Source of the DNA: Actinoplanes sandaracinus | Lineage (GTDB): Bacteria > Actinomycetota > Actinomycetes > Mycobacteriales > Micromonosporaceae | NCBI RefSeq assembly: GCF_030009775.1 | Contig: NZ_JASCTH010000005.1 | Span: forward strand, 124,001-188,000 | DNA length: 64,000 bases | Reading direction: 5' to 3' | Part shown: in pieces, positions 1-64,000 of the stretch | How positions within the stretch are numbered: position 1 is the first letter of the stretch | Layout of the letters: each line of letters begins with the position of its first letter | Made by a program: the position numbers and the translations under genes | Notes under the pieces: model-generated | Told to the model about the DNA's origin: nothing | Databases searched by the model: none | What the model saw: the letters and a program-made list of their open reading frames with translations, nothing else

Positions 1-983
1 CCGGCTGTCATCAGGTCGCGCAGCGCCTCCTCCAGCACCGGCGTGGTGCTCGACAACGGGGGCGCCGGAGCCACGTGCAGGGGCACGTGGAAGTGCACCC
101 GCCACGGCCCCGGCAGCTCTTCGGCGAGGGCGATGTCCAGGTCGTCGGCGCTGCCGCCGGTCGCCGAGCGTGTCTGGTGCAGGAAGCGCGGTTCCGCGTA
201 CTGGCGCAGCACCTGCCGGGCCGCTACCGGATCGGCGACCTCCAGAGCGGCGCTGACCTGTACCTTCACGATCGGCAGGCCGGCCTGTGCCAGGCGTTTC
301 AGGGCCGCGGCCGGCTCCTCCCAGGCGCACGCCAGGTGCGCGAGGTCGAGGCAGACGCCGAGGCGGTCGGTGTCCACGGCGGCCAGCAGGCCGGACGCCT
401 GGCCGGTGGTCTCGACGACGCAGCCGGGCTCCGGTTCGAAACCGACGCGGACCGTGCGCCCGGTCTCCCGCTCCAGCTCGGTGAGGCCGGCGGCGAGCCG
501 GTCCAGCATGCGCAGCGCGGCCTCGTGCCGGCCGGGCGGCCAGGGATCGCGCCAGGCCAGCGGCAGCGTCGAGATCGAACCGCGGTCCACGTCGCCGGGC
601 AGCAGGTCGACGAGCACCCGGGCCAGGTCGAGGGTGTAGTCCAGCCGCTCGGTGGTGGCCCAGTCGGGATGGTAGACGGCGTGCTTGACCACCGGGGCGT
701 GGAAGGCCTGGTAGGGAAAGCCGTTGAGCGTCACCACCTCGAGCCCGCGCGCGTCGAGTTCGGCCCGCAGCCGCCGCCGGGCACCGGCGTCGCCGGCCAG
801 CGCGGCGGCGGCCGGGGCGGCCAGCCAGAGTCCGAGGCCGAGCAGGTCGGCCCCGAGACGTTCGCGGACCGGGAGCGCGAACGCGTCGAGCTGCTCCACG
901 ATGCCGGGCAGGTCCTCAGCCGGGTGCACGTTGGTGCAGTAACTCACGTGCACCAGCCGGCCGCTGCTGTGCCGCAGCCGCAT
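1..983 (-). CDS. eboE: Metabolite traffic protein EboE (partial, runs off left edge)
   Basis: The minus-strand frame starts at ATG 983 and stays open to the window edge, so the C-terminus is missing. The translation begins MRLRHSSGRLVHVSYCTNVHP and continues with LGLGLWLAAPAA, LNGFPYQAFH, VVKHAVYHPDW, LDYTLDLARV and GSISTLPLAW, the conserved blocks of the EboE family (TIM-barrel, xylose-isomerase/AP-endonuclease-2 superfamily). The start overlaps the TGA of the upstream TatD gene (ATGA, 981-985), so the two are translationally coupled. In known ebo clusters EboE helps deliver a metabolite across the inner membrane (shown for scytonemin precursor in cyanobacteria). Its enzymatic reaction is not established. 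The missing downstream neighbour would be expected to be EboF (phosphodiesterase/phosphatase-like). Confidence 0.87.
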   Translation of the reverse strand, partial: MRLRHSSGRLVHVSYCTNVHPAEDLPGIVEQLDAFALPVRERLGADLLGLGLWLAAPAAAALAGDAGARRRLRAELDARGLEVVTLNGFPYQAFHAPVVKHAVYHPDWATTERLDYTLDLARVLVDLLPGDVDRGSISTLPLAWRDPWPPGRHEAALRMLDRLAAGLTELERETGRTVRVGFEPEPGCVVETTGQASGLLAAVDTDRLGVCLDLAHLACAWEEPAAALKRLAQAGLPIVKVQVSAALEVADPVAARQVLRQYAEPRFLHQTRSATGGSADDLDIALAEELPGPWRVHFHVPLHVAPAPPLSSTTPVLEEALRDLMTA

Positions 984-1834
984 CAGCTACCACCCCGCAG
1001 GATGGAACTGCCCTGGAAGCTGACCTCGCCGGTGGCGGCCTCGGTCAGGTCGAGCCGCCCCGACTGGCCGAAGAACTCCACCGGGTTGCGCCATAGGACC
1101 CGGTCCACGTCGTCGTCGCCGAACCCGGCGGCGAGCATCGCCTCACCGGTGCGCCGGGTCAGCAGCGGGTCCGAGCGGCCCCAGTCGGCGGCCGAGTTGA
1201 TCAGCATCCGCTCCAGTCCGTGCGTGCGCAGGATCTCGACCATGCGCGACGGCGACATCTTCGTGTCGGGATAGATGGAGAAGCCCATCCAGCATCCCGA
1301 GTCGTGCACCGCGCCGACCGTCACCTCGTTGAGGTGGTCCACGACGACCCGGCCGGGCGCGATGCCCGACTCGGCCACGACCGCGAGGGTACGGCGGACG
1401 CCACGCGCCTTGTCCCGGTGCGGGGTGTGCACGAGCGCGGGCAGTTCATGTTCGACGGCCAGTTTCAGCTGGACGACGAAGGCCTCGTCCTCCTCCCGCG
1501 TCATGGCGTCGTACCCGATCTCGCCGACCGCCACCACCGAGTCCTTGTCGAGGTAGCGCGGCACCAGGTCCAGCGCCTCCCGGCAGCGCGGGTCGTTGGC
1601 CTCCTTGGGGTTGAGGGCGATGGTGGCGTGGTGCCGGATCCCGAACTGGGCGGCCCGAAACGGCTCCCAGCCGACGAGCGAGTCGAAGTAGTCGGCGAAC
1701 GAGCCGGCGCTGGTGCGGGGCTGGCCCAGCCAGAACGCCGGCTCGACCACGGCCCGCACGCCGGCGGCGGCCATGCGCTCGTAGTCGTCGGTGGTCCGTG
1801 ACGTCATGTGGATGTGCGGGTCGAAGATGCGCAT
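983..1834 (-). CDS. eboB: TatD-family metal-dependent hydrolase EboB
   Basis: This 283-residue protein starts MRIFDPHIHMTSR; the DPHIHM segment is the N-terminal metal-binding HxH of the amidohydrolase/TatD fold. Further matching blocks are VAVGEIGYD (metal-ligand Glu), PALVHTPHRDK and VVVDHLNE (metal-ligand His), and MLINSAADWG near the C-terminus, where TatD proteins have a catalytic Asp. TatD proteins are metal-dependent phosphoesterases or nucleases, but the EboB substrate is unknown. The gene lies 18 nt after eboA and overlaps eboE by ATGA. All the expected metal ligands seem present, so it is probably active. Confidence 0.88.
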   Translation of the reverse strand: MRIFDPHIHMTSRTTDDYERMAAAGVRAVVEPAFWLGQPRTSAGSFADYFDSLVGWEPFRAAQFGIRHHATIALNPKEANDPRCREALDLVPRYLDKDSVVAVGEIGYDAMTREEDEAFVVQLKLAVEHELPALVHTPHRDKARGVRRTLAVVAESGIAPGRVVVDHLNEVTVGAVHDSGCWMGFSIYPDTKMSPSRMVEILRTHGLERMLINSAADWGRSDPLLTRRTGEAMLAAGFGDDDVDRVLWRNPVEFFGQSGRLDLTEAATGEVSFQGSSILRGGS

Positions 1835-1852
1835 CGAACCTCCAGAAATCAG

Positions 1853-2443
1853 TCAGGTGGACTGGCGCAGCAGCGGGAGGGCATCGGGCGGGAGCCGGCG
1901 GCCGGCGGCTTCGCGCTCGTCGCGCAGTGCGGCCGTCATCGCCGCCAGCTCGTCGTCGGCCCGCTCGGTCAGGCCGTGCACCACCGACAGCGGAATGCCC
2001 ATGAAGACGCATTTCAGGACGGCCTGCCGCCAGGCGGCCTGGTCCAGGTGCCGCGCGTACGGGCCGAGGGCGGCGGCGACCAGGCGGGTGTCGTTGGTGC
2101 GGACGGCGTCGTGCAGCAACGGCGCCGCGTCCGCGCCGATCGGCAGCAGGGGAAGGGCTTTCAGGACGGCGAGCTTCTCGCCCGCGTCGCCGTGCCGGTA
2201 CAGGTCGCCGATGTACCGGCGCAGGTCGGCGGCCGGCAGGGCGAGCAGCAGCAGCGCCCGGGCCGCCTGGTCGCCGGTCCAGCCCGGGACGTGGGGCAGG
2301 GCGGCGCGGCCGCAGTGGCGGCCCGCGGCGGCGAACAGCCGGGTGATGCTCGGCGGATCGTCGCCGACGCGTTCCACGCCGGCGGTGAGCCAGCCGTCGC
2401 CGGGAGAGTCCTTCAGCGCCGTACGAAGCGTGCCGGGGTCCAT
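1853..2443 (-). CDS. eboA: EboA-domain protein
   Basis: From ATG 2443 this is a 196-residue, mostly helical protein (MDPGTLRTALKDSPGDGWL...). Blocks such as FAAAGRHCGR, ARALLLLALP, YRHGDAGEKLAVLKALPLLP, AVRTNDTRLVAAALGPYA and VLKCVFMGIPLS match the EboA family, which has no known biochemical role. The open frame continues upstream, but ATG 2443 follows the stop of the preceding gene by 11 nt and gives the family length, so I chose it. It sits between the TIM-barrel isomerase and eboB in the same transcript. HEAT-like helical repetition suggests a scaffold rather than an enzyme, which is inference. Confidence 0.85.
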   Translation of the reverse strand: MDPGTLRTALKDSPGDGWLTAGVERVGDDPPSITRLFAAAGRHCGRAALPHVPGWTGDQAARALLLLALPAADLRRYIGDLYRHGDAGEKLAVLKALPLLPIGADAAPLLHDAVRTNDTRLVAAALGPYARHLDQAAWRQAVLKCVFMGIPLSVVHGLTERADDELAAMTAALRDEREAAGRRLPPDALPLLRQST

Positions 2444-2454
2444 GGCCTGTCCCT

Positions 2455-3285
2455 TCACCGAGCGGCTTGGAGGAACCGGAGGGAGTCGGCCGCAACGGCC
2501 GGAGCGGCGTGCGAGTGGCGGGGCAGTTCCACGGCGACCAGACCGCGGTAGCCGGCCGCCTCCAGCGCCGCCAGCACGGGCGGGAAGTCGATCTCGCCGG
2601 CGCCGAACTCCAGGTGCTCGTGCACTCCCCGGCGCATGTCGTCGATCTGCACGTTGACCAGGTGATCGGCCACCGCGGCGACGCAGTCCGGCACCGGGTC
2701 GGGCTCCAGGCAACGGCAGTGCCCGATGTCGAGCGTGATGCCGAATCCCGCCGGGTGACCGAGGGCGTCGTGGAGCCGCCGCCAGCCGGCGATGTCCTCG
2801 ACCAGCATGCCGGGCTCCGGTTCGAAGCCGACGATCACACCGCGCTGCTGGGCGGTGGTGACGACGCCGGCGCACCCGTCGACGAGCCGCCGCCACGCGG
2901 TCGCCTCGTCGACGGTGTCCGGCCGCACTCCGGCCCAGAACGAGACCGCCTCCGCACCGAGGTCGGCGCCGATCGCCACGGCGCGGCGCAGGAAGTCGAC
3001 GCGCAGGTCACGGTCGTCGTGCAGCAGCGTGGGCGCGTGTTTGCGCCATGGGTCGAGCAGGTAGCGGGCCCCGGTCTCGACGACCACCGACAGGCCGAGA
3101 CGCGCGAGGCGCTTGGCGGTCGCGTCGACCCGGCGGGCCGCTCCTCTCGCGTACGGATTGAGGTGGCCGTGGTCGAGGGTCAGCGCCACACCGTCGTAGC
3201 CGAGATCGGCGAGCACGGCGAGCGCGTCGGACAGGCGGTGGTTGCCGAACCCGTTGGTGCCGTAGCCGAACCGCAGGCCGGTCAT
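2455..3285 (-). CDS. Sugar-phosphate isomerase/epimerase-like TIM-barrel protein of the ebo cluster
   Basis: A 276-residue protein starting MTGLRFGYGTNGFGNHRLSD. It carries the AP-endonuclease-2 (xylose-isomerase-like) TIM-barrel pattern: LGYDGVALTLDH at strand 2, VGFEPEPGML (metal-ligand Glu), GITLDIGHCRCLEPD (Asp/His), VNVQIDDMRRGVHEHLEFG (His/Asp), and VAVELPRHSHA near the end. All acidic and His ligands of an active metal-dependent isomerase look present. The start overlaps the stop of the UbiA gene by 4 nt. It probably acts on an inositol- or cyclitol-type product of the upstream cyclase. This is a second TIM-barrel enzyme beside EboE. Confidence 0.8.
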   Translation of the reverse strand: MTGLRFGYGTNGFGNHRLSDALAVLADLGYDGVALTLDHGHLNPYARGAARRVDATAKRLARLGLSVVVETGARYLLDPWRKHAPTLLHDDRDLRVDFLRRAVAIGADLGAEAVSFWAGVRPDTVDEATAWRRLVDGCAGVVTTAQQRGVIVGFEPEPGMLVEDIAGWRRLHDALGHPAGFGITLDIGHCRCLEPDPVPDCVAAVADHLVNVQIDDMRRGVHEHLEFGAGEIDFPPVLAALEAAGYRGLVAVELPRHSHAAPAVAADSLRFLQAAR

Positions 3286-4136
3286 GTCGGACTCACCGCC
3301 CTGGCGAGCCGTGCCGCCGCCGGCGCGAGGACCGCGGTGGCCGCGCCGGCGGCCACCGCGCCGGTCGCCGCCGTCAGGGCGCCCTGCAGGACGGGGAGCG
3401 TGGTGATGCCGGCCGTGACCGCGTCGCGGACCCGTGCCGCGGTGGGATCGGCCGCCGCCCGGGCCTGCGCGGCGCCGTAGCGGGTCACGTACCAGGCGGC
3501 CAGCGCCGCCGGCACGAGCCCGGGCCGGCGAGCGCCGGTGGCCGCGGCCAGCGCCGCCGTGGCGGCGAGGGTGCGTCTCGGCAGCGACGGTGACGCCCCG
3601 TCCACCTCGCGGCGGGACAGCACCGTCACCGTGTAGGTGTGCGCGGCGATGGTCAGGGCCGCGGGCAGGACGGCGCGCGGCCGGCTCCGCCAGCCGCCGC
3701 CGGTGCCGAGCAGCACGTCCAGCCCCCGGCAGGCGGCCATCACGGCCGGTCCCGCCGCGGTGTTCTTGACGCCCAGGTCGTACGCCCAGATCGCGCCGGC
3801 CAGCGACAGCGCCACGGGAAGCTGCCGCCGCCCGCCGGCGACCGCGGCCACGGCGACACCGGCGGCGGTCAGGCCGACCGCGAGGCCCGCCGCCGTGGCC
3901 GGCGACACCCGGCCGGACGGGATCGGCCGGTGCGGGCGTTCCGCCGCGTCGACATGACGGTCGGCGAAGTCGTTGGCGGCCATCCCCGCCCAGTAGAGGC
4001 ACACGGAGGCCCCGGCCATCGCCACCGTGCGCGGTCCCAGGACACCGGCGGCGGCCGCGCCGGCGACGACGTCGCCGGGCACGGACAACGCGGCGGGCGC
4101 CCGGGTGAGCTCGACGAGATCCCGCCAGCCGGTCAT
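3282..4136 (-). CDS. eboC: UbiA-family prenyltransferase EboC
   Basis: A 284-residue integral membrane protein. ATG 4136 is chosen because it overlaps the TGA of the upstream gene (ATGA 4133-4136) and because MTGWRDLVELTRAPAAL is the usual UbiA N-terminus. The first prenyl-diphosphate Asp-rich motif is in MAANDFADRHVDAAERPHRP (NDxxDxxxD type, followed by the RP-IPSG segment). The second is represented by WAYDLGVKNT (YD..xKN type). Most of the rest is hydrophobic and Ala-rich, with about seven to nine membrane segments. UbiA enzymes prenylate a polar acceptor. In ebo clusters this step is thought to attach a lipid carrier or anchor to the trafficked metabolite. Confidence 0.85.
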   Translation of the reverse strand: MTGWRDLVELTRAPAALSVPGDVVAGAAAAGVLGPRTVAMAGASVCLYWAGMAANDFADRHVDAAERPHRPIPSGRVSPATAAGLAVGLTAAGVAVAAVAGGRRQLPVALSLAGAIWAYDLGVKNTAAGPAVMAACRGLDVLLGTGGGWRSRPRAVLPAALTIAAHTYTVTVLSRREVDGASPSLPRRTLAATAALAAATGARRPGLVPAALAAWYVTRYGAAQARAAADPTAARVRDAVTAGITTLPVLQGALTAATGAVAAGAATAVLAPAAARLARAVSPT

Positions 4137-5281
4137 GCCGGCGATCCCGGGCCGAGCCGGGCGGCGAACGCGGTCAGGGCCCGCCACTGCTCGGCGAACC
4201 CGTGCGCGACGTCTCCGATCGGATCCTTGAAGAAGAAGGCCAGGTCGGTCAGTGGTCCGGCGTGCCCGGCGGCGTGCGCGGCCCCGGTGAGCCGGGCCAG
4301 GTCGAGCACCAGCGGCGCGGCCAGCGCCGAGTCACACCCGTGCCAGGTGAACTCCAGGCGCATGACGGTGCCCAGGAACCCGGAGAAGGTGACCAGGTCC
4401 CAGGCGGTCTTGAAGTCCCCGATGTCCTCGACGTACTCGATCCGGACCGCGCCCTGCGGCTGATAGCCGAGGGTCTCGGACAGGACCCGCTGTTTGCTGG
4501 CGCTCTTGGCGGCGTTGGCGCCCGGATCGGCCAGGTTGGCCCCGTCGCCGCCGCCGAGCAGGTTGACTCCGGACCAGGTGCGCACCTGCAGGTGGCGGTG
4601 CGCGAACATCGGCGCGAGCACCGATTTGAGCAGGGTCTCGCCGGTCTTGCCGTCGTTGCCGGCATAGGGCAGGCCCCGGTCGCGGGCCAGTTCCTCCAGG
4701 GCGGGCAGGCGTGCCCCGGTTGAGGGGGTGAAGTCGACATACGAGCAGCCGGCGGTGAACGCCGCGTACGCGTAGAGGGCGCTCGGTGGCAGGACCGTCT
4801 CGCCGCGCCGCAGGGCCGCTTCCAGTTCGGCGGCCGTGGCGTGGGCGGGGTGCGGCGCCGGGGCGGCCTCGGTGGACGACACGTTGATCACCACCACCCG
4901 GTCGAGGGCGTGCCGGCGGCGGAAGTCCACCAGGTCGGCTTCCAGCAGCGCGGCGGTCTCGGCCTGTGTGGCGCCGGCCGGGACCGGCCGGATCTCGGCG
5001 TCGACGCCGGTGAGGTCCGGGTGCAGCGCGCTCACCAGGGCGGCGGGCAGGACGCCGGCGGCGGCCAGTTGTTCGGCCTTCTTCGTCACCGGTGTGGACA
5101 CCAGGTCGTGGCCGCCGAAGACGAGCTCGCCGAAACCGGCGAGGCCGGCGGCGCGCACCTCGGGGAGCTCCGTGACGCACCCGGTGGCCGGCATCAGGCC
5201 CGCGCGCAGCGCATGTGCTCCGACGATGCTGGTCACCGCGACGCTGCCGCGCCCGCCGACCAGCCAGACACCCAAAGTCAT
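4133..5281 (-). CDS. Inositol-3-phosphate-synthase-family cyclase leading the ebo cluster
   Basis: A 382-residue protein with the N-terminal Rossmann start MTLGVWLVGGRGSVAVTS (GGxGS NAD-binding loop). The Ino1-type catalytic blocks follow: VVVINVSSTE, YAGNDGKTGETLLKSVLAPMF (active-site Lys), VRTWSGVNLLGGGDGANL, and IEYVEDIGDFKTAWDLVTFSGFLG. Ino1 enzymes convert glucose-6-phosphate to myo-inositol-3-phosphate with NAD. It is first in the ebo transcript and overlaps eboC by 4 nt. Many ebo clusters carry EboD, a dehydroquinate-synthase-like sugar-phosphate cyclase; none is seen here, and this cyclase sits where it could replace it (inference). The 264-nt gap upstream may hold its own promoter or a read-through region from the sugar operon. 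Confidence 0.88.
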   Translation of the reverse strand: MTLGVWLVGGRGSVAVTSIVGAHALRAGLMPATGCVTELPEVRAAGLAGFGELVFGGHDLVSTPVTKKAEQLAAAGVLPAALVSALHPDLTGVDAEIRPVPAGATQAETAALLEADLVDFRRRHALDRVVVINVSSTEAAPAPHPAHATAAELEAALRRGETVLPPSALYAYAAFTAGCSYVDFTPSTGARLPALEELARDRGLPYAGNDGKTGETLLKSVLAPMFAHRHLQVRTWSGVNLLGGGDGANLADPGANAAKSASKQRVLSETLGYQPQGAVRIEYVEDIGDFKTAWDLVTFSGFLGTVMRLEFTWHGCDSALAAPLVLDLARLTGAAHAAGHAGPLTDLAFFFKDPIGDVAHGFAEQWRALTAFAARLGPGSPA

Positions 5282-5545
5282 GCCAATCCTCCGTAATCGC
5301 GGCCGCGGCGATGGTGGACGTGCCGCCCGCCCGTACGCCGCAGTCGGCGGTATTCAGTGCCGCCGCCGGATCGGCGGCGCACGGGACGGGCGGGCAGGAG
5401 AGTCGAGGCCGCCCGGCGCGGGTCGGGGAATCCCGTCCGATCCGCGGCCGGCGGCCACCGGAGGCCGTCGACCGTCCGGACGGCGGGGCGCAACCGCGTC
5501 CGGACCCTCGCGGAAACGACGGCCGGTGGAATGAGGGTGTGCGGG

Positions 5546-6754
5546 TCAGGCAGCGATCTCGGTCAGAACCGGCTCCACCTCCGACCACATGGAGCCCAGC
5601 GCCGCGGAGCGCTCGACGGCGTCGAGGACGAGTTGCACCTGCAGCGCGTCGGCGAACGAGGGGGCCACGTCCGCACCGGTGGCGATCGCCTCGATGAAGT
5701 CACGGGCCTGGTGGGTGAAGGAGTGTTCGTAGCCGATGACGTGGCCCGGAGGCCACCAGCCCGACATGTACGGGTGGTCGGGCTCGGTGACGAGGATGCG
5801 GGCGAACCCCTGCTCCGCGGACGGGCGGGTGGCGTCGTAGAACTCGAGTTCGTTCATCCGCTCGAAGTCGAAGACCACCGAACCCTGCGAGCCGTTGATC
5901 TCCACTCGCAGACCGTTCTTGCGGCCGGTGGCGAACCGGGTGGCCTCGTACGTGGCGATCGCTCCCCCGTCCAGGCGCGCCAGGAACAGCGCGGCGTCGT
6001 CGACGGTGACCGCGCCGGTGCCGCTCAGCCCGTCGCCCGTCGCCGCGCTCAGGCCACTCGACGCGGCCGGCAAGGGCCGTTGTTTGACGAACGTCTCGGT
6101 CAGCGCGCTCACTCCGGCGATGCGCTGACCGGTGACGAACTGCGTGAGGTCGATGATGTGCGCACCGATGTCACCCAGCGCGCCGGAGCCCGCCCTGTCC
6201 TTCTGCAGCCGCCAGACCAGCGGGAACTGCGGGTCGGTGATCCAGTCCTGCAGGTAGACCGCGCGTACGTGCCGGATCTCGCCGATCCTGCCGTCGGCGA
6301 TCAGCCGGCGCATCAGGGTGACGGCGGGCACCCGCCGGTAGTTGAATCCACACATCGATCTGACTCCGGCGGCTTCCGCCGCAGCCGCGGCGGTGGCCAT
6401 GGCCCGCGCCTCGTCGATGGTGTTGGCCAGCGGTTTCTCGCACAGGACGTGCTTGCCGGCGGCCAGGGCCGCGATCGCGATCTCGGCGTGGCTGTCGCCG
6501 GGCGTGCAGACGTCGATGAGATCGATGTCGTCACGGTCGATCAGCGCTCGCCAGTCGCTGGTGTGCTCCTGCCAGCCGAGCTGGGCCGCCGCCTCGGCGA
6601 CGCGCACCTGGTCGCGGCCGCAGATGGCCGCCATCCGGGCCCGCAGCGACAGGTCGAAGACGCGGTTCACGGTACGCCACGCCTGTGAGTGCGCGGTTCC
6701 CATGAACGCGTAGCCGACCATGCCGATGCGCAGCTCCGTGGTCTGCGTGGACAA
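5546..6754 (-). CDS. Gfo/Idh/MocA-family oxidoreductase
   Basis: A 402-residue NAD(P)-dependent dehydrogenase. Translation probably starts at TTG 6754, which has a GGGGGAG ribosome-binding stretch just upstream and gives MSTQTTELRIGMVGYAFMG. IGMVGYAFMG is the Rossmann nucleotide-binding turn. CEKPLANTIDEA holds the catalytic-site EKP of this family. GALGDIGAHIIDLTQFVTG contains the substrate-pocket GDIGxHxxD motif. This is the last gene of the ROK-ABC-oxidoreductase operon, 22 nt after the binding-protein gene. It probably oxidises or epimerises the sugar or cyclitol taken up by the transporter. The relatives include inositol 2-dehydrogenases, but the substrate cannot be read from sequence alone. 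Confidence 0.88.
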   Translation of the reverse strand: MSTQTTELRIGMVGYAFMGTAHSQAWRTVNRVFDLSLRARMAAICGRDQVRVAEAAAQLGWQEHTSDWRALIDRDDIDLIDVCTPGDSHAEIAIAALAAGKHVLCEKPLANTIDEARAMATAAAAAEAAGVRSMCGFNYRRVPAVTLMRRLIADGRIGEIRHVRAVYLQDWITDPQFPLVWRLQKDRAGSGALGDIGAHIIDLTQFVTGQRIAGVSALTETFVKQRPLPAASSGLSAATGDGLSGTGAVTVDDAALFLARLDGGAIATYEATRFATGRKNGLRVEINGSQGSVVFDFERMNELEFYDATRPSAEQGFARILVTEPDHPYMSGWWPPGHVIGYEHSFTHQARDFIEAIATGADVAPSFADALQVQLVLDAVERSAALGSMWSEVEPVLTEIAA

Positions 6755-6776
6755 GATGGGTCTCCCCCCGTGCTTT

Positions 6777-7838
6777 TCAGAACCCGAGCTTGAGGTATGT
6801 GCTCGCGTTCTCCTTGGTGATGGTCTCGGAGGCCAGGACGATCTCCTTCGGGACCTGCAGCTCGACCAGGTCGGCCATGCCCTTGCCCTGGCCGATGAGG
6901 CGAGCCAGCGAGATGGCCGACGACGCCATCGACGGGCTGTAGGTGACGGTGGCCTTGAGCGGGCTCTTGTCGGCCTGGATGTCCTCCATCGCCTTCTTGG
7001 AGCCGGCGCCGCCGACCATGACGAACTCGGTGCGGCCGGCCTGGTTCGCGGCCGCGAGCACACCGATGCCCTGGTCGTCGTCGTGGTTCCAGAGGGCGTC
7101 CATCCTGGGTACGGCCTGCAGGAGCTGGCTGGCCGCCCGCTGACCGGTGTCCACGGTGAACTCGGCCGGCACCCGGCGCTGAACCGTGAAGCCCGCCGCG
7201 CTCAGGGTGTCCGCGAAGCCCTTCGAGCGCTCCTGGGTCAACTCCAGGGAGTCGATGCCGGGGATCTCGCCGATGATCGGGCTGCTGACGCCCTTGGCCT
7301 TCATCTGGGCGATGATGTAGGTCGCCGCGGCCACGCCCATGCCGTAGTTGTCGCCCTTGATCTGGGTCCGGTAGGCGCGGGCGTCGGGGAACGCCCGGTC
7401 CAGGTTGACCACCGGGATGCCGGCGGCCATCGCCTCGAGGCCGAAGGCGTTGAGTTCCTTGCCGTCGTGGGGCAGCAGCACGATCACGTTGGGCTTCTGC
7501 GCGATCAGCGTGGACAGCGCCGCCCGCTGGGCCGCCGCGTCGGCGCCGGCCTCGACGGATTTGAACTCCACGTCGGAGTACGCCGCGGCCTGCGCCTTGG
7601 CGTTGCTGGTGATGGCCCCGATCCAGCCGTGGTCGGCCGCTGGGGCGGAGAAGCCGATCACCACCTTCGCGCCGGGGGCGGCGTTGCCCGCGCTGGCGCC
7701 ACCCTCGGCGGGCTTGATCTGCGCGTCGGGCGCCTTCGACTCGTTGCTGGTGCACGCGGTGAGGAGGGTGCCCGCGCCGAGTGCGGCCCCGCCGAGCAAG
7801 AGGCGGCGCCGCGACAGGTCGCGACTGCTCTGGATCAT
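6777..7838 (-). CDS. Sugar ABC transporter substrate-binding lipoprotein
   Basis: A 353-residue periplasmic-binding-protein-type lipoprotein. The N-terminus MIQSSRDLSRRRLLLGGAAL has an RR motif followed by a hydrophobic stretch and the lipobox LLTAC, so it should be lipidated and attached outside the membrane. The body matches the ribose/galactose (RbsB, type-1 PBP) family: VVIGFSAPAADHGWIGAITSNA, NVIVLLPHDGKE, GIPVVNLDRAFPDA, and DALWNHDDDQGIGVLAA. AGGAG lies 5 nt before ATG 7838. The ligand is probably a pentose, hexose or inositol. The operon contains the matching permease and double ATPase. Confidence 0.9.
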   Translation of the reverse strand: MIQSSRDLSRRRLLLGGAALGAGTLLTACTSNESKAPDAQIKPAEGGASAGNAAPGAKVVIGFSAPAADHGWIGAITSNAKAQAAAYSDVEFKSVEAGADAAAQRAALSTLIAQKPNVIVLLPHDGKELNAFGLEAMAAGIPVVNLDRAFPDARAYRTQIKGDNYGMGVAAATYIIAQMKAKGVSSPIIGEIPGIDSLELTQERSKGFADTLSAAGFTVQRRVPAEFTVDTGQRAASQLLQAVPRMDALWNHDDDQGIGVLAAANQAGRTEFVMVGGAGSKKAMEDIQADKSPLKATVTYSPSMASSAISLARLIGQGKGMADLVELQVPKEIVLASETITKENASTYLKLGF

Positions 7839-7931
7839 GATTTCTCCTGAATTATCGGTAAGGATGGGGCGATGGAGGGTGCACGGAACCCGGCGTCCGT
7901 CGCGGGGACGGTCGCCTGGGAGGCCGGGAGC

Positions 7932-9041
7932 TCAGGTCTTGTTGCGGCTGAGGAACTGGCTGACGGCTTTGAAGCGGAACTGCTGCACCAGGACCGCGGC
8001 GATGATGATGCCGCCCTTGACCATGTTCTGAGCCTCGGTGGACAGCCCGTTGATGGCGAACAGGTTCGTGATGGTGGCGAAGATGATCACGCCGAGGAGC
8101 GAGCCGACGATCGTGCCCCGGCCGCCGCTGAGCAGCGTCCCACCGATGATGGCGGCGGCGATCGCGTCGAGTTCGTAGAGGTTGGCCATGGCGGCCTGGG
8201 CGGAGGTGCCCTGCGAGGTCAGCATGATCGCGGCGATGCCACAGCAGAGGCCGGACAGCCCGTACAGCAGCATGGTGTGCCGTTTGACGTTGATGCCGGC
8301 GAGCCGGGCGGCCTCGACGTTGCCGCCGACCGCGACCGTGCGCCGGCCGAACGTCGTGCGGTTGAGCAGCACCCACCCGACCGCGGCGACCACCGCGAGG
8401 ATGTAGACCAGCAGCGGGATGCCGAGCAGCTTGTCGGCGGCGATGCCGTTGATGAGCGAGCTCTCGGACATCTGCGTCTGCTTGTCGGAGATCTCCGCGG
8501 CCAGGCCGCGGGCGGCCACCAGCATCGCCAGGGTGGCGATGAAGGGCACCAGCTTGCCGTACGAGATGAGCAGGCCGTTGATCAGGCCGACCGCCACCGC
8601 GACGGTGATCGCGGTGAAGACCATGCCGCCGGCGCCGTAGCTCTGCGTAGCGACCGTGGTGGCCCACACCCCGGCCAGGGCGACGATCGCCCCGACCGAC
8701 AGATCGATGCCGCCGCCGATGATGACGAAGGTCATCCCGACCGTGACCACGCCGATGACCGACGCCAGCTGGAGGATCGACAGGATGTTGTTCCAGACCC
8801 AGGTGGAGTTGCTGTAGAGCTGCGGCTGGGTGACCGCGCCGATCGCGATGAGGGCGACCAGCACCGCGACCAGCACGAGGTTGCGTTTGACCGATTCGCC
8901 GGCCTCGCCGCCCCGGCTCGCACGGCGGCCCTTGAGGTCGTCTGGTCGTGGGTGCCCGGCGGCGGTCTGCGCCGGGTCCACCGGGGGCGACTGCGCCGGG
9001 AGGCCGGCGGCGGCGGTTCCCGTGCCATCGCTGAGGGTCAT
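7932..9041 (-). CDS. Sugar ABC transporter permease (RbsC-like)
   Basis: A 369-residue membrane protein starting at ATG 9041, which overlaps the ATPase gene stop (ATGA 9038-9041). After a polar Pro-rich leader of about 55 residues come around eight to ten hydrophobic segments. GVVTVGMTFVIIGGGIDLSVGAIVALAGV is the family signature of branched-chain/ribose-type permeases, and GGTLLSGGRGTIVGSLLGV is the conserved ATPase-contact loop. Only one permease gene is present, as expected for a homodimeric RbsC-type importer. It works with the ATPase upstream and the binding protein downstream. Confidence 0.91.
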   Translation of the reverse strand: MTLSDGTGTAAAGLPAQSPPVDPAQTAAGHPRPDDLKGRRASRGGEAGESVKRNLVLVAVLVALIAIGAVTQPQLYSNSTWVWNNILSILQLASVIGVVTVGMTFVIIGGGIDLSVGAIVALAGVWATTVATQSYGAGGMVFTAITVAVAVGLINGLLISYGKLVPFIATLAMLVAARGLAAEISDKQTQMSESSLINGIAADKLLGIPLLVYILAVVAAVGWVLLNRTTFGRRTVAVGGNVEAARLAGINVKRHTMLLYGLSGLCCGIAAIMLTSQGTSAQAAMANLYELDAIAAAIIGGTLLSGGRGTIVGSLLGVIIFATITNLFAINGLSTEAQNMVKGGIIIAAVLVQQFRFKAVSQFLSRNKT

Positions 9042-10594
9042 ACCGGGGCACCTTCCATGAGCGACCCCGCCATGACGAGGTCGAGGACCGTGTCTTCGTC
9101 GAGTTCGGTGGCGGGCGCCGTGCGGATCACACGGCCCTCCCGCATCACCAGCACGCGGTCGGCGAGGCCGAGGACCTCGGGGACCTCGCTGGAGACCAGC
9201 AGCACGCCGACGCCGTCGGCGGCCAGGCGGCGGATGACCCGGTAGAGCTCGGCACGGGCGCCGACGTCGACCCCGCGGGTGGGCTCGTCCAGCAACAGCA
9301 GCCGGGTGTCGCCGAGCAGCCACCGGCCGACGACCACTTTCTGCTGGTTGCCGCCGGACAGGGTGCGCACCGGACGGCCGACGTCGCCGGGCCGCAGGTC
9401 GAGCGACTGCGCGACGCGGTCGGCGGCCTCGCGTTCCCGCCGGGAGCTGGTGAACCCCAGACGCGCGAGTTGCGAGAAGGTGGACAGGGTCATGTTGCGG
9501 TAGATCGGCTCGCCGAGCAGCAGGGCCTGGCTCTTGCGCTCCTCGGGGGCCATCCCCATGCCGGCGCGGACGGCCGCGCCGACGTCGCCGCCGGCCAGCC
9601 TCCGGCCGGCGACCGTGACGGTGCCGGCGTCGGCGCGGCGCGCCCCGTAGATGGTCTCCAGCAGCTCCGAGCGCCCGGAGCCGACGAGGCCGGCGATGCC
9701 GACGATCTCGCCGGGCGCGACCGAGAGGGAGACGTCGGTGAACTCGCCGGCCCGGCTGAGCCCTTCGACGGCCAGCAGCTCGGCGCGGTCGGCCGGTTCA
9801 TCGGGCCGGGGCGGGAAGACGTACTCGATGGAGCGTCCGGTCATCCGGCTGACGAGCTCGCTGGTCGGGGTCTGGGCGGCGGGCAGGTCGGCCGCGGTGG
9901 TGCGGCCGTCCTTGAGGACGGTCACCCGGTCGCCGATCGTACGGATCTCCTCCAACCGGTGGGAGATGTAGACGACGGCGATGCCCTGGGCGGTCAGCTC
10001 CCGGATGATTCGGAAGAGGTTCTCCACCTCGTCGTGGGCCAGCACGGCGCTCGGCTCGTCCATGATCAGCAGGCGTGCCTCGTGCGACAGCGCCCGGGCC
10101 ATGCTGACGATCTGCTTGCCGGCCGCCTGCAACCGGTGGACCGCGCGCCGCGGCGGGATCTCGCCGTGGCCGAGCCGGTCGAGGATCTCGGTGGTGCGGG
10201 CCGCCATGTACTTGCGGCGCACGAAACCGGCCCGCCGCGGCTCGTGGCCGAGGAAGACGTTCTCGGCGACGGACAGGTCCTCCACCAGGTCGAGTTCCTG
10301 GTAGATGGTGGCGATGCCGGCCTTCATCGCGGCCTGCGGGTTGGCGAACGTGATGGGACCGCCGAGCCACTCGACGGTGCCGGAGTCGGGGCGGTGCACC
10401 CCGGACAGCACCTTGATGAGTGTCGACTTGCCGGCGCCGTTCTGCCCCAGCAGGCAGTGCACCTCGCCGGCACGGACCTCCAGTTGCACGCCGTCGAGAG
10501 CACGCACGCCCGGGAACGTCTTGACCACGTCGGTGAGCCGGAGGACGACGTCGTCGTGTCCGGTGGTCGCGACGCCGGCCTCCGGCGCGGTCAC
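9038..10594 (-). CDS. Sugar ABC transporter ATP-binding protein (two-domain RbsA/MglA type)
   Basis: A 518-residue protein with two tandem ATPase domains. The first has Walker A GQNGAGKST (about residues 50-58) and Walker B LLIMDEPSAVL, with a degenerate signature (VHRLQAAGKQIVSMAR). The second has GLVGSGRSELL in place of a strict Walker A, signature LSGGNQQKVVVGRWL and Walker B LLLLDEPTRGVDVGA. Asymmetry between the two halves is normal for RbsA/MglA/XylG proteins. The gene overlaps both neighbours by ATGA, so stoichiometric expression with the ROK regulator and permease is likely. It powers import of the sugar bound by the lipoprotein at 6777-7838. Confidence 0.93.
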   Translation of the reverse strand: MTAPEAGVATTGHDDVVLRLTDVVKTFPGVRALDGVQLEVRAGEVHCLLGQNGAGKSTLIKVLSGVHRPDSGTVEWLGGPITFANPQAAMKAGIATIYQELDLVEDLSVAENVFLGHEPRRAGFVRRKYMAARTTEILDRLGHGEIPPRRAVHRLQAAGKQIVSMARALSHEARLLIMDEPSAVLAHDEVENLFRIIRELTAQGIAVVYISHRLEEIRTIGDRVTVLKDGRTTAADLPAAQTPTSELVSRMTGRSIEYVFPPRPDEPADRAELLAVEGLSRAGEFTDVSLSVAPGEIVGIAGLVGSGRSELLETIYGARRADAGTVTVAGRRLAGGDVGAAVRAGMGMAPEERKSQALLLGEPIYRNMTLSTFSQLARLGFTSSRREREAADRVAQSLDLRPGDVGRPVRTLSGGNQQKVVVGRWLLGDTRLLLLDEPTRGVDVGARAELYRVIRRLAADGVGVLLVSSEVPEVLGLADRVLVMREGRVIRTAPATELDEDTVLDLVMAGSLMEGAPV

Positions 10595-11772
10595 GACGCC
10601 TGCTCGAACGCGACGTGGCTGGCCAGCACGGCGGCCCCGGTGACGCCGGCACGGGCGCCCAGCTCGGACAGGACGACCGGGAGGTTACCGGTGGCGAGAG
10701 GGAGCGAACGGCGGTAGACCGCGCTGCGGATCTCCGCCAGCAGGATGTGGCCCAACTGCGCGAGCCCTCCTCCGATAACGATCATGGACGGGTTCGAGAA
10801 GCTGACCAGCGCGGCGAGCACGGAGCCGATCCGGTGCCCCCCCTCGCGGATGAGCTTGATACAGGCCACGTCGCCCTCGGCGGCGCCGTCCGCGACGTCA
10901 CGGGCGGTGAGCGGGCCTCCGGCGGCGAGCCGCTCGGCGAGGGCGGGCGAGGCGCCGGAGCGTGCGGCCGCCAGCGCGTCACGGGCCAGGCCGACCCCGC
11001 TGAACAGCGCTTCCAGGCAGCCGACGTTGCCGCACGAGCACATCGGACCCTGGGGGTCGACCTGGATGTGGCCGATGTCCCCGGCACAGCCGTCGGTGCC
11101 GCGGTAGACATCGCCGTGTAGATGGATGCCACAGCCGATGCCGGTGCCGATCTTGATGAACAGGAAGTCGTCGACGCTGTGCGCGACTCCCCCGTGCCGT
11201 TCACCGATCGCCATGATGTTGACGTCGTTGTCCACGACGGTCGGACAGCCGTGCTCACGGGTCATGAGCTCACGGACCGGGAAGCGGTCCCAGCCCGGCA
11301 TGATCGGCGGGGAGACGGGAACACCGTCGCGGAAGCTGACCGGTCCCGGCACGCCGATGCCGATGGCGTCGAGCCGGTCGTAGACACCGTCCGCCCGGGC
11401 CTTGGCCAGCAGTTCGTTGACGCGGTGCAGGATGGCCTTCGGCCCGGACCGGATGTCGGCCGCTTCGGTGTAGGCCGCGACGGGCTCCAGCCGGCCGTTG
11501 GTCACCTCGACGTCGATCGAGCTGGCGCCCAGGTCGACCGCGGCGAAGTGCAGGCGCGGGTGCAGTTCCACCAGCGTGGACCGCCGCCCGCCACGGGAGG
11601 CGGCCATGCCCGCTTCGGCGACGTACTCGGCCGCGACGAGACGTTCCACCTCGGCGAGCAACCGCGGCCGGGTCAGCTCGAGACGGTCCGCGAGCTCGGC
11701 CCGGGAGATGGGCCCCTCGTCCCGCAGCATCTGGAGCAGCCGCAGGTAGGGGGGATCAACCGTCGTGCGCAC
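10591..11772 (-). CDS. ROK-family transcriptional regulator of the sugar ABC operon
   Basis: From GTG 11772 (GGAGG at 11779-11783, 6 nt spacing) this is 393 residues. The winged helix is near the N-terminus (LQMLRDEGPISRAELADRLELTRPRLLAEVERL). The ROK sugar-kinase-like fold follows, with IGIGVPGPVSF, PTVVDNDVNIMAIGE and the zinc-binding cluster GHIQVDPQGPMCSCGNVGCLEA. ROK regulators release DNA when they bind a sugar or sugar phosphate. The gene is first in its operon and overlaps the ATPase gene (ATGA), so it should be autoregulated from the palindrome-rich region 11773-12233. An in-frame upstream ATG at 11793 is possible but lacks a comparable ribosome-binding site. Confidence 0.9.
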   Translation of the reverse strand: MRTTVDPPYLRLLQMLRDEGPISRAELADRLELTRPRLLAEVERLVAAEYVAEAGMAASRGGRRSTLVELHPRLHFAAVDLGASSIDVEVTNGRLEPVAAYTEAADIRSGPKAILHRVNELLAKARADGVYDRLDAIGIGVPGPVSFRDGVPVSPPIMPGWDRFPVRELMTREHGCPTVVDNDVNIMAIGERHGGVAHSVDDFLFIKIGTGIGCGIHLHGDVYRGTDGCAGDIGHIQVDPQGPMCSCGNVGCLEALFSGVGLARDALAAARSGASPALAERLAAGGPLTARDVADGAAEGDVACIKLIREGGHRIGSVLAALVSFSNPSMIVIGGGLAQLGHILLAEIRSAVYRRSLPLATGNLPVVLSELGARAGVTGAAVLASHVAFEQAS

Positions 11773-11815
11773 GCGCAACCTCCGGATTCGCACGCCGTCG
11801 GCGTGGTCGTGGTGT

Positions 11816-11836
11816 CACATCGCGGTAATCGATGTG
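11816..11836. promoter_or_regulatory. Inverted repeat CACATCG-N7-CGATGTG (operator candidate)
   Basis: Perfect 7-bp arms at 11816-11822 and 11830-11836 are separated by 7 nt. It lies 44 nt upstream of the ROK start codon, inside the divergent region between the ROK operon and the secreted PA14 protein gene. Position and symmetry fit an operator for a dimeric regulator. Which protein binds is unknown. Confidence 0.5.
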
Positions 11837-11859
11837 TTACTTGGGCCACACAGTAGAAG

Positions 11860-11879
11860 CCATCGATGGACGTGTCCAT
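11860..11879. promoter_or_regulatory. Overlapping palindromes CCATCGATGG and ATGGAC-GT-GTCCAT
   Basis: CCATCGATGG (11860-11869) is a perfect 10-bp palindrome, and its right half is shared with a second palindrome, ATGGAC-GT-GTCCAT (11866-11879). The half-site CCATCGA/TCGATGG recurs as an inverted repeat at 12072-12099, which argues for a specific binding protein rather than chance. Confidence 0.5.
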
Positions 11880-11902
11880 AGCTTCAACATGATCCGCACA
11901 AA

Positions 11903-11924
11903 CTTTTGTCTCCGACGGCAAAAG
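11903..11924. promoter_or_regulatory. Inverted repeat CTTTTG-N10-CAAAAG
   Basis: Six-bp arms at 11903-11908 and 11919-11924. The left flank AACTTTTG also occurs at the start of the repeat at 12036-12061, so these may be two sites for the same regulator. The region is much richer in A+T than its surroundings, as expected for a bidirectional promoter. Confidence 0.5.
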
Positions 11925-12035
11925 AGGAATCGCGGTGTAGCCGGGTGCCCACATGCCGTCACCCGGAGGCCTTCGATCGATACACAGCGACCGTCTTTGC
12001 CAAGAGTCCGCGGCAACAAAGTTCTCGATCAACAA

Positions 12036-12061
12036 AACTTTTGCCCCTTACTGTAAAAGTT
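12036..12061. promoter_or_regulatory. Inverted repeat AACTTTT-N12-AAAAGTT
   Basis: Perfect 7-bp arms at 12036-12042 and 12055-12061. It shares the AACTTTTG half-site with the element at 11901-11908. The two together are candidates for the ROK regulator's operator pair flanking the divergent promoters. Confidence 0.5.
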
Positions 12062-12071
12062 CTTTCGAATA

Positions 12072-12099
12072 TCGATGGGCTTCTAGACGCTTCCATCGA
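12072..12099. promoter_or_regulatory. Inverted repeat TCGATGG-N14-CCATCGA
   Basis: Perfect 7-bp arms at 12072-12078 and 12093-12099. The half-site is identical to the CCATCGATGG palindrome at 11860-11869, about 210 nt away. It lies 135 nt upstream of the start of the secreted protein gene. Confidence 0.45.
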
Positions 12100-12120
12100 C
12101 GATCACTACCGTTTCCGCCA

Positions 12121-12136
12121 CAACACGATCGTGTTG
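12121..12136. promoter_or_regulatory. Perfect 16-bp palindrome CAACACGATCGTGTTG
   Basis: The 16 bases at 12121-12136 read identically on both strands. The centre is 105 nt upstream of ATG 12234, so it is well placed to control the secreted PA14/propeller protein. LacI- and ROK-type operators often look like this. No regulator is assigned. Confidence 0.55.
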
Positions 12137-12233
12137 CGGGCACATGACAGCCCGTCTCCTCGCCGCAGCTCCCCGCGTCCCCCGGCGCTGAATCGGCGTG
12201 CCCAGAACCTGTCGCACCCCTAGGAGTGACCGG

Positions 12234-15023
12234 ATGGCCCAACTGCGTCACCGCTTGTCCCGCCTGTCCGCCGTCGCCCTGCTGGCCGCGGCCCTGACCG
12301 GCGGCGTGCCGGCCGGAGCCGCCCACGCCCGGCTCGCGCCCCAGGAGCCCGGCGTGACCCTGCGAGTCTTCGACGTCCAGACGCCACTGACCAGGATCTG
12401 CACGCTGAAGCCCGCGCAGACGCCCAACATCGACAAACTGATGGCCACGATCAACTGGTCCGGCGCCGACTTCGGCATCGAGGACCACTTCGTGGCCCAG
12501 GCTCTGGCCAACCTCACCGTCCCGGTCACCGGCTCGTACACCTTCCGCCTCAGCAGCGACGACGGATCGCGTCTCACCGTCGACGACGTCGTGGTCGTCG
12601 ACCACGACGGCCCGCACGGCACCACGGCGAAGGACGGCGCCGCCGAACTGACCGCCGGCGTCCACCCGTTGCGGATCGACCACTTCGAGCGCGACGGCGG
12701 CCAGCAGCTCACGCTGGAATGGCGACGACCGGGCGCCTCGGCCTTCGAGGTGGTGCCGAGCTCCGCGCTCAGCACCGAATCCGGCGTGGTCCGGGTGACC
12801 GCTCCCGGCCGCAAGGAGTGCGAGCAGGCCGGCGACACTCCCGGGGACGGACTGCCGCTGACCGGCGTCCATCCCGGCTACAGCCTCACCAGCCTGCGGC
12901 CGGCCGGCTTCGAGCCCCGGGTCACCGGAATGGACTGGCTGCCGGACGGACGGCTGGCCGTCCTGACCTGGGGCGGCTCGGACGACTCGGGATCCTCGGC
13001 GGCCGGCGAGGTCTACCTGCTCGACAACGTCACCGGCAGCACCGGTCCCGGCAGCGTCTCGCTGAAGAAGATCGCCGGAGGACTGAAGGAGCCGATGGGG
13101 CTCAAGATCGTCGACGGAGTCGTCTACGTCTGCGAGAAGGCCCGGCTGACACGGCTCGTCGACGCCGACGGCGACGAGGTCGCCGACCGGCTCCAGACGG
13201 TGGCCACCTGGCCGTACGGCGGGAACTTCCACGAATTCGCGTTCGGCCTGCTCTACGACGCGCCGAACTTCTACCTGAACCTGTCCGTCTCGATCAACTA
13301 CGGCGGCAACACCACCGATCCCCAGCCGGCGCCGAACCGGGGCACGACGATCGAAGTCAACAAGGACACCGGAGCGATCTCGTACGTCGCCGGCGGTCTC
13401 CGGACGCCGCACGGCATCGGCTGGGGCCCGGAGAACGGCGTGTTCGTCACCGACAACCAGGGCGGCTGGCTGCCCTCGTCCAAGCTGGTGCACATCAAGC
13501 AGGACCGGTTCTTCAACCACTACACGAACCCGGCCGGCCCGTTCGACGCGAAGCCGGTGACGCCGCCGGCCCTCTGGATGCCGCAGAACGAGATCGCGAA
13601 CTCCCCCAGCACGCCGGTCCTGCTCAAGCAGGGCGTGTTCGCCGGGCAGATGCTGATCGGCGACGTCACCTACGGCGGCCTCCAGCGGGCCTACCTGGAG
13701 AAGGTCAACGGCGAGTACCAGGGCGCCCTCTTCCGGCTCACCCAGGGCCTGGAGGCCGGCGTGTCGGAGGTCAGCCTGGGACCGGACGGGGCCGTCTACG
13801 CCGGCGGGCTCGGCGCCGGCGGCAACTGGGGCCAGACCGGCAAACTGAAGTTCGGGCTGCAGAAACTCACCCCGAACGGGAAGAACACCTTCGACATGCT
13901 GGCGATGCGGGCCCGGCCCGGCGGCTTCGAGATCGAGTACACGTCCCCGGTGTCCACCGAGACCGCCAACGCGCTCGCGGCGAAGTACACCGTCAAGCAG
14001 TGGCGCTACCAGCCCACCACCGCCTACGGCGGCCCCAAGATCGGCGAGCAGGCCCTGGCCGTGACGTCCGCGAGCCTGTCGGCCGACCGGAAGAAGGTCA
14101 CTCTGGCCATCGCCGGACTCAAGCCCGGGCACGTGGTGCACCTGCGCTCGCCGCGTCCCTTCTCCAGCGCCACGGGCGAGACGTTGTGGAGCACCGAGGC
14201 GTGGTACACCCTCAACGCGCTGCCCGGCGTCACGCCGCCGGCCCCGAACACCTACCAGGCCGAGGAGGCGGCGAACCTCGGCGGCGCGGGCGTGAACACC
14301 AACCACGCCGGCTACACCGGGTCCGGTTTCGTCGACGGGTACGGCACGCCTGGCGCGGCCACCACGTTCACCGTCACCGCCGCCACCGCCGGCGCCTACG
14401 ACGTGGCGCTGCGTTACGCCAACGGCCCCGACCCGTTCACCGGCACCAAGAAGATCAGTCTCCACGTCAACGGCGTCAAGCTCCGCCAGACCGCTCTCGC
14501 CGACACCGGAGCCTGGGCCACGTGGGCGCAGAAGACCGAGAGCGTGCCGTTGAACGCGGGAGGCAACACCATCACCTACCGGTACGACAGCGGCGACGAC
14601 GGTCACGTCAACCTCGACGCCATCACGATCAGCGGCGGCGTCGGCCCGATCAGAGGCATCGGCGGCAAATGCGTCGACGTCGACAACGCCGGCACCGCGA
14701 ACGGCACCAAGATCCAGCTGTGGACCTGCAACGGCTCCAGCGCTCAGCAGTGGAGCCGGGTGGGCGCCACGCTGCAGGCTCTGGGCAAGTGCCTGGACGT
14801 GGCCGGCAGCGGCACCGCGAACGGCACCAAGGTGCAACTGTGGACCTGCAACGGCAGCGGCGCGCAGGTGTGGCAGCCCCAGCCCAACGGCTCGGTGCTG
14901 AACCCGCAGTCCGGCAAGGTGCTCGACGCCGCGGCGGCGGCGACCGCGGACGGCACTCAGATCCACATCTGGGCGTACGCCGGTGGCGCCAACCAGCACT
15001 GGGTCCTCAGCGGCGCATCCTGA
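12234..15023 (+). CDS. Secreted multidomain protein: PA14, six-bladed-propeller dehydrogenase-like domain, CBM6/35-like, ricin-type CBM13
   Basis: ATG 12234 is chosen because AGGAG lies 7 nt upstream; the product is 929 residues. A signal peptide ends near AGAAHA. Residues about 41-175 form a PA14-like sugar-binding domain (GSYTFRLSSDDGSRLTVDD). About 210-650 look like a soluble sugar dehydrogenase/propeller domain (GMDWLPDGRLAVLTWGG, FAFGLLYDAPNFYLN, TPHGIGWGPENGVFVTDNQG). About 673-802 are CBM6/35-like (YQAEEAANLGG, VNLDAITISGG). The C-terminus has ricin-type repeats (KCVDVDNAGTANGTKIQLW). The protein is exported and probably binds plant polysaccharide while oxidising or sensing sugars; the activity is inferred. 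It is divergent from the ROK operon and followed by a strong hairpin. Confidence 0.87.
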   Translation: MAQLRHRLSRLSAVALLAAALTGGVPAGAAHARLAPQEPGVTLRVFDVQTPLTRICTLKPAQTPNIDKLMATINWSGADFGIEDHFVAQALANLTVPVTGSYTFRLSSDDGSRLTVDDVVVVDHDGPHGTTAKDGAAELTAGVHPLRIDHFERDGGQQLTLEWRRPGASAFEVVPSSALSTESGVVRVTAPGRKECEQAGDTPGDGLPLTGVHPGYSLTSLRPAGFEPRVTGMDWLPDGRLAVLTWGGSDDSGSSAAGEVYLLDNVTGSTGPGSVSLKKIAGGLKEPMGLKIVDGVVYVCEKARLTRLVDADGDEVADRLQTVATWPYGGNFHEFAFGLLYDAPNFYLNLSVSINYGGNTTDPQPAPNRGTTIEVNKDTGAISYVAGGLRTPHGIGWGPENGVFVTDNQGGWLPSSKLVHIKQDRFFNHYTNPAGPFDAKPVTPPALWMPQNEIANSPSTPVLLKQGVFAGQMLIGDVTYGGLQRAYLEKVNGEYQGALFRLTQGLEAGVSEVSLGPDGAVYAGGLGAGGNWGQTGKLKFGLQKLTPNGKNTFDMLAMRARPGGFEIEYTSPVSTETANALAAKYTVKQWRYQPTTAYGGPKIGEQALAVTSASLSADRKKVTLAIAGLKPGHVVHLRSPRPFSSATGETLWSTEAWYTLNALPGVTPPAPNTYQAEEAANLGGAGVNTNHAGYTGSGFVDGYGTPGAATTFTVTAATAGAYDVALRYANGPDPFTGTKKISLHVNGVKLRQTALADTGAWATWAQKTESVPLNAGGNTITYRYDSGDDGHVNLDAITISGGVGPIRGIGGKCVDVDNAGTANGTKIQLWTCNGSSAQQWSRVGATLQALGKCLDVAGSGTANGTKVQLWTCNGSGAQVWQPQPNGSVLNPQSGKVLDAAAAATADGTQIHIWAYAGGANQHWVLSGAS

Positions 15024-15046
15024 CCACGCCGGGCGCCGTGCGGCCG

Positions 15047-15089
15047 CGCGGCCGGTCAGCCACCTGCTCCGGGCGGCTGACCGGCCGCG
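15047..15089 (+). terminator. 15-bp hairpin after the PA14/CBM protein gene
   Basis: Arms 15047-15061 and 15075-15089 pair perfectly over 15 bp (GCGGCCGGTCAGCC against its complement plus one outer C-G pair) around a 13-nt loop, 24 nt after the stop. No T-tract follows, as is common for actinobacterial terminators. Confidence 0.7.
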
Positions 15090-15145
15090 AGTGCCACGGC
15101 CGGCCGGCGCCCGCGCCGCGGCCCGTTGGCTAAACTGCGCCTGCC

Positions 15146-15733
15146 ATGGAGATCGCCCCGTCCTACCGTGAGTCTCAGCGCGCACGGCTGCGTGACGCGC
15201 TGGTCAGCGCGGCCCGTGAGCTCACCGTCACCAACGGCTGGAACACCGTGCGCATGGTGGACGTCGCCCGGGCCGCCGGGGTCAGCCGGCAGACCGTCTA
15301 CAACGAGTTCGCCGGCCGCGACGGGCTCGCCGAGGCCATCGCCGTCCGGGAGATCGAGCGGTTCACCACCGCCGTACACACCGCACTGTCCGCCCACGGC
15401 GGTGACGTGCGCGCGGCCGCCCATGCCGCCGTTCTGCACACGCTGCGGGAAGCGGCCGACAACGCACTGGTCCGCGCCATCCTGACCAGCTCGCGCGGCG
15501 GCGACGAACTCCTGCCGTTCCTGACCACCCGGTCCGGCACGGTGCTGACACTCGCCGGCGAGGTCATCGCCGCGTGGGCGGCCGCCCATCTGCCCGGCTC
15601 GGACCCCGCGGCGGTGGCTTTCGCCGGCGACTCGGTCATCCGGCTGACGGTCAGTCACATCATGCTGCCCTCGGCCACACCCGAGGCGACCGCGACGGCG
15701 CTGGCCGACGTGTTCGTCCGCCTGCTCGCCTGA
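15146..15733 (+). CDS. TetR-family regulator, probably of alkB
   Basis: A 195-residue protein with a TetR helix-turn-helix at about residues 30-55 (VRMVDVARAAGVSRQTVYNEFAGRDGLAEAI) and a variable ligand-binding C-terminal domain. No Shine-Dalgarno is visible. A TAAACT hexamer at 15131-15136 lies just the right distance before ATG 15146 for a leaderless mRNA. It is 172 nt upstream of the AlkB-type monooxygenase gene on the same strand. Regulators beside alkB often respond to long-chain alkanes or fatty acyl compounds, so control of alkB is the simplest reading. Confidence 0.85.
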   Translation: MEIAPSYRESQRARLRDALVSAARELTVTNGWNTVRMVDVARAAGVSRQTVYNEFAGRDGLAEAIAVREIERFTTAVHTALSAHGGDVRAAAHAAVLHTLREAADNALVRAILTSSRGGDELLPFLTTRSGTVLTLAGEVIAAWAAAHLPGSDPAAVAFAGDSVIRLTVSHIMLPSATPEATATALADVFVRLLA

Positions 15734-15823
15734 GCCCTCCCGGCCCGCCGCCCATCTCGCCTGAGCCTCCCGGGCCCCGCCGCCCACCTCACCTGAGCTT
15801 TCCCGGCCCCGCGACCCATCGAA
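15729..15823 (+). repeat. Three imperfect 31-32-nt tandem repeats starting at the tetR stop codon
   Basis: Copies begin at 15729, 15760 and 15792, each opening with CCTGAGC followed by a C/G-rich stretch ending in CCCA(T/C)C. The first copy contains the TGA of the tetR gene, and each later copy repeats a TGA. It looks like a local duplication of the gene end. No function can be assigned. Confidence 0.6.
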
Positions 15824-15835
15824 GCTCTACGTTTT

Positions 15836-15905
15836 ATGGATTCCATTTTCGCTGCTCAGAAAACATCTTCTTGACACAGGATGCCTTCGTGTAAAGCATA
15901 TTGCC
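15836..15905 (+). promoter_or_regulatory. Probable alkB promoter with TetR-type operator
   Basis: TTGACA (15871-15876) is a perfect -35 hexamer; 17 nt on is AAGCAT (15894-15899), a weak -10, which puts the start of transcription near ATG 15906 (leaderless). An inverted repeat TTGACAC-N11-GTGTAAA (15871-15895, one mismatch) covers the -35 and spacer, a good repressor site. A second palindrome, ATGGA-T-TCCAT, is at 15836-15846. Confidence 0.5.
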
Positions 15906-17051
15906 ATGGACGTCGCCGTGACACCGTGGCGCGACACCAAGCGCCCGCTGTGGCCACTCGCCCTGGTGGTCCCCGCCCTGCCCTTCATCGCCCTGCTCCT
16001 CGCCACGGCCACCGGCTCGCCGTGGGCCTGGTGGCTGACGCCGGTCTTCATCCTCGGCGTCATCCCGGTCATCGACCTGCTCATCGGCGACGACCGCGCC
16101 AATCCCCCGGACGACGCGGTGCCCGCCCTGCAGGCGTCGCCCTACTACCGCTGGATCACCTACCTCTTCCTGCCCGCGCAGTACGCCGCCCTGGTCATGA
16201 CCTGCGTGGTCTGGTCCGGTGATCCCGGTGTGACCGGTGGCGCCGGACTGGTTCTCACCGCCGGCCTGGTCAACGGGATCGCCATCAACACCGCCCACGA
16301 GCTCGGCCACAAACGCGAGAGCGTGGAGCGGTGGCTGTCCAAGATCGCGCTCGCGCCGACCGGGTACGGGCACTTCTTCGTCGAGCACAACCGCGGCCAC
16401 CACGTCCGCGTCGCCACCCCGGACGACCCGGCCAGTTCACGCCTCGGCGAGAGCTTCTGGCGATTCTGGCCGCGGACCGTCGCCGGAAGCCTGCGCTCGG
16501 CCTGGCACCTGGAGACCTCCCGGCACCGGCTGCGCGGGCGCAGCCCCTGGCGGCCCCACAACGACATCCTCAACGCCTGGGCCATGACCGTGGCGCTGTT
16601 CGCGGCCCTCGTCGCGGGGTTCGGGCTCCAGGTGCTGCCGTTCCTCGTGCTGCAGGCCGTGGTCGGGTTCTCCGTGCTGGAGGCGGTCAACTATCTGGAG
16701 CACTACGGTCTGCTGCGCCGCCGCAACGCCGCCGGCCGTCACGAGAAGGTCGACCCCCGGCACAGCTGGAACAGCGACCGGCTCACCACCAACATCTTCC
16801 TGTTCCAGCTGCAGCGGCACAGCGATCACCACGCCAATCCGCTACGCCGCTACCAGACCCTGCGCAGCTTCGACGTCTCCCCGCAGCTGCCCGCCGGATA
16901 CGCCACCATGCTGTTGATCGCTCTGGTCCCGCCACTGTGGCGGCGCGTCATGGATCCACGCGTGCTGGCCCACTACGGCGGGGACGCCAGCCTCGCGAAC
17001 ACGTCGGCCGGATACCGTCCGCCGCACGCGCCCGGCGGCGGCGCCGCCTGA
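15906..17051 (+). CDS. alkB: AlkB-type membrane diiron alkane/fatty-acid monooxygenase
   Basis: A 381-residue integral membrane protein. The three histidine boxes of the AlkB family are intact: HELGHK (about 131-136), EHNRGHH (160-166) and LQRHSDHH (about 302), plus the NYLEHYGLLR block. Hydrophobic segments at 16-35, 42-60, 84-104 and 112-130, and further ones after about residue 230, fit the usual six membrane helices. The family hydroxylates terminal carbons of alkanes using electrons from rubredoxin. No rubredoxin domain is fused and none is encoded next door, so the electron donor must come from elsewhere. The preceding TetR gene and operator suggest induction by substrate. Confidence 0.93.
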   Translation: MDVAVTPWRDTKRPLWPLALVVPALPFIALLLATATGSPWAWWLTPVFILGVIPVIDLLIGDDRANPPDDAVPALQASPYYRWITYLFLPAQYAALVMTCVVWSGDPGVTGGAGLVLTAGLVNGIAINTAHELGHKRESVERWLSKIALAPTGYGHFFVEHNRGHHVRVATPDDPASSRLGESFWRFWPRTVAGSLRSAWHLETSRHRLRGRSPWRPHNDILNAWAMTVALFAALVAGFGLQVLPFLVLQAVVGFSVLEAVNYLEHYGLLRRRNAAGRHEKVDPRHSWNSDRLTTNIFLFQLQRHSDHHANPLRRYQTLRSFDVSPQLPAGYATMLLIALVPPLWRRVMDPRVLAHYGGDASLANTSAGYRPPHAPGGGAA

Positions 17052-17069
17052 CACCGTTTCACCGGAGAC

Positions 17070-17091
17070 GTCCCGTCGCCGGCGGCGGGAC
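17070..17091. terminator. Hairpin between convergent alkB and oxidoreductase genes
   Basis: GTCCCGTCGCC (17070-17080) pairs with GGCGGCGGGAC (17081-17091), with one G-U-type pair. Placed between two convergent genes, it probably serves both strands. Confidence 0.6.
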
Positions 17092-17129
17092 GGGTGATCA
17101 CCACCCGCCGGGCCGGGGCGCGCCGGTCA

Positions 17130-18026
17130 TCAGGGGTCCGTGCGGCCGATCCGGTCGAGCAACTCCTGCAGCATCAGACCGCGGCGCACATCGAGGGGGT
17201 GCGGCACACCGGAGCGCACGGCGGCGGCGAACTCGGCACGCAGCACCGGCCAGCACTGCCCGTGATCCACGGCGCCGAAGTCGAGCGCCAGGGTCCCGGC
17301 CGGGCCGAACAGCTCGATCCCGGCCCGCGACGATGCCAGCCCGACGGCGCCGGACAACGACATCTGGCTGACCGCGCCGTGGCGGTGCCGGCAGGTCAGC
17401 TCGATCCAGCGGCGGCTGTCGCCGGCGGCGCGCACCTCCTCGATCGGCCCGAGGGCGGCATCGGCGAGGTCCAGCAGGTGAGGGCCGAGGTCGTACAGGG
17501 CGCCGAGCGTCAGCCGCCAGCCGGTCGCCATCGCGCCGCCCAGAAAGGCGCCGTGCAGGTAATGGGTTCTGGCGCCGGCCGCCTCGAAGGCCGCCGCCGC
17601 GGCGAGGAAGGCCCGGGTACTCGGGTGGTAGCGCTTGGTCAGCACGAGCTGGGTGACCACGCCGTGCTCCGCGACGGCGTCGGCGAGCGCCCGCGCGCCG
17701 CCGAGATCGAGGGCGAGCGGCTTCTCCAGCAGCAGCGCCTTGCCGGCCCGCGCGGCGCGGGGCGCGAGCGCGGCCTGCACGTCCGGCGGCACGGCGAAGG
17801 CGACGGCCTCACACCGTTCGAGGAGTTCCTCGTACGACACGGCGGCGTGCGTGCCCAGCCGGCCGGCGAGCCGGGCGGCGGCTTCGCCACGGCGCGCCCA
17901 GACGGCGGCGAGCCGGGTCTGCGGGCCGGCGGCGAGCACCGGCCCATGCATGGTCGCCGCCCACGGCCCGGCGCCGACCAGCCCCACCTCGACGGGCGTC
18001 CCCGAGTCGGCCTCCATGCCGGACAT
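17130..18026 (-). CDS. Gfo/Idh/MocA-family oxidoreductase
   Basis: A 298-residue Rossmann-fold dehydrogenase: VEVGLVGAGPWAATMHG is the nucleotide-binding turn, LLLEKPLALDLGGA the family EKP motif, and GALYDLGPHLLDLADAALG the GDxGxHxxD-like motif, with Tyr in place of Gly-Asp. It is shorter than most relatives (about 340-390 residues), the C-terminal sheet domain being reduced. ATG 18026 is used; ATG 18017 also fits. The gene lies 35 nt after the ROK regulator on the same strand, and both face away from the glycoside operon at 19638-25453. It probably handles the same sugar. Confidence 0.83.
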   Translation of the reverse strand: MSGMEADSGTPVEVGLVGAGPWAATMHGPVLAAGPQTRLAAVWARRGEAAARLAGRLGTHAAVSYEELLERCEAVAFAVPPDVQAALAPRAARAGKALLLEKPLALDLGGARALADAVAEHGVVTQLVLTKRYHPSTRAFLAAAAAFEAAGARTHYLHGAFLGGAMATGWRLTLGALYDLGPHLLDLADAALGPIEEVRAAGDSRRWIELTCRHRHGAVSQMSLSGAVGLASSRAGIELFGPAGTLALDFGAVDHGQCWPVLRAEFAAAVRSGVPHPLDVRRGLMLQELLDRIGRTDP

Positions 18027-18061
18027 TCTCCACGCGAATCCCCCGTGGGGGCGTCGACGGA

Positions 18062-19270
18062 TCAGCAGGTCACCGGTTCGGAGGCGGGCATCGTCCGGGC
18101 GAGTTCGGCGTCCACGGCGGCCGGGGCGTACACCTGGTCGACGACCATCGCGTACCCGCCGATCACCGCCGACTGGGTGCCCAGCCGGCTCGTGCTGACC
18201 TCCAGGTGGCGCGTCGAGCGCGGCAGGGCACTCTGGTAGAGCACCTCACGCACACCGGTGACGAAGTGGATGTCGGCCAGGTCACCGGCGATGACCAGCA
18301 CCGCGGGGTTGACCAGGCACACCACCGTGGACAGCACCTCGCCGACGAGCTTGCCCGCCGTACGCGCCAGGTGCACCGCCTCAGCGTGCCCGGACCGGAT
18401 CCGCTCGACGAGCTCGGCGCCCGAGGACGTGGGTGTGCCGGAGGCGGTGAGCCGCTGCGCGAGCGCGAGACCGCTGGCCACCGCCGCCAGGCAGCCGTAG
18501 AGGCCGCACTCGCACCGGGCCTCGCGATGCTCGTACAGCCGGATGTGGCCGATGTCGCCGGCGCCGCCGTCGATGCCGCGGTAGACCTGCCCGTCGATGA
18601 CCACGCCGGCGCTGATGCCGGTGGCCACCTTCACCAGGACCAGCGCCGGGCAGTCCGGGTAGTGGACCGCCTGCTCCCCCAGCGCCATCAGATTGGCGTC
18701 GTTGTCCACGTAGACCGGCCGGCGCCAGGTGCGCCGCAACCGCTCCGCGATGGGGTATCCGTCCCAGCCGGGCATCATCGGCGGCTGGGTGACCATGCCG
18801 GAGTCGAACTCCACCGGGCCGGGCACGCCGACACCGATGCCGCGGACCTGCCCGGCGTCCCATCCGGCTCTGGCCAGCACGCGGCGGAACGCGCCGTCGG
18901 CCCAGGCCAGCACCGCGTCGGGGCCGGTACCGATCTTGATCGGCTCGTGCTCCTCGGCCAGGGGCTGACCGCCGAGGTCCACGACCGCGGCCCGGGCGTG
19001 GTTGCCGCCGAGGTCGGCCACCAGCACCACGCCGTGCCCGGTGTCGAACTCCAGCAGCTCGGCCGGCCGGCCGCCGGTCGACCCCTCGACGCCGCAGGCA
19101 CGCAGATAGCCCGCCGCGCGTAACACGTCGATGCGCTGCGTGGTGGTCGAGCGGGACAGGCCCGTGTAGCTCTGCAGCTCGCCCCGCGTCCGGGCGCGCC
19201 CGGTACGCACCAGCCACAGCAGGTGCCCTGCCGAGTTCTGGTTACGGCCCCATCTATCCGTGATCGGCAC
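18062..19270 (-). CDS. ROK-family transcriptional regulator
   Basis: A 402-residue regulator starting at GTG 19270. The N-terminal winged helix spans about residues 15-60 (HLLWLVRTGRARTRGELQSYTGLSRSTTTQRIDVL). The sugar-kinase-like domain has GIGVGVPGPVEF, PVYVDNDANLMALGE and the zinc cluster GHIRLYEHREARCECGLYGCLAA. It is transcribed away from the five-gene glycoside operon, so it is the obvious repressor of that operon and of itself. The 367-nt intergenic region contains the candidate operator. Confidence 0.9.
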   Translation of the reverse strand: MPITDRWGRNQNSAGHLLWLVRTGRARTRGELQSYTGLSRSTTTQRIDVLRAAGYLRACGVEGSTGGRPAELLEFDTGHGVVLVADLGGNHARAAVVDLGGQPLAEEHEPIKIGTGPDAVLAWADGAFRRVLARAGWDAGQVRGIGVGVPGPVEFDSGMVTQPPMMPGWDGYPIAERLRRTWRRPVYVDNDANLMALGEQAVHYPDCPALVLVKVATGISAGVVIDGQVYRGIDGGAGDIGHIRLYEHREARCECGLYGCLAAVASGLALAQRLTASGTPTSSGAELVERIRSGHAEAVHLARTAGKLVGEVLSTVVCLVNPAVLVIAGDLADIHFVTGVREVLYQSALPRSTRHLEVSTSRLGTQSAVIGGYAMVVDQVYAPAAVDAELARTMPASEPVTC

Positions 19271-19637
19271 AGACCGTCAACCCTTCGTTCCGGAGGTGCT
19301 CGACGGCCGAGCGGATGGTCAGGACAGGTACGGCGGAGCAGACGTTCATGATGCGTAGCGTAAGCAACCCCGATGCGCCGGGTGACCGGGTCGCGTGCGC
19401 CACGCCCACCGTCCGGCACGCTCCCGACCAGCGCGGACGCGCACGCTGGGCACTGTCGCAGGTGGTCATGACGAGGTTCGGCGGTGGCGCCGCCACCAGG
19501 TGCGCGGGCGTTTCAGCCCGATTTCACCCACCGGTGCGGCGACTATTGCCCGCTGACCAGACATAAGTGGCTCGGAGATTCGACGTAACATCTCGCGTTT
19601 TGCCGCGCGACCGAGGTTAGTGCGATGAAATGTCCGA
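19271..19637. promoter_or_regulatory. Divergent promoter region between ROK regulator and glycoside operon
   Basis: There is no convincing gene in this 367-nt region. The part next to the operon is A+T-richer and holds GAGAT-N10-ATCTC (19575-19579 and 19590-19594), a possible operator 44 nt before GTG 19638. I could not fix -35/-10 boxes with confidence. Confidence 0.5.
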
Positions 19638-20687
19638 GTGTCCCAGACAGTGCAGATCACCTCTCCGCATCACGTCGAGGTGATCGATCAGCCCTCCCCG
19701 GAACTGCGCGCCGGTCAGGTGCGTGTGTGCACCACCTACTCCGGAATCTCGGCAGGCACGGAGCTGACCGCCTACCGCGGCTCGAACCCCTACCTCAACA
19801 GGTCCTGGGATCCCGACCTGCGGATGTTCGCCGAGGACGCCGTCGGGCTCAGCTATCCGGTCGCCGGGCTCGGCTACTCCGAGGTCGGCCAGGTCGTCGA
19901 GGTCGCCCCGGACGTCGCCGACGACCCCGGCCTCCCGCCGGTCGGCGCGCACGTGTGGGGCATCTGGGGTCACCGCGGCGAGGCCGTCCTGCCCGCCGAG
20001 AAGCTGCGCGGCTGCGCCGTCCCGGCCGGACTCGACCCGATCGCGGCGACCTTCGCACGGGTGGGCGCGGTCGCTCTCAACGCGGTGCTGGCGGCCGACA
20101 TCCACCTCGGCGAGACCGTCGCCGTGTTCGGGCAGGGCGTGCTGGGGCTGCTCACCACTCGACTCGTGCGGCTCTCCGGCGGTACGGTCGTGGCGGTGGA
20201 CGCGGTGCCCGGCCGGCTGGAGAAGGCTCTGGAGTACGGCGCCGACACCGTCCTGGACGCGCGTGACGGCACGGCCGCGCAACAGATCCGACGGCTCACC
20301 GACGGCCGTGGAGCGGACGTGGCGATCGAGATCAGTGGCTCGTACCCGGCGTTGCACGAGGCGATCCGGGCGGTCGCGGTCAACGGCCGGGTGGTGGCGG
20401 CCGGCTTCTACCAGGGCGACGGTGTCGGGCTGCGTCTCGGCGACGAGTTCCACCACAACCGCATAGGGCTGATCTGTTCGCAGATCGGCGGGGTGCCACC
20501 GGCCGTCGTCGGGCGCTGGGACCAGATCCGGCTCAACCAGACGTTCCTGCGGCTCGCTTCGGATCACCAGATCGACCCCGCCGGACTGGTCAGCCACGTC
20601 ATTCCGGTAAGTGAGGCGGCGGCCGCCTATCGGATGCTCGACCGCAGTCCCCACGAGGCACTCCAGGTGGTGTTGACGTTCTCATGA
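19638..20687 (+). CDS. MDR-family (zinc-type) alcohol dehydrogenase
   Basis: A 349-residue medium-chain dehydrogenase from GTG 19638. The GroES-like N-terminal domain includes YSGISAGTELTAYRG and YPVAGLGYSEVGQVVE. The coenzyme domain has VAVFGQGVLGLLTTRLVRLSGG (GxGxxG-type turn), VVAVDAVPGRLEKALEYGAD and DVAIEISGSYPALHEAI. The classical structural-zinc Cys cluster is absent, as in bacterial sugar/threonine-type dehydrogenases that lack it. It is the first gene of a tightly overlapped operon (ATGA with the next gene) and probably oxidises a sugar or glycoside at the ring (3-keto type chemistry is one possibility, inferred). Confidence 0.85.
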   Translation: MSQTVQITSPHHVEVIDQPSPELRAGQVRVCTTYSGISAGTELTAYRGSNPYLNRSWDPDLRMFAEDAVGLSYPVAGLGYSEVGQVVEVAPDVADDPGLPPVGAHVWGIWGHRGEAVLPAEKLRGCAVPAGLDPIAATFARVGAVALNAVLAADIHLGETVAVFGQGVLGLLTTRLVRLSGGTVVAVDAVPGRLEKALEYGADTVLDARDGTAAQQIRRLTDGRGADVAIEISGSYPALHEAIRAVAVNGRVVAAGFYQGDGVGLRLGDEFHHNRIGLICSQIGGVPPAVVGRWDQIRLNQTFLRLASDHQIDPAGLVSHVIPVSEAAAAYRMLDRSPHEALQVVLTFS

Positions 20688-21502
20688 TCAAGATTTCGTG
20701 TCAGGAGCAGTTGCTGCCCGGGCAGACGCTGCAGGAGAAGTTCGAGTTCGCCCGGGACGCCGGCTACGACGGCATCGAGCTGCGTGCGCGCGGCGACTTC
20801 GCGTTCCGGGATCGCCTGCCCGAGCTGCGCCGGGCGGCCCGCGACGGGATTCCCATGCCGTCGGTGTGCGTCGACATGTCGCACTTCTTCGCCGCCTTCG
20901 ACCCCGGTCTGCGCCGCGACGCCCTCGACCAGCTCACGTCGCAGCTGTCGGTGATCGCCGAGGTGGGCGGGCCCGGCGCGGTGGTCTGCACCCCCGCCTC
21001 CTGGGGCATGTTCTCCCGCCGGCTGCCGCCGTTCGAGCCGCCGCGCGGTGAGCGTGAGGACCGGATGGTCCTGCTGGAAGGCCTCACCGAGCTGGGCGAG
21101 CACGCCGCCCGGGTGGGTGCGACGCTGGCGCTGGAGCCGCTCAACCGGTACGAGGACCACATGGTCAACCGGCTGGAGCAGGCGGTCGACCTCATCGACA
21201 CGGTGGGCCTGCCGTCGGTGAAGGTGCTGGCCGACACGTACCACATGAACATCGAGGAGGACGAGCCCACCTCGGCGCTGGTCCGGGCCGCCGCGCACCT
21301 GGGCCACGTGCAGGTCAGCGACTCCAACCGCTTCCAGCCGGGCGCCGGGCACCTCGACTGGGCGGCTCTGCTGGGCACCCTCGACGCCCTGGAGTACCAG
21401 GGCTACCTGGCCGTCGAGTGCCGGTTGCGCGGCGAACCAGCCGCGGCCGTCGCGGCGATCCCCGGGTTCCTGCGCCGCCACGATGTCGGTGTGCTGGTAT
21501 GA
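20684..21502 (+). CDS. Sugar-phosphate isomerase/epimerase-like TIM-barrel enzyme
   Basis: A 272-residue protein of the xylose-isomerase-like/AP-endonuclease-2 superfamily. Characteristic strands: AGYDGIELRARGDFAF, GATLALEPLNRYEDHMVN (metal-ligand Glu), VKVLADTYHMNIEED (Asp/His), LGHVQVSDSNRFQPGAGHLDW (Asp/His) and YLAVECRLRG (Glu). This arrangement matches D-tagatose/allulose-type 3-epimerases and hydroxypyruvate-isomerase-like enzymes. It starts inside the dehydrogenase stop and ends inside the next start (ATGA 20684-20687 and 21499-21502). The pairing with an MDR dehydrogenase recalls keto-sugar degradation pathways. Confidence 0.85.
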   Translation: MIKISCQEQLLPGQTLQEKFEFARDAGYDGIELRARGDFAFRDRLPELRRAARDGIPMPSVCVDMSHFFAAFDPGLRRDALDQLTSQLSVIAEVGGPGAVVCTPASWGMFSRRLPPFEPPRGEREDRMVLLEGLTELGEHAARVGATLALEPLNRYEDHMVNRLEQAVDLIDTVGLPSVKVLADTYHMNIEEDEPTSALVRAAAHLGHVQVSDSNRFQPGAGHLDWAALLGTLDALEYQGYLAVECRLRGEPAAAVAAIPGFLRRHDVGVLV

Positions 21503-22818
21503 CGACGGCCTGCGTTGCGCGGCGGCCGCTCCTGGAACCGGCCGACGCTCTGGACCGGGCCGCCCGGCGGGTGCTGGCCACGAACTGGCGGCGGCACGCC
21601 ACCGTGCCGGCCGCCCGGCTGTACCCGCATCAGTGGAGCTGGGATTCGGCGTTCATCGCCATCGGGCTGCGCCACCTGTCCCCCGCCCGGGCGCAGCGTG
21701 AGCTGGAGTCCCTGTTCGGCGCGCAGTGGCGTGACGGGCGCGTGCCGCACATCGTGTTCGAGCCGCATGTGCCGGCCGACGCCTACTTCCCCGGCCCGTC
21801 CTTCTGGCGTTCCACCGCGACGCCCGGCGCACCGGCGGTGGCGACCTCCGGCATCGTCCAGCCGCCGGCGCACGCCCTCGCCGTCTGGTTGACCTATCGC
21901 GCCGACCCGGCGACGGCCCGCGCCCGCGGGTTCCTGCCCCGCCTCTACCCGCGGCTGATCGCGTGGCACCGCTATCTCACGACCCGGCGGGACCTGACCG
22001 GCAGCGGGCTGATGTCCGTGGTGCACCCCTGGGAGTCGGGGATGGACAACAGCCCGGCCTGGGACGCGCCGCTGTCCCGGGTGACGCCGGTGCCGCCCGG
22101 CGAGTTCACCCGCCGCGATCTCGACCACGCCGCGGCCGCCGAGCGGCCCACCGACGCCGACTACGGCCGCTATGTCCGACTGGCCCGCGACTACCGTGAC
22201 GCCGGATACGCCGACTCGCTGCGGGGGCACGGCTTTGCGGTGGAGGACCCGCTCTGCAACGCGTTGCTGGCCGCCGGCGAGCACGCGCTCGCGTCGATGG
22301 CCACCGAACTGGGCCGTGACCCGCAGCCGCACCGGGCGGCCGCCGCCCGGCTCACCGACGCCCTGACCGCCACCCTGTACGACCCCGCCGCCGGCATCTT
22401 CTTCCCCCGTGACGCGCACACCGGCGGGCACATCCGGTCGTACTCCGTCGGTGGTCTCATGCCGTTGATCGTGCCGGGTCTGCCGGTCGCCGCCGAGCTC
22501 GTCGAGACGGCGCTCGGCGACCGGTTCCGGCTGCGGGAGGCATGCCCGGTGCCGTCGTACGACCTCAGCGCCGGCGACCACGACCCAAGCCTCTACTGGC
22601 GCGGGCCCGGTTGGGTCAACACGAGCTGGCTGCTCTGGCACGGGCTGCGCCTGCACGGTGAGGCGTCACTCGCGGACGACCTGCGTCAGCGCCTGCTCGG
22701 CCGGGTCCGGGACGCGGGCTTCCGGGAGTACCTCGACCCGATGACCGGAACGGGCCATGGCGCCGACGAATTCAGCTGGACGGCGGCGCTGGTCCTCGAC
22801 CTGATCCGGGCGCCGTGA
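21499..22818 (+). CDS. (alpha/alpha)6-barrel glycoside hydrolase (MGH1/GH63-like)
   Basis: From ATG 21499 (ATGA overlap) the product is 439 residues with no signal peptide, so cytoplasmic. Hallmarks are LYPHQWSWDSAFIAIGLRHL, HPWESGMDNSPAWD, YWRGPGWVNTSWLLWHGL and GADEFSWTAALVLDLI, the blocks of the mannosylglycerate-hydrolase/GH63-like family of inverting glucosidases. The catalytic acid is probably the Asp in WDNSPAWD/MDNSPAWD and the base an acidic residue near the C-terminus (inferred from the family). It would cleave an imported glucoside inside the cell. The GTGA overlap joins it to the next gene. Confidence 0.85.
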   Translation: MTTACVARRPLLEPADALDRAARRVLATNWRRHATVPAARLYPHQWSWDSAFIAIGLRHLSPARAQRELESLFGAQWRDGRVPHIVFEPHVPADAYFPGPSFWRSTATPGAPAVATSGIVQPPAHALAVWLTYRADPATARARGFLPRLYPRLIAWHRYLTTRRDLTGSGLMSVVHPWESGMDNSPAWDAPLSRVTPVPPGEFTRRDLDHAAAAERPTDADYGRYVRLARDYRDAGYADSLRGHGFAVEDPLCNALLAAGEHALASMATELGRDPQPHRAAAARLTDALTATLYDPAAGIFFPRDAHTGGHIRSYSVGGLMPLIVPGLPVAAELVETALGDRFRLREACPVPSYDLSAGDHDPSLYWRGPGWVNTSWLLWHGLRLHGEASLADDLRQRLLGRVRDAGFREYLDPMTGTGHGADEFSWTAALVLDLIRAP

Positions 22819-24623
22819 GCGGACACTCGGTGGTCGCGGGCACCACCTGCCTGCTCACCGCGGGCGCCGGCGCCGATGTCACCGGCTCCAGCACGGACGG
22901 CTTCTTCGTCGACGACTGCCGTCACCTGTCCCGGCTGGTGTTGCGCGTGCCGGGGCCACCGTTGCGGGTGCTGCGCGGCGACCCCGGCTCCACGGTGTAC
23001 GCACCCGACACCGGCCGCCACGCCGACGCGCCGTACGCGATGGTCCGGCGCCGCCGGGTCCTGCCGGGCCGCCTGATCGAGTCACTGGAGCTGACCAGCT
23101 TCATCACCACACCGCAGACCATCGATCTGGGGTACGAGCTGGCCGCCGACTTCGCCGACCAGTTCGAACTGCGCTCGGCGCGGACGTTCGACAAGTCCGA
23201 CGCGATCCGCGGCGTGGACTCCTCCGGCGGCCGGCTGATCTGGTCGTACGCCCGGCGAGGTTTCACCCGCGCCACCACGGTCGACCCGGTGCCGGCCGCC
23301 GAGCTCACCGGCGACGGCCTCCGGTGGTCCGTGCCGCTGCCGCCGCGTGAGTCGGTGACGCTCGAGGTCACCGTGTCGGCGTCACCGCCCGCCGATCCCG
23401 CCGGCCCCGCCACCGCCGGGCGCGTCCCCGCGGTGGCCCGCGACGACCTCGCGCGGTGCGTACGCCAAGGGCTCGCTGATCTTGATGCTCTGAGCATGCC
23501 GGCGCCCGGCGTGCCCGGGGCGGTCGTGCCCGCCGCCGGCGCGCCCTGGTTCCTCACCGTCTTCGGCCGCGACAGCCTGCTGACCTCGCTGTTCGCGGTG
23601 CACCACCGGCCGGGGCTGGCCGCCGGCACGCTGCGGGCGCTGGCCGCCGCACAGGGCCGGGTCACCGACGAGTCCCGGGTCGAGGAGCCCGGCAAGATCA
23701 TCCACGAGACCCGGCGGGGCGAGCTCGCGACCACCGGCGAGGTGCCGTACGGCCGCTACTACGGGTCGGTCGACGCGACACCGCTGTTCCTCATGCTGCT
23801 CGCCGCCTATCACGAGGTGACCGGCGACGACCGGCTCGCCGGAGAGCTGGAGCGGGCGGCGCGGGCCGCCGTCGGCTGGATGCTCGGGCCGGGCGGCCTC
23901 ACGAGCGGCTACCTGCGCTACCGCACCGACCTGCCGGGCCTCGTACACCATTGCTGGAAGGACTCGGCCGACTCGATCGTGTTCGCCGACGGCACGCCGG
24001 CCGCCGGGCCGATCGCGGTCGCCGAGGCACAGGCGTACGCCTACCGCGGCCTCCTGGGCGCCGCCCGGCTCGCCGCCCGGGTGTGGGACGACCCGGCCTG
24101 GTCGGCGACGCTCACCGCCACCGCGGCCGCTCTGCGCGACCGGTTCGCCGCCGACTTCCGCCTGCCGGACGGCTTCGTGGCGCTCGCCCTCGACGCGCAC
24201 GGCGCCGCGGTCGACGCGCCGGCGTCCAACGCCGGGCACGTGTTGTGGTGCGGGCTGCTCGACGACGACTGGGCCGCCACCGTGGCCGGGCGGCTGGCCC
24301 GCGACGACTTCTTCTCCGGCTGGGGCGTGCGCACGCTGGCCGCCGGGCAGGTCCCGTACCACCCGTTGTCCTATCACCGCGGCGGAGTGTGGCCGCACGA
24401 CACGGCGATCACGGTGGCCGGTCTGGCCGCCGCCGGCCACCGCGCCGAGGCGGCAGCCATCGCCGACGGGCTGCTCGCCGCGGCGTCCTACACCGAGGGC
24501 CGGTTGCCCGAGGTGATGACCGGGCTGGCACGCGAGCGTGGGTGCGGTCCGGTGCCGTACCCGCATTCCTGCTCGCCGCAGGCGTGGGCGGCCGCCGCTC
24601 CCCTGCTGCTGCTGACGTTGTGA
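22815..24623 (+). CDS. Glycogen-debranching-enzyme-like glycosidase (GDE_N-bis plus (alpha/alpha)6 barrel)
   Basis: A 602-residue protein starting at GTG 22815 within the preceding stop. The N-terminal beta domain (DGFFVDDCRHLSRLVLRV) is the debranching N-terminal type. The C-terminal barrel has WFLTVFGRDSLLTS, EVPYGRYYGSVDATPLFLMLL, CWKDSADSI, and YHPLSYHRGGVWPHDTAI, matching the amylo-alpha-1,6-glucosidase family. There is no signal peptide. Together with the GH63-like gene it suggests stepwise removal of glucosyl residues from an imported oligosaccharide or glycosylated natural product, rather than bulk glycogen use, since no glycogen genes are near. Confidence 0.85.
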   Translation: MSGHSVVAGTTCLLTAGAGADVTGSSTDGFFVDDCRHLSRLVLRVPGPPLRVLRGDPGSTVYAPDTGRHADAPYAMVRRRRVLPGRLIESLELTSFITTPQTIDLGYELAADFADQFELRSARTFDKSDAIRGVDSSGGRLIWSYARRGFTRATTVDPVPAAELTGDGLRWSVPLPPRESVTLEVTVSASPPADPAGPATAGRVPAVARDDLARCVRQGLADLDALSMPAPGVPGAVVPAAGAPWFLTVFGRDSLLTSLFAVHHRPGLAAGTLRALAAAQGRVTDESRVEEPGKIIHETRRGELATTGEVPYGRYYGSVDATPLFLMLLAAYHEVTGDDRLAGELERAARAAVGWMLGPGGLTSGYLRYRTDLPGLVHHCWKDSADSIVFADGTPAAGPIAVAEAQAYAYRGLLGAARLAARVWDDPAWSATLTATAAALRDRFAADFRLPDGFVALALDAHGAAVDAPASNAGHVLWCGLLDDDWAATVAGRLARDDFFSGWGVRTLAAGQVPYHPLSYHRGGVWPHDTAITVAGLAAAGHRAEAAAIADGLLAAASYTEGRLPEVMTGLARERGCGPVPYPHSCSPQAWAAAAPLLLLTL

Positions 24624-24673
24624 AACCGCGCCTGCGACGGCCGCGTCCGGAAGATCCGTCCGATAACGTACCG

Positions 24674-25453
24674 ATGATGGATCGAGATCTCGTCGCGGCC
24701 CGCGACCTTGCCACCACCCTCGCGGTTCAGGCCGGCCGGCTGCAGCTGGAGCGACGCGACACCCTGAAAATGGGCGCGCCGAAGGCCCACGCCAACGATG
24801 TCGTCTCCGACGTCGACATCGCCAGTGAACGCCTGATCGTGGACGCGGTCCACGCGACCTGGCCCGACGACGCCGTCCAGGCTGAGGAAGGGCACGGCCG
24901 GGAGGGCACGAGCGGCTGGATCTGGGTCATCGATCCGCTGGACGGCACCCGCAACTACATCAGCCGCACCGGCCCGTGGTCGGTGTGCATAGCGCTCTAC
25001 CACGAGGACCGCGCCAGGATGGCGGTGGTGCACGATCCCGCCGCGAACGAGACGTTCAGCGCCCTCGACGGTGGTGGGGCGTTCCTCAACGGCGAGCCGA
25101 TCGCGGCGTCGAGCGGGCCGCCCCTGCACGAGGCCCTCGTGGGCGTCAGCTTCCAGCCCAACCCACGGACCAAGGACCGCGCGGGCCGGGTGATCCGGGA
25201 GTTGCTTCCGCTGGTCGGCGACATCCGCCGGCTCCCGGCCGCGTTGAACCTCGTGTACCAGGCGGCCGGACGGCTGGACGGGGGCCTGGCCCTCGACACG
25301 AACCTGTGGGACATCGCCGCCGGCGCGCTGATCGCCCGCGAGGCCGGTGTGGTCCTCGGCGGGCACGGCCCGGACTTCTCCACCGAGCTGACCATCGGCG
25401 CGGCGCCGCCGCTGTGGCCCGCCCTGTCCGAACGGGTCCGCGCGGCCGCCTGA
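24674..25453 (+). CDS. Inositol-monophosphatase-family phosphatase
   Basis: A 259-residue protein with the IMPase metal motifs: DVVSDVDIASERLI, EEGHG (E of metal site 1), WIWVIDPLDGTRNYI (the DPLDGT signature) and DTNLWDIAAGALIAREAG (the WDxAAG signature). All lithium-sensitive phosphatase ligands are present, so it should dephosphorylate an inositol phosphate or sugar phosphate. I use ATG 24674. A GTG at 24620, in frame and overlapping the upstream TGA as in the other operon genes, would add 18 residues and is a real alternative. It is the last gene of the operon before the transposase relic. Confidence 0.88.
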   Translation: MMDRDLVAARDLATTLAVQAGRLQLERRDTLKMGAPKAHANDVVSDVDIASERLIVDAVHATWPDDAVQAEEGHGREGTSGWIWVIDPLDGTRNYISRTGPWSVCIALYHEDRARMAVVHDPAANETFSALDGGGAFLNGEPIAASSGPPLHEALVGVSFQPNPRTKDRAGRVIRELLPLVGDIRRLPAALNLVYQAAGRLDGGLALDTNLWDIAAGALIAREAGVVLGGHGPDFSTELTIGAAPPLWPALSERVRAAA

Positions 25454-25551
25454 GGAGGAGCGGCGACGCCCGCGCCGCATCTGGAACGGTCTCAGATCCC
25501 GCCCATACTCCCGCCGCCTAACCGAATCCATCGAAAAAATATCGATGCCAT

Positions 25552-26339
25552 AACCGGGATCCTGGCCCTGCTGACCTACCCGTGCAAGATCTCGGTGCTT
25601 AGCTGGATCCTGAACCACCTCGCCGACCGCATCAGCGCCCACCGCAAGCAGAGCCTTTCCGCTGGCGGCGTCTCGATCTCGGCCGCAAGGCTCTGGTCAC
25701 CCTGGCCTATCTGCGGAACGGCGACACCTACACCCGCCTCCGGTTTCGAGATCGGCATCACCACCGCCTGGCGCTACGTCCAAGAAGCGATCCTCCTGCG
25801 AGCAGAGCCGCCGACGACCCGGACACGGCGATGCGGCGCATCCGAACCTTCGCCTACGCCATCCTGGACGGCTCTGATCCGACCGGCCGCGTCGCCGGCC
25901 AGAAGCCCTACCGCTCCGAAAGCATCAGCACCATGGCGTGAACGTGTAGGTCATCGCGGATGCCGCCGGCCGCCTCGTGTGGGCATCACCGACGCTGCCA
26001 GGCACGGTCCACGACCCGACTGCCACCCGCACCCACGGCCTCCTCGAGGCGCCAATCAGGACGGACTTGATGACCTTCGCGGACAAGGGCCATCAAGGCG
26101 GCCAGAGTAGCGTGCGAACGCCGTTCAAATGGCGCCGCTTCAGGCTGAAACGGTCACACCGACAGAAGGCAGTGAATCGGGCGCACCCGAAGATCCGCGC
26201 CCGCGCCGAACGAGCGACCGCCACCCTCAAGAACTGGAAGGTCCTCGCCACGCTGCGTTGCTGCCCATGCCGACCGACCGTGATCGCGCAAGCCATCCTC
26301 TTCCTGCACCACGTCGAATCCAGCCACTACGCAGGATAG
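25552..26339 (+). pseudogene. Decayed IS5-group (DDE) transposase, relic 1
   Basis: Family segments appear in order but in different frames. Around 25560-25650 is LALLTYPCKISVLSWILNHL. About 25655-25740 reads as RRLDLGRKALVTLAYLRNGDTYTR. Near 25765 is TTAWRYVQEAI. About 25820-25930 shows AMRRIRTFAYAILDG then RVAGQKPYRSES. From about 25977 there is VWASPTLPGTVHDPTATRTHGL, then LMTFADKGHQGG, KAVNRAHPKIRARAERATATLK and a C-terminal LRCCPCRPTVIAQAIL. Several frameshifts and an internal stop after the middle part make it inactive. The opening AACCGGGATCCT (25552-25563) recurs at the second relic. I could not define terminal inverted repeats. Confidence 0.85.
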
Positions 26340-26655
26340 AAACGCTCGAAGTCAGCACCATTCTTTCGGAATTCAGATGCGGCATTAGCAACTGCGTCCC
26401 ATATCAGGGCCACATGCATTCTTCTACATCCACTCGCACAGAACAGTAGCTCAGGAACGCTAACTTTGCGGCGACACGCCAAACGTCCATCCAATATGGA
26501 CAGACGAAGCCTACTACCGACAGTCACGCCTCCGGGTACGCACTGTCAAAAATCCGACTAAAACAATCTAAAGGCGTCGATGTCGTGGATGATTAGCTAG
26601 GAAACAGCGCAAGAAGTACGGCCAAGTCCGATCAATAAGACTTGCAGGGGGATTA
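26340..26655. other. A+T-rich non-coding stretch upstream of the Trypco1 gene
   Basis: In these 316 nt no frame gives a protein I can relate to a family, and stops are frequent in all frames. A small open frame on the minus strand (26327-26527) has no recognisable motif. The base composition is far below that of the flanking chromosome. TGTCAA (26547-26552) and TCTAAA (26570-26575), 17 nt apart, could be weak promoter boxes for the downstream operon. Confidence 0.45.
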
Positions 26656-27033
26656 GTGCTACTGCCCGCCGAAATTAACGGCGTAGAGGTACTCGTCGAA
26701 GTCACGAAAAGTGCAGGCAGCGAGCCCACATCAGGGTTTCAACGCAGCGCCGAGAAGATCTCAGATCTTTTAGACCGCGCTCAGATAGTCATCGAAGCGA
26801 TCGCAAATTCAATTTCTGAAACAGGACAGCGAATAGCCCAACAAGCAAGCCAGGCAAATCAGATCGAAATTCAATTCGGGCTGAAGTTCTCTGCGCAGGG
26901 AAAGATCATCATCGGCGCTTCCACGGCGGAGGGATCCCTCGCCGTGAAGATGATTTTCGCACAACAGCCTCGAACGGATTCCGATGAGTCATTTGAATGG
27001 CATGCTTCGAATGACGGCAAGGGGGAACAATGA
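26656..27033 (+). CDS. Trypsin-co-occurring domain 1 (Trypco1, CU044_2847-type) small protein
   Basis: A 125-residue protein starting at GTG 26656 behind AGGGGG (26646-26651). The N-terminal strand block MLLPAEINGVEVLVEV, a central helix with ISDLLDRAQIVIEAIANSI, and the C-terminal IEIQFGLKFSAQGKIIIGASTAEGSLAVKMIF match the compact Trypco1 domain, whose hallmark is the v.FGlKls...a.i...s.ea...v pattern. Trypco proteins are named because they are encoded beside trypsin-like proteases in conflict systems. That is true here: its TGA overlaps the protease-NTPase ATG (ATGA 27030-27033). A regulatory or adaptor role is inferred. Codon use and GC are unlike the neighbouring chromosome. Confidence 0.8.
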   Translation: MLLPAEINGVEVLVEVTKSAGSEPTSGFQRSAEKISDLLDRAQIVIEAIANSISETGQRIAQQASQANQIEIQFGLKFSAQGKIIIGASTAEGSLAVKMIFAQQPRTDSDESFEWHASNDGKGEQ

Positions 27034-29573
27034 CTCGTAGTGCTTCTAGGATCGATCCGCGGTCTTTCTTGGGGCGCGTGCTTCATCCCAGCCACGGACC
27101 GGTCGGCACCTGTTTTCAAGTCGCCGAGGGCTACTTGGTGACCGCAGAGCACGTTCTGAGGCAAATTTCTGCAGATCAGGTGGACTCGGAAGTATGGATC
27201 GAGCCAATGTCATCGCCCACGGCGCCCCCGTTGAGGGCCATCGTACTGGCCACCGACCCGAAGAACGATTTGGCTCTCCTGCGGTCAAACGACGACCTAC
27301 CCGCAAGTGTGCCTTCTCTAGCATATTCCGATCCTCAGCGAAGTGGCACCGAATTCACGTTGGCCGGTTATGGCATCGTTCCGGAAGCCGACGGCGAGGA
27401 GGCGCGGTTTAGATTTCTTCAGACTCAAGGAAAGTGGCAGGGAAGCGCGAATCGGATAGATGGTAGCGAAGTCGCAATCGCTACCGCCTCGGGAGCCGTT
27501 CAAGGAATGAGCGGCTGTCCGGCAATCCGCGACTACGACCAGACCGTGATCGGCGTCTTGAGTGGACGGTACACGTCCGAGGACGGATGGAATCAACATC
27601 GCATCTGGGTCACGCGCGTCGAGGCCGTTGAAGCCCTTATCAGCCCTTACGTCAAAGTCCCGACAGACCGAAGCGGAGGTACAGATTCCGCTACCCGAGA
27701 GAGCTGGCTCGATGAGTCTCCCATCGACCGTCAGCGCGTACTTGAGGACGTCTGCTACGTCGGTGACGACTGGACGGAAGAGTGGCAAAAGGCGAGCAAT
27801 GCACTGAAGGAATCTAGCGTACTCATTGTGGTGACAACTGGCGGCGCTGGAGCAACAACGTTCGCGGAACGGTTGCTGGCTGAAAACACTCCGACCAGCA
27901 CGCGTCTCACGCACGTCGATCCCGGTGACTGGGACGAGCCAGATGCCAAGCTGATACCTCGACGGGCCAAGTACGGTGCCGTATTGGATCTTCGAGATCC
28001 GGAGCACGATCGCCCGACCGAAGCATTTCTGCGAGGTATCAGCAAGCTGGCGACCTGGAACAAGAATATGGAGTCTTATCTCGTCATCACGGTCCGAGAT
28101 GAGCTATGGCCCGGCTTCGCAGCAAAAGCGATTGATGGATTCCTTACGGTGTATCTTCGCAGGTCTCCCGACCCACTGAAGGTAGCAAAGAGATACATCA
28201 GCGCGAGAGCTCCACGAATCCTTTCCGCGTTGGACGAGGAAGTCGTAGTCGAGCACCTGCGCAGACGGAACGCTGTCCAGACTATGACAGCCGTCGAGAG
28301 AATCCTAAGACTATTCGAAATATCCGTACAAAATGGCAACACGGCAATTCTTCCAACCGCTCTGGAAATCGCTGATGCAATTGACGAGCATCTCGACGAA
28401 CTCGACATCATGTTTGGCGAGCGTTCATCGGCAAACGGAGCACTCAATGCTCCGCCTCACCCTTCCGATAAAACGTCATTCTTGAATCCCGAGGACCGCT
28501 GTCTACTGATTGCCCTTGCATGTCAACCACATGTTCATCTTTCGAAGCTTGAGAGCAATTCCGACCTCCTGGAGAAGAGGCTGCGCGGATCAGGTTTCCA
28601 GGCACGTGAGGATGGAGCAGCCTTTTCGGCCCTCACAAAGCCTGGGTTACGGGGTCGACTGAAGAGCATCAAAGCAGTGCGCAGCCCAGGGGACGTCGTC
28701 TCACTGAAACGAGAGGGGTTAGCTGAGTCAGTCATCGCTTACGTATGGGAAAACTATCCGAAGGTCCGCCATCCGATAACGGCATGGCTAATAGAGTCGG
28801 CAGCTGAAGACAGCGAACGCGAGAAGGCTGTCGGAAACCTCCTCGCCACAGTCGTACAGAGTCGGCAAGACGTCGACTTCTTAAAGAATGAAATCGCATC
28901 GCAAACTCGAAAAAATAATCGGCCGAAAATTCTGCAGGAGGTGCTGACTCGAGCACTTGAAGATTCACACATGCGACGCCGATGTGAGAGATTGCTGTAC
29001 GACTGGGCGGTCCAGTCCGACTTTCAAGGCATTGTGGTCAAGGTCGCAACGAAGATGCTCTATGGACCTCGCAAAGACATCGCCCTGAAACGCTTACAAC
29101 GCGTTGCTGATCACACCACCTCTGACACACTCCAATCCACGATAGTAGAAGTTTTCCGCACTCTCGCCGATGACCCTTCCTCGTCCGACTGGTATCTGGA
29201 CAAGATCAGCTCCTGGTTCACCAAGAGCCCGGACAGCCGGGCATCAGGCCTAGCGTTTATGGCAATCTTGCAGAGTGAAACCAGAGGCTTCCGATGGCTG
29301 ATCAGCGAAGAGGCACAATCGGATAAGGTCGACCGCATGCTAGGACGACTGATTGCCGACCCCAGCCTGAACGAAGCCATCGTTCGGATGGTTCATCACG
29401 CGAGTCTAGATGGTGCAATGTACCCGTATGTGATTGAGCGGATCGGCAGAGCGGTTAGGGAGAGCGGTACATTCATGCTATTGATCGATCTGTCCGCCCG
29501 TCTTCGCGAGGCGGGACGCGAAGGCGGACGAGATCCGATCGCCGACCTCGGCAACCTTTTGAGGTTCCAATAG
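27030..29573 (+). CDS. Trypsin-like serine protease fused to degenerate STAND-type NTPase and helical C-terminus
   Basis: An 847-residue cytoplasmic protein with no signal peptide. Residues about 15-210 are a trypsin-like protease with a complete triad: His41 in GYLVTAEHV, Asp80 in DPKNDLALL, Ser161 in QGMSGCPAIRD. At about 262-460 is a P-loop-like domain: SSVLIVVTTGGAGATTFAERLL has the GxGGxGKTT layout but Ala275 where the Walker lysine should be; VLDLRD and YLVITVRDELW look like Walker-B and sensor strands. The rest is helical and repetitive, a likely sensor or scaffold region. Protease plus STAND-like architecture is that of NTP-dependent conflict systems (Kaur, Burroughs, Iyer and Aravind). 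The trigger and the protein it cleaves are unknown. It lies in the low-GC segment between the two transposase relics. Confidence 0.83.
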   Translation: MTRSASRIDPRSFLGRVLHPSHGPVGTCFQVAEGYLVTAEHVLRQISADQVDSEVWIEPMSSPTAPPLRAIVLATDPKNDLALLRSNDDLPASVPSLAYSDPQRSGTEFTLAGYGIVPEADGEEARFRFLQTQGKWQGSANRIDGSEVAIATASGAVQGMSGCPAIRDYDQTVIGVLSGRYTSEDGWNQHRIWVTRVEAVEALISPYVKVPTDRSGGTDSATRESWLDESPIDRQRVLEDVCYVGDDWTEEWQKASNALKESSVLIVVTTGGAGATTFAERLLAENTPTSTRLTHVDPGDWDEPDAKLIPRRAKYGAVLDLRDPEHDRPTEAFLRGISKLATWNKNMESYLVITVRDELWPGFAAKAIDGFLTVYLRRSPDPLKVAKRYISARAPRILSALDEEVVVEHLRRRNAVQTMTAVERILRLFEISVQNGNTAILPTALEIADAIDEHLDELDIMFGERSSANGALNAPPHPSDKTSFLNPEDRCLLIALACQPHVHLSKLESNSDLLEKRLRGSGFQAREDGAAFSALTKPGLRGRLKSIKAVRSPGDVVSLKREGLAESVIAYVWENYPKVRHPITAWLIESAAEDSEREKAVGNLLATVVQSRQDVDFLKNEIASQTRKNNRPKILQEVLTRALEDSHMRRRCERLLYDWAVQSDFQGIVVKVATKMLYGPRKDIALKRLQRVADHTTSDTLQSTIVEVFRTLADDPSSSDWYLDKISSWFTKSPDSRASGLAFMAILQSETRGFRWLISEEAQSDKVDRMLGRLIADPSLNEAIVRMVHHASLDGAMYPYVIERIGRAVRESGTFMLLIDLSARLREAGREGGRDPIADLGNLLRFQ

Positions 29574-29583
29574 GAGCACCCCC

Positions 29584-30261
29584 TTGACACTCTTGCCCCG
29601 CAGCATCAGCCTGCAAGCGGCCGAAAGATTGCGATGCCCGTCGGCTACTCCCGGATTAGATTTCGAGGTGACGTTCTCGGCGCGATATCGGGCAGGTCGG
29701 ACCCCCCACGAGAACCTCGACAGTCTGGTACGACACACATTGGTCGTCGAGGCCAGGCGAGAGGCTGAGAATTGGGATCTGGATGAGCAGACACACTACG
29801 CTGACGCCCTGAACGCCCAGCTAGGAAAGTCGAGCCGATGCCACGAGGGATACTACACCCGACTCACCGCCAAGGCGGTTGTAAATGTAAGCTCACAGGC
29901 ACGTATGGCTGCCATACAGCTTCGGGACGACAAGATCCGATTGGAACGCCTTCAGCGACTGAAGGGCGCTTTGTACACCGACCCCGGATTAGTTGCGATC
30001 GACTTTCTGGACCGCAATCCGTCGCTCACTATCACCGATACGGATCTGGCGCGATTTCGCAAACTCGCTCACGATCTGAAGCATCATGAACAATGGTGGT
30101 GGCCGGTTATGACAGCCTGGAGCGACCTTGCGCTGAAGACAGAGTCGCCTGAAGCAGCCTCACACCTGATGGAGATGCTGAGACAGGCGATACTCCAACT
30201 CAACCGTAAACTCGCCGAGTCCTACGGCATCGTTTCCAGCAAGGACCCATTTTCATCGTGA
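29584..30261 (+). CDS. Uncharacterised third gene of the Trypco1/trypsin operon (SPFH-reminiscent)
   Basis: A 225-residue protein starting at TTG 29584, with AGGAG at 29572-29576 and 7 nt spacing. I do not recognise a named family. The N-terminal 120 residues have a beta strand (FEVTFSARYRAG), a helix with HENLDSLVRHTLVVEAR, a second strand (AKAVVNVSSQAR) and a charged helix (AAIQLRDDKIRLERLQRLKGALYTDPG). That order resembles an SPFH/band-7 domain followed by its helix. The C-terminal half is helical. No transmembrane segment is visible. It follows the protease gene by 10 nt in the same transcript and ends just before a hairpin, so it is probably part of the same system, perhaps the target or the effector. 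Confidence 0.7.
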   Translation: MTLLPRSISLQAAERLRCPSATPGLDFEVTFSARYRAGRTPHENLDSLVRHTLVVEARREAENWDLDEQTHYADALNAQLGKSSRCHEGYYTRLTAKAVVNVSSQARMAAIQLRDDKIRLERLQRLKGALYTDPGLVAIDFLDRNPSLTITDTDLARFRKLAHDLKHHEQWWWPVMTAWSDLALKTESPEAASHLMEMLRQAILQLNRKLAESYGIVSSKDPFSS

Positions 30262-30268
30262 TGGTACA

Positions 30269-30291
30269 GGCCCCAGCATAGGCTGGGGGCC
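30269..30291 (+). terminator. Hairpin closing the Trypco1/trypsin operon
   Basis: GGCCCCAGC (30269-30277) pairs with GCTGGGGGCC (30282-30291) with one bulged G and a short loop, 7 nt after the stop of the third gene. No T-tract follows. Confidence 0.6.
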
Positions 30292-30354
30292 GCTATCGGC
30301 GACATAGAATGAGGCTTCCGGTAAAGACCGTAACCGGCCAAGATCAGAGGCCCC

Positions 30355-30624
30355 AACCGGGATCCTCGCTGTGCTGTACTATCCCTGGTTCGATTCCGTT
30401 GTCCGCCGAAGCCTAAAACATCTGGCGGACCTCATCCGCCGTCAGCGAGAAAGTGGCGATTCCGCTGGCGGCGGCTCCATCCCGTTCGTCGAGCCCTCGC
30501 CGTAGCCAACCGCCCTCGCGAAGATCCCGGCTAAGATGCGCTGCTGCCCACGCTCGGCGACCGCAGTCGTGCAGGTCGGCCCTGTCCTGCACCATCGCTA
30601 AGCCGGCCGCTAGGCAGGATGAAC
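30355..30624 (+). pseudogene. Decayed transposase, relic 2 (same family as relic 1, internally deleted)
   Basis: It opens with AACCGGGATCCT (30355-30366), identical to relic 1, and reads LAVLYYPWFDSVVRRSLKHL then ADLIRRQRE, parallel to LALLTYPCKISVLSWILNHL and ADRISAHRK of relic 1. After about residue 45 it jumps directly to the C-terminal piece KMRCCPRSATAVVQVGPVLHH, parallel to LRCCPCRPTVIAQAILFLHH, then GGCAGGATGAAC. The whole middle with the catalytic residues is missing. It has the same orientation as relic 1, so the pair brackets the low-GC genes as direct repeats. Confidence 0.8.
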
Positions 30625-30721
30625 TGGCTAGTTGATCGGCGATGCGGTTCGCATCGGATTCCACGAACATTGCGCCGTCGGCGGCCGTACCCTTGGCGTA
30701 CGCACGTCCCCGGAGCGCCTC

Positions 30722-31984
30722 ATGCATGATATCGCTGGTCCGCCGTTGCTCTTGACGGACAACCCGGTCACCGGCCGGGGGGACGACCAATTCGGATTCG
30801 GCACGCACGGGCGTGTTCTCTGCGACGCCATTCAGGCGACCGTCCACCTGCCCCTGACCGTCGGTGTCTTCGGGCCGTGGGGAACAGGCAAGTCGAGTTT
30901 CCTGAACATCTGCCGCGAGATGTTGGACCGGCGCGGCATTCCCACGATCGCCTTCAACCCGTGGAAGTACGACGACAAGGAAGCGATCTGGCACGCGCTG
31001 ATCCAGACGATCCTCACCGAGATCGCCGGGGAGCCGGACGAACGCCGCCAGGATCTGGTGGCCAAGGCCAGGCGTCTGAGCAGCACCGCCACGTGGCTTC
31101 TCCTGCGCCACGCCGCCGCCCCGCTGAGCGCGGGTCTCGTCGACGGCGACGACGTGACGGCGGCCCGGGACGCCTGGCAGGCCAGAGGAGTCGAGAACTA
31201 CCGGCACATCAACCATTTCGAGGCCGACTTCGCCGACGTGGTGCGGACCTTCGTCGGTGACCGGGGACGTCTCGTGGTGTTCGTCGACGACCTGGACAGG
31301 TGTCACGGCGACACCGCCATCGCGGTGCTCGACGCCCTCAAGCTGTTTCTCGGCGAAGCCTCCTGCGTCTTCGTGCTGGCCATGGACTTCGATGTCATCT
31401 CGACGGCGGCCGCGAAACGCGTCGACGGCGATCAGGCGCGCGGGCGTCAGTACCTCGAAAAACTGATCCACTTCCCCTATCACCTGCCGGAGGTGCGGTT
31501 CGAGGCGGTATTCCGGCAACTGCAGGATTCCGTGGTGGGAGACCTCAGCGGGGATCCGGCGCTGTGGCAGCTCGCCGAGGACGCGTTCGGCGACAACCCG
31601 CGCCGGATTCGCCGATTCGTGTCGGCGCTCAACCTCACAGCGGCGACGCTCCGGTTGCATTCGCGACCGAGCAGGGACCGGCTGATGCAGGCGGCGATCC
31701 TGCTGGCGCTGCGGATGCGTTTTCCCGATTTCTTCCGGCGGGTCCGAGCGAATCCGGCGGTGTGGGTACGGCTGGACGAGGCCGCCCGCACGCAGAACAA
31801 CTCCGGGCTGCGCCAGGACGAGGTGGAGCTGGCCACGGCCGAACCCGCCTTGTCGGATCTCCTGCTGAGGATCACGCCCGGTGACCGCAGCGGGTGCTCG
31901 TTCCCGCCCATTCCGACGAAGGCGCAGATCGAGGTCGTCACGCAGGTCCTGACGGTGACCGGCGGGCCGGGCGACCAGTCATGA
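30722..31984 (+). CDS. KAP-family P-loop NTPase
   Basis: From ATG 30722 (GGAG at 30712-30715, 6 nt spacing) this is 420 residues. LTDNPVTGRGDDQFGF is the typical KAP N-terminal lead-in. Walker A is GPWGTGKSSF at residues 51-60. FNPWKYDDKEAIWHALI is the KAP-specific block after it. Walker B is RLVVFVDDLDRC (Asp189-Asp190), the DDLDRC signature of the family, followed by FVLAMDFDVIS. No clear membrane insertion is seen, unlike many KAP proteins. Bacterial KAP NTPases occur in defence and plasmid contexts. The stop overlaps the next gene (ATGA 31981-31984), so the two products probably act as one complex. GC is back to the chromosomal level here. Confidence 0.88.
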   Translation: MHDIAGPPLLLTDNPVTGRGDDQFGFGTHGRVLCDAIQATVHLPLTVGVFGPWGTGKSSFLNICREMLDRRGIPTIAFNPWKYDDKEAIWHALIQTILTEIAGEPDERRQDLVAKARRLSSTATWLLLRHAAAPLSAGLVDGDDVTAARDAWQARGVENYRHINHFEADFADVVRTFVGDRGRLVVFVDDLDRCHGDTAIAVLDALKLFLGEASCVFVLAMDFDVISTAAAKRVDGDQARGRQYLEKLIHFPYHLPEVRFEAVFRQLQDSVVGDLSGDPALWQLAEDAFGDNPRRIRRFVSALNLTAATLRLHSRPSRDRLMQAAILLALRMRFPDFFRRVRANPAVWVRLDEAARTQNNSGLRQDEVELATAEPALSDLLLRITPGDRSGCSFPPIPTKAQIEVVTQVLTVTGGPGDQS

Positions 31985-33738
31985 CCGCCGAGCCCCGTTA
32001 TGCGATCGGACTCGACATCGGCGACGGCGAAAGCTGCCTCGGATGGGCTCCGCTCGACCGCTCCGAGCCGACACGGATCTATGCGCGGCCGCGCTCCGGG
32101 GAACGCAGCATCGTGACGGCCATGGCGCAGTCGCCGGCCGGCGCGTCCCGACGGCTCATCGGCGACGAGGCCGTGACCAGCCACGGGGCGACCCACTTCA
32201 GCGTCAATTTCAAGGCGGCGCCGGACGTGCTCTGCTCCGGGACCCCGGATGCCGTCTGCTTCGCCCAGTCCCTGCTGACGGAGTTCCGGGAGCACCACCC
32301 GGAGGTCTTCACCGATGGCGTGGCGTTCGTCGGGCACCCGGCGGGGTGGCCTGCCGAGGCGGTCGACGCGTACGGCCGGCACCTCGGCCTGCTGGGCCTG
32401 CCGGTGCGGCTGATGCCGGAGTCGCAGTCGGCGCTGCTGCACGTCCGCGACCGGGGTCGTGACGAGACGCGACTCGAACGGGTCCTGATCGTCGACATCG
32501 GCTCGTCCACGACCGACTTCACGATCGTCGAGGACCTCTCACCGAGGAACCTGCCGGTGGGCGCCACTCTCGGTTGCCGGCAGATCGACGAGCAGCTCGC
32601 CGCCCTGGTCCGGACCACGCTGCAGCACGACGCGGCGCTGATGGAGGCGCTGACCGCCGACGGCGGCCCGGATTTCCTGCTCCTCGCCTGCCGGTGGGCC
32701 AAGGAGGCGCAGTTCTCCGGCGTGTCCCGACGGATCATGGACCTGCGCGAGTCGTGCGAGGAACGCTTGCGGCCGATCGTCGCGACCGCGTGGACGTGGC
32801 TGCTCGATCTCGAGATCCCGCAGATGGTGGCGGCGCCCGGCGGCTGGGGCGACGGCTTCCGTGCCGTGCTGACCGAGGTGGCGGACCTGCTCGGCGACCA
32901 GCGGCCGCACCTGGTGGTGCTCACCGGAGGCGGCTCGCGCATGCCCCTCGCCGACTGGTTGAGCCGTGAGGTCTTCCCCACCTCCATGGTCGAGCACGAC
33001 GAGGATCCGCAGTTCGCGGTCGCCCGCGGGCTGGTGAGCAACGGGCAGCATCGGGCCGCCGTCGACCGTTTCCGGCGTGACGTGACCGGCCTGATACGGG
33101 CTCCGGAGACCGAGCGGATGGTCCGGGCGGAGGCGGTGCTGGCACTCGACAGCATGAAGGACAAGGTCGCCGTCCAGGTGCTGGAGGCACGCGCCTCGGC
33201 CGCCGATCTGGCCAACCACATCAAGTTCGGCATGTACGAGGCGACACAGGCGCTGGCCGACTCCCTCGCCTACTACCTGTCGATGCGGGTGGAGAGGATC
33301 TGCCGGCGGCACGGCGTCCCCGATCATCGGGTGCGCCTTGAGCTGACCCTGCCGGACCTGTTCACCGATCGGCTGGACCGCGTTCTCGAACGCGTCGACA
33401 AGGCCGAACGATTCACCGAACACAGCACGCCGGCGGTACTGGGTCAACTCGGTGTGCCCCAGGAAACGGTCAGCCAACTCTTCAGCTCGGCTCTCGAACG
33501 AATCAGAGCGAAGTTCGCCCCGGCCGTGAACCCGGAGATGGCGACGTTCGCGATCGGCGCCGTCACCAGCGGCTCCGGCTGGGCCGCCGATCGTGCCGCG
33601 CGAGCATGGATCCAGCGCATGCTCCGCCTCGGCGAGTACTCACCGGAAGAGCTCGACCGGATCACCGCCGAGGTGATGGCCGCCATCGCCGAGCAGACCA
33701 ACGACCGAGCCCGCGACCTGGAACGCTGGCTGGCCTGA
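31981..33738 (+). CDS. Hsp70/actin-fold ATPase partner of the KAP protein
   Basis: A 585-residue protein with the three nucleotide motifs of the actin/Hsp70 fold: phosphate-1 YAIGLDIGDGES (residues 7-18), phosphate-2 VLIVDIGSSTTDFTIVED (Asp172), and the adenosine motif LVVLTGGGSRMPLADW (Thr315-Ser319). Between these it keeps the AFVGHPAGWP block. The C-terminal 220 residues are helical and charged and do not look like the DnaK peptide-binding domain, so it is not a general chaperone. The 4-nt overlap with the KAP gene implies coupled synthesis. It may sense or hold a client and signal to the KAP ATPase (inference). Confidence 0.8.
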   Translation: MTAEPRYAIGLDIGDGESCLGWAPLDRSEPTRIYARPRSGERSIVTAMAQSPAGASRRLIGDEAVTSHGATHFSVNFKAAPDVLCSGTPDAVCFAQSLLTEFREHHPEVFTDGVAFVGHPAGWPAEAVDAYGRHLGLLGLPVRLMPESQSALLHVRDRGRDETRLERVLIVDIGSSTTDFTIVEDLSPRNLPVGATLGCRQIDEQLAALVRTTLQHDAALMEALTADGGPDFLLLACRWAKEAQFSGVSRRIMDLRESCEERLRPIVATAWTWLLDLEIPQMVAAPGGWGDGFRAVLTEVADLLGDQRPHLVVLTGGGSRMPLADWLSREVFPTSMVEHDEDPQFAVARGLVSNGQHRAAVDRFRRDVTGLIRAPETERMVRAEAVLALDSMKDKVAVQVLEARASAADLANHIKFGMYEATQALADSLAYYLSMRVERICRRHGVPDHRVRLELTLPDLFTDRLDRVLERVDKAERFTEHSTPAVLGQLGVPQETVSQLFSSALERIRAKFAPAVNPEMATFAIGAVTSGSGWAADRAARAWIQRMLRLGEYSPEELDRITAEVMAAIAEQTNDRARDLERWLA

Positions 33739-33757
33739 GCCGCCGCCGTCGGCGTGG

Positions 33758-34852
33758 TCAGCCGTGGACGAGCCTCTCCAGCGCGGGAACCACCGCGGCG
33801 GGTTCCGGCATCGCGGCGATCTCCGCCGCGACCTCCCGGGCCGCGGTGCGCAGCGCCTCGTCGGTCAGCAGGCGGTTCAGATGGACCGCGGTGATGGCCT
33901 TCGCGGTGACGGCCAGGCCGGCGCCGCGCCGCGCCAGCAGTTCGGCGTTGTGCTTGCGGTCGCCACCGCCGGGGGTGGTCAGCTGCGGCACGCCGGCGGC
34001 CAGGCCACCCAGCACGCTGCCCGCGCCGGAGTGGTGGATGAACGCCGCCGCGTGCGGGAGCGCCTCGTTCAGGGGCACCCGGCCGACGGTCCGTACGTTC
34101 GGCGGAAGTCCGCGGCGGGCCGTCGAGCGGACCAGGACGAACTCGGCGTCCACCTGTGCGGCCGCGGCGATCACCGCGGGGCCGGGGTCGCCGAGGTCCG
34201 GGCCGCTCAGTGTGCTGCGGCTGACCAGGACGCGGGGACGCTCGCCCGGGGTGAGAAGCCACTCAGGGATGGGGCCGCCGCCCGAGAACGGCACCGGCCG
34301 CATCGCGACCGTCCCCGGCGCGGCGCCGGCGCGAAGGCTCGGCGGTGTGACGGCGATGGTCAGCTCGGGGGCGGGGATGTCCAGTCCGGCCATGGCGCTG
34401 CTGGCCGTCACGGCCCGGAAGAGGTCGGTGGCCGGCCACAGGGTGTTCTCCTGCAGGACCGAGGGGATGGCCAGACGCCCGGCCACCACCGCACCGGCCT
34501 CGCTCAGCGACTCGAAGACGATCAGGTCGGGGCGTTCCCGCTCGGCGAGCGCCTGCAGCGGGCCGACCAGTGCCAGGTTGGCGCGGCCGAAGATCTCGCC
34601 GACCATGGCGTGACCGGCGACGCCCCGCATCTCGGCACGAGCGAGACGCGGATGGCGTACGGTCACCCGGAGCGCGCTCCGGGGCAGGCTGAAGGCGGCC
34701 CCGATGTCGGCGGTCCGCAGTCCCAGCACGTCGGGAGGGAAGCCTCCACCGGCCAGGATCACGTCATGCCCGGCGTCCCGGCATGCCGCGGCGAGCGGGA
34801 TCAGCGGCAGAAGATGACCTTGCAGCGGGACGGAGACGAACACGATGCGCAT
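33758..34852 (-). CDS. GT1-type glycosyltransferase (macrolide/antibiotic glycosyltransferase-like)
   Basis: A 364-residue protein; ATG 34852 is chosen because MRIVFVSVPLQGHLLPLIPLA is the classic GT-B N-terminus with the HxxP acceptor loop. The C-terminal donor domain has VGRVPLNEALPHAAAFIHHSGAGSVLGGLAAGVPQLTTP, the nucleotide-diphospho-sugar block of MGT-type enzymes (HHxGxGT-like), with GGGDRKHNAELLARRGAG after it. Such enzymes decorate natural products or inactivate macrolides. No biosynthetic genes adjoin it, so detoxification or self-resistance is more likely than a biosynthetic step. That is inference. Confidence 0.87.
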   Translation of the reverse strand: MRIVFVSVPLQGHLLPLIPLAAACRDAGHDVILAGGGFPPDVLGLRTADIGAAFSLPRSALRVTVRHPRLARAEMRGVAGHAMVGEIFGRANLALVGPLQALAERERPDLIVFESLSEAGAVVAGRLAIPSVLQENTLWPATDLFRAVTASSAMAGLDIPAPELTIAVTPPSLRAGAAPGTVAMRPVPFSGGGPIPEWLLTPGERPRVLVSRSTLSGPDLGDPGPAVIAAAAQVDAEFVLVRSTARRGLPPNVRTVGRVPLNEALPHAAAFIHHSGAGSVLGGLAAGVPQLTTPGGGDRKHNAELLARRGAGLAVTAKAITAVHLNRLLTDEALRTAAREVAAEIAAMPEPAAVVPALERLVHG

Positions 34853-34908
34853 GCCGCGTTCTATCACGCTTCGGCTGAGGTGTCGCTGAGTCCGGGCGGT
34901 CCTCAGGC

Positions 34909-34953
34909 GGCGCGCCCGGGGGCCACCCGGCATGGGTGACCCCGGGGGGCGCC
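34909..34953 (-). terminator. 20-bp near-perfect hairpin after the ABC-2 permease gene
   Basis: Arms 34909-34928 and 34934-34953 pair in 18 of 20 positions around a 5-nt loop. It sits 4 nt beyond the stop of the permease gene, which runs on the minus strand, and upstream of the glycosyltransferase gene, so it separates the two transcripts. Confidence 0.65.
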
Positions 34954-34956
34954 GGC

Positions 34957-35985
34957 TCAGGTGATGTCGCGCTTGCGCATCGTCCACATCGCCGCCATCG
35001 TCACGAGGCCGACCACCGCCAGCATCGCGATCCCGGCCATCTGCCAGGTGATCACCATGGAGGGCGGCTCGCACCCATTGACCGCGGAGAAGTCACAGGG
35101 CGCGTTGTAGTCCAGGACCTCCCACTCCTTCTCGAGCCAGGCGATCCCCCAGAACGGGAGCAGGTACGCCTCGGCGAAGCGCACCCGGGCCACCTGCAGC
35201 ACCACGGCGAGACCGAACTGGAACACCACGATCACGCCGATCGCCGCACCCAGGGCCATGGCCGTGTGCCGCCCGATGGAGGCCAGGCCGAATCCGATCA
35301 TCCCCGCGGCCAGCACCAACACCATCCCGCGCAGCTCCAGCAGACCGATCGACTGCCAGGCGCCCGAGGTCATCTTCGCGGTGGTGCCGCGCATCGTCGC
35401 GATCACCCAGAACAGGCCCGTCCATACCGCGCTGAGCGTCACCGTCAACCCGATCAGGCTGACCACCAGGGCGGCCAGCTTGGTGCTCAGCACCTGGAGC
35501 CGCCGGGGTCGCCAGAGCAGCAGGTTCATCATGCCGCCGCTGTTCCACTCGGCGCCGATGAAGGAGGCCCCGACGACGAACGCCACCATCGCGAGGATCG
35601 CGGCGAGAGTGGTGACCATGCCCGGGAAGTTCTCCCGGAAGTCGAACTGCGAGGGCATGAAGTCCTGGATCTGGACGTCCTCCCGCTGCAACTGGCCGAG
35701 CTGGTCGCAGGTGAAGCCCTCACCGTACTGCTGCTTCATCTGCTCGGGGGTGAGCGACTCGCACCGCTTCTTCTCCTCGGCGGCGTAGCCGGTCTGCTCC
35801 TGGAAGTACCGGTCAGCCTCGGCCTGCGCCTGCGCGATCACCGCAGGGGTGGGCTTCTCGTTCGACACGAACATGCCGATGGCCACGGCGACCAGCACGA
35901 GCACGGCGCCCAGCACGAAATACCGGCTGAACCGGCGCTTGGCCAGACGGCGGGTCTCCGCCTTGAACAGGCTCACTGTCCCCAT
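34957..35985 (-). CDS. ABC-2 type exporter permease
   Basis: A 342-residue membrane protein. The first helix is at about residues 25-43 (FVLGAVLVLVAVAIGMFV). An extracytoplasmic loop of about 85 residues rich in Gln and Glu follows, with two Cys (KRCESLT, FTCDQLG) that could form a disulfide. Five hydrophobic segments are at about 120-145, 168-193, 210-230, 235-260 and 310-330. WNSGGMMNLLLWRPRR is the conserved cytoplasmic coupling segment of the family. It overlaps the ATPase gene upstream by 13 nt. The pair forms a two-gene exporter of unknown substrate; relatives include bacitracin- and lantibiotic-type resistance pumps. Confidence 0.85.
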   Translation of the reverse strand: MGTVSLFKAETRRLAKRRFSRYFVLGAVLVLVAVAIGMFVSNEKPTPAVIAQAQAEADRYFQEQTGYAAEEKKRCESLTPEQMKQQYGEGFTCDQLGQLQREDVQIQDFMPSQFDFRENFPGMVTTLAAILAMVAFVVGASFIGAEWNSGGMMNLLLWRPRRLQVLSTKLAALVVSLIGLTVTLSAVWTGLFWVIATMRGTTAKMTSGAWQSIGLLELRGMVLVLAAGMIGFGLASIGRHTAMALGAAIGVIVVFQFGLAVVLQVARVRFAEAYLLPFWGIAWLEKEWEVLDYNAPCDFSAVNGCEPPSMVITWQMAGIAMLAVVGLVTMAAMWTMRKRDIT

Positions 35986-36956
35986 CCGTTCCCGGCCGTA
36001 GCCGCCACGTCGTCCACCTGACGGTTGGCTCCCTCCACCGGGGCGGTGCCGGTGAGCTGAAGGAAGACGCTTTCGAGATCCACCGTGACCGGCGTCAGCT
36101 CGGACACGAAGATCTGATGACCGGCCAGCAGCCGCGTGATCTGTGCCGGTCTGCTCGCGTTGCCGACGATGAAGTGGTCCTGTTCCAGGGTCACCTCGGC
36201 GCCCGCCGCCCGCAGCGCCTGGGCGGCGCCGAACATGTCGACGCCGGGTTCGAGCCGCACCTTCACCTTCGTCGAGCGGTGCTCGGCGAGGACTTCCGCG
36301 ACCGAGCCGGCGGCCACCCGGCGGCCCGCCGCGATGATGGTCACCGAGTCGCAGATCAGCTGGATCTCGGCCAGGATGTGGCTGGAGAGCAGCACGGTCA
36401 TCCCGGAGTCGGAAAGGGTGCGCATCAGGGTGCGCATCTCCCGGATGCCACCCGGGTCCAGGCCGTTCGCCGGCTCGTCCAGAATCAGGAACTTCGGCTC
36501 CTTGAGAAGCGCGGAAGCAACCGCCAGGCGCTGCTTCATGCCGAGCGAGTAGGTCTTCACCCGCTCCGCGGCCCGCTCCCGGAGGCCGACCACCTCGAGT
36601 ACCGCGTCGACCCGGCGCTGGTCGACGCCGCCGGCGTCGGCCAGCAGGGACAGCGTTTCGCGTGCGGTGAAGTTGCCGAAGAACTGCGGGCTCTCCACGA
36701 TCGCACCGACGAGACCGGCCACCTCGGGCAGATGCTGCGGAACCTCCCGGCCGAGAATCGTCATCCGGCCCCCGTTGGGCTTGATGAGCCCGAGCAGCGT
36801 ACGCAGGGTGGTGGTCTTGCCGGATCCGTTCGGCCCCAGGAAGCCGTGCACCTGCCCGGCTTCCACGACCATGTCGAAGCCGTCGAGCGCCTTCCTGGCT
36901 CCCTTGCGGCTGCGATACGTCTTCTGCAGCCCTGATATCTCGAGTACGGCGGTCAT
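35973..36956 (-). CDS. ABC transporter ATP-binding protein (drug/peptide exporter type)
   Basis: A 327-residue ATPase. ATG 36956 is chosen with AAGG 8 nt upstream; GTG 36965 is possible. Walker A is GPNGSGKTTT, the signature is YSLGMKQRLAVA (the usual LSGGM is reduced to YSLGM), Walker B is FLILDEPANGLDP and the H-loop is LLSSHILAEI. The C-terminal 90 residues form the DUF4162-like extension seen in BcrA/YtrB-type exporters. It pairs with the permease at 34957-35985. Confidence 0.9.
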   Translation of the reverse strand: MTAVLEISGLQKTYRSRKGARKALDGFDMVVEAGQVHGFLGPNGSGKTTTLRTLLGLIKPNGGRMTILGREVPQHLPEVAGLVGAIVESPQFFGNFTARETLSLLADAGGVDQRRVDAVLEVVGLRERAAERVKTYSLGMKQRLAVASALLKEPKFLILDEPANGLDPGGIREMRTLMRTLSDSGMTVLLSSHILAEIQLICDSVTIIAAGRRVAAGSVAEVLAEHRSTKVKVRLEPGVDMFGAAQALRAAGAEVTLEQDHFIVGNASRPAQITRLLAGHQIFVSELTPVTVDLESVFLQLTGTAPVEGANRQVDDVAATAGNGWGQ

Positions 36957-37143
36957 TCGCCGCACCTTAGATGATCAGGGCAACCTCTGCGTACGATCCA
37001 CCCGTTTCACCGGGCCGAGCACCTGCCGCCGCCCGCCGCACCGGCATCGGCGCCCGCGACCTCGCCCGCAGCGCCACCGTGGGCCTGATCCGCCGGTGCG
37101 GTTCGGCGGCGCTCGGGTGGCGGGCCGGAGTCATGCTGAACAG

Positions 37144-37521
37144 GTGCGCTTCATTCTGAACGTCCTGTGGTTCATCTTCGGCAGCGGCTTCCTCCTGGCC
37201 ATCGGGTACGGCGTCGCCGCGTTGATCTGTTTCGCCCTGATCGTGACCATCCCGTTCGGTGTGGCATCGCTGCGCCTGGCGGTCTACTCGCTGTGGCCGT
37301 TCGGCCGCACCGTCGTCGACCGCCGCGATGCCGGCGCCGCCTCCGGCATCGGGAACATCCTGTGGCTCGTCCTGGCCGGCTGGTGGATCGCCCTGGCCCA
37401 CATCACCGCCGGTGTCGCCCAGTGCGTGACGATCATCGGCATCCCCTTCGGCATCGCCAACTTCAAGCTCGTCCCCGTCGCCCTCTGGCCGCTCGGCCGT
37501 GAGATCGTCGATCTCGACTGA
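37144..37521 (+). CDS. YccF-domain small membrane protein
   Basis: A 125-residue membrane protein from GTG 37144. It has two copies of the YccF module: VLWFIFGSGFLLAIGY with FALIVTIPFGVASLRLAVYSLWPFG, then NILWLVLAGWWIALAHI with VTIIGIPFGIANFKLVPVALWPLG. The IPFG...L....LWPFG motif is the family hallmark, here exactly twice. Its function is unknown; inner-membrane location is likely. No operon partner is obvious. Confidence 0.85.
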   Translation: MRFILNVLWFIFGSGFLLAIGYGVAALICFALIVTIPFGVASLRLAVYSLWPFGRTVVDRRDAGAASGIGNILWLVLAGWWIALAHITAGVAQCVTIIGIPFGIANFKLVPVALWPLGREIVDLD

Positions 37522-37568
37522 GGTCGCCGACGGCCGAGCGCGAGACTCGAAGATCGAGGAGACGTCCC

Positions 37569-37979
37569 ATGCCGGCGAAACGTGGAGCCCTGTTCCAGGT
37601 GTGCGGCGCCATGGCGGTCGCGGTGCTCTCCGCGGTGGCGTGGTTCGCCTGGCTGGGCTGGGACGACGAGTACCAGACCGATCCGGCCACCGGTGTGGCG
37701 TCCGGGCCGTACCAGGTGTGGCAGATCGCCGGTTGTGGGGTTTCGCTGTTGATCCTGCTGGTCGGCGCCGAGCTGGCGGGCGTGCGGGCGCTGCCGGCGT
37801 CGGCGGCGCTGACTCTCGGGTTCACCGGGGCGTGGACCATCGATGCGGCACGCTCGGACGAGACCGGCCTCTTCGGGGTCGGCGCCGTCATGCTGCTGGC
37901 CGGTCTGTGCGTGGGATCCGCCCTGGTATCCGGGGCCGTCATCGGGCTCCGCGACCGCCGGGGAGCGCGCCGTTCCTGA
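37569..37979 (+). CDS. Hypothetical four-helix membrane protein
   Basis: A 136-residue protein; GAGGAGA lies about 8 nt before ATG 37569. Hydrophobic stretches at about residues 8-28, 50-70, 76-92 and 100-126 predict four membrane helices, with a short acidic loop (WDDEYQTDPATG) after the first. No domain is recognised. It follows the YccF gene by 47 nt and may share its transcript. Confidence 0.65.
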   Translation: MPAKRGALFQVCGAMAVAVLSAVAWFAWLGWDDEYQTDPATGVASGPYQVWQIAGCGVSLLILLVGAELAGVRALPASAALTLGFTGAWTIDAARSDETGLFGVGAVMLLAGLCVGSALVSGAVIGLRDRRGARRS

Positions 37980-38056
37980 CCGGTACGGCCGGGACCGAAT
38001 ACACCAAACGATCTTCCAGCACCGATATTGTTGCCGCCGGCTGAGACGATCTCCAC

Positions 38057-38584
38057 ATGGAGCGAGTCGATAGTCGCGTTGTCTATGAGAACCCCTGGAT
38101 GGTCGTTCGCGAGGACGAGATTCGGCGTCCTGACGGAACCCCGGGAATCTTCGGCGTGGTGGAGAAGCCCGACTTCGCGCTGGTCCTGCCTCGCTGGCAG
38201 GACGGGTTCTGGCTCGTCGAGCAGTTCCGCTACCCGGTCGGGCGGCGTGCCTGGGAGTTTCCTCAAGGTAGTTGGGGGCGTGGCGCCAGTGGCGACCAAG
38301 CCTCGCTCGCGCGTCAGGAGCTTGCCGAGGAGACCGGCCTGCAGGCCGCGTCCCTCACTCATCTGGGCCATCTGTTCGAGGCTTACGGTTTTTCGACCCA
38401 GGGGTTCGATGTCTATCTCGCGGAAGGACTCACCGAAGGGGAGCCCGACCGGGAACCGAGTGAGCAGGACATGATCCACCGAGCGTTCACCGACCAGGAG
38501 ATCGATGGAATGATTCTGTCGGGGCAGATCGTGGACGCGCCGTCGTTGGCAGCGCTGACTCTCTTCCGGCTCCGGCCGGCCTGA
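38057..38584 (+). CDS. NUDIX hydrolase, ADP-ribose-pyrophosphatase-like
   Basis: A 175-residue NUDIX protein. VYENPWMVVREDEIRRPDG and WLVEQFRYPVGRRAWEFPQGSW match the ADP-ribose diphosphatase subgroup. The NUDIX box is degenerate: SLARQELAEETGL keeps the metal-binding EExGL but has Gln where the Arg of REUxEE is expected, and the upstream Glu of the Gx5E part is missing. It may therefore have altered or weak catalysis. It stands alone between small hypothetical genes. Confidence 0.82.
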   Translation: MERVDSRVVYENPWMVVREDEIRRPDGTPGIFGVVEKPDFALVLPRWQDGFWLVEQFRYPVGRRAWEFPQGSWGRGASGDQASLARQELAEETGLQAASLTHLGHLFEAYGFSTQGFDVYLAEGLTEGEPDREPSEQDMIHRAFTDQEIDGMILSGQIVDAPSLAALTLFRLRPA

Positions 38585-38748
38585 CGGGAGGCCCGTACTC
38601 CTCGGGTCTGTTCTCATGCCGCGAGTCGCGCGCTGCTGGGCGTGACGGCTTCGGCGAGGTCGGCGGAAGCGCTCGGCCGCCGGGTTCCGCCGGTTTCCCA
38701 TCACACCGATACGATCATGGCCGACTCGGGGAGTGATGGAAGACGTTG

Positions 38749-39630
38749 GTGCGCACGCTGCGATGCCGCCGGATGGCAAAGCTCCCGGCTCTGAACGACG
38801 CGGAGCACCTCGTTGCGCTGAACGCCACCGTCGACGGCCGGCTGGTCGCCGTCTCGGCGTGTGGTAGCCGGCGCAGCCGACTACCCGACCTGCGGGTACG
38901 AGTTCACCTGCACGAAGCCGGGGACGACTGGCGTCCGGTGGAACTGACCGGTGTGACGATAACGCCGGACGAGGTGGACCTGCTGCCTGACGGAAGTCTC
39001 CTGCTGGTCCAGTCCCGATGCGTCCGCCGGCCGTTCGAGCCGGTGCCGGACAACGCGCAGGTGTTCAGCGCGTCCGGTCAAGCGCTGCGGTCGTTCCGGG
39101 TCGGTGATGGCGTCGAACACCTCGCCGTCGACGAGCCGGGCACCATCTGGGTCGGTTACTTCGATGAGGGCATCTACAGCGGGGATCCGCTCAGCGCCGG
39201 CGGTCTCACACGGTTCGACGAGTTCGGTCGGCAGCTGTGGACCTACTGGCCGCCATCCGGATTCGGTCACATCGCCACCTGCTACGCGTTGAACGTGGGT
39301 GCTCGCACGACGTGGGCCTCCTACTACACCGACTTCCCGCTGGTCCGGATCACCGATACGAAGGTCAGCCCCTTCCCGCCGGGCCCGGTCCGCGGAGCGC
39401 AGGGCGTACTCGTCCACGACGACGTGGTGATCTTCATCGGCGGGTACGGCACGCCGCACCGGTTGACCGAGTGCCGACTGCGCGACGGCACCATCGTTGA
39501 GCACGGTCCGGCCGCCCTCACCCCGTTGCAGAAGATCAACCTCGTCAGCACCCGCGGAAGCCGCCTCTACCTGCGAACCACCCATGCGGTCTTCGAGGCC
39601 GACCTGGCCGAATCGTCGCCGCAGCGCTGA
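38749..39630 (+). CDS. Hypothetical beta-propeller-like protein
   Basis: About 293 residues from GTG 38749, with GGAAG 6 nt upstream; TTG 38746 and ATG 38773 are other possible starts. Repeating short strand blocks such as DLLPDGSLLLVQSRC, HLAVDEPGTIWVGYFDEGIY, TCYALNVGARTTWASYY and GVLVHDDVVIFIGGYG look like propeller blades. No signal peptide or catalytic motif is seen. I recognise no named family and assign no function. Confidence 0.65.
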   Translation: MRTLRCRRMAKLPALNDAEHLVALNATVDGRLVAVSACGSRRSRLPDLRVRVHLHEAGDDWRPVELTGVTITPDEVDLLPDGSLLLVQSRCVRRPFEPVPDNAQVFSASGQALRSFRVGDGVEHLAVDEPGTIWVGYFDEGIYSGDPLSAGGLTRFDEFGRQLWTYWPPSGFGHIATCYALNVGARTTWASYYTDFPLVRITDTKVSPFPPGPVRGAQGVLVHDDVVIFIGGYGTPHRLTECRLRDGTIVEHGPAALTPLQKINLVSTRGSRLYLRTTHAVFEADLAESSPQR

Positions 39631-39914
39631 CCCCTGACCCACTTCGAACACCGCTGCCGGACCGGTTCTTGCTGGGATCACGTCAGTGACGCCGCTGATG
39701 CCCGCCGAGACGTTCGGTGACGAGCCGAGGCGTGCTCACTCCGGACTGGGCACTTGACGCGGCGAGAATCATCTCTTTGACTGGAGACGTCATCTTGCAG
39801 CGCCGGTCGGTGGTGGAGCGCGCTGGTCAACCCCGGGCCACACGGGGGCGTCCAGCCATGGTTTGCACCGAGTGCTCGGCGTGCCCGCGTGGTCCCGACT
39901 CGAGAGGGACCACC

Positions 39915-40673
39915 ATGAGCGACACCACCGCTGCGGGGCCGTCCGCCCCGCCGCAGCAGGATCAGCCGCAGTACGACCCCACGGACTGGACCCCGATCAT
40001 CGAGCGGGCGTTCTTCGCACGTCTGCTGGAACTGCTCGGATCCCGTGCCGACACCGCCTGGCCCCAGCCCGTCGACGAGTTGGTGCGACACCGGCTCGCA
40101 GCCCTCGATACGCGGATCGGCCCCTTGGTCGCCACCACGATGGACGCGGCCAACTCCAGGTTCACGGCGCTTGCCGTCGCGGCGTATGACGTCGTCGAGC
40201 CCGTGTGCGGCCCCACCGAGACGGCCGCGATCGTGGAGGACTGCCTCAACAGCCCGCTGCGCGAGGACATCCTGGCCGGTACCCGCGGCATGCTCGATCA
40301 CACCGACGACCCCTTCACCGCTCTGGTCGCCGCCAGCAAGCAACGCGAGCAGACCTACTTCGGCCCGTCGTTTCATTTCGAGCGGCCCGTCGACGATCAC
40401 GACACTTACGTCCTGGACGTGCGCCGCTGCCTCTTCCACGACGTGCTGGTCGCGGCCGGACGGAGCGAACTGCAGCCGATTCTGTGCCGCTTCGACCTCA
40501 ACTGGGCCGACGCCATCGAGCCGGCGCGCCATCACCTCAGGTTCGTGCGGCCGGTGACGTTCGCCAGCGGCTCGACGTGCCGCATGCTGTTCACCCGCGA
40601 GGAACATCTCTCCGGGCTGATCGCCGAGCCCGCTCATGCGCACACGGCACAGCAGGCGGCGGCCGCGGATTGA
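39915..40673 (+). CDS. L-2-amino-thiazoline-4-carboxylate-hydrolase-family protein
   Basis: A 252-residue cytoplasmic protein; GAGAGGG lies 6 nt before ATG 39915. The C-terminal half carries TYVLDVRRCLFHDVLVAAG then LCRFDLNWADAI, the conserved RC-x-F/H and FDxxWxxxI blocks of the ATC-hydrolase-like family. The conserved Cys of RRCLFHD is present. The N-terminal 90 residues are helical and less conserved. ATC hydrolases open a thiazoline ring on the way to cysteine, but most family members are untested, so only the family is claimed. No cysteine genes adjoin it. Confidence 0.65.
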   Translation: MSDTTAAGPSAPPQQDQPQYDPTDWTPIIERAFFARLLELLGSRADTAWPQPVDELVRHRLAALDTRIGPLVATTMDAANSRFTALAVAAYDVVEPVCGPTETAAIVEDCLNSPLREDILAGTRGMLDHTDDPFTALVAASKQREQTYFGPSFHFERPVDDHDTYVLDVRRCLFHDVLVAAGRSELQPILCRFDLNWADAIEPARHHLRFVRPVTFASGSTCRMLFTREEHLSGLIAEPAHAHTAQQAAAAD

Positions 40674-40963
40674 GCCCTCCGGGTTGAGTCAGCGTGGGCG
40701 GCGCACCGCTCGCGGCGTCCCTCTGCCGAGGCCGGTATCCCCGGCGGAGGGACGTCGAGCGGGACACCCCAGGCGCGGGCGACCCGGCGCGGAGAATCCC
40801 ACACGCCTGCCGCGTCGAATCCCGTCACACCGGCTCCGTCCGCTCGGTGGGCGTTCCGATCGGCGTCACCGCGACGGTGGTCGAGGCACCAGGTCGAGCG
40901 AGCAGTGCGGCCCAAGGACCACAACTTGTGAACCGGTGCTCACCAGGCACTCCACGAATCCCC
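40674..40963. other. Non-coding stretch after the ATC-hydrolase-like gene
   Basis: I see no supported gene here. Open frames on both strands lack family motifs and are typical of high-GC background. It leads into the GH81 promoter region. Confidence 0.5.
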
Positions 40964-40979
40964 GTTAATCGACATTAAC
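40964..40979. promoter_or_regulatory. Inverted repeat GTTAA-N6-TTAAC upstream of the GH81 promoter
   Basis: Arms at 40964-40968 and 40975-40979. It lies 13 nt before the -35 box, where an activator or second repressor copy would bind. Its GTTAA half-site resembles part of the TGTTAACG motif before the GH43 gene at 58432. Confidence 0.45.
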
Positions 40980-40991
40980 CGATTGGAAACA

Positions 40992-41044
40992 TTGACCGAA
41001 CCGCGTGGAGACCGCTAGCGTCTCGATCGAGAGAGCGCTCTCTC
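40992..41044 (+). promoter_or_regulatory. GH81 gene promoter with 16-bp LacI-type operator
   Basis: A -35 TTGACC (40992-40997) and a -10 TAGCGT (41016-41021) are 18 nt apart. GAGAGAGCGCTCTCTC (41029-41044) is a perfect 16-bp palindrome covering the expected start of transcription. Central AGCGCT palindromes are the operators of actinobacterial LacI-family sugar repressors (CebR/BglR-like). No lacI gene lies in the window, so the repressor is encoded elsewhere. Confidence 0.7.
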
Positions 41045-41135
41045 AGCACGCCGCAACCGGTTCCGGCCGACTGCTCTCCGGAGGCGGAACCCGCCCGTCC
41101 GCGCCCCGCTCCCCCATTACCACCGGAGGTCGTCC

Positions 41136-43985
41136 ATGCGTTCATCCTCCACACCGCCGCCCGTCACCGCTCTCACCAGCCGCAGCCGCACCCGGCTGGC
41201 CGGGCTGGCCGCCGCCACCGTTGTCGCGGTCGGCTCGGGCATCCTGGCCGTCGCGTTCTCCGGTGCGGCGAGCGCCGGCACGATCGGCGCCGGCAGCTAC
41301 ACCGAGACCCTCCCGGCCGGCGCCAAACTGCCGTCGGGCTGCGGTTCGGTGTCGACCAACCCGCGGGAGAACGTCACCACGAACGCGCCCAGGGGCGGCG
41401 TGCCCACCAACGACTGGTGGTCGTCGCTGCTGTTCAAGAAAGGCGACGACTGCAACTTCTCGCAGCCCCTGTACGCCCACCCGGTCGCGTACCGGCCGGT
41501 GGCCAGTGGGCTGGGTCTGTCGTACGAGCAGACGCCCGCCATCAGCGGCAGCCCCACCGGCCTCGGTGAGTACCACTACCCGTACGCGCAGAAGGTCGTC
41601 GCCGGTGTCGCGGGTTTGAACGCGCCGAAGGCGCTGGTCGACGGCTGGACCGACTGGACCGTCACCCCGTCGTGGAGCGACGGCGCCCGCACGTTGAAGG
41701 CCACCATCGGCCACGGCCTGCCGCTGAGCTACTTCCAGGCGACCGGCGGCGACGCGCTGCTGACCGTGACCGGACCGCCGACCGCCTGGTCGAACAGCGG
41801 CAACCGGCTCGGCTTCTCGATCGCCGGCCAGGACTATGTGGCGTGGGCGCCGGCCGGTGCCACCTGGAGCGCGAGCGGCAACACGTTCCGCTCGAACCTC
41901 GCCGGCAAGGGCTACTTCACCGTCGGCGTCCTGCCCACCACATCGGCCACCAGCGTCGCCGACAAGCTCGCTCTCGCCGACTCCTGGGGCCGGTACGCAC
42001 ACCACCATGTGACCGGCACCCGGGTCGCCTACTACTACGACCAGGCGAGCGGCGCGGTCGAGACGACGTACGGCTTCACCACCACCGCCCGTGAGGGCAA
42101 CGGCTCGGGCACGGTCATCGCGCTCTACCCGCACCAGTGGCGTCACCTGACCGGCTCCACCCCGGCGGCGCAGACGTACGTCTCGCCCCGCGGCCGCATG
42201 AAGATCGTCACCGGCACGCAGTTCAAGACCGCGATGAAGTACACCGGGGTGCTGCCGGAGATCCCCGCCGTCGCCGACAGCGGCGGCGCCGACCTGACGA
42301 CGATCACCGGCTACCTGAACGCCGAGCTGAACAACCCGGCCGACTTCCGCGGTGACGACACCTACTGGACCGGCAAGGGCCTCGGCCGCGCCGCCCGGAT
42401 CGCGGAGATCGCCGATCAGCTGGGGATCGTGACGGTGCGCGATGCCGCGCTCAGAATCATCAAGACCCGCATCACCGACTGGTTCACCGCCACCGCCGGC
42501 AAGACGTCACGGGTCTTCTACTACGACAAGAACTGGGGCACCCTCATCGGCTACCCGGCGTCGTACGCCTCCGACGAGGACCTCAACGACCACCACTTCC
42601 ACTACGGCTACTACGTGGCCGCGGCGGCGACACTCGCCAAGTTCGACCCGGCGTGGGCCTCGAACAGCCAGTACGGCGGCATGGTCGACCTGCTGATCCG
42701 CGACGCCAACAACTACGACCGTGGCGACACCCGGTTCCCGTACCTGCGTGACTTCGACATCTACGCCGGCCACGACTGGGCGTCCGGGCACGGCGCGTTC
42801 GGGGCGGGCAACAACCAGGAGTCGTCGTCGGAGGGCCAGAACTTCTCCAACGCCCTCATCCAGTGGGGTCAGGCCACCGGCAACAGCGCCGTGCGCGACG
42901 CGGGCGTCTGGTTGCACACCACCCAGGCCGCGGCGATCAACGAGTACTGGTTCGACGTCACCGGCGAGAACTTCCCGAGCCAGTGGGGCCACAACTACGC
43001 GGCCATCGTCTGGGGCTCCGGTGGCGCGTACGCCACCTGGTTCAGCGGCGAGCACGCTCTCGTCGTCGGCATCAACATGCTGCCGATGACCGGTGGCCAG
43101 CTCTACCTGGGCGACCACCCGCAGTCGGTGCGCGACACCTACGCCGAGCTGGTCCGCAACAACGGCGGGGAACCGCAGCAGTGGCGCGACATGCACTGGC
43201 AGTACCTCGCGCTCGGCGACGGCGACGCGGCGCTGGCGAAGTTCCGGGCCGGTGGCGGCAACTACACGTCCGAGGAGGGCGAGAGCAAGGCGCACACCTT
43301 CCACTGGATCCGCAACCTCGCGGCCCTCGGCACGATCGACAAGACCGTCACCGCGAACCACCCGCTCGCCAAGGTGTTCACCAAGAACGGCGCGAGGACG
43401 TACGTCGCCTCGAACATCACCGGCAGCGCGCTGACCGTGACGTTCTCCGACGGCCGCACCATGAATGTCGCCGCCGGCAAGACCGCCACCACCGGCGCCC
43501 TGACCTGGAGCGGCGGCAACGCCAACGGTGGCGGGGTGGTCACCCCGCCGTCCAGCAGCCCGCCGCCGAACTGCACGACCGGTCCGTTGCTGTCGCAGGG
43601 CCGGCCCGCGACCGCGTCGTCCACCGAGAGCGCCGCCTTCCCGGCGAGCCACGCGGTCGACGGCAATGCCGCCACCCGCTGGTCGAGCGCCTTCGCCGAC
43701 CCGCAGTGGCTGCAGGTGGACCTGGGATCGGTGCAGACCCTGAGCCGGGCCGAGCTGACCTGGGAGGCGGCGTTCGGCCGGGCGTACACCATCCAGACCT
43801 CGGCGGACGGCGCCGCCTGGACCACCGCCGCCACCGTGACCGACGGTGACGGCGCGGTGGACGCGCTCCCCCTCTCCAGCAGCGCCCGCCACGTCCGGAT
43901 CAACGGCACGACCAGGGCGACGCCGTACGGCTACTCCCTGTTCGAGTTCAAGGTGTACGGCGCCTGCGGCACGGCGGTCCGGTAA
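41136..43985 (+). CDS. Secreted GH81 endo-beta-1,3-glucanase with C-terminal F5/8-type (CBM32) module
   Basis: A 949-residue exported enzyme. The signal peptide ends after VAFSGAASA. Residues about 48-775 form the GH81 body: PRGGVPTNDWWSSLLF, FYYDKNWGTLIGYPAS, DLNDHHFHYGYYVAAAA (general acid Asp), then HDWASGHGAFGAGNNQESSSEGQNF with the catalytic-region Glu residues. After a Ser/Pro linker (VVTPPSSSPPP) the last 130 residues are a discoidin/CBM32-like domain (GRPATASST, GNAATRWSS, PQWLQVDLG). It cuts beta-1,3-glucan of fungal or plant walls outside the cell. A LacI-type operator upstream should give glucan-induced expression. Confidence 0.93.
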   Translation: MRSSSTPPPVTALTSRSRTRLAGLAAATVVAVGSGILAVAFSGAASAGTIGAGSYTETLPAGAKLPSGCGSVSTNPRENVTTNAPRGGVPTNDWWSSLLFKKGDDCNFSQPLYAHPVAYRPVASGLGLSYEQTPAISGSPTGLGEYHYPYAQKVVAGVAGLNAPKALVDGWTDWTVTPSWSDGARTLKATIGHGLPLSYFQATGGDALLTVTGPPTAWSNSGNRLGFSIAGQDYVAWAPAGATWSASGNTFRSNLAGKGYFTVGVLPTTSATSVADKLALADSWGRYAHHHVTGTRVAYYYDQASGAVETTYGFTTTAREGNGSGTVIALYPHQWRHLTGSTPAAQTYVSPRGRMKIVTGTQFKTAMKYTGVLPEIPAVADSGGADLTTITGYLNAELNNPADFRGDDTYWTGKGLGRAARIAEIADQLGIVTVRDAALRIIKTRITDWFTATAGKTSRVFYYDKNWGTLIGYPASYASDEDLNDHHFHYGYYVAAAATLAKFDPAWASNSQYGGMVDLLIRDANNYDRGDTRFPYLRDFDIYAGHDWASGHGAFGAGNNQESSSEGQNFSNALIQWGQATGNSAVRDAGVWLHTTQAAAINEYWFDVTGENFPSQWGHNYAAIVWGSGGAYATWFSGEHALVVGINMLPMTGGQLYLGDHPQSVRDTYAELVRNNGGEPQQWRDMHWQYLALGDGDAALAKFRAGGGNYTSEEGESKAHTFHWIRNLAALGTIDKTVTANHPLAKVFTKNGARTYVASNITGSALTVTFSDGRTMNVAAGKTATTGALTWSGGNANGGGVVTPPSSSPPPNCTTGPLLSQGRPATASSTESAAFPASHAVDGNAATRWSSAFADPQWLQVDLGSVQTLSRAELTWEAAFGRAYTIQTSADGAAWTTAATVTDGDGAVDALPLSSSARHVRINGTTRATPYGYSLFEFKVYGACGTAVR

Positions 43986-43994
43986 GGATGGACG

Positions 43995-44022
43995 ACGGCC
44001 GGGAGCGGATGCTCCCGGCCGT
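43995..44022. terminator. 12-bp perfect hairpin between convergent GH81 and GH5 genes
   Basis: ACGGCCGGGAGC (43995-44006) pairs perfectly with GCTCCCGGCCGT (44011-44022) around GGAT, 9 nt after the GH81 stop. It can act on both converging transcripts. Confidence 0.75.
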
Positions 44023-44079
44023 TCTCCCACCATGTCGGCCCGGATCCACGGATGCCGGCCGGCACACTCCGCTCGGAGA

Positions 44080-45231
44080 TCACTGTTGAGTGGCCAGGTG
44101 GCCCTTCAACCCGGCGCCGAAACTGGTCGGGGTACCGGTGTGGTCCTTGATGAGAGCCGGGCCCTTGACGCAGTCCCAGGTGTTCCAGGTCCAGCCCAGA
44201 TAGCCGACGCCGTGCGCGTCGGCCCACCTCATCAGCGTGTCGATGAATGCGTGGCCGCAGTCGTTCTCGCCGATCTCGGTGATGGTCAGCGGAACGACGG
44301 CCGCCACCGGCGCCAGTTGGCTGTCGAAGCAGGACACGCTGTTGCAGGCGTTGAAGTTGTACACATGGGCCGAGGCCGCGAGATTGCCGGTCGGGTCGAC
44401 CGGCCGGTACTGCAGCCATTGCCTCAGGTCGTTCGCGTAGGTGAGCCCACCGAGCAGGATCACGTTCGTCGCCCCGGTCGCCCGGACCGCGTTCACCAGC
44501 GTCTGGAAACCAGCCACCTGGTATCCGATGCCGAAGCAACTGCCGCCGTCACGCCAGCACCGCCACGCGCCGGGCTTGTCGAGGGTGAGGGTGGCCCAGT
44601 CCGGGTAAGGCTCGTTGAAGAGGTCGAAGAGCACCGCGTCGTTGCCTTTGAACATGGTCGCCACGCTCGTCCAGAACGTGGGCGTGTACCGCGCGTCGGG
44701 CATCGGTTTCTGGCAGATCGCCTTCTCCTCCCAGCAGCCCGCCGAGAAGAGCCCGTAGCTGCCCCAGCTCCAGTGCAGCTCCAGAATCGGATTGATCCCG
44801 TTGGCCACGAGCAGGTCCACGTAGTCCTTCACCGACTGCTGGTACGCGGCCCCGCTCACCCCGCCGGCCGGCACGCTCGCGGTGCCGAGCCAGCACTCCT
44901 CGTTCAGCGGCACCCGGACGGCTCGCACGTTCCACGACCGCATCGCGCTGACCGAGGACTGGTCCATCGGACCGTCCCACATGCCCTTTCCCTGGATGCA
45001 GGCGAACTCGCCACCGGACCGGTTCACACCCAGTAATCGGTAGCTCGCCCCGGTCTGCGTGACCAGCCGGTTCCCGGACACATGCAGGGCGGGTGCGGGC
45101 GCCGGCCGGTCACTGCTCGCGGCCGGCGCGGCCGCGGCCGGTCGCGCCGCGGGCAGACCCGCGACCACCCCGCCGGCCAGCAGGAGCAGAAGCACGGCGA
45201 GGGATGCGAGAGTCGGGTGTCGCTGTGGCAT
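44080..45231 (-). CDS. Secreted GH5-family glycoside hydrolase (cellulase/mannanase-like)
   Basis: A 383-residue secreted protein with a signal peptide (LASLAVLLLLLAGGVVAGL) and an Ala/Pro-rich leader. The (beta/alpha)8 blocks follow: YRLLGVNRSGGEFACIQG, AVRVPLNEECWLG, NPILELHWSWGS, VLFDLFNEPYPDW (acid/base Glu in NEP), and VVPLTITEIGENDCG (nucleophile Glu in TEIGE). GYLGWTWNTWD is the terminal aromatic strand. Several Cys suggest disulfides. It hydrolyses a beta-1,4- or beta-1,3-linked polysaccharide; the exact substrate is not decided by sequence. It converges with the GH81 gene. Confidence 0.88.
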   Translation of the reverse strand: MPQRHPTLASLAVLLLLLAGGVVAGLPAARPAAAAPAASSDRPAPAPALHVSGNRLVTQTGASYRLLGVNRSGGEFACIQGKGMWDGPMDQSSVSAMRSWNVRAVRVPLNEECWLGTASVPAGGVSGAAYQQSVKDYVDLLVANGINPILELHWSWGSYGLFSAGCWEEKAICQKPMPDARYTPTFWTSVATMFKGNDAVLFDLFNEPYPDWATLTLDKPGAWRCWRDGGSCFGIGYQVAGFQTLVNAVRATGATNVILLGGLTYANDLRQWLQYRPVDPTGNLAASAHVYNFNACNSVSCFDSQLAPVAAVVPLTITEIGENDCGHAFIDTLMRWADAHGVGYLGWTWNTWDCVKGPALIKDHTGTPTSFGAGLKGHLATQQ

Positions 45232-45440
45232 CAGGTGACTCCAGGCACGTGATCAAGAAGGTGGCGACACGCTATCTCACGTATGTCGATGCTTCAATCT
45301 GCGTCCCGGGCAGAGGCTCATACTCACCCGACGACACCGAGGCGCGGCGTCCGGACAACGACACTTGCCACGGCCGGAAGTGAGACGGATTTCCGTTACT
45401 GTGCCTCGTAACGCGCCGCAGACCCGCCGGAGGAGCTCGC

Positions 45441-47705
45441 TTGCCGACAGAGGACGCCAGCCTGTCGGACCTCGGCGAGGCGCTGCGCGAACTGCGCCGC
45501 CGGCAGGCCCGCCGCGACGGCGAGCGGCAGCTGACCTACCGCGAACTGGCCGAGCGGACCGGCTGGTCGCACGGCATCATCGGGGAGTACTTCGCCGGCC
45601 GGGTCCTGCCGCCGACCGACCGCTTCGACCTGCTGATCCGGCTGCTCGGCGCCACCCCCGCCGAGCAGGGCGCCCTGGCCACCCTGCGCGATCAGGTCGA
45701 GGAGCAGCGCCGGCGCGGCGACCAACGGCCTCGCGAGCTGCCCGCCGCCGGGTCGGGAATGGTCGGCCGCGACGCCGAGCTGTCCGAGCTGGACGCCATG
45801 CTCACGGGCAACGCCCCGGTCGTGATCAGTGGAATGGCCGGGATCGGCAAGACGACCCTGGCGTTGCACTGGGCGCACCGGATCGCGGCGCGGTTTCCGG
45901 ACGGTCAGCTGCACCTGAACCTGCATGGCTTTCATCCGGAAGGTGCCATGTCGGCGGGCGAGGCGCTGAACACGCTGCTCTCCTCGCTGGGGGTCGCCGC
46001 GCCACGGATCCCGCAGGATCTCGAGGCCCGGGCCGGGCTCTACCGGACTCTGCTGCAGGACCGGCGGATGCTGGTGATGCTCGACAACGCGGCCGACGCC
46101 GAACAGGTCCGCCCGCTGCTCCCCCCGGCCGGCTGCCTGGCCCTCGTCACCAGCCGAGGCCAGCTCACCGGCCTGGTCGTCAGCGAAGGCGCCCGGCCAC
46201 TGAGCGTGGACGTGCTCGCGGTGGACGACGCGCGGCGGCTGCTCGCCGAGCGGCTCGGCGCCGGGCGGGTCGAGCGGGACGCGGCCGCGGTCGAGCGGAT
46301 CGTCACGGCCTGCGGGCGGCTGCCGCTGGCGCTGGCGGTGGTGGCGGCACGCGGGGCGCTCAATCCGGCGTTCAGCCTCGACGACATCGCGGGTGAGTTG
46401 GACGGGTCCGGCGCGACGTCGGCGACGGAGACCCTCGCCGACGTGCGGACCGCGTTCTCCTGGTCCTACCGGCTGCTGCGGCCGGATGCGCGGCGACTGT
46501 TCCGGCTGATCGGGCTGCACCCGGGGCCGGACCTCACGGCGCCGACCGCGGCGGCACTCGGCGGACTGGGCGTGACGCGAGCCGCGGCGATCCTGGCCGA
46601 GCTGGCCCAGGCCCGGCTGACCGTCGAGCACCGGCCGGGGCGGTTCGCGTGCCACGACCTGCTCCGGGCGTACGCGGGCGAGCTGTCGGAAAGCGAGGAC
46701 CCGGCGGCGGACCGCCGGGCCGCCGTCGACCGGCTTCTGACCCATCTCGTGCACGCGGCGGGGGCGACGACGCTGGTCTTGGACCCGTTGCGGAAGCCGA
46801 TCGGGATTCCGGCGGGTGAGCCGCCCGCCACCGTGACCCGGCCGGCCGACGAGGTCGCCGCGATGGGCTGGTTCCGGGCCGAACACCGGGCGCTGCTGGC
46901 CGCCCTGGACCTCGCCGTCCGCACCGGGCTGGACCGGCAGGCGTGGCGGCTGGCCTGGGGCGTCGTGGTCGCCCTCGAACGCGACGGCGGCTGGCAGGAC
47001 TGGATCGCCGTGCAGACCACGGCGCTGCGGGCGGCGGAGCGGCTGGGCGATCCGGCGGCGAGCGCGTTCTCGCACCGTTCGCTGTCGGTGGGCTACGCCC
47101 GGCTGGGGCGGACCGCGGAGTCCCGGGCGCACGCGCTGGCCGCGTACGAACTCTTTCTTCAGGTGGACGACCCGGCCGGTGCGGCGGTCTGCCAGCACGC
47201 GCTGGCCTTCACCTCCGAGACCGAGGGCCGCTGGGCGGAGGCGATCACACACGCCGAGCGGGCCCTCGCGCTGTTCCGGCGGGCGCACGACCCGGTCGGG
47301 CAGGCACGGGCGCTGAACTCGGCCGGGCTCTACCAGGCCGAGCTGGGCGATCACGACGCCGCGCTGGACAGGTGCGGGCAGGCTCTGCGGTTGCAGCTCG
47401 GCATGGGCGACCTGGGCGGGGCAGCGGCGACGCTGGACAGCCTGGGCACGATCCGGCACCAGCTCGGCGACCACCCCGCGGCGATCGGCCACTTCCGGGA
47501 GGCGCTGGCCCTCTTCGCCCGGCAGGGCGACCGGATCGGCCAGGCCGACACGCTGGGGCGGCTGGGCGAGACGCAGCGGGCTGCCGGCGACGTCGCGGCG
47601 GTGCGACAGTCGTGGCAGCAGGCGGTCACCCTGCTGGAAGAGATCGGCCACCCCGGTCTGGCCGGCGCCCGGGCCCGTCTCGCCGCACTGGACCGTCAGT
47701 CGTAG
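45441..47705 (+). CDS. XRE-type HTH - NB-ARC - TPR regulator (AfsR-like STAND protein)
   Basis: A 754-residue protein from TTG 45441 with GGAGGAG at 45429-45435. Residues about 5-65 are an XRE-like helix-turn-helix (YRELAERTGWSHGIIGEYFAGR). The NB-ARC domain follows, with Walker A ISGMAGIGKTTLALHWA, kinase-2 RRMLVMLDNAAD, CLALVTSR, and ACGRLPLALAVVAAR. The C-terminal third has TPR-like repeats with blocks such as ARALNSAGLYQAELGDHDAAL. This is the layout of STAND signalling regulators controlling metabolism or development in actinomycetes. It stands alone. Its last 10 nt overlap the convergent gene at 47696. Confidence 0.88.
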   Translation: MPTEDASLSDLGEALRELRRRQARRDGERQLTYRELAERTGWSHGIIGEYFAGRVLPPTDRFDLLIRLLGATPAEQGALATLRDQVEEQRRRGDQRPRELPAAGSGMVGRDAELSELDAMLTGNAPVVISGMAGIGKTTLALHWAHRIAARFPDGQLHLNLHGFHPEGAMSAGEALNTLLSSLGVAAPRIPQDLEARAGLYRTLLQDRRMLVMLDNAADAEQVRPLLPPAGCLALVTSRGQLTGLVVSEGARPLSVDVLAVDDARRLLAERLGAGRVERDAAAVERIVTACGRLPLALAVVAARGALNPAFSLDDIAGELDGSGATSATETLADVRTAFSWSYRLLRPDARRLFRLIGLHPGPDLTAPTAAALGGLGVTRAAAILAELAQARLTVEHRPGRFACHDLLRAYAGELSESEDPAADRRAAVDRLLTHLVHAAGATTLVLDPLRKPIGIPAGEPPATVTRPADEVAAMGWFRAEHRALLAALDLAVRTGLDRQAWRLAWGVVVALERDGGWQDWIAVQTTALRAAERLGDPAASAFSHRSLSVGYARLGRTAESRAHALAAYELFLQVDDPAGAAVCQHALAFTSETEGRWAEAITHAERALALFRRAHDPVGQARALNSAGLYQAELGDHDAALDRCGQALRLQLGMGDLGGAAATLDSLGTIRHQLGDHPAAIGHFREALALFARQGDRIGQADTLGRLGETQRAAGDVAAVRQSWQQAVTLLEEIGHPGLAGARARLAALDRQS

Positions 47706-48133
47706 AGGAACCGCGGACCACAGCAGACGATCAGGAACGCCACGGCCAGCAGGATCGGGACGATGAGCGCCGGGCTCTGCCCCACCGGCCGGCCCGGTCG
47801 CAGCGGCCGGCCGAAGCGGTTGCCGATCCCGGGCGGCGGCCCCGCGTCGTAACGGGGCGGCGGCAGCCGGTTGATCCGGGCGAGCTGGCTCGCGTTCATC
47901 AGCAGGGCGATCAGCCCGGCCGGCGCCGGGATCCCCCACCACCCGGCGACCAGGGTGAACTTCTGCTGCTCGCGGAAGACGGCCAGCCCACAGTCGCGGC
48001 AGAAACCGCCGGACCGGGTCCGGACATGGAAACCGATCAAGATCACCACCACGGCCCGGAAGGAGGCGTACGCGGACGGGCCGCCGCCGCAGACGTCACA
48101 CGAGACGATGGGCGCCGTCCGGGATGTCGTCAC
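47696..48133 (-). CDS. Small Cys-rich two-helix membrane protein (hypothetical)
   Basis: A 145-residue protein; GTG 48133 is chosen because GGAGG lies 5 nt upstream. Two CxxC pairs (VSCDVCGGG and GGFCRDCGL) near the N-terminus look like a zinc ribbon. Hydrophobic segments are at about residues 18-30, 54-68 and 122-138. The linker between them is rich in Pro and Arg. The C-terminus overlaps the regulator gene tail to tail. No function is assigned. Confidence 0.62.
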   Translation of the reverse strand: MTTSRTAPIVSCDVCGGGPSAYASFRAVVVILIGFHVRTRSGGFCRDCGLAVFREQQKFTLVAGWWGIPAPAGLIALLMNASQLARINRLPPPRYDAGPPPGIGNRFGRPLRPGRPVGQSPALIVPILLAVAFLIVCCGPRFLYD

Positions 48134-48360
48134 GATGTCCTCCGAGAGATCGGTGTCAGAGGAGAATCGTGGCGGTCCAAAGCCGGGTGGGCACGCGATC
48201 CTGGACATGGTTGGACAGCCGGCCCGCCGCGAGTCGGCCGGCGACAGCGCCCACAAAGCTTCGCCGCCACCGTATTGTCAACTCGCACCTGGGGCGGCCG
48301 TCCACCGCCGTGCCGTGCCGAGCAGGTCGGGCGGGGTGCGCGCCGAAGGAGAGGGAAACC

Positions 48361-49362
48361 ATGCGGATCACCGTGCTGGGCGCGGGTTCGTGGGGTACCA
48401 CGGTCGCGTCCGTTCTCACCCGCCGGGATCACGAGTCGCTGATCTGGGCGCGCAGCCCGGCCACGGCTGACGAGATCAACGCCAAGCACACCAACGAGCG
48501 CTATCTCGAAGGTTTCCCGCTCCCCGGCCGGCTTCGCGCCACGGCCGACCTCGCTGAGGCGGCGGCTCACGCGGAGTTGCTCGTCGTCGGCGTGCCGACC
48601 GGGGCGTTCCGCGACACTCTGGTGCAGGTCCGGCCGAACCTGCACCCCTGGATCCCGGTGGTGAGCCTCAGCAAGGGTCTGGAGCGCGACTCACTGCTGC
48701 GGATGACCGAAGTGATCAAGGAGGTGTTGCCGGGGCATCCGGCCGCCGCGCTCACCGGCCCCAACCTGGCCAAGGAGATCATGGCGGGCATGGCGGCGGC
48801 CACGGTGATCGCGACGGAGGATCTCACCGTCGCCACGGAGATCCAGCGGGTGTTCCGGCGCGGCCTGCTGCGCGTGTACACCAACCACGACGTGATCGGC
48901 TGCGAGGTCGGTGGAGCGCTGAAGAACGTCGTGGCGATCGCCACGGGCATCGCACAGGGCCTCGGCGTCGGCGACAACACCCGGGCCGGGGTGATCTCCC
49001 GCGGGCTCGCCGAGCTGACCACGCTGGCGGTCGCGATGGGAGGCGAGCCGAGCACGCTCGCCGGGCTGGCCGGGATGGGTGACCTCGTGGCGACGTGCAT
49101 CAGTCCACAGAGCCGCAACCGGCACGTCGGCGAGCAGCTCGGGCGGGGACGGAGCCTGGACGACATCCTCGCCGAGATGGGGCAGGTCGCCGAGGGGGTC
49201 AAGACGGTTCACGCCGCGGTCCGGCTGGCCGACCGTCACGGGCTGGCCATGCCCATCACCCGCACGATCCATCGTGTCGTCACCGGCGACATCACCGCCG
49301 AGCACGCCTATGGCGGCCTGCTGCGTACCCACCCGGCCGGACACGAGTCCGACCCCGGGTGA
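48361..49362 (+). CDS. gpsA: NAD(P)H-dependent glycerol-3-phosphate dehydrogenase GpsA
   Basis: A 333-residue enzyme reducing dihydroxyacetone phosphate to sn-glycerol-3-phosphate for phospholipid synthesis. MRITVLGAGSWGTTVASVL is the Rossmann GxGxxG start. VVSLSKGLERDSLLRMTEVI, AALTGPNLAKEIMAGMAAATVIA, GCEVGGALKNVVAIATGI (active-site Lys), GDNTRAGVISRGLAEL and GMGDLVATCISPQSRNRHVG are the diagnostic blocks. GGAGAGGG stands just before ATG 48361. It lies away from other lipid genes, and this genome may have a second copy. Confidence 0.94.
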   Translation: MRITVLGAGSWGTTVASVLTRRDHESLIWARSPATADEINAKHTNERYLEGFPLPGRLRATADLAEAAAHAELLVVGVPTGAFRDTLVQVRPNLHPWIPVVSLSKGLERDSLLRMTEVIKEVLPGHPAAALTGPNLAKEIMAGMAAATVIATEDLTVATEIQRVFRRGLLRVYTNHDVIGCEVGGALKNVVAIATGIAQGLGVGDNTRAGVISRGLAELTTLAVAMGGEPSTLAGLAGMGDLVATCISPQSRNRHVGEQLGRGRSLDDILAEMGQVAEGVKTVHAAVRLADRHGLAMPITRTIHRVVTGDITAEHAYGGLLRTHPAGHESDPG

Positions 49363-49365
49363 CGG

Positions 49366-49704
49366 TCAGCCGTCGGTGATGCCGTCGCACGGGGCGTCCG
49401 GCGCCGGCGGGCAGCAGCAGGCGAGGTAGCTCTGCAGTTCGGCCAGCCGGGCGCCGATGGCGGCGGGGTCGGCCCGGTACCGCACGAGTCTGCCGTCGCG
49501 GGTCGCGGTGACCAGGCCGCCGCGGCGCAGGATGGCCAGGTGCTCGCTGGCGGTGGACTGGCCCATGCCGCAGCGGTCGGCGACTTCGCCGACGGTGAGT
49601 TGCCGTCCGCCGGCGAACAGCAGCATCACCTGCTGCCTGGTCTCGCTGGCGAGGGCTTTGAGGAAGTCCTGGGATGCCCCGTCGAGGGGTGGAGGTTCGG
49701 TCAT
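49366..49704 (-). CDS. ArsR-family metalloregulator
   Basis: A 112-residue winged-helix repressor. The HTH is TVGEVADRCGMGQSTASEHLAILRRGGLV with a Cys in helix 3 (DRCGMG), where ArsR proteins bind As(III). A C-terminal Cys cluster (ACCCPPAPDAPCDG) adds four thiols, an unusual second metal site. It is divergent from the flavin monooxygenase and transporter genes, 63 nt away, and should repress them until a thiophilic metal or metalloid binds. Confidence 0.87.
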   Translation of the reverse strand: MTEPPPLDGASQDFLKALASETRQQVMLLFAGGRQLTVGEVADRCGMGQSTASEHLAILRRGGLVTATRDGRLVRYRADPAAIGARLAELQSYLACCCPPAPDAPCDGITDG

Positions 49705-49767
49705 CGGATATCAGTCTGCCCCACAACAACGTTTCGTCTTTTCCCGATGTGACGATACATTGCTCGC

Positions 49768-50841
49768 ATGACGTCCGTAGATCTCGTTGTCATCGGCGGC
49801 GGGCAGGCCGGTCTGGCCACCGCCCACGCCGCGCTCCGCCGCGGGCTGCAGCCGGTGGTGCTGGACGCCGCGGCCCGGCCGGGTGGCTCGTGGCCGTCGT
49901 ACTACGACAGCCTGACCCTGTTCTCCCCGGCCCGGTTCTCCGCGCTGCCCGGCATGCCGTTCCCCGGCGATCCGGACCGGTACCCGCTGCGTGACGAGGT
50001 CGTCGACTACCTGACCGCCTGCACCGCCGCCCTCGACGCGGAGGTCCGCCACCACAGCCGCGTCGAACAGGTCACCGCCGACGGCGACGGGTTCACCGTC
50101 ACCACCGTGGACGGCACACCCGTCCGGGCCGCGACCGTGGTCGCGGCGAGCGGCGGTTTCGGCACGCCGTACCGGCCGGCACTACCGGGCCTCGACGGGT
50201 TCACCGGCACGGTGCTGCACGCGGGGCGGTACCGCACCGCCGAACCGTTCACCGGCGCGCGGGTGGTGGTCGTCGGAGGCGGCAACTCGGCGGTGCAGAT
50301 CGCGGTCGAGCTCGCCGCGGTGGCGACGGTGAGCATCACCACCCGGAGACCGCTGCGATTCCAGCGGCAGCACATCCTGGGCCGCGACTTCCACTGGTGG
50401 CTCGCCCGCACGGGCCTCGACACATCGCGGTTCGGGCCGCGGCTGGCGAGCGGGACGGTGCCCGTGATCGACGACGGCCGGTACCGGGCGGCGATCCGCG
50501 CCGGCCGCCCCGACCACCGTCCGCTGTTCCGGCGGCTCGACGGCGACCGGGTGGTGTGGGCCGATGGCGCGACCGAGCGCGTGGACGTGGTGCTGCTGGC
50601 GACCGGGTACCGCCCGCACCTGCCGTACCTCGTCGGCACCGGCGCCCTCGACGAGCACCACGCCGTCCTGCATACCGGTGGAGTGTCGACGACCGTGCCC
50701 GGACTCGGGTTCGCCGGGCTGGAGCGCCAGCGCAGCTTCGCCTCGGCCACCCTGCGCGGTGTCGGCCGGGACGCCGCCCACGTGCTCGACAGCCTGGTGC
50801 GCCGTCCGGGACGGCACGCGGCGGCACGGATGGCACGGTGA
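49768..50841 (+). CDS. FAD-dependent NAD(P)H monooxygenase (ArsO-like)
   Basis: A 357-residue flavoprotein. The FAD-binding GxGxxG is VVIGGGQAGLATAHAAL near the N-terminus. The NADPH-binding GxGxxG is VVVVGGGNSAVQIAVELA in the middle, and LATGYRPHLPYL is the conserved C-terminal ATG motif of flavin-containing monooxygenases. ArsO proteins beside arsR are linked to organoarsenical or arsenite handling. TACATT (49756-49761) lies 6 nt before ATG 49768, so the mRNA may be leaderless. The stop overlaps the transporter start. Confidence 0.85.
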   Translation: MTSVDLVVIGGGQAGLATAHAALRRGLQPVVLDAAARPGGSWPSYYDSLTLFSPARFSALPGMPFPGDPDRYPLRDEVVDYLTACTAALDAEVRHHSRVEQVTADGDGFTVTTVDGTPVRAATVVAASGGFGTPYRPALPGLDGFTGTVLHAGRYRTAEPFTGARVVVVGGGNSAVQIAVELAAVATVSITTRRPLRFQRQHILGRDFHWWLARTGLDTSRFGPRLASGTVPVIDDGRYRAAIRAGRPDHRPLFRRLDGDRVVWADGATERVDVVLLATGYRPHLPYLVGTGALDEHHAVLHTGGVSTTVPGLGFAGLERQRSFASATLRGVGRDAAHVLDSLVRRPGRHAAARMAR

Positions 50842-51671
50842 GCACCGTCGCGGTCGCGGCGCTGCTGATCGCGTCGATGCTGGCCGTCGGCACCGCCGCG
50901 ACAGTGGACGACTTCCGCGGTCTCGCCGCCCGCCGAGGACTCGTGGTGAGCGCGGTCGTGATCAACGTGGTTCTGGTACCGGGGCTGGCCGTCGTGCTGG
51001 TGACCGCGGCCGGCCTCCGGCCGGAGGTGGCCCTCGGCGTGTTGCTCGCCGCCGCCGCGCCGGGTGGCGGCACGGGCGCCCTGCTCACCCTGCACGCCCG
51101 CGGTGACCTGGCGATCAGCGCCGCGTTGCAGGTGCTGCTCGCGCCGATCGGGTTGGTGGCGGTTCCGCTGTGGGCGACGGTGGCCGGTCACGAGGTGATC
51201 CCGTCCGGCACCGCCGGGCCACTGCTGATCGGCGGTGGGCTGCTCGGACAGGTGGCGCCGCTGGCCGTCGGCATGTGGCTGCGCCGGTCCCGCCCCGAAA
51301 CGGCGGCACGGGCGCACCGGATCGCGCGCCGGGTGGCGGACGTGCTCCTCGCCGGCCTGGTCCTCTACTTCGTGACCACGGGGGTGGGCCGGTTGCCGCA
51401 GGTGGGATGGGCCGCGGTGGCCGTGATCGCGCTGCTGGTGATCGCCGCCCTCACGCCGGTCGCCGTCGCGTGGCTGGGCGGGCCCGCTGAGCGGCGCGCG
51501 GTGGCGATGACGACCGGGGTGCGGAACCTGACCCTGGGCTTGTTCTTCGCGGACGCGGCATCGCCGACGGTGGTCCTGACGGTGCTGGCGTACGGCCTGA
51601 TCATGTACGCGGTGTGCGTGCCGGCGGCCTTCGCGGCGCGGGGATGGCCGGCACGCACCCGAGAATCGTGA
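50838..51671 (+). CDS. BASS-family (bile acid:sodium symporter-like) transporter
   Basis: A 277-residue membrane protein from GTG 50838, overlapping the monooxygenase stop (GTGA). About nine hydrophobic segments are present. LLAAAAPGGGTGALLTLHARGD and MTTGVRNLTLGLFFADAAS are the two crossover segments of the BASS fold. The conserved Cys of ACR3 arsenite pumps is absent in these segments, so it belongs to the bile-acid/organic-anion side of the superfamily. With arsR and the monooxygenase it may export an oxidised product. The actual substrate is open. Confidence 0.8.
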   Translation: MSTVAVAALLIASMLAVGTAATVDDFRGLAARRGLVVSAVVINVVLVPGLAVVLVTAAGLRPEVALGVLLAAAAPGGGTGALLTLHARGDLAISAALQVLLAPIGLVAVPLWATVAGHEVIPSGTAGPLLIGGGLLGQVAPLAVGMWLRRSRPETAARAHRIARRVADVLLAGLVLYFVTTGVGRLPQVGWAAVAVIALLVIAALTPVAVAWLGGPAERRAVAMTTGVRNLTLGLFFADAASPTVVLTVLAYGLIMYAVCVPAAFAARGWPARTRES

Positions 51672-51716
51672 CGCCGTCAGCGAATACCCCCATGGGTACC
51701 GGGTGAGCGCCGCCGG

Positions 51717-52145
51717 TCAGCCGTGATGGCGGGTGTGTTCGCCCGAGGGGACCGGGCCGGGTACTGACGGGCCCTCCCCCGCGCCGCGCAGTGCCGGACC
51801 GATCACGACGGTCGACAGGGCGAACATGGCCGCGAAGCCGGCGACCGCCAGACCCGGCGCCCACCAGGTGCGGAACCGGCGGCGCAGTCGCAGCAGCATG
51901 GGCAGCATCGCGGCCAGGCCGAGCACGCCGAACAGCACGGTGCCGCCGATCCCGGCCAGCAGTGCCGTGCCGGCGAACAGGCCGACGTGGTGCAGCAGGT
52001 GCGGAGCCAGGCCCATCACGCCACCGAGCACCGCGCCGAGGCTCCACCGGCGGTCGCGACGGGCGGGCCCGGGGCCGCCGCTGGAGCGATCCGCCTGGTC
52101 CCCGGCCGGCACCGCCGGGCAAGCTCCGGCCCGGCGCTCAGCCAT
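51717..52145 (-). CDS. Hypothetical three-helix membrane protein co-transcribed with marR
   Basis: A 142-residue protein starting at ATG 52145, overlapping the end of the MarR gene by 8 nt. Hydrophobic segments are at about 36-52, 60-84 and 94-112, then a polar His-containing tail (GEHTRHHG) that could bind metal. No family is recognised. Being in the same transcript as MarR, it may be its regulated target. Confidence 0.65.
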   Translation of the reverse strand: MAERRAGACPAVPAGDQADRSSGGPGPARRDRRWSLGAVLGGVMGLAPHLLHHVGLFAGTALLAGIGGTVLFGVLGLAAMLPMLLRLRRRFRTWWAPGLAVAGFAAMFALSTVVIGPALRGAGEGPSVPGPVPSGEHTRHHG

Positions 52146-52608
52146 GGGACGCCGTCCCCGCGCCGCCCGGCCCGGCCGCGGCCTCGACCAGCGTGGTGAG
52201 CGCGTCGATGACCGCCGGGCGCTGCTCGGCCGGGATGTTGCGCAGCAGCTCCGCGAAGCGGGCCGCGCGTGCGGCGGCGAGTTCGCCGGCGGCCCGGCCA
52301 CCGGCCGGGGTCAGCTCCAGCCACACCAGCCGCGCGTCACCGTCACGCTCGGCGCGGCGCGCCCAGCCCCGATTGATCAGCTGGTTCACCAGGCGGCTGA
52401 CGGTGCTCTTCTCCAGCCGCAGCCGCCGGCCCAGCTCGGTCTGTGTCAGCGGCCCGTCGCGGTCGAGCTCACCCAGCGCGTGCGCCTCGGAGCTCGGCAC
52501 CGGCTGCCCGCACGGGGTGCGGTCGGGCTGATGCAGCCCGAACGCGCGGACGAACGCGCTGATCCGGCCTTGCAGTAGCAACGCCTGGTCGAGATCGTCA
52601 CCTGACAT
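52138..52608 (-). CDS. MarR-family transcriptional regulator
   Basis: A 156-residue winged-helix regulator from ATG 52608. The HTH region is GPLTQTELGRRLRLEKSTVSRLVNQLINRGWARRAERDGDARLVWLELT, a textbook MarR recognition helix and wing. No Shine-Dalgarno precedes ATG 52608; instead the sequence right before it is a direct repeat (52607-52645), pointing to a leaderless message under self-control. TTG 52644 is an in-frame alternative that would translate the repeats as a duplicated heptad. It shares its transcript with the membrane protein at 51717-52145. Confidence 0.87.
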   Translation of the reverse strand: MSGDDLDQALLLQGRISAFVRAFGLHQPDRTPCGQPVPSSEAHALGELDRDGPLTQTELGRRLRLEKSTVSRLVNQLINRGWARRAERDGDARLVWLELTPAGGRAAGELAAARAARFAELLRNIPAEQRPAVIDALTTLVEAAAGPGGAGTASHG

Positions 52609-52645
52609 GGTTCGACCGTACAACCATATGGTTCGACCGTACAAC
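52607..52645. promoter_or_regulatory. Tandem 18-bp direct repeat at the marR start (autoregulatory operator candidate)
   Basis: ATGGTTCGACCGTACAAC occurs at 52607-52624 and again at 52628-52645, identical in all 18 bases and 21 bp apart (two helical turns). AACCATATGGTT (52622-52633) is a palindrome bridging the two. The first copy includes the reverse complement of part of the start codon. Confidence 0.75.
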
Positions 52646-52883
52646 TAATTGACACGGACGGTCGCCGACGGGATGTCAGCGCCTCCTTCTTGCCGGCGTC
52701 GCCGGCGGTGGCGGCGATCAATCCGCGGGCGGGGCACGGCCGGACGGGAGCTGGAGCCACGGTCCGCCTCGCGGGCTTGAGACAAGGATCATACGGTCGG
52801 ACATCGATGTCGGCCGGTTCGTCAGTGGACCGTCCACCTCGGCTTTGAAAGGATGCAGACCTCGCCAACGGATCGGGGGAACC

Positions 52884-53720
52884 GTGGCAAGTTTGGGTGT
52901 GGTGATCCCAACGCACCGCGGCTCAAGCCTGCTCGATCGCAGCATGCGCTCGCTGGCTCGGCAGACGCTGACGCGCGACGTTCATGTCGTCGTGGCCGTG
53001 AACGACACCCGTGCCGACAGTTACGACCGCGCCGTCGACCTGGCGCCCGCGCTTCGGGCCGGGGGCGTGACCTGCACCGTCATCCGCACTCCCCCGGGCC
53101 GGTCCGCGGCGTTGCGGGCCGGCGACCGCCTGCTGCCACCCGGCCCCCGGCTCTACCTCGACCAGGACGCCGCGCTCTCGCCGGGCGCGGTCGCCACGCT
53201 GCTCGCGGCGCTGGCCCCCGGGACCGGGGTTCATTTCGCCGCGCCGGTATTGCGTCTCGCCCCGGCGCGGAGCGCGGTGACGCGGGCGTACTACCGGATC
53301 TGGCGCGAGCTGCCGTATGTGCGGCGATCCCCGGCGACCTTCGGGGCGTACGCCGTCTCGGCCGAGGGCCGGTCGCGCTGGGACGAGCTGCCCGACATGC
53401 ACTCCGACGACAAATGGGTCCGGTGGCACTTCGCACCGGACGAGCGCCTGGTGGTCCCCGCCGAGTGGTACGAGGTCGTCGCGCCCGACGGCCTGGCCGA
53501 CCTGGTCCGGGCGCGGCGCCGCTACCGGCGCGGCAACCGGGAGCTGGTGGGTCTCGCGGCGCAGCCGCCCTATCCGGACGACCACATCCGTTACCGGGGA
53601 ATCGTGCGATCGCTGCTGGCCGACCCGGCGGCGTGGCCGTCCGCCGCCGTCTTCCTGGCCGTGCACTCCGCCAGCGGGCTGACGCCGAGCTGGCTCGGCC
53701 GCCGGGCGCGCGGTGACTGA
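52884..53720 (+). CDS. GT2-family glycosyltransferase
   Basis: A 278-residue protein from GTG 52884 behind GGGGGA. VASLGVVIPTHRGSSLLDRSMRSLARQ is the GT-A start, LYLDQDAALSPGAV carries the metal-binding DxD-like acidic motif (DQDA), and DMHSDDKWVRWHF matches the acceptor-site E/D-D-W region. There is no membrane helix. It overlaps the next glycosyltransferase by 8 nt, and the two probably act in the same pathway (cell-surface glycan or glycolipid). Confidence 0.85.
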   Translation: MASLGVVIPTHRGSSLLDRSMRSLARQTLTRDVHVVVAVNDTRADSYDRAVDLAPALRAGGVTCTVIRTPPGRSAALRAGDRLLPPGPRLYLDQDAALSPGAVATLLAALAPGTGVHFAAPVLRLAPARSAVTRAYYRIWRELPYVRRSPATFGAYAVSAEGRSRWDELPDMHSDDKWVRWHFAPDERLVVPAEWYEVVAPDGLADLVRARRRYRRGNRELVGLAAQPPYPDDHIRYRGIVRSLLADPAAWPSAAVFLAVHSASGLTPSWLGRRARGD

Positions 53721-55110
53721 GGTGGGTGGACGGGTCGATGTGGTGGTCCCCGCCCACAACGAGCAGGCCCTGCTCGGGGCCTGCCTGAGCGCGGTCGTCG
53801 GCGACTCACGCGGTCTGGACGTCCGGGTCATCGTGGTGGCGAACGGGTGCGACGACTCCACGGCGGACATCGCCCGCGCGGTGGGCGAGCGGGCCGCGAG
53901 CAGCGCCGGTGTCGAGGTCGTCGTGGTCGAACTGCCGGCCGCGGGCAAGCCGGCAGCACTGAACGCGGCGAACGGCCACCTCCGAAGCGTCCCGGTCGTC
54001 TACCTCGACGCGGACACGGTGATGACCCCCGGCACGTTGAGCGCTCTGCTGGCAGCGATGGACGCGGCCGTCGGCCCGGTGATGGCGGGACCGAGGCCGA
54101 TCCTGGTCCGCCCCGGTGACCGGCTGAGCCGGGGTTTCGCCGCCGTCTGGTCGCGCCTGCCGTCGGTGCGGGGTGACGTGATCGGCGGCGGCTGCTATGC
54201 GGTCAACACTCAGGGCCGGCAACGGTGGGGCGCCTTTCCGGACCTGATCGCCGACGACGCCTACGTCCGCTCACTGTTCACCAGGGACGAACGCGTGGTC
54301 GTCGACGGCGGCGGCATGCTGCTGGTCCTGCCGGAGGGGCCGGAACTGAGCCGGGTGCTGGCACGATGGCGTGACGGCAACGCCGAGTTGGGCGAGTCCG
54401 CGTCGCCGGCCGCGGGCGGTGGACGCAACGCGCGGGCGGTGCTCGCGGCGCCCGCGCTGTGGCGTCACGTCCCCGCCTTCCTCTGGGTGCAGGGGACCAG
54501 CCGGCTGCGCCGCCGCGAGCGGTGGGCCCGGGCCGACGGCGTACGAGCGCCGGCGCCCGCCTCTCGCCCCGATGACCTGCCGGATGACCTGGTGGTGGTC
54601 GGTTCGGAGTCGAACGCGGTCGGCGAGTTGCGCGCCCTCGCCGTCCGGTTTCCCGCGGCCGGGCTCTACGGCGGCCCGACGGTCCGGCGGCCGGCGCTGC
54701 GGCGCGCGATCGCCTTCTGTCTCGGGCTGACCACTCTGGAACGGCATGCCCCGGTGGTCCTCGTCCAGCGAGCCCTGCTGCAGCGGCTCGGTGGCGCCGA
54801 CGCCCGTTTCGGTGACCACGGTGCGGTGACCGACCTGTGCCTGCGTGCCGCCCGGCAGGGGATCACGCCGGTGTCCATCCCGATCCGGCCCGCATGGCCA
54901 CAGCCGGACGTCGTGAGCGTCCTGCGGGACGAGATCCTGCTCCACCGCGAGCACCTGCCGGCCTGGGCCGGCCGGCTCGCCTGCCGCGCGCTCACCCTCG
55001 GCGTGCGCCTCAGGGCGCTGGCCCGGCCCACGCCGGTGTGGACGACCGCGTGGCGGCACCGAACCGAGTGGGCTGGCACGGCCCGGCGCTCCCAGCCGGC
55101 GGTCCGGTAG
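53713..55110 (+). CDS. GT2-family glycosyltransferase, possibly two-domain
   Basis: A 465-residue protein starting at GTG 53713 inside the preceding gene end. The first domain has VDVVVPAHNEQALLGACL, GKPAALNAA, VVYLDADTVMTPGTL (DxD) and LIADDAYVRSLF. The second half, after about residue 290, again ends with a GT2-like acceptor segment (GAVTDLCLRAARQGITPVSIP), but the N-terminal nucleotide motif of that half is not recognisable, so it looks like a decayed duplicate. No membrane helix is clear. Confidence 0.82.
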   Translation: MTEVGGRVDVVVPAHNEQALLGACLSAVVGDSRGLDVRVIVVANGCDDSTADIARAVGERAASSAGVEVVVVELPAAGKPAALNAANGHLRSVPVVYLDADTVMTPGTLSALLAAMDAAVGPVMAGPRPILVRPGDRLSRGFAAVWSRLPSVRGDVIGGGCYAVNTQGRQRWGAFPDLIADDAYVRSLFTRDERVVVDGGGMLLVLPEGPELSRVLARWRDGNAELGESASPAAGGGRNARAVLAAPALWRHVPAFLWVQGTSRLRRRERWARADGVRAPAPASRPDDLPDDLVVVGSESNAVGELRALAVRFPAAGLYGGPTVRRPALRRAIAFCLGLTTLERHAPVVLVQRALLQRLGGADARFGDHGAVTDLCLRAARQGITPVSIPIRPAWPQPDVVSVLRDEILLHREHLPAWAGRLACRALTLGVRLRALARPTPVWTTAWRHRTEWAGTARRSQPAVR

Positions 55111-55167
55111 CACGCTGTACAGACGACGAGCCGCCGTCGAGGTCGAGCCGGATGAGTGGGGGCCGCG

Positions 55168-56145
55168 TCAACGGCGAGCTGACATGCGCGATTCAAGCCA
55201 CCTCAGGATGTGCAGCCCCTGTTGTCGTTGCATGCGGCGCAGCCCTGGCAGGCCTGGCACGTCCGGAAGCAGTCCCTCGCGCCAGGCCCGCCCGGCCAGG
55301 CCCGCGAGCGCCACATTCACGTGGTCGGCTGGTGCGTCAGTCCACGGGGAACGCCGCAGTATGTCCTCGGGATTCTGTCCGCACAGGGCCAGATCCGGGA
55401 TCAGCCGCACCAGGTCCAGCCACCCCGGCGCTGTCCACAGGTGGGTCCAGTCGACGATCCGGAGCTGTCCGTCCGGCTGCCGGATCACATTGTCGCGGCG
55501 TAAGTCGCCGTGATGCAGCGCGGTATCAGCAGCAAGTGCGTGCGGCCAGCGGCTCTCCAGTTCGGCGAGCACTGCCACCGGCACGTCGGCGGGCAGCGAC
55601 AGCCCTCGCAGATGATCCACCCGGATCGGGGCATCGACATCGTGGTCGGCGCTGCGGCTCAACGCCTGCCAGGTGCCGAGCAACGGCATGAACGCCTCCG
55701 CGTAGGCAGACGTGCCGATCACCGGGCACGGATCCATGACCTCGCGCATACGTTGCAGGACTCTGAAGAGTTCCGGCTGGTCAGCGCTGTTCCACCACGT
55801 CACTGTCTCGCCGTCGACGACTTCGTGTGCGGTCACCCGCCAGTCGTCGACCGCCGCGAACCCCACGAGCCGGGGAGCTATCTCGCCCACGGCCTCGGTC
55901 AGGACCGCACCGGCTTCCACCGCCTCACCGAGACCGTCGCCGACGGGCGCGGCTTTGACGAACATCCGCGCGCCGGAGCCGCCGATGACAACAGACGCGA
56001 TGGATCGAGTGAATCCGGCCGGAGCGGCGCGTTCGGCGAGGATCGGGCTTCCCAGTATTTCGGACACCGCAGCCCGCACCGCGTCAGGCGCGTCTGCCAG
56101 CGACGGTCGTTGGAGCATCGCCTTGTCATCGTCGTCATCGACCAT
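55168..56145 (-). CDS. Aminoglycoside-phosphotransferase-family (APH) kinase-like protein
   Basis: A 325-residue protein with the APH/choline-kinase fold. ALHHGDLRRDNVIRQPDG is Brenner's HxDxxxxN catalytic loop with HGDLRRDN, and LRIVDWTHLWTAPGWLDLVRL carries the metal Asp (usual IDWE/DFE replaced by VDWT). The N-terminal lobe has VVIGGSGARMFVKAA with the ATP-contacting Lys. Such proteins phosphorylate small hydroxylated molecules; antibiotic resistance is only one option and is not claimed. Confidence 0.83.
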   Translation of the reverse strand: MVDDDDDKAMLQRPSLADAPDAVRAAVSEILGSPILAERAAPAGFTRSIASVVIGGSGARMFVKAAPVGDGLGEAVEAGAVLTEAVGEIAPRLVGFAAVDDWRVTAHEVVDGETVTWWNSADQPELFRVLQRMREVMDPCPVIGTSAYAEAFMPLLGTWQALSRSADHDVDAPIRVDHLRGLSLPADVPVAVLAELESRWPHALAADTALHHGDLRRDNVIRQPDGQLRIVDWTHLWTAPGWLDLVRLIPDLALCGQNPEDILRRSPWTDAPADHVNVALAGLAGRAWREGLLPDVPGLPGLRRMQRQQGLHILRWLESRMSARR

Positions 56146-56225
56146 CGCGCCACGCTATTGCGGCCCAGTTCGGCCGGTTCGACCCGGGCGGCGGGCCGCC
56201 GCCGCGCACGACGTGAACGGCAAGC

Positions 56226-57359
56226 TCAGGTCACCCGGTCGTCCCGGAGTTCGCGCACCAGTGAGGACACGACGGCCTTGAGGCTTCCGCCGTTGGCCGC
56301 CGCGACCCGGAGCTGCCGCTGGTAGCTCGCGCCGCGGTCGACGATGTCGCGCACCTTCTCCAACTGCGCCGAGCAGTCGAGTGACGCGGCGATCGGCGCG
56401 AGCGCCGGCAACAGTTCTTCGAGGTCCTTGGTGACGAGGAGTTCGTCGCCGGCCGGGTTCTGGATGATGATCGCCTCCATGCCGTAACGGGCCGCCCGCC
56501 ATTTGTTCTCGCGGACGAACCACGGCTGGAGTCTCGGAACGTCACGGCCGGCGTCGAGTTCCCGGGAGAAGTGTTCGGCAAGGCACTGGGTCAGCGCCGA
56601 GATCGCACCGATCTCCCGCACGGTGGAGATCCCGTCGAACGTGCGCACCTCGATCGTGCCCCATCGCGGGGAGGGACGGATGTCCCAGCGCAGTTCGTTC
56701 AGCTCCTCGATGACGCCGGTGTGCCGCAGGTCGGCGACCATGGCCTCGTACTGCGCCCAGTCGGTGAGCTGCGGCGGCAACCCCGCGGTCGGCAGTTGCT
56801 GGAACATCAGCGCCCGGTTCGACGCGTACCCGGTGGTCTCTCCCGCCCAGAACGGGCTCGACGCGCTGAGCGCCTGGAAGTGCGGCAGGTAGGTGAGCAG
56901 GCCGTCGATGATGGGCATCACCTTGCGGCGGTCTTCGACCGCGACGTGCACATGCACGCCCCAGATCATCATCTGCCGGCCCCACCACCGGGTCCGGTCG
57001 ATGAGGGTGTCGTACCGCGGCTTCTCCGGGGTCACCTGCTGCTGGAACCACTGGCTGAACGGGTGCGTGCCCGACGAGATCAGGTCGACGCCCATCGGTT
57101 CCGCGATCGTGCTCACGCGCTCGACCAGGCGGGTGAGGTCCGCGATCGCGTCCCGGACCCGATGATGAGGCGCGCTGACGATCTCGACGGTGTTGGTCAG
57201 CAACTCGTTGGTGACGTGTGGAAACGCGTCCGCACGACCGAGCCTCGCGAGCAGTTCCGGGGCGGCGGGGGTGAGCTCGCCGCTGCGCCGGTCGACACAG
57301 GCGATCTCCCATTCGATCCCTAGACGCGATCTGATCGATGGGGCGAAGTCGATACCCAT
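56226..57359 (-). CDS. YbdK-type carboxylate-amine ligase (glutamate-cysteine ligase 2 family)
   Basis: A 377-residue enzyme. SRLGIEWEIACVDRRSGEL is the GCS2 N-terminal ATP/metal motif (GxEWE), VTNELLTNTVEIVSAPHHRV the conserved E-N-E block, MMIWGVHVHVAVEDRRKVMPI the HVHV motif, and SPRWGTIEVRTFDGISTVREI the substrate block. Family members ligate an amine to a carboxylate with ATP; YbdK shows weak gamma-glutamylcysteine activity. Actinobacteria use mycothiol, so its true substrate is not known. It is not in an obvious operon. Confidence 0.9.
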   Translation of the reverse strand: MGIDFAPSIRSRLGIEWEIACVDRRSGELTPAAPELLARLGRADAFPHVTNELLTNTVEIVSAPHHRVRDAIADLTRLVERVSTIAEPMGVDLISSGTHPFSQWFQQQVTPEKPRYDTLIDRTRWWGRQMMIWGVHVHVAVEDRRKVMPIIDGLLTYLPHFQALSASSPFWAGETTGYASNRALMFQQLPTAGLPPQLTDWAQYEAMVADLRHTGVIEELNELRWDIRPSPRWGTIEVRTFDGISTVREIGAISALTQCLAEHFSRELDAGRDVPRLQPWFVRENKWRAARYGMEAIIIQNPAGDELLVTKDLEELLPALAPIAASLDCSAQLEKVRDIVDRGASYQRQLRVAAANGGSLKAVVSSLVRELRDDRVT

Positions 57360-57446
57360 GGGCCAACTCTACGAACGCCGGGCGGCAACCGCGCCCCGGC
57401 CGGCATCGGCGCAGCGCGGTGGCGCGGGCGGATTACATTCCCTGCG

Positions 57447-58358
57447 GTGATCGCAACGAGACTGAGAATCACCGCTGTGACCGTGACCGTCGCGGCACTC
57501 GGCATGACCGGATGCGCGGCTCCGGGAACAACGGTCCCCCCGGCGGCGGCCTCCCCGAGCGGGCCCTCCCCCGACGCCCATCAGGCGCTGCGGGATTCCG
57601 TGTCCGCCCTGCGAACCGGCGACTACAGTTTCACGCGGACGGGCGCCGACTCGGTCGCCGACATCAGGCGGGGCTCTCTTCGCCTGCCCGGCAGCGTCCT
57701 GCTGGAGTACGCGGAGACGGCCGCGACCATGCGTGTCGACGGCGCGACGTACCTGCGCTATGCCCTGCACGGAACGGGCGAGTTGCGTGAGCAGTACCTG
57801 CAGTACTACAAGAAATCCGTCAAACCGGAACAACTACGCGAGCTCGAACAGATCTATACCTTGCTGGACGGCGCCCGCTGGGTCCGCGCCGACGAGAAGC
57901 GGCTGACCGAGGCGGCCGCCGTCGATGAGCAGAGCGGCCTGGACTACATGGCCGCCATGCCCACCACCGAGAAACCGGACGCCACCGGAGCGGGCAGCCT
58001 GATCGCCGCGGTGACGAGCGCCGAGCGATCGGGCGAGGCGATCACCGGAACGCTGGACGCCACCAGGAAGGACCCGGAACTGGAGCTGCTGTTCAGCGAC
58101 CCGGCGTACCTCTACGGGCCGGGAGCCAAAGCCATGCCGTTCCGGGCGACGCTCGACGATCAGGGCCGGCTCACCGAGTTCACCGTCACCATGCCGAGCC
58201 AGCAGATGGCCTCGCAGCCGCCGGACCCGGTCGATCCGGAGCCGCCTCTGGTGATCACCATTTCGGGGTACGGCGCGACCGAGCCGCTGAGCGCGCCGAA
58301 AGACGCCGCCACCCTGCCCACGCTCGCCTACGACCTGCTCGCCAGAGACACCGACTGA
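57447..58358 (+). CDS. Secreted lipoprotein of unknown function
   Basis: A 303-residue protein from GTG 57447. The N-terminus has a hydrophobic stretch ending in the lipobox LGMTGC, so it should be lipid-anchored outside the membrane. After a Pro/Ser spacer come alternating strands and a helical region (YLQYYKKSVKPEQLRELEQIY) reminiscent of LppX/LprG-type lipid-binding lipoproteins, though the match is loose. TACATT (57434-57439) 7 nt before the start suggests a leaderless message. No operon partner is evident. Confidence 0.72.
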   Translation: MIATRLRITAVTVTVAALGMTGCAAPGTTVPPAAASPSGPSPDAHQALRDSVSALRTGDYSFTRTGADSVADIRRGSLRLPGSVLLEYAETAATMRVDGATYLRYALHGTGELREQYLQYYKKSVKPEQLRELEQIYTLLDGARWVRADEKRLTEAAAVDEQSGLDYMAAMPTTEKPDATGAGSLIAAVTSAERSGEAITGTLDATRKDPELELLFSDPAYLYGPGAKAMPFRATLDDQGRLTEFTVTMPSQQMASQPPDPVDPEPPLVITISGYGATEPLSAPKDAATLPTLAYDLLARDTD

Positions 58359-58405
58359 CGGCGTGCCGGGGTGAGGGCCCGGGGGGCCGATTTCGAGGAT
58401 GTTTC

Positions 58406-58445
58406 TTGACGAGACGCCGGTGCGACGTGCATGTTAACGATCACA
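58406..58445 (+). promoter_or_regulatory. GH43 promoter with LacI-type operator TGTTAACGATCACA
   Basis: TTGACG (58406-58411) and CATGTT (58430-58435) are 18 nt apart and form a plausible -35/-10 pair. TGTTAACGATCACA (58432-58445) overlaps the -10 box. The same motif, with one to three changes, is found twice before the GH127-type gene (62345-62358 and 62470-62483), which suggests one regulator for both. Confidence 0.65.
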
Positions 58446-58504
58446 CCGTGCGGCACGTCACTGCCGCGCCTTCCCCCCGTCCCCCGCCCATAAGGATGTC
58501 ATCG

Positions 58505-59950
58505 ATGGGTCTTCCCGCTCGATTCCATCGGAAGCTCACCGTCGTGCTGGCCATGACGGTCGTGCTCCTGGCAGCGTTCGCCCCGCCGGCGTCGGCACAG
58601 TTCATCAGCGTGCGCAATCCGGTCATCTCCCAGCGCGCCGACACCGCGGTGTACAAGCACACCGACGGCTACTACTACATGACGGCCTCGGTGCCCGACT
58701 ACAAGCGCCTCGAACTGCGCCGCGCGACCACCCTGCAGGGCCTGGGCAGCGCGCCGACGGTCAACGCGTTCGTCGCGCCGTCCAGCGGAGCGCTCAGTGG
58801 CTGGATCTGGGCGCCCGACATTCAGTACATCGACGGCGCCTGGTACATGTACTTCTCGGCGTCGCCCGGCACCGCGCGGTTCGATCAGCGGCTGTACTGG
58901 GTCCGCAACACCTGCGCCAACCCGATGAGCTGCTCGTGGAGCGCGCCGCAGCGATTCAACACCGGCTGGGAGTCGTTCCAGCTCGACCCGGCGTCGTTCG
59001 TCAGCCGCGGCGTCCGCTACTTCGTGTGGGCGCAGGACAGCCCGTCGACCAACTTCAACAGCCACATGTACATCGCCCGTATGAACGGCGCCACCGGGAT
59101 CACCGGAACCGCGGTGGAGATCGCCCGGCCGACCGTCAACTGGGAGAAGGAGGGCGTGGCCGGCGTCGTGGAGGGCCCGTCACCGCTGGTGAAGAACGGC
59201 CGCGTCTACATCGCGTACTCGGCCTCCGCGACGGACTCGCGGTACAAGCTCGGCCTGCTGTCCTCCTGGGACAACGTCGACCTGCTCAACACCGCATCCT
59301 GGTACAAGCACCCCAACCCGGTCTTCCAGACCGCCAACGGTGTCTACGGTCCCGGCCACGGCAGCTTCACCGTCGCCGAGGACAACACCACCGACATGCT
59401 CGTCTACCACGCCCGTGACTACGCCACACCGACGCCGGACGCGCTGACCGACCCCAACCGGCACACCCGCATGCAGCAACTCCTCTGGCGCGAGAACGGT
59501 GACCCGTTCTTCGGCCAGCCGATTCCCAGCACCGTCGTCAATCCCGGCATCCGGGGCCAGCACAGCAACCGGTGCGTCGACAACTACAACCGGGACACCA
59601 CACCCGGCGCGCTGGTGCGGCTCTACGACTGCAACGGTGGCACCGCCCAGCAGTGGGAGCTCAACTACAAGGCGGGCAGCTACTACGAGATCCGTAACCG
59701 CAACACCGGCACCTGCCTGGACGACCTGAACGCCAGCACCGCCGCCAACGCGGACGTCGGCCTGCACGCCTGCAACGGATCGACGGCGCAGCAGTGGACC
59801 GTTCAGGATCGCGGCAACGGCTGGATGTCGCTGCGCAACATCGCCGGCAACATGTGCCTCGACAACTACGAGTGGAACGCCGCCAACGGCGCTCGCCTGT
59901 CCCTCTACCCCTGTAACGGCACAGCCGCCCAGCTCTGGCGCCTGGGCTGA
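58505..59950 (+). CDS. Secreted GH43-family glycosidase with ricin-type CBM13
   Basis: A 481-residue exported enzyme. ATG 58505 is chosen because AAGGA lies 8 nt upstream. The signal peptide ends at ASAQ. The five-bladed GH43 body has ISQRADTAVYKHTDGYYYM (catalytic base Asp region), SGWIWAPDIQYIDGAWYMYFSA (pKa-modulating Asp) and KEGVAGVVEGPSPLVKNG (general acid Glu). The C-terminal 135 residues are ricin-type repeats (NRCVDNYNRDTTPGALVRLYDC, GTCLDDLNAS, NMCLDNYEWN). It probably removes arabinofuranosyl groups from arabinan or arabinoxylan. It is convergent with the GH127-type gene. Confidence 0.88.
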   Translation: MGLPARFHRKLTVVLAMTVVLLAAFAPPASAQFISVRNPVISQRADTAVYKHTDGYYYMTASVPDYKRLELRRATTLQGLGSAPTVNAFVAPSSGALSGWIWAPDIQYIDGAWYMYFSASPGTARFDQRLYWVRNTCANPMSCSWSAPQRFNTGWESFQLDPASFVSRGVRYFVWAQDSPSTNFNSHMYIARMNGATGITGTAVEIARPTVNWEKEGVAGVVEGPSPLVKNGRVYIAYSASATDSRYKLGLLSSWDNVDLLNTASWYKHPNPVFQTANGVYGPGHGSFTVAEDNTTDMLVYHARDYATPTPDALTDPNRHTRMQQLLWRENGDPFFGQPIPSTVVNPGIRGQHSNRCVDNYNRDTTPGALVRLYDCNGGTAQQWELNYKAGSYYEIRNRNTGTCLDDLNASTAANADVGLHACNGSTAQQWTVQDRGNGWMSLRNIAGNMCLDNYEWNAANGARLSLYPCNGTAAQLWRLG

Positions 59951-59959
59951 GCGTCCGCC

Positions 59960-59984
59960 GGGGCGGCGGTACGACCGCCGCCCC
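59960..59984. terminator. 11-bp perfect hairpin between convergent GH43 and GH127-type genes
   Basis: GGGGCGGCGGT (59960-59970) pairs perfectly with ACCGCCGCCCC (59974-59984) around ACG, 9 nt after the GH43 stop. It is placed to end both transcripts. Confidence 0.75.
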
Positions 59985-60026
59985 GACGGATCCGTTTCGC
60001 GCGGCGACGACCGCGTGACCCCGGGA

Positions 60027-62291
60027 TCAGGCGGGTGTCAGGCGCCAGAGGTTGTCGGCCGAGCCGTTGTCGGAATCCTGCACCACCTGGGTGCCGCGGG
60101 CGGTCCCGCCGTTGAGGACGGCGAGGAGTTTGCCGGTGTGCACATTGCGGATCTTGTAGGTGCCGTTGCCCTGGTCGAGCAGGGTCCAGCGATGGTCGGC
60201 GGTGCCGTTGTCGTCCCATTGCAGGACGCGGGCGTTGTCGGCGGTGGACATGTTCTCCACGCCGAGAACCTTGCCGCTGTTGAGGTTGCGGAAGCGGACG
60301 GCGGCGCCGTCGGTGATGCGGATCCAGCGGTGGTCGGCGGTGCCGGTGTCGTCCCAGGTCAGCGCGAGGCCACCGTTGGCCGTGGACATGTTCTGGATGC
60401 CGAGGACCAGGCCGGTGGCGGCGTTGACCAGCTTCCACGTGGCCGCGGCGGCGGTGGACCAGTAGACGGTGTAGTTGATGCCGTGCGCGTCGTGGAACGG
60501 CACGAGATTGACGGAGGCGCCGTTCGCGGTGGCGGTGGTCCGGGTGACCGACGAGACGTTCAGCGACGGCAGCGCGCTGAGAGCGGTGTCGCCGTAGTTC
60601 CCGGCCAGCACCATCGGGCCGTACGTGATCGCCTGGACGTCGGGGTTGTCGGGCGCCGGGCGCAGCACCACCCGCATCGGCAGCTTCACCGTGATCGTGT
60701 CGCCGGCGGCCCAGGTCCGGGTGATCGTCGCGTAGCCGCCCGATGCGGGCGAGGACGTGATGGTCCCGTTGACGGCGATCGTCGCCCCAGTGGTCCAGGA
60801 CGGGATGCGGACCCGGATGGCCCACGAGCCGCTCATCGTCCCGGACAGCGTCAACGTGGTGGTGTCACCGGCCGGGAAGGTGGTGGCCTGGGTGACCGTG
60901 ATGCCGCGCTGTGACCAGTCGAGCGTCGACGGCACGAACAGGTTCACCGTCAGGGTGGTACCGCTGCGGTGGTAGACGGCCTCCATCAGCCGGGTGTTGA
61001 CCTCGACGCCGGTGCCCTGGCAACACCAGAAGGTGGTGTAGTCGGTGCTCCAGGTGCCGCCGCCCCATGCCGGGCCGACCCCGCGGCGGCCACCGGGCTT
61101 CAGCGGGGTGAAGTAGGTGACGTGGCCGTGGCTGTCGGCCGGGTTCTGAGCGCCGATCACGTGGTTGAGCAGGGCCTGCTCGTAGAAGTCGAAGTAGGCG
61201 GACCGGTTCGGGTCGAGCAGCCACAGCTCGTGGGTGAGCCGCAGCATGTTGACCGTGTTGCAGTGCTCGCACGTGTCGTTGGTCAGGTAGGAGGCGATCG
61301 CGTTCGGTGCGCGGAAGTGCTCGGCCTGACTGTTGCCGCCGATCGCGTACGTGTGGGCGCCGACCGTGATGTTCCAGGCGTTGGCGGCGATGTCGCGGTA
61401 CCGGGTGGCGCCGGTGGCCTTGTACTCGCGGGCGGCGCCGATCCACTTCGGCACCTGCGTGTTGGCGTGCAGCCCGGCCAGCGCGTCGGTTCCGGCGGCG
61501 AGCGGGTTGAAGACGGAGGCGTGGTCGAAGCGCTGGGCGACGGTCAGCCAGCGGGCGTCGCCGGTCTGCTGGTAGAGGTCGGTGAGCACGGCGTTCATGC
61601 CGCCGAACTCGGTGCCGAGCATGGCCTGCATCTGGGCGGTGGTGAGCCGGGCGGTGCGGGTGTCGACCCAGGCCGCGAGCGCCAGCAGGACGGTGCGGGC
61701 CTGGGTGTTGCCGATGTAGCGCCACACGTCCAGCAGCCCGGCGAGGGTCTTGTGGATGCAGTAGTACGGCACGTTGCCGTTGCTCAGGGTGCGGTTCTCG
61801 ACCGCGGTGATGTCGGCTTCCGGGAAGCCGGACAGGTACCCGTTCGCGGCCTGGCATCTGGCCAGTTCGGCGACCATGTAGTTGGCCTTGTCCCGGCAGA
61901 CGGTGTCACCGAGCACGGCCCAGGCCTGCGCCCACGCGGTCAGGAAGTGGCCCTGCACGTGGGAGCGGAACGGGAAGGACGGCGCGTCCCAGCCGCCGTT
62001 GGCCGCGGCGCCCCCGGTGGACCGGCCGTGATTGGCGCGGAAGACGTAGAGCAGCCGGTCGACGTCGACGAACCGCAGGTAGTTGAGGGTGCGGGTCTGG
62101 TTGTCCAGCAACCGGCCGGCGGTCAGCCGCACCTGGCCGAGGTCGAACGGGTAGGCGGAGACTCCCAGATCGGCGCGGACCGGTGGGATGACGGCCGCGG
62201 CGGCCGGGGCGCCGCGCAGCAGGGCGGGGCCGACCGCGCCGGCGATTGCGACGCCGAGGACGGTGCGGCGGGAGACGGGGAGCGGGGACAT
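60027..62291 (-). CDS. Secreted GH127-type beta-L-arabinofuranosidase with C-terminal ricin-type domain
   Basis: A 754-residue protein from ATG 62291 with a Tat signal (SRRTVLGVAIAGAVG). The (alpha/alpha)6 barrel has SHVQGHFLTAWAQAW, EFGGMNAVLTDLYQQTGD, and the zinc-thiolate site residues CEHCNTVNMLRL and FWCCQGTGVEVN (CCQGTG with the nucleophile Cys). These are the DUF1680/GH127 hallmarks; the enzyme releases beta-L-arabinofuranosides. The C-terminal 125 residues form ricin-like repeats (GLVLGIQNMSTANGGLALTWDD). GGAGG lies 9 nt upstream of the start. Confidence 0.9.
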   Translation of the reverse strand: MSPLPVSRRTVLGVAIAGAVGPALLRGAPAAAAVIPPVRADLGVSAYPFDLGQVRLTAGRLLDNQTRTLNYLRFVDVDRLLYVFRANHGRSTGGAAANGGWDAPSFPFRSHVQGHFLTAWAQAWAVLGDTVCRDKANYMVAELARCQAANGYLSGFPEADITAVENRTLSNGNVPYYCIHKTLAGLLDVWRYIGNTQARTVLLALAAWVDTRTARLTTAQMQAMLGTEFGGMNAVLTDLYQQTGDARWLTVAQRFDHASVFNPLAAGTDALAGLHANTQVPKWIGAAREYKATGATRYRDIAANAWNITVGAHTYAIGGNSQAEHFRAPNAIASYLTNDTCEHCNTVNMLRLTHELWLLDPNRSAYFDFYEQALLNHVIGAQNPADSHGHVTYFTPLKPGGRRGVGPAWGGGTWSTDYTTFWCCQGTGVEVNTRLMEAVYHRSGTTLTVNLFVPSTLDWSQRGITVTQATTFPAGDTTTLTLSGTMSGSWAIRVRIPSWTTGATIAVNGTITSSPASGGYATITRTWAAGDTITVKLPMRVVLRPAPDNPDVQAITYGPMVLAGNYGDTALSALPSLNVSSVTRTTATANGASVNLVPFHDAHGINYTVYWSTAAAATWKLVNAATGLVLGIQNMSTANGGLALTWDDTGTADHRWIRITDGAAVRFRNLNSGKVLGVENMSTADNARVLQWDDNGTADHRWTLLDQGNGTYKIRNVHTGKLLAVLNGGTARGTQVVQDSDNGSADNLWRLTPA

Positions 62292-62344
62292 TCGGCTAAG
62301 CCTCCGGGACGACTCGGGCGAGGGCGGCGGGGGAACGCCGCTTC

Positions 62345-62358
62345 TGTGATCGCTAACA
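62345..62358 (-). promoter_or_regulatory. LacI-type operator 1 of the GH127-type gene (TGTTAGCGATCACA on the minus strand)
   Basis: On the minus strand 62358-62345 reads TGTTAGCGATCACA, differing from the GH43 operator by one base. It is 54 nt upstream of the start codon. Confidence 0.65.
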
Positions 62359-62469
62359 GCCGCAAGCCGACTCGTCGGCGGGCGCCGTGGCATGGCGAGA
62401 GGCGGCGCTGCGTAGGCTCCGGCCGGGAACCGGGACGCGGAACGGCACGACGCGGGACGAATTGCCGGG

Positions 62470-62483
62470 TGTTATCGCTCACA
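62470..62483. promoter_or_regulatory. LacI-type operator 2 of the GH127-type gene (TGTTATCGCTCACA)
   Basis: The motif TGTTATCGCTCACA shares TGTTA-CG-TCACA with the operators at 58432 and 62345 and is close to half of the E. coli lac operator. Its centre is 125 bp from operator 1, so looping is possible. A further half-site ACCGCGATAACA is at 62507-62518. Confidence 0.6.
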
Positions 62484-62561
62484 CTTTGGTTGCTGCAGAT
62501 TGAAACACCGCGATAACACGACTGTCAACGCATCGACGACGCCGCATCGACGGGCGGCGGC

Positions 62562-63317
62562 TCAGGTGAGCAGGAGGACCCCGGCGACAGCCGCGGCGAA
62601 CACCACGATGGTCCAGCGCAGCACCGCCGCCGGCAGCAGCCGCGCGATCCGGGCGCCCACGAAGCCACCGACGATGGTGCCCGGGACGAGCACCGCGACG
62701 ACCGCCCAGTTCACCGGGCCGAACGCACTGTAGATCAGCACCGTGGTCAGGCCGACCACGGCGGAGAACACGTTCTTGAGAGCGTTGAGGCGTTGCATCG
62801 TCTCGTCCAGCACCAGTGCCAGCGCGGCGACCAGCAGCACACCCATCGCCGCGTTGAAGTAGCCGCCGTAGACGCCGCACAGGAACACCGACAACTGCAC
62901 CAGCACGGTCGTACGGCGCGGGGAGTTCGTCTTCGGGTGCCCGGCCATCGCCCGCAGCCTGTCCTGGAAGGCCAGCATCGCGGCGGCGGCCAGCAACAGG
63001 AAGGGCACCACGATGTCGAAGACCGACCGCGGGGTGAACAGCAGGATCCCGCTGCCGCACAACGCGCCCACGACGATCGTGGGAATGATCGTCCGTATCC
63101 GGCGCCGTTGACCGGCCAGTTCGGGGCGGCTGCCGAGGGCGCTCGCGGCATAGCCCGGAGCGACCGACAGCGCGTTGCTGACGTTGGCGGCGACCCCCGG
63201 CAGGCCGAGACCGACCAACAGCGGGAAGGTGATCAGCGACCCGCCACCGGCGATCGCGTTGACGGCACCGGCCACCAGACCGCCGCCCAGGAGGATGAGC
63301 CCCTCTCCCGGTGTCAT
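62562..63317 (-). CDS. TauE/SafE-family (TSUP) membrane transporter
   Basis: A 251-residue membrane protein from ATG 63317. GGGLVAGAVNAIAGGGSLITFPLLVGLGLPGVAANVSN is the family N-terminal signature, and VFLCGVYGGYFNAAMGVLLVAAL the repeated second signature. About seven to eight hydrophobic segments are visible. TSUP proteins export sulfite, sulfoacetate or other organosulfur anions. No sulfur genes adjoin it, so the substrate is not inferred. Confidence 0.87.
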   Translation of the reverse strand: MTPGEGLILLGGGLVAGAVNAIAGGGSLITFPLLVGLGLPGVAANVSNALSVAPGYAASALGSRPELAGQRRRIRTIIPTIVVGALCGSGILLFTPRSVFDIVVPFLLLAAAAMLAFQDRLRAMAGHPKTNSPRRTTVLVQLSVFLCGVYGGYFNAAMGVLLVAALALVLDETMQRLNALKNVFSAVVGLTTVLIYSAFGPVNWAVVAVLVPGTIVGGFVGARIARLLPAAVLRWTIVVFAAAVAGVLLLT

Positions 63318-63372
63318 GACCCGCCCTTCCCGCCGCCCGGTGAACAGCCGGGGAGACCGGCCGTCGATGTGC

Positions 63373-63789
63373 CTAGTCCTGGTGCTCCCGGACCTTCTCG
63401 ACCGGCCAGCCGATGAACTCGGCGACCTCCTCGGCGTCACCGGACAGGGCCCAGTCCTCGATCGCGTTGGCGAGGCCGTCGGGCAGTCCCTCGGTCACGA
63501 CGTACGTGAGGCCGGCGTCCTCCAGGACGCGGTCGTAGTGGATCCACCTGTCGTCGGGATCGAGTTCCTGGCCCGCGGCCAGGAAGCCGCCGGGGCCGTC
63601 GTTGCCGGCGGCGAGGATCTCGTTGGTTCGCCAGTCGACGATGTCCCAGGCGGTCTCGCCGATCTGACCGCCGGTGACGATCCGGTTCCCCTGGGCCTCC
63701 AATTCCGAGATCCGCTCCCCGATCTTCTCGTTGTCGGCACGATTGGCTTCGAGCGCGTTCTGGATGTGGGTCTTCACAAGGTCGGTCAT
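63373..63789 (-). CDS. Small acidic hypothetical protein
   Basis: A 138-residue acidic protein from ATG 63789, with GGGGGA a few bases upstream. The N-terminal 35 residues (IQNALEANRADNEKIGERISELEAQ) look like a coiled coil. The rest includes WDIVDWRTNEILAAGND and AIEDWALSGDAEEVAEFIGW. No family is recognised. Confidence 0.65.
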   Translation of the reverse strand: MTDLVKTHIQNALEANRADNEKIGERISELEAQGNRIVTGGQIGETAWDIVDWRTNEILAAGNDGPGGFLAAGQELDPDDRWIHYDRVLEDAGLTYVVTEGLPDGLANAIEDWALSGDAEEVAEFIGWPVEKVREHQD

Positions 63790-63859
63790 GGCGGTCCCCC
63801 GATGATCATTTGGTGGCGTCGTGGAGCATACGTGCGCCCGCGGCCCGGGCACACGGACC

Positions 63860-64000
63860 TCACGGCGTGGTGGAACGAGCAGTCCGGTGCAGGGCGCGCA
63901 CGTACTCGCCGGGTGTCCGGCCGACGGCCGCCCGGAACTCGTTGACCAGGTGCGCCTGGTCGGTGTAGCCGAGCCGGGTCGCGATGTCGGCGGCGCCGGA
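63860..64000 (-). CDS. AraC-family regulator, C-terminal fragment (runs off right edge)
   Basis: The minus-strand frame ending at TGA 63860-63862 codes for the last 46 residues of an AraC helix-turn-helix: DIATRLGYTDQAHLVNEFRA then VGRTPGEYV. This is the second HTH with the usual GYxDQxHLxxxF...G.TP signature. The N-terminal sensor part lies beyond the window. Confidence 0.82.
   Translation of the reverse strand, partial: SGAADIATRLGYTDQAHLVNEFRAAVGRTPGEYVRALHRTARSTTP

What the first reader, a model, noticed from the sequence alone, without database searches (positions are those of the whole stretch)
30722..33738. KAP ATPase and Hsp70/actin-fold ATPase coupled as a two-gene system
The genes overlap by ATGA. 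The KAP protein has intact Walker A and the DDLDRC Walker B. The partner has all three actin-fold nucleotide motifs but a non-DnaK C-terminus. KAP NTPases occur in defence settings; an Hsp70-like partner would be a distinctive sensor or switch, and I know of no described function for this pair.
Basis: partly seen in the sequence, partly recalled or inferred. Interest (0 to 1): 0.75.

Follow-up and report, generated by a model that had tools for sequence, protein, structure and literature searches.

The report
Mobile KAP ATPase plus Hsp70-like pair
Two overlapping genes, one for an ATPase of a family used in phage defence and one for an Hsp70-like ATPase without the chaperone's substrate-grasping part, stay together as an exact two-gene unit at different places in a few relatives of Actinoplanes, and are probably an undescribed immune switch whose function has not been tested.

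Summary
A KAP P-loop ATPase (30722-31984) overlaps by ATGA a protein (31981-33738) whose N-terminal ~360 residues have the Hsp70 nucleotide-binding fold with the catalytic residues kept, followed by a helical tail instead of a chaperone substrate-binding domain. The pair is conserved: five of 354 genomes of the bacterial family carry it, all five with the same 4-base overlap. In three close relatives the DNA similarity starts and stops at the edges of the two genes, in unrelated surroundings, so the unit is these two genes and its place differs. The paired KAPs form one supported clade; their sister KAPs have a TIR gene (1) or a divergent AAA-TPR gene (2) as neighbour instead. KAP is the constrained part (dN/dS 0.09-0.10), the Hsp70-like protein the changing part (0.27-0.38). 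Of 995 solved chains aligned, the KAP model resembles RdrA, the ring ATPase of RADAR, best. Best reading: a two-component conflict (defence) module, with a KAP ring as effector motor and the Hsp70-like protein as nucleotide-gated sensor. Defence itself is inferred, not shown; only 2 of 5 loci have conflict-type neighbours. I found no report of this pair. New variant of a known kind.

The parts
30712..30715 (+). GGAG ribosome-binding site 6 nt before the KAP start
   Evidence: sequence; roughly the last 30 bp before the ATG are partly shared with three orthologues although DNA further upstream is not
30722..31984 (+). KAP P-loop NTPase, 420 aa (P0001)
   Evidence: Pfam PF07693 124.7 bits; PADLOC QatA, PDC-S20 and PifA profiles
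30872..30898 (+). Walker A, GPWGTGKSS (residues 51-59)
   Evidence: GPWG[TS]GKSS in 7 of 7 KAPs of the clade
31271..31303 (+). Walker B, LVVFVDDLDRC (residues 184-194)
   Evidence: DDLDRC in 7 of 7
31981..31984 (+). ATGA start-stop overlap of the two genes
   Evidence: ATGA (3) or GTGA (2) at the same place in 5 of 5 pairs
31981..33738 (+). Hsp70-like ATPase without chaperone substrate-binding domain, 585 aa (P0002)
   Evidence: profile hits Hsc70/DnaK nucleotide domains at 1.5e-13; structure comparison Z 27-29, mostly over residues 4-363
32005..32031 (+). phosphate-1 motif IGLDIGDGE (residues 9-17); Asp12 invariant
32212..32214 (+). Lys78, aligns with the catalytic lysine of DnaK/Hsc70 (K70/K71)
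   Evidence: profile alignment to DnaK; Lys in 10 of 10; the role of K70/K71 is recalled
32419..32421 (+). Glu147, aligns with the conserved Hsp70 glutamate (E171/E175)
   Evidence: 10 of 10; the Hsp70 numbering is recalled
32485..32523 (+). phosphate-2 motif LIVDIGSSTTDFT (residues 169-181); Asp172 invariant
32920..32946 (+). adenosine motif LTGGGSRMP (residues 314-322)
33067..33735 (+). helical C-terminal region (residues 363-585) in place of an Hsp70 substrate-binding domain
   Evidence: model me500e16c751f has no strand after residue 339
33331..33600 (+). most variable stretch of the Hsp70-like protein (residues 451-540)
   Evidence: four-way identity 20-37% per block of 30, against 43-83% in the blocks before it and 50-80% after it; pLDDT under 50 for part of it
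30653..33750 (+). whole unit: block of DNA similarity shared with three other genomes of the genus, nothing outside it within the 20-kb regions compared

Best explanation
A two-gene conflict (probably anti-phage) module made of two ATPases. The KAP protein is the constant core: a P-loop ATPase that most likely assembles into an RdrA/QatA-like ring and does the damage or blocks the invader, as the KAP protein PifA does. The Hsp70-like protein is the nucleotide-gated sensor or switch. It has a complete Hsp70-type ATPase domain, but instead of grasping unfolded peptides it carries a helical tail with a variable stretch that would recognise the trigger; its ATP/ADP state would hold back or license the KAP ring. 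The unit is translated as a coupled pair and occurs at different places as these two genes alone. Shown: domain identities, conserved catalytic residues, conserved overlap, conserved pairing, unit borders, different neighbours of sister KAPs. Inferred: defence role, physical complex, ring assembly, division of labour, movement between genomes.
For: Pair in 5 of 354 family genomes, always adjacent with a 4-base overlap. DNA similarity is confined to the two genes in 4 of 4 comparisons and reaches their edges in the 3 close ones. Paired KAPs are one clade (99/97); the sister clade (99/99) has TIR (1) or divergent AAA_16-TPR (2) neighbours and no match to P0002 in the genome. KAP under strong constraint (dN/dS 0.09-0.10), Hsp70-like 0.27-0.38. 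Ranks 1-7 of the KAP structure list are RdrA or RdrA-RdrB entries, Z 16.3-18.7 against 13.4 for the next. QatA, a KAP, binds DNA and forms a 7- or 8-mer (PMC13279940, passages). Catalytic Asp/Lys/Glu/Asp of Hsp70 conserved in 10 of 10 relatives. Decayed remnants exist (G674 Hsp70-like with stops, G446 26-residue KAP piece), as expected of turned-over conflict genes.
Against: No defence phenotype is known. Only 2 of 5 pair loci have conflict-type neighbours (window Trypco1-trypsin; G435 NACHT); those scanned in G432, G442 and G475 look ordinary. No relative of the pair in viral contigs, one distant KAP in phages, only distant relatives of either protein on plasmids. No enzymatic effector domain recognised in either protein. 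In Qat, deletion or mutation of the KAP protein QatA did not abolish defence, so a KAP need not be the effector. The pair's dS (0.40-0.60) is not lower than that of rpoB or gyrB (0.19-0.49), so there is no sign of recent transfer. The tail's dN/dS excess over the ATPase domain is not significant by bootstrap. The KAP model is of medium confidence (pLDDT 69.8) and the RdrA match is weak by Foldseek (E 2e-4). A complex could not be modelled here.
Confidence: 0.43

Rival explanations
1. Roles reversed: KAP is the sensing switch and the Hsp70-like protein's helical tail is the effector, acting on membranes. Several relatives carry hydrophobic stretches in the tail.
For: 19-residue hydropathy peaks of 1.5-2.4 in the tail of G475, G501 (both copies) and G718; the first G501 copy stands beside a RyR/TrkA_N gene, both beside TIR genes, G718 beside two dynamins. 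QatA, a KAP, is dispensable for part of Qat defence.
Against: No such stretch reaches 1.3 in the four proteins of the window's own clade. In the sister KAP of G714 the neighbour is an effector-type TIR gene, but in G497/G499 it is a sensor-type AAA-TPR gene, so the neighbours do not settle the direction.
Confidence: 0.2
2. Toxin-antitoxin-like or self-protection pair: the Hsp70-like protein is a dedicated chaperone that keeps the KAP ATPase folded or inactive, without sensing an invader.
For: Strict pairing, 4-base overlap, KAP conserved and partner changing.
Against: Gene order is KAP first, whereas antitoxin-first is usual (recalled). No substrate-binding domain is predicted. Sister KAPs exist in genomes without a match to P0002.
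Confidence: 0.15
3. A cellular (non-defence) machine, for example an actin-like scaffold with an ATPase partner.
For: The N-terminal domain is actin-fold; weak FtsA, MreB-like and ParM hits below cut-off and a PRTRC_D hit far below its cut-off. Three of five loci have ordinary neighbours.
Against: Structure and profile comparisons give Hsp70 nucleotide domains. Patchy presence (5 of 354), different genomic places, decayed remnants.
Confidence: 0.14
4. The pair is one part of the neighbouring Trypco1-trypsin island (26656-30261) rather than a system of its own.
For: It lies 460 bp downstream on the same strand.
Against: DNA similarity with other pair loci covers only the two genes; G+C 55-57% in the island against 65-71% in the 2-kb windows that hold the pair; no Trypco1 or trypsin among the neighbours scanned at the four other loci.
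Confidence: 0.03

Closest known systems
QatA, KAP ATPase of the Qat anti-phage system
   Same: KAP domain; best NCBIfam and PADLOC profile (126.6 bits; 1.6e-31). QatA binds DNA and is a 7- or 8-mer (PMC13279940, passages).
   Different: Far below the QatA cut-off of 600 bits; no QatB, QatC or QatD in the unit; about 170-230 residues shorter than the profiles.
RdrA, ring ATPase of RADAR
   Same: Closest solved structure to the KAP model among 995 chains aligned: ranks 1-7, Z 16.3-18.7.
   Different: 12-14% identity; RdrA is about twice as long; no RdrB deaminase partner; no RdrA-named profile among the PADLOC hits at E <= 0.01 (whether the library holds one was not checked).
PifA (F-plasmid exclusion of T7)
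   Same: PifA profile match 1.4e-24 over residues 12-261; a protein that inhibits phages (PMC11990801, passages).
   Different: PifA acts without an Hsp70-like partner (recalled); the match covers only the first third of the profile.
CnuD Hsp70-like proteins of CoCoNuT restriction systems
   Same: Hsp70-like NBD used in a predicted defence system (PMC11090510, passages).
   Different: CnuD belongs with McrB/McrC-type proteins and is predicted there to hydrolyse ATP with very low efficiency at best; here the catalytic residues are complete and the partner is a KAP.
[quoted passage not shown]
   Same: Actinobacterial conflict systems with an Hsp70 lacking the peptide-binding domain (PMC7159879, passages).
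   Different: Those have DO-GTPases and GAP1, with GrpE; none of these is in the two-gene unit.
KAP as replacement for STAND NTPases in bacterial conflict systems
   Same: KAP as central NTPase of counter-invader systems (PMC8195603, passages) and of some retroelement-diversified targets (PMC10907252, passages).
   Different: No Hsp70-like partner is described in the passages seen.

Membership tests
KAP P-loop NTPase family (PF07693) | Score above the curated cut-off | tested here: met
   124.7 bits, cut-off 20
KAP P-loop NTPase family (PF07693) | Walker A and DDxDR-type Walker B | tested here: met
   GPWGTGKSS and VDDLDRC; Walker A varies only T/S, DDLDRC in 7 of 7
KAP P-loop NTPase family (PF07693) | Transmembrane segments inserted in the NTPase domain (typical of many KAPs, recalled) | tested here: inconclusive
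   No hydrophobic window over 1.3 in the insert of the window's KAP; weak ones in G714, G497 and G499
Qat system | QatA equivalog score and QatB/C/D partners | tested here: not met
   126.6 of 600 bits; the unit has two genes only
RADAR | RdrA-like ring ATPase fold | tested here: inconclusive
   Top structural match, Z 18.7, rmsd 4.5 over 316 residues, 13% identity, on a model of pLDDT 69.8
RADAR | RdrB adenosine deaminase partner | tested here: not met
   Partner is Hsp70-like; no third gene in the unit
Hsp70 family | Nucleotide-binding domain fold | tested here: met
   Profile 1.5e-13 to Hsc70; Z 27-29, mostly over residues 4-363
Hsp70 family | Catalytic Asp, Lys, Glu, Asp of the ATPase site | tested here: met
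   D12, K78, E147, D172 align with DnaK and are invariant in 10 of 10; roles in Hsp70 recalled
Hsp70 family | Beta-sandwich substrate-binding domain | tested here: not met
   No strand after residue 339 in the model; Pfam HSP70 not among the hits of P0002 at E <= 0.1
CoCoNuT type III (CnuD) | McrB/McrC-type partners | tested here: not met
   No such gene in the unit
GAP1-N2 GTPase-HSP70 systems | DO-GTPase and GAP1 genes | tested here: not met
   Two-gene unit, one KAP and one Hsp70-like
ParM/FtsA-type actin homologues | Family score above cut-off | tested here: inconclusive
   FtsA 19.1 of 31.8 bits, ParM_N 16.9 of 27.4; the structure lists shown are filled by Hsp70
Anti-phage defence system | Protection against phage | not testable with these tools
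   needs phage challenge

The most novel reading that the evidence does not exclude
A new kind of bacterial immune switch: an Hsp70-type ATPase that has given up chaperone work and, through a variable helical tail, senses an invader and by its ATP/ADP state assembles or releases an RdrA-like KAP ring, the KAP being a common core that swaps sensor or effector partners (Hsp70-like, TIR, AAA-TPR) between lineages.
Probability: 0.25. Interest if true: 0.78.

Novelty: new variant of a known kind. Interest (0 to 1): 0.55.

Why it matters
If it works as proposed, it would show an Hsp70 nucleotide switch used as an immune sensor rather than a chaperone, and would tie KAP ATPases, whose mechanism is unclear, to the ring ATPase of RADAR and to partner exchange. 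The unit is about 3.1 kb with clean borders, so it can be cloned and tested directly. The Hsp70-type catalytic residues and the Walker motifs give ready point mutants.

Tried and rejected
Rejected: (1) Pair as part of the Trypco1-trypsin island: unit borders exclude it. (2) KAP-Hsp70 fusion in Actinoplanes liguriensis (L002 and L021, ORF of 1157 aa): the KAP stretch there holds runs of N and what look to me like adapter-derived residues (recalled pattern), so it is not evidence of fusion; the same contig (21144 bases) appears as L002 and as G432 and is counted once. (3) L003 (Acidobacteriaceae, 36 residues at 53%): no related longer ORF, taken as chance. (4) Empty-site test: in the four relatives with close copies of both flanking genes on one contig (G402, G417, G439, G454) these lie at least 340 kb apart, and the two G406 regions fetched match the window's flanks only by single genes, so no simple empty site could be defined. 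(5) First dN/dS run on rpoB used an antisense frame and was redone on the right frame; the gyrB frame includes an N-terminal read-through, so its values are rough. (6) First KAP tree attempt failed, redone.

Dropped rows: six of the 15 genomes (G406, G500, G562, G604, G672, G738; matches of 39-92 residues, E 1e-5 to 1e-3) were not counted as relatives. G432 was left out of KAP dN/dS and of the tree because of its N gap. Of the 108 genomes with a KAP match the tree holds 29 rows: the 30 matches that came with a locus, without G432. The DNA comparison shows matches over 80 bases at E <= 1e-10 only; the one with G475 was made at E <= 1e-5.

Led nowhere: viral contig scans with both alignments (0 relatives among 74 and 24 pattern stretches); phages (none; one distant KAP); plasmids (one distant Hsp70-like in Calothrix; three distant KAPs); promoter scan (none). 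Literature: ten searches; no title or abstract start in their listings describes a KAP-Hsp70 pair, and ('KAP NTPase' with 'Hsp70') returned 0 papers. I looked for terms inside seven of the papers only and saw passages, not whole texts; one of the seven (PMC7016017) held none of the terms. In structure lists, families not listed are not excluded.

Full report
What is there. The KAP gene starts at ATG 30722, six bases after GGAG, and ends at 31984; the second gene starts at 31981 and ends at 33738; the junction is ATGA. P0001 (420 aa) scores 124.7 bits to KAP_NTPase (cut-off 20) and matches PADLOC QatA, PDC-S20 and PifA profiles over the P-loop part. P0002 (585 aa) has no Pfam or NCBIfam hit above a curated cut-off: FtsA, MreB-like and ParM hits are weak, PRTRC_D is 30 of 215 bits.

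The partner is Hsp70-type. A profile of ten relatives matches Hsc70 and DnaK nucleotide-binding domains in the PDB at up to 1.5e-13. The predicted structure (nine rows, mean pLDDT 80) matches Hsp70 nucleotide domains, mostly over residues 4-363, with Z 27-29, rmsd 3.2-3.9, 316-330 residues and 16-22% identity in the 50 rows shown; Foldseek agrees. In the profile alignment to DnaK, D12, K78, E147 and D172 fall on the Hsp70 catalytic residues (their role is recalled), and all four are invariant in 10 of 10 relatives. After residue 339 the model has no beta strand, so an Hsp70 substrate-binding domain is not seen; the tail is helical and partly of low confidence (482-493, 503-505 and 511-531 below 50).

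The KAP model. Mean pLDDT is 69.8 from seven rows. Foldseek's first six matches are RdrA of RADAR, at E 2e-4 to 5e-4. In the second look, 995 chains aligned, ranks 1-7 are RdrA or RdrA-RdrB entries, Z 16.3-18.7 over 270-328 residues, and the next entry (ORC) has 13.4. This is a fold resemblance at 12-14% identity and shows no function. QatA, another KAP, is reported to bind DNA and to form a 7- or 8-mer; the same paper finds that defence is partly kept without QatA (PMC13279940, passages).

Conservation of the pair. P0002 matches 15 of 354 genomes of the family at E <= 0.001. Five carry an intact close copy (G000, G432, G435, G442, G475; the four others 46-80% identical over the matched part, for G475 residues 5-462); G674 has a broken copy with stops; G501 (two copies), G718 and G530 have distant ones at 31-35%; six more are short weak matches that I set aside. 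P0001 matches 108 of 354. Of 30 KAP loci with 1.5-kb flanks, 5 have an Hsp70-like gene next to them, the same five genomes. In 5 of 5 the start of the second gene overlaps the KAP stop by four bases, ATGA in three and GTGA in two. In a spread of 396 genomes of the phylum only the own genome matched. In 394 of the class, with the profile and E <= 1e-10, 9 matched, the eight others only distantly, and none of their nine loci held a KAP within the flanks. One scan of the genome contigs, which finds close relatives only, gave one further real locus, Actinoplanes liguriensis, which is the same contig as G432. The viral contigs gave no relative and the phage records one distant KAP only; plasmids hold one distant Hsp70-like gene and three distant KAPs.

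Borders. Nucleotide comparison of window 20-42 kb with 20-kb regions around the pair in G432, G435 and G442 shows similarity only from 30653, 30702 or 30654 to 33748, 33742 or 33750, at 83-89% identity (for G432 in three blocks, because of N gaps), and nothing outside. The more distant G475 locus matches only within 30742-31036 and 31996-33092, at 66-72%. Roughly the last 30 bases before the KAP start are partly shared; after the second stop the sequences part at once. The neighbours scanned differ: a Trypco1-trypsin island in the window; a NACHT gene with NNH7 domain, LamG, CARDB and TetR genes in G435; RCC1, CHAP and TPR genes in G442; aldo/keto reductase, EAL, LuxR-type AAA, peroxidase and TetR genes in G475; carboxypeptidase, PilZ, GGDEF-EAL and RNA-ligase-like genes in G432. 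So the unit is these two genes and it lies in different places. Only 2 of 5 loci have an obvious conflict-type neighbour.

History. In a maximum-likelihood tree of 29 KAPs, seven form a clade (100/100) that splits into the paired ones (G000, G435, G442, G475; 99/97) and G714, G497, G499 (99/99). These three genomes have no match to P0002 at E <= 0.001. In G714 the KAP is followed on the same strand by a TIR gene (TIR_2 1.1e-10), with two divergent AAA-type genes upstream, one with a related TIR domain; in G497 and G499 it stands beside a divergent gene, AAA_16-TPR in G497 and 69% identical to it in G499. The KAP is thus the constant element and neighbours differ by lineage. Distant Hsp70-like relatives stand beside TIR-WD40 genes and, for one copy, a RyR/TrkA_N gene (G501), and beside a SEFIR gene, an HSP70-WD40 gene and two dynamins (G718).

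Rates. By simple counting (Nei-Gojobori), KAP has dN/dS 0.09-0.10 in three comparisons; the Hsp70-like protein 0.27-0.35 in the three with the window and 0.29-0.38 in the other three; dS is similar in both genes (0.40-0.60). The tail (381-585) is higher than the ATPase part (0.31-0.42 against 0.24-0.31), but by bootstrap (two comparisons) the tail failed to exceed it in 10% and 22% of 1000 draws, so this is not significant; KAP against the ATPase part is clear (0 of 1000 in both). Four-way identity drops to 20-37% per 30 residues at 451-540. dS of rpoB and gyrB ranks G442 as nearest to the window's genome and G435 as farthest (0.185 and 0.243; 0.300 and 0.493), while the pair ranks G435 nearest and G442 farthest, which hints at horizontal movement. 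Against that, the pair's dS is not below that of the core genes, so a recent transfer is not indicated; two core genes are few, and the gyrB frame is rough.

How it most likely works. Two ATPases coupled in translation, patchy, at different places and subject to decay, one of a family with known anti-phage members (QatA and PifA) and with sister genes beside TIR or AAA-TPR genes, fit a conflict module best. I assign the motor or effector role to KAP, because it is the constrained and constant part, and the sensor or switch role to the Hsp70-like protein, because it changes faster and is the part that differs between lineages. The opposite assignment stays open: relatives have hydrophobic stretches in the tail that could act on membranes, though the four proteins of the window's clade do not.

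What is known. Hsp70-like ATPase domains in predicted defence systems are described for CoCoNuTs (PMC11090510, passages) and for GAP1-N2 GTPase systems, including Hsp70 domains without peptide-binding domain (PMC7159879, passages). KAP ATPases as replacements for STAND NTPases are described in PMC8195603 (passages). None of the passages seen describes a KAP with an Hsp70-like partner, and the listings of the ten searches named under Tried and rejected show none. The library holds open-licence papers only, so this is not proof of absence. I therefore call it a new variant of a known kind: a KAP-centred conflict module with an Hsp70-type partner, its defence function untested.

Noticed in passing
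window 26656-30261: Trypco1 gene, a trypsin-like peptidase with a weak nSTAND3-like match (847 aa) and a 225-aa orphan, overlapping or closely spaced, in DNA of 55-57% G+C against about 70% in most of the window: a separate predicted conflict system.
   Followed up: partly
window 25595-26339: Remnant of an IS element with a DDE_Tnp_4 transposase domain in one of two overlapping frames, at the low-G+C island's upstream edge.
   Followed up: no
L063:10271-12583: Caspase domain (PF00656, 8e-14) fused to a Cpn60/TCP-1 chaperonin domain (PF00118, 1.6e-40) in one 771-aa protein, right beside a 26-residue KAP remnant 88% identical to the window's KAP.
   Followed up: no
L026 and L027 (G501:C20): Two Hsp70-like relatives about 13 kb apart, both beside TIR-WD40 or TIR-TPR genes and the first beside a RyR/TrkA_N gene; looks like a duplicated conflict locus.
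   Followed up: partly
L028:5211-15315 (G718): SEFIR gene (PADLOC bSEFIR 4.5e-32), HSP70-WD40 fusion, Hsp70-like relative of P0002 and two dynamins in a row.
   Followed up: partly
L020:9983-11902 (Calothrix plasmid AP018209.1): Distant Hsp70-like relative (28% identity) on a conjugative cyanobacterial plasmid, annotated hypothetical, with no KAP match in the 21-kb region and, by eye, a long hydrophobic stretch in its tail.
   Followed up: no
L064, L065, L066: More distant KAP homologues with two further genes, P-loop NTPases where scanned (L064), of 334-353 and 954-1034 aa beside them in three genomes, in L065 with the middle one called on the other strand: a possible three-NTPase operon.
   Followed up: no
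G000 contigs C16 and C57: gyrB domain matched twice at identical score on two contigs of the window's own assembly, perhaps assembly redundancy.
   Followed up: no
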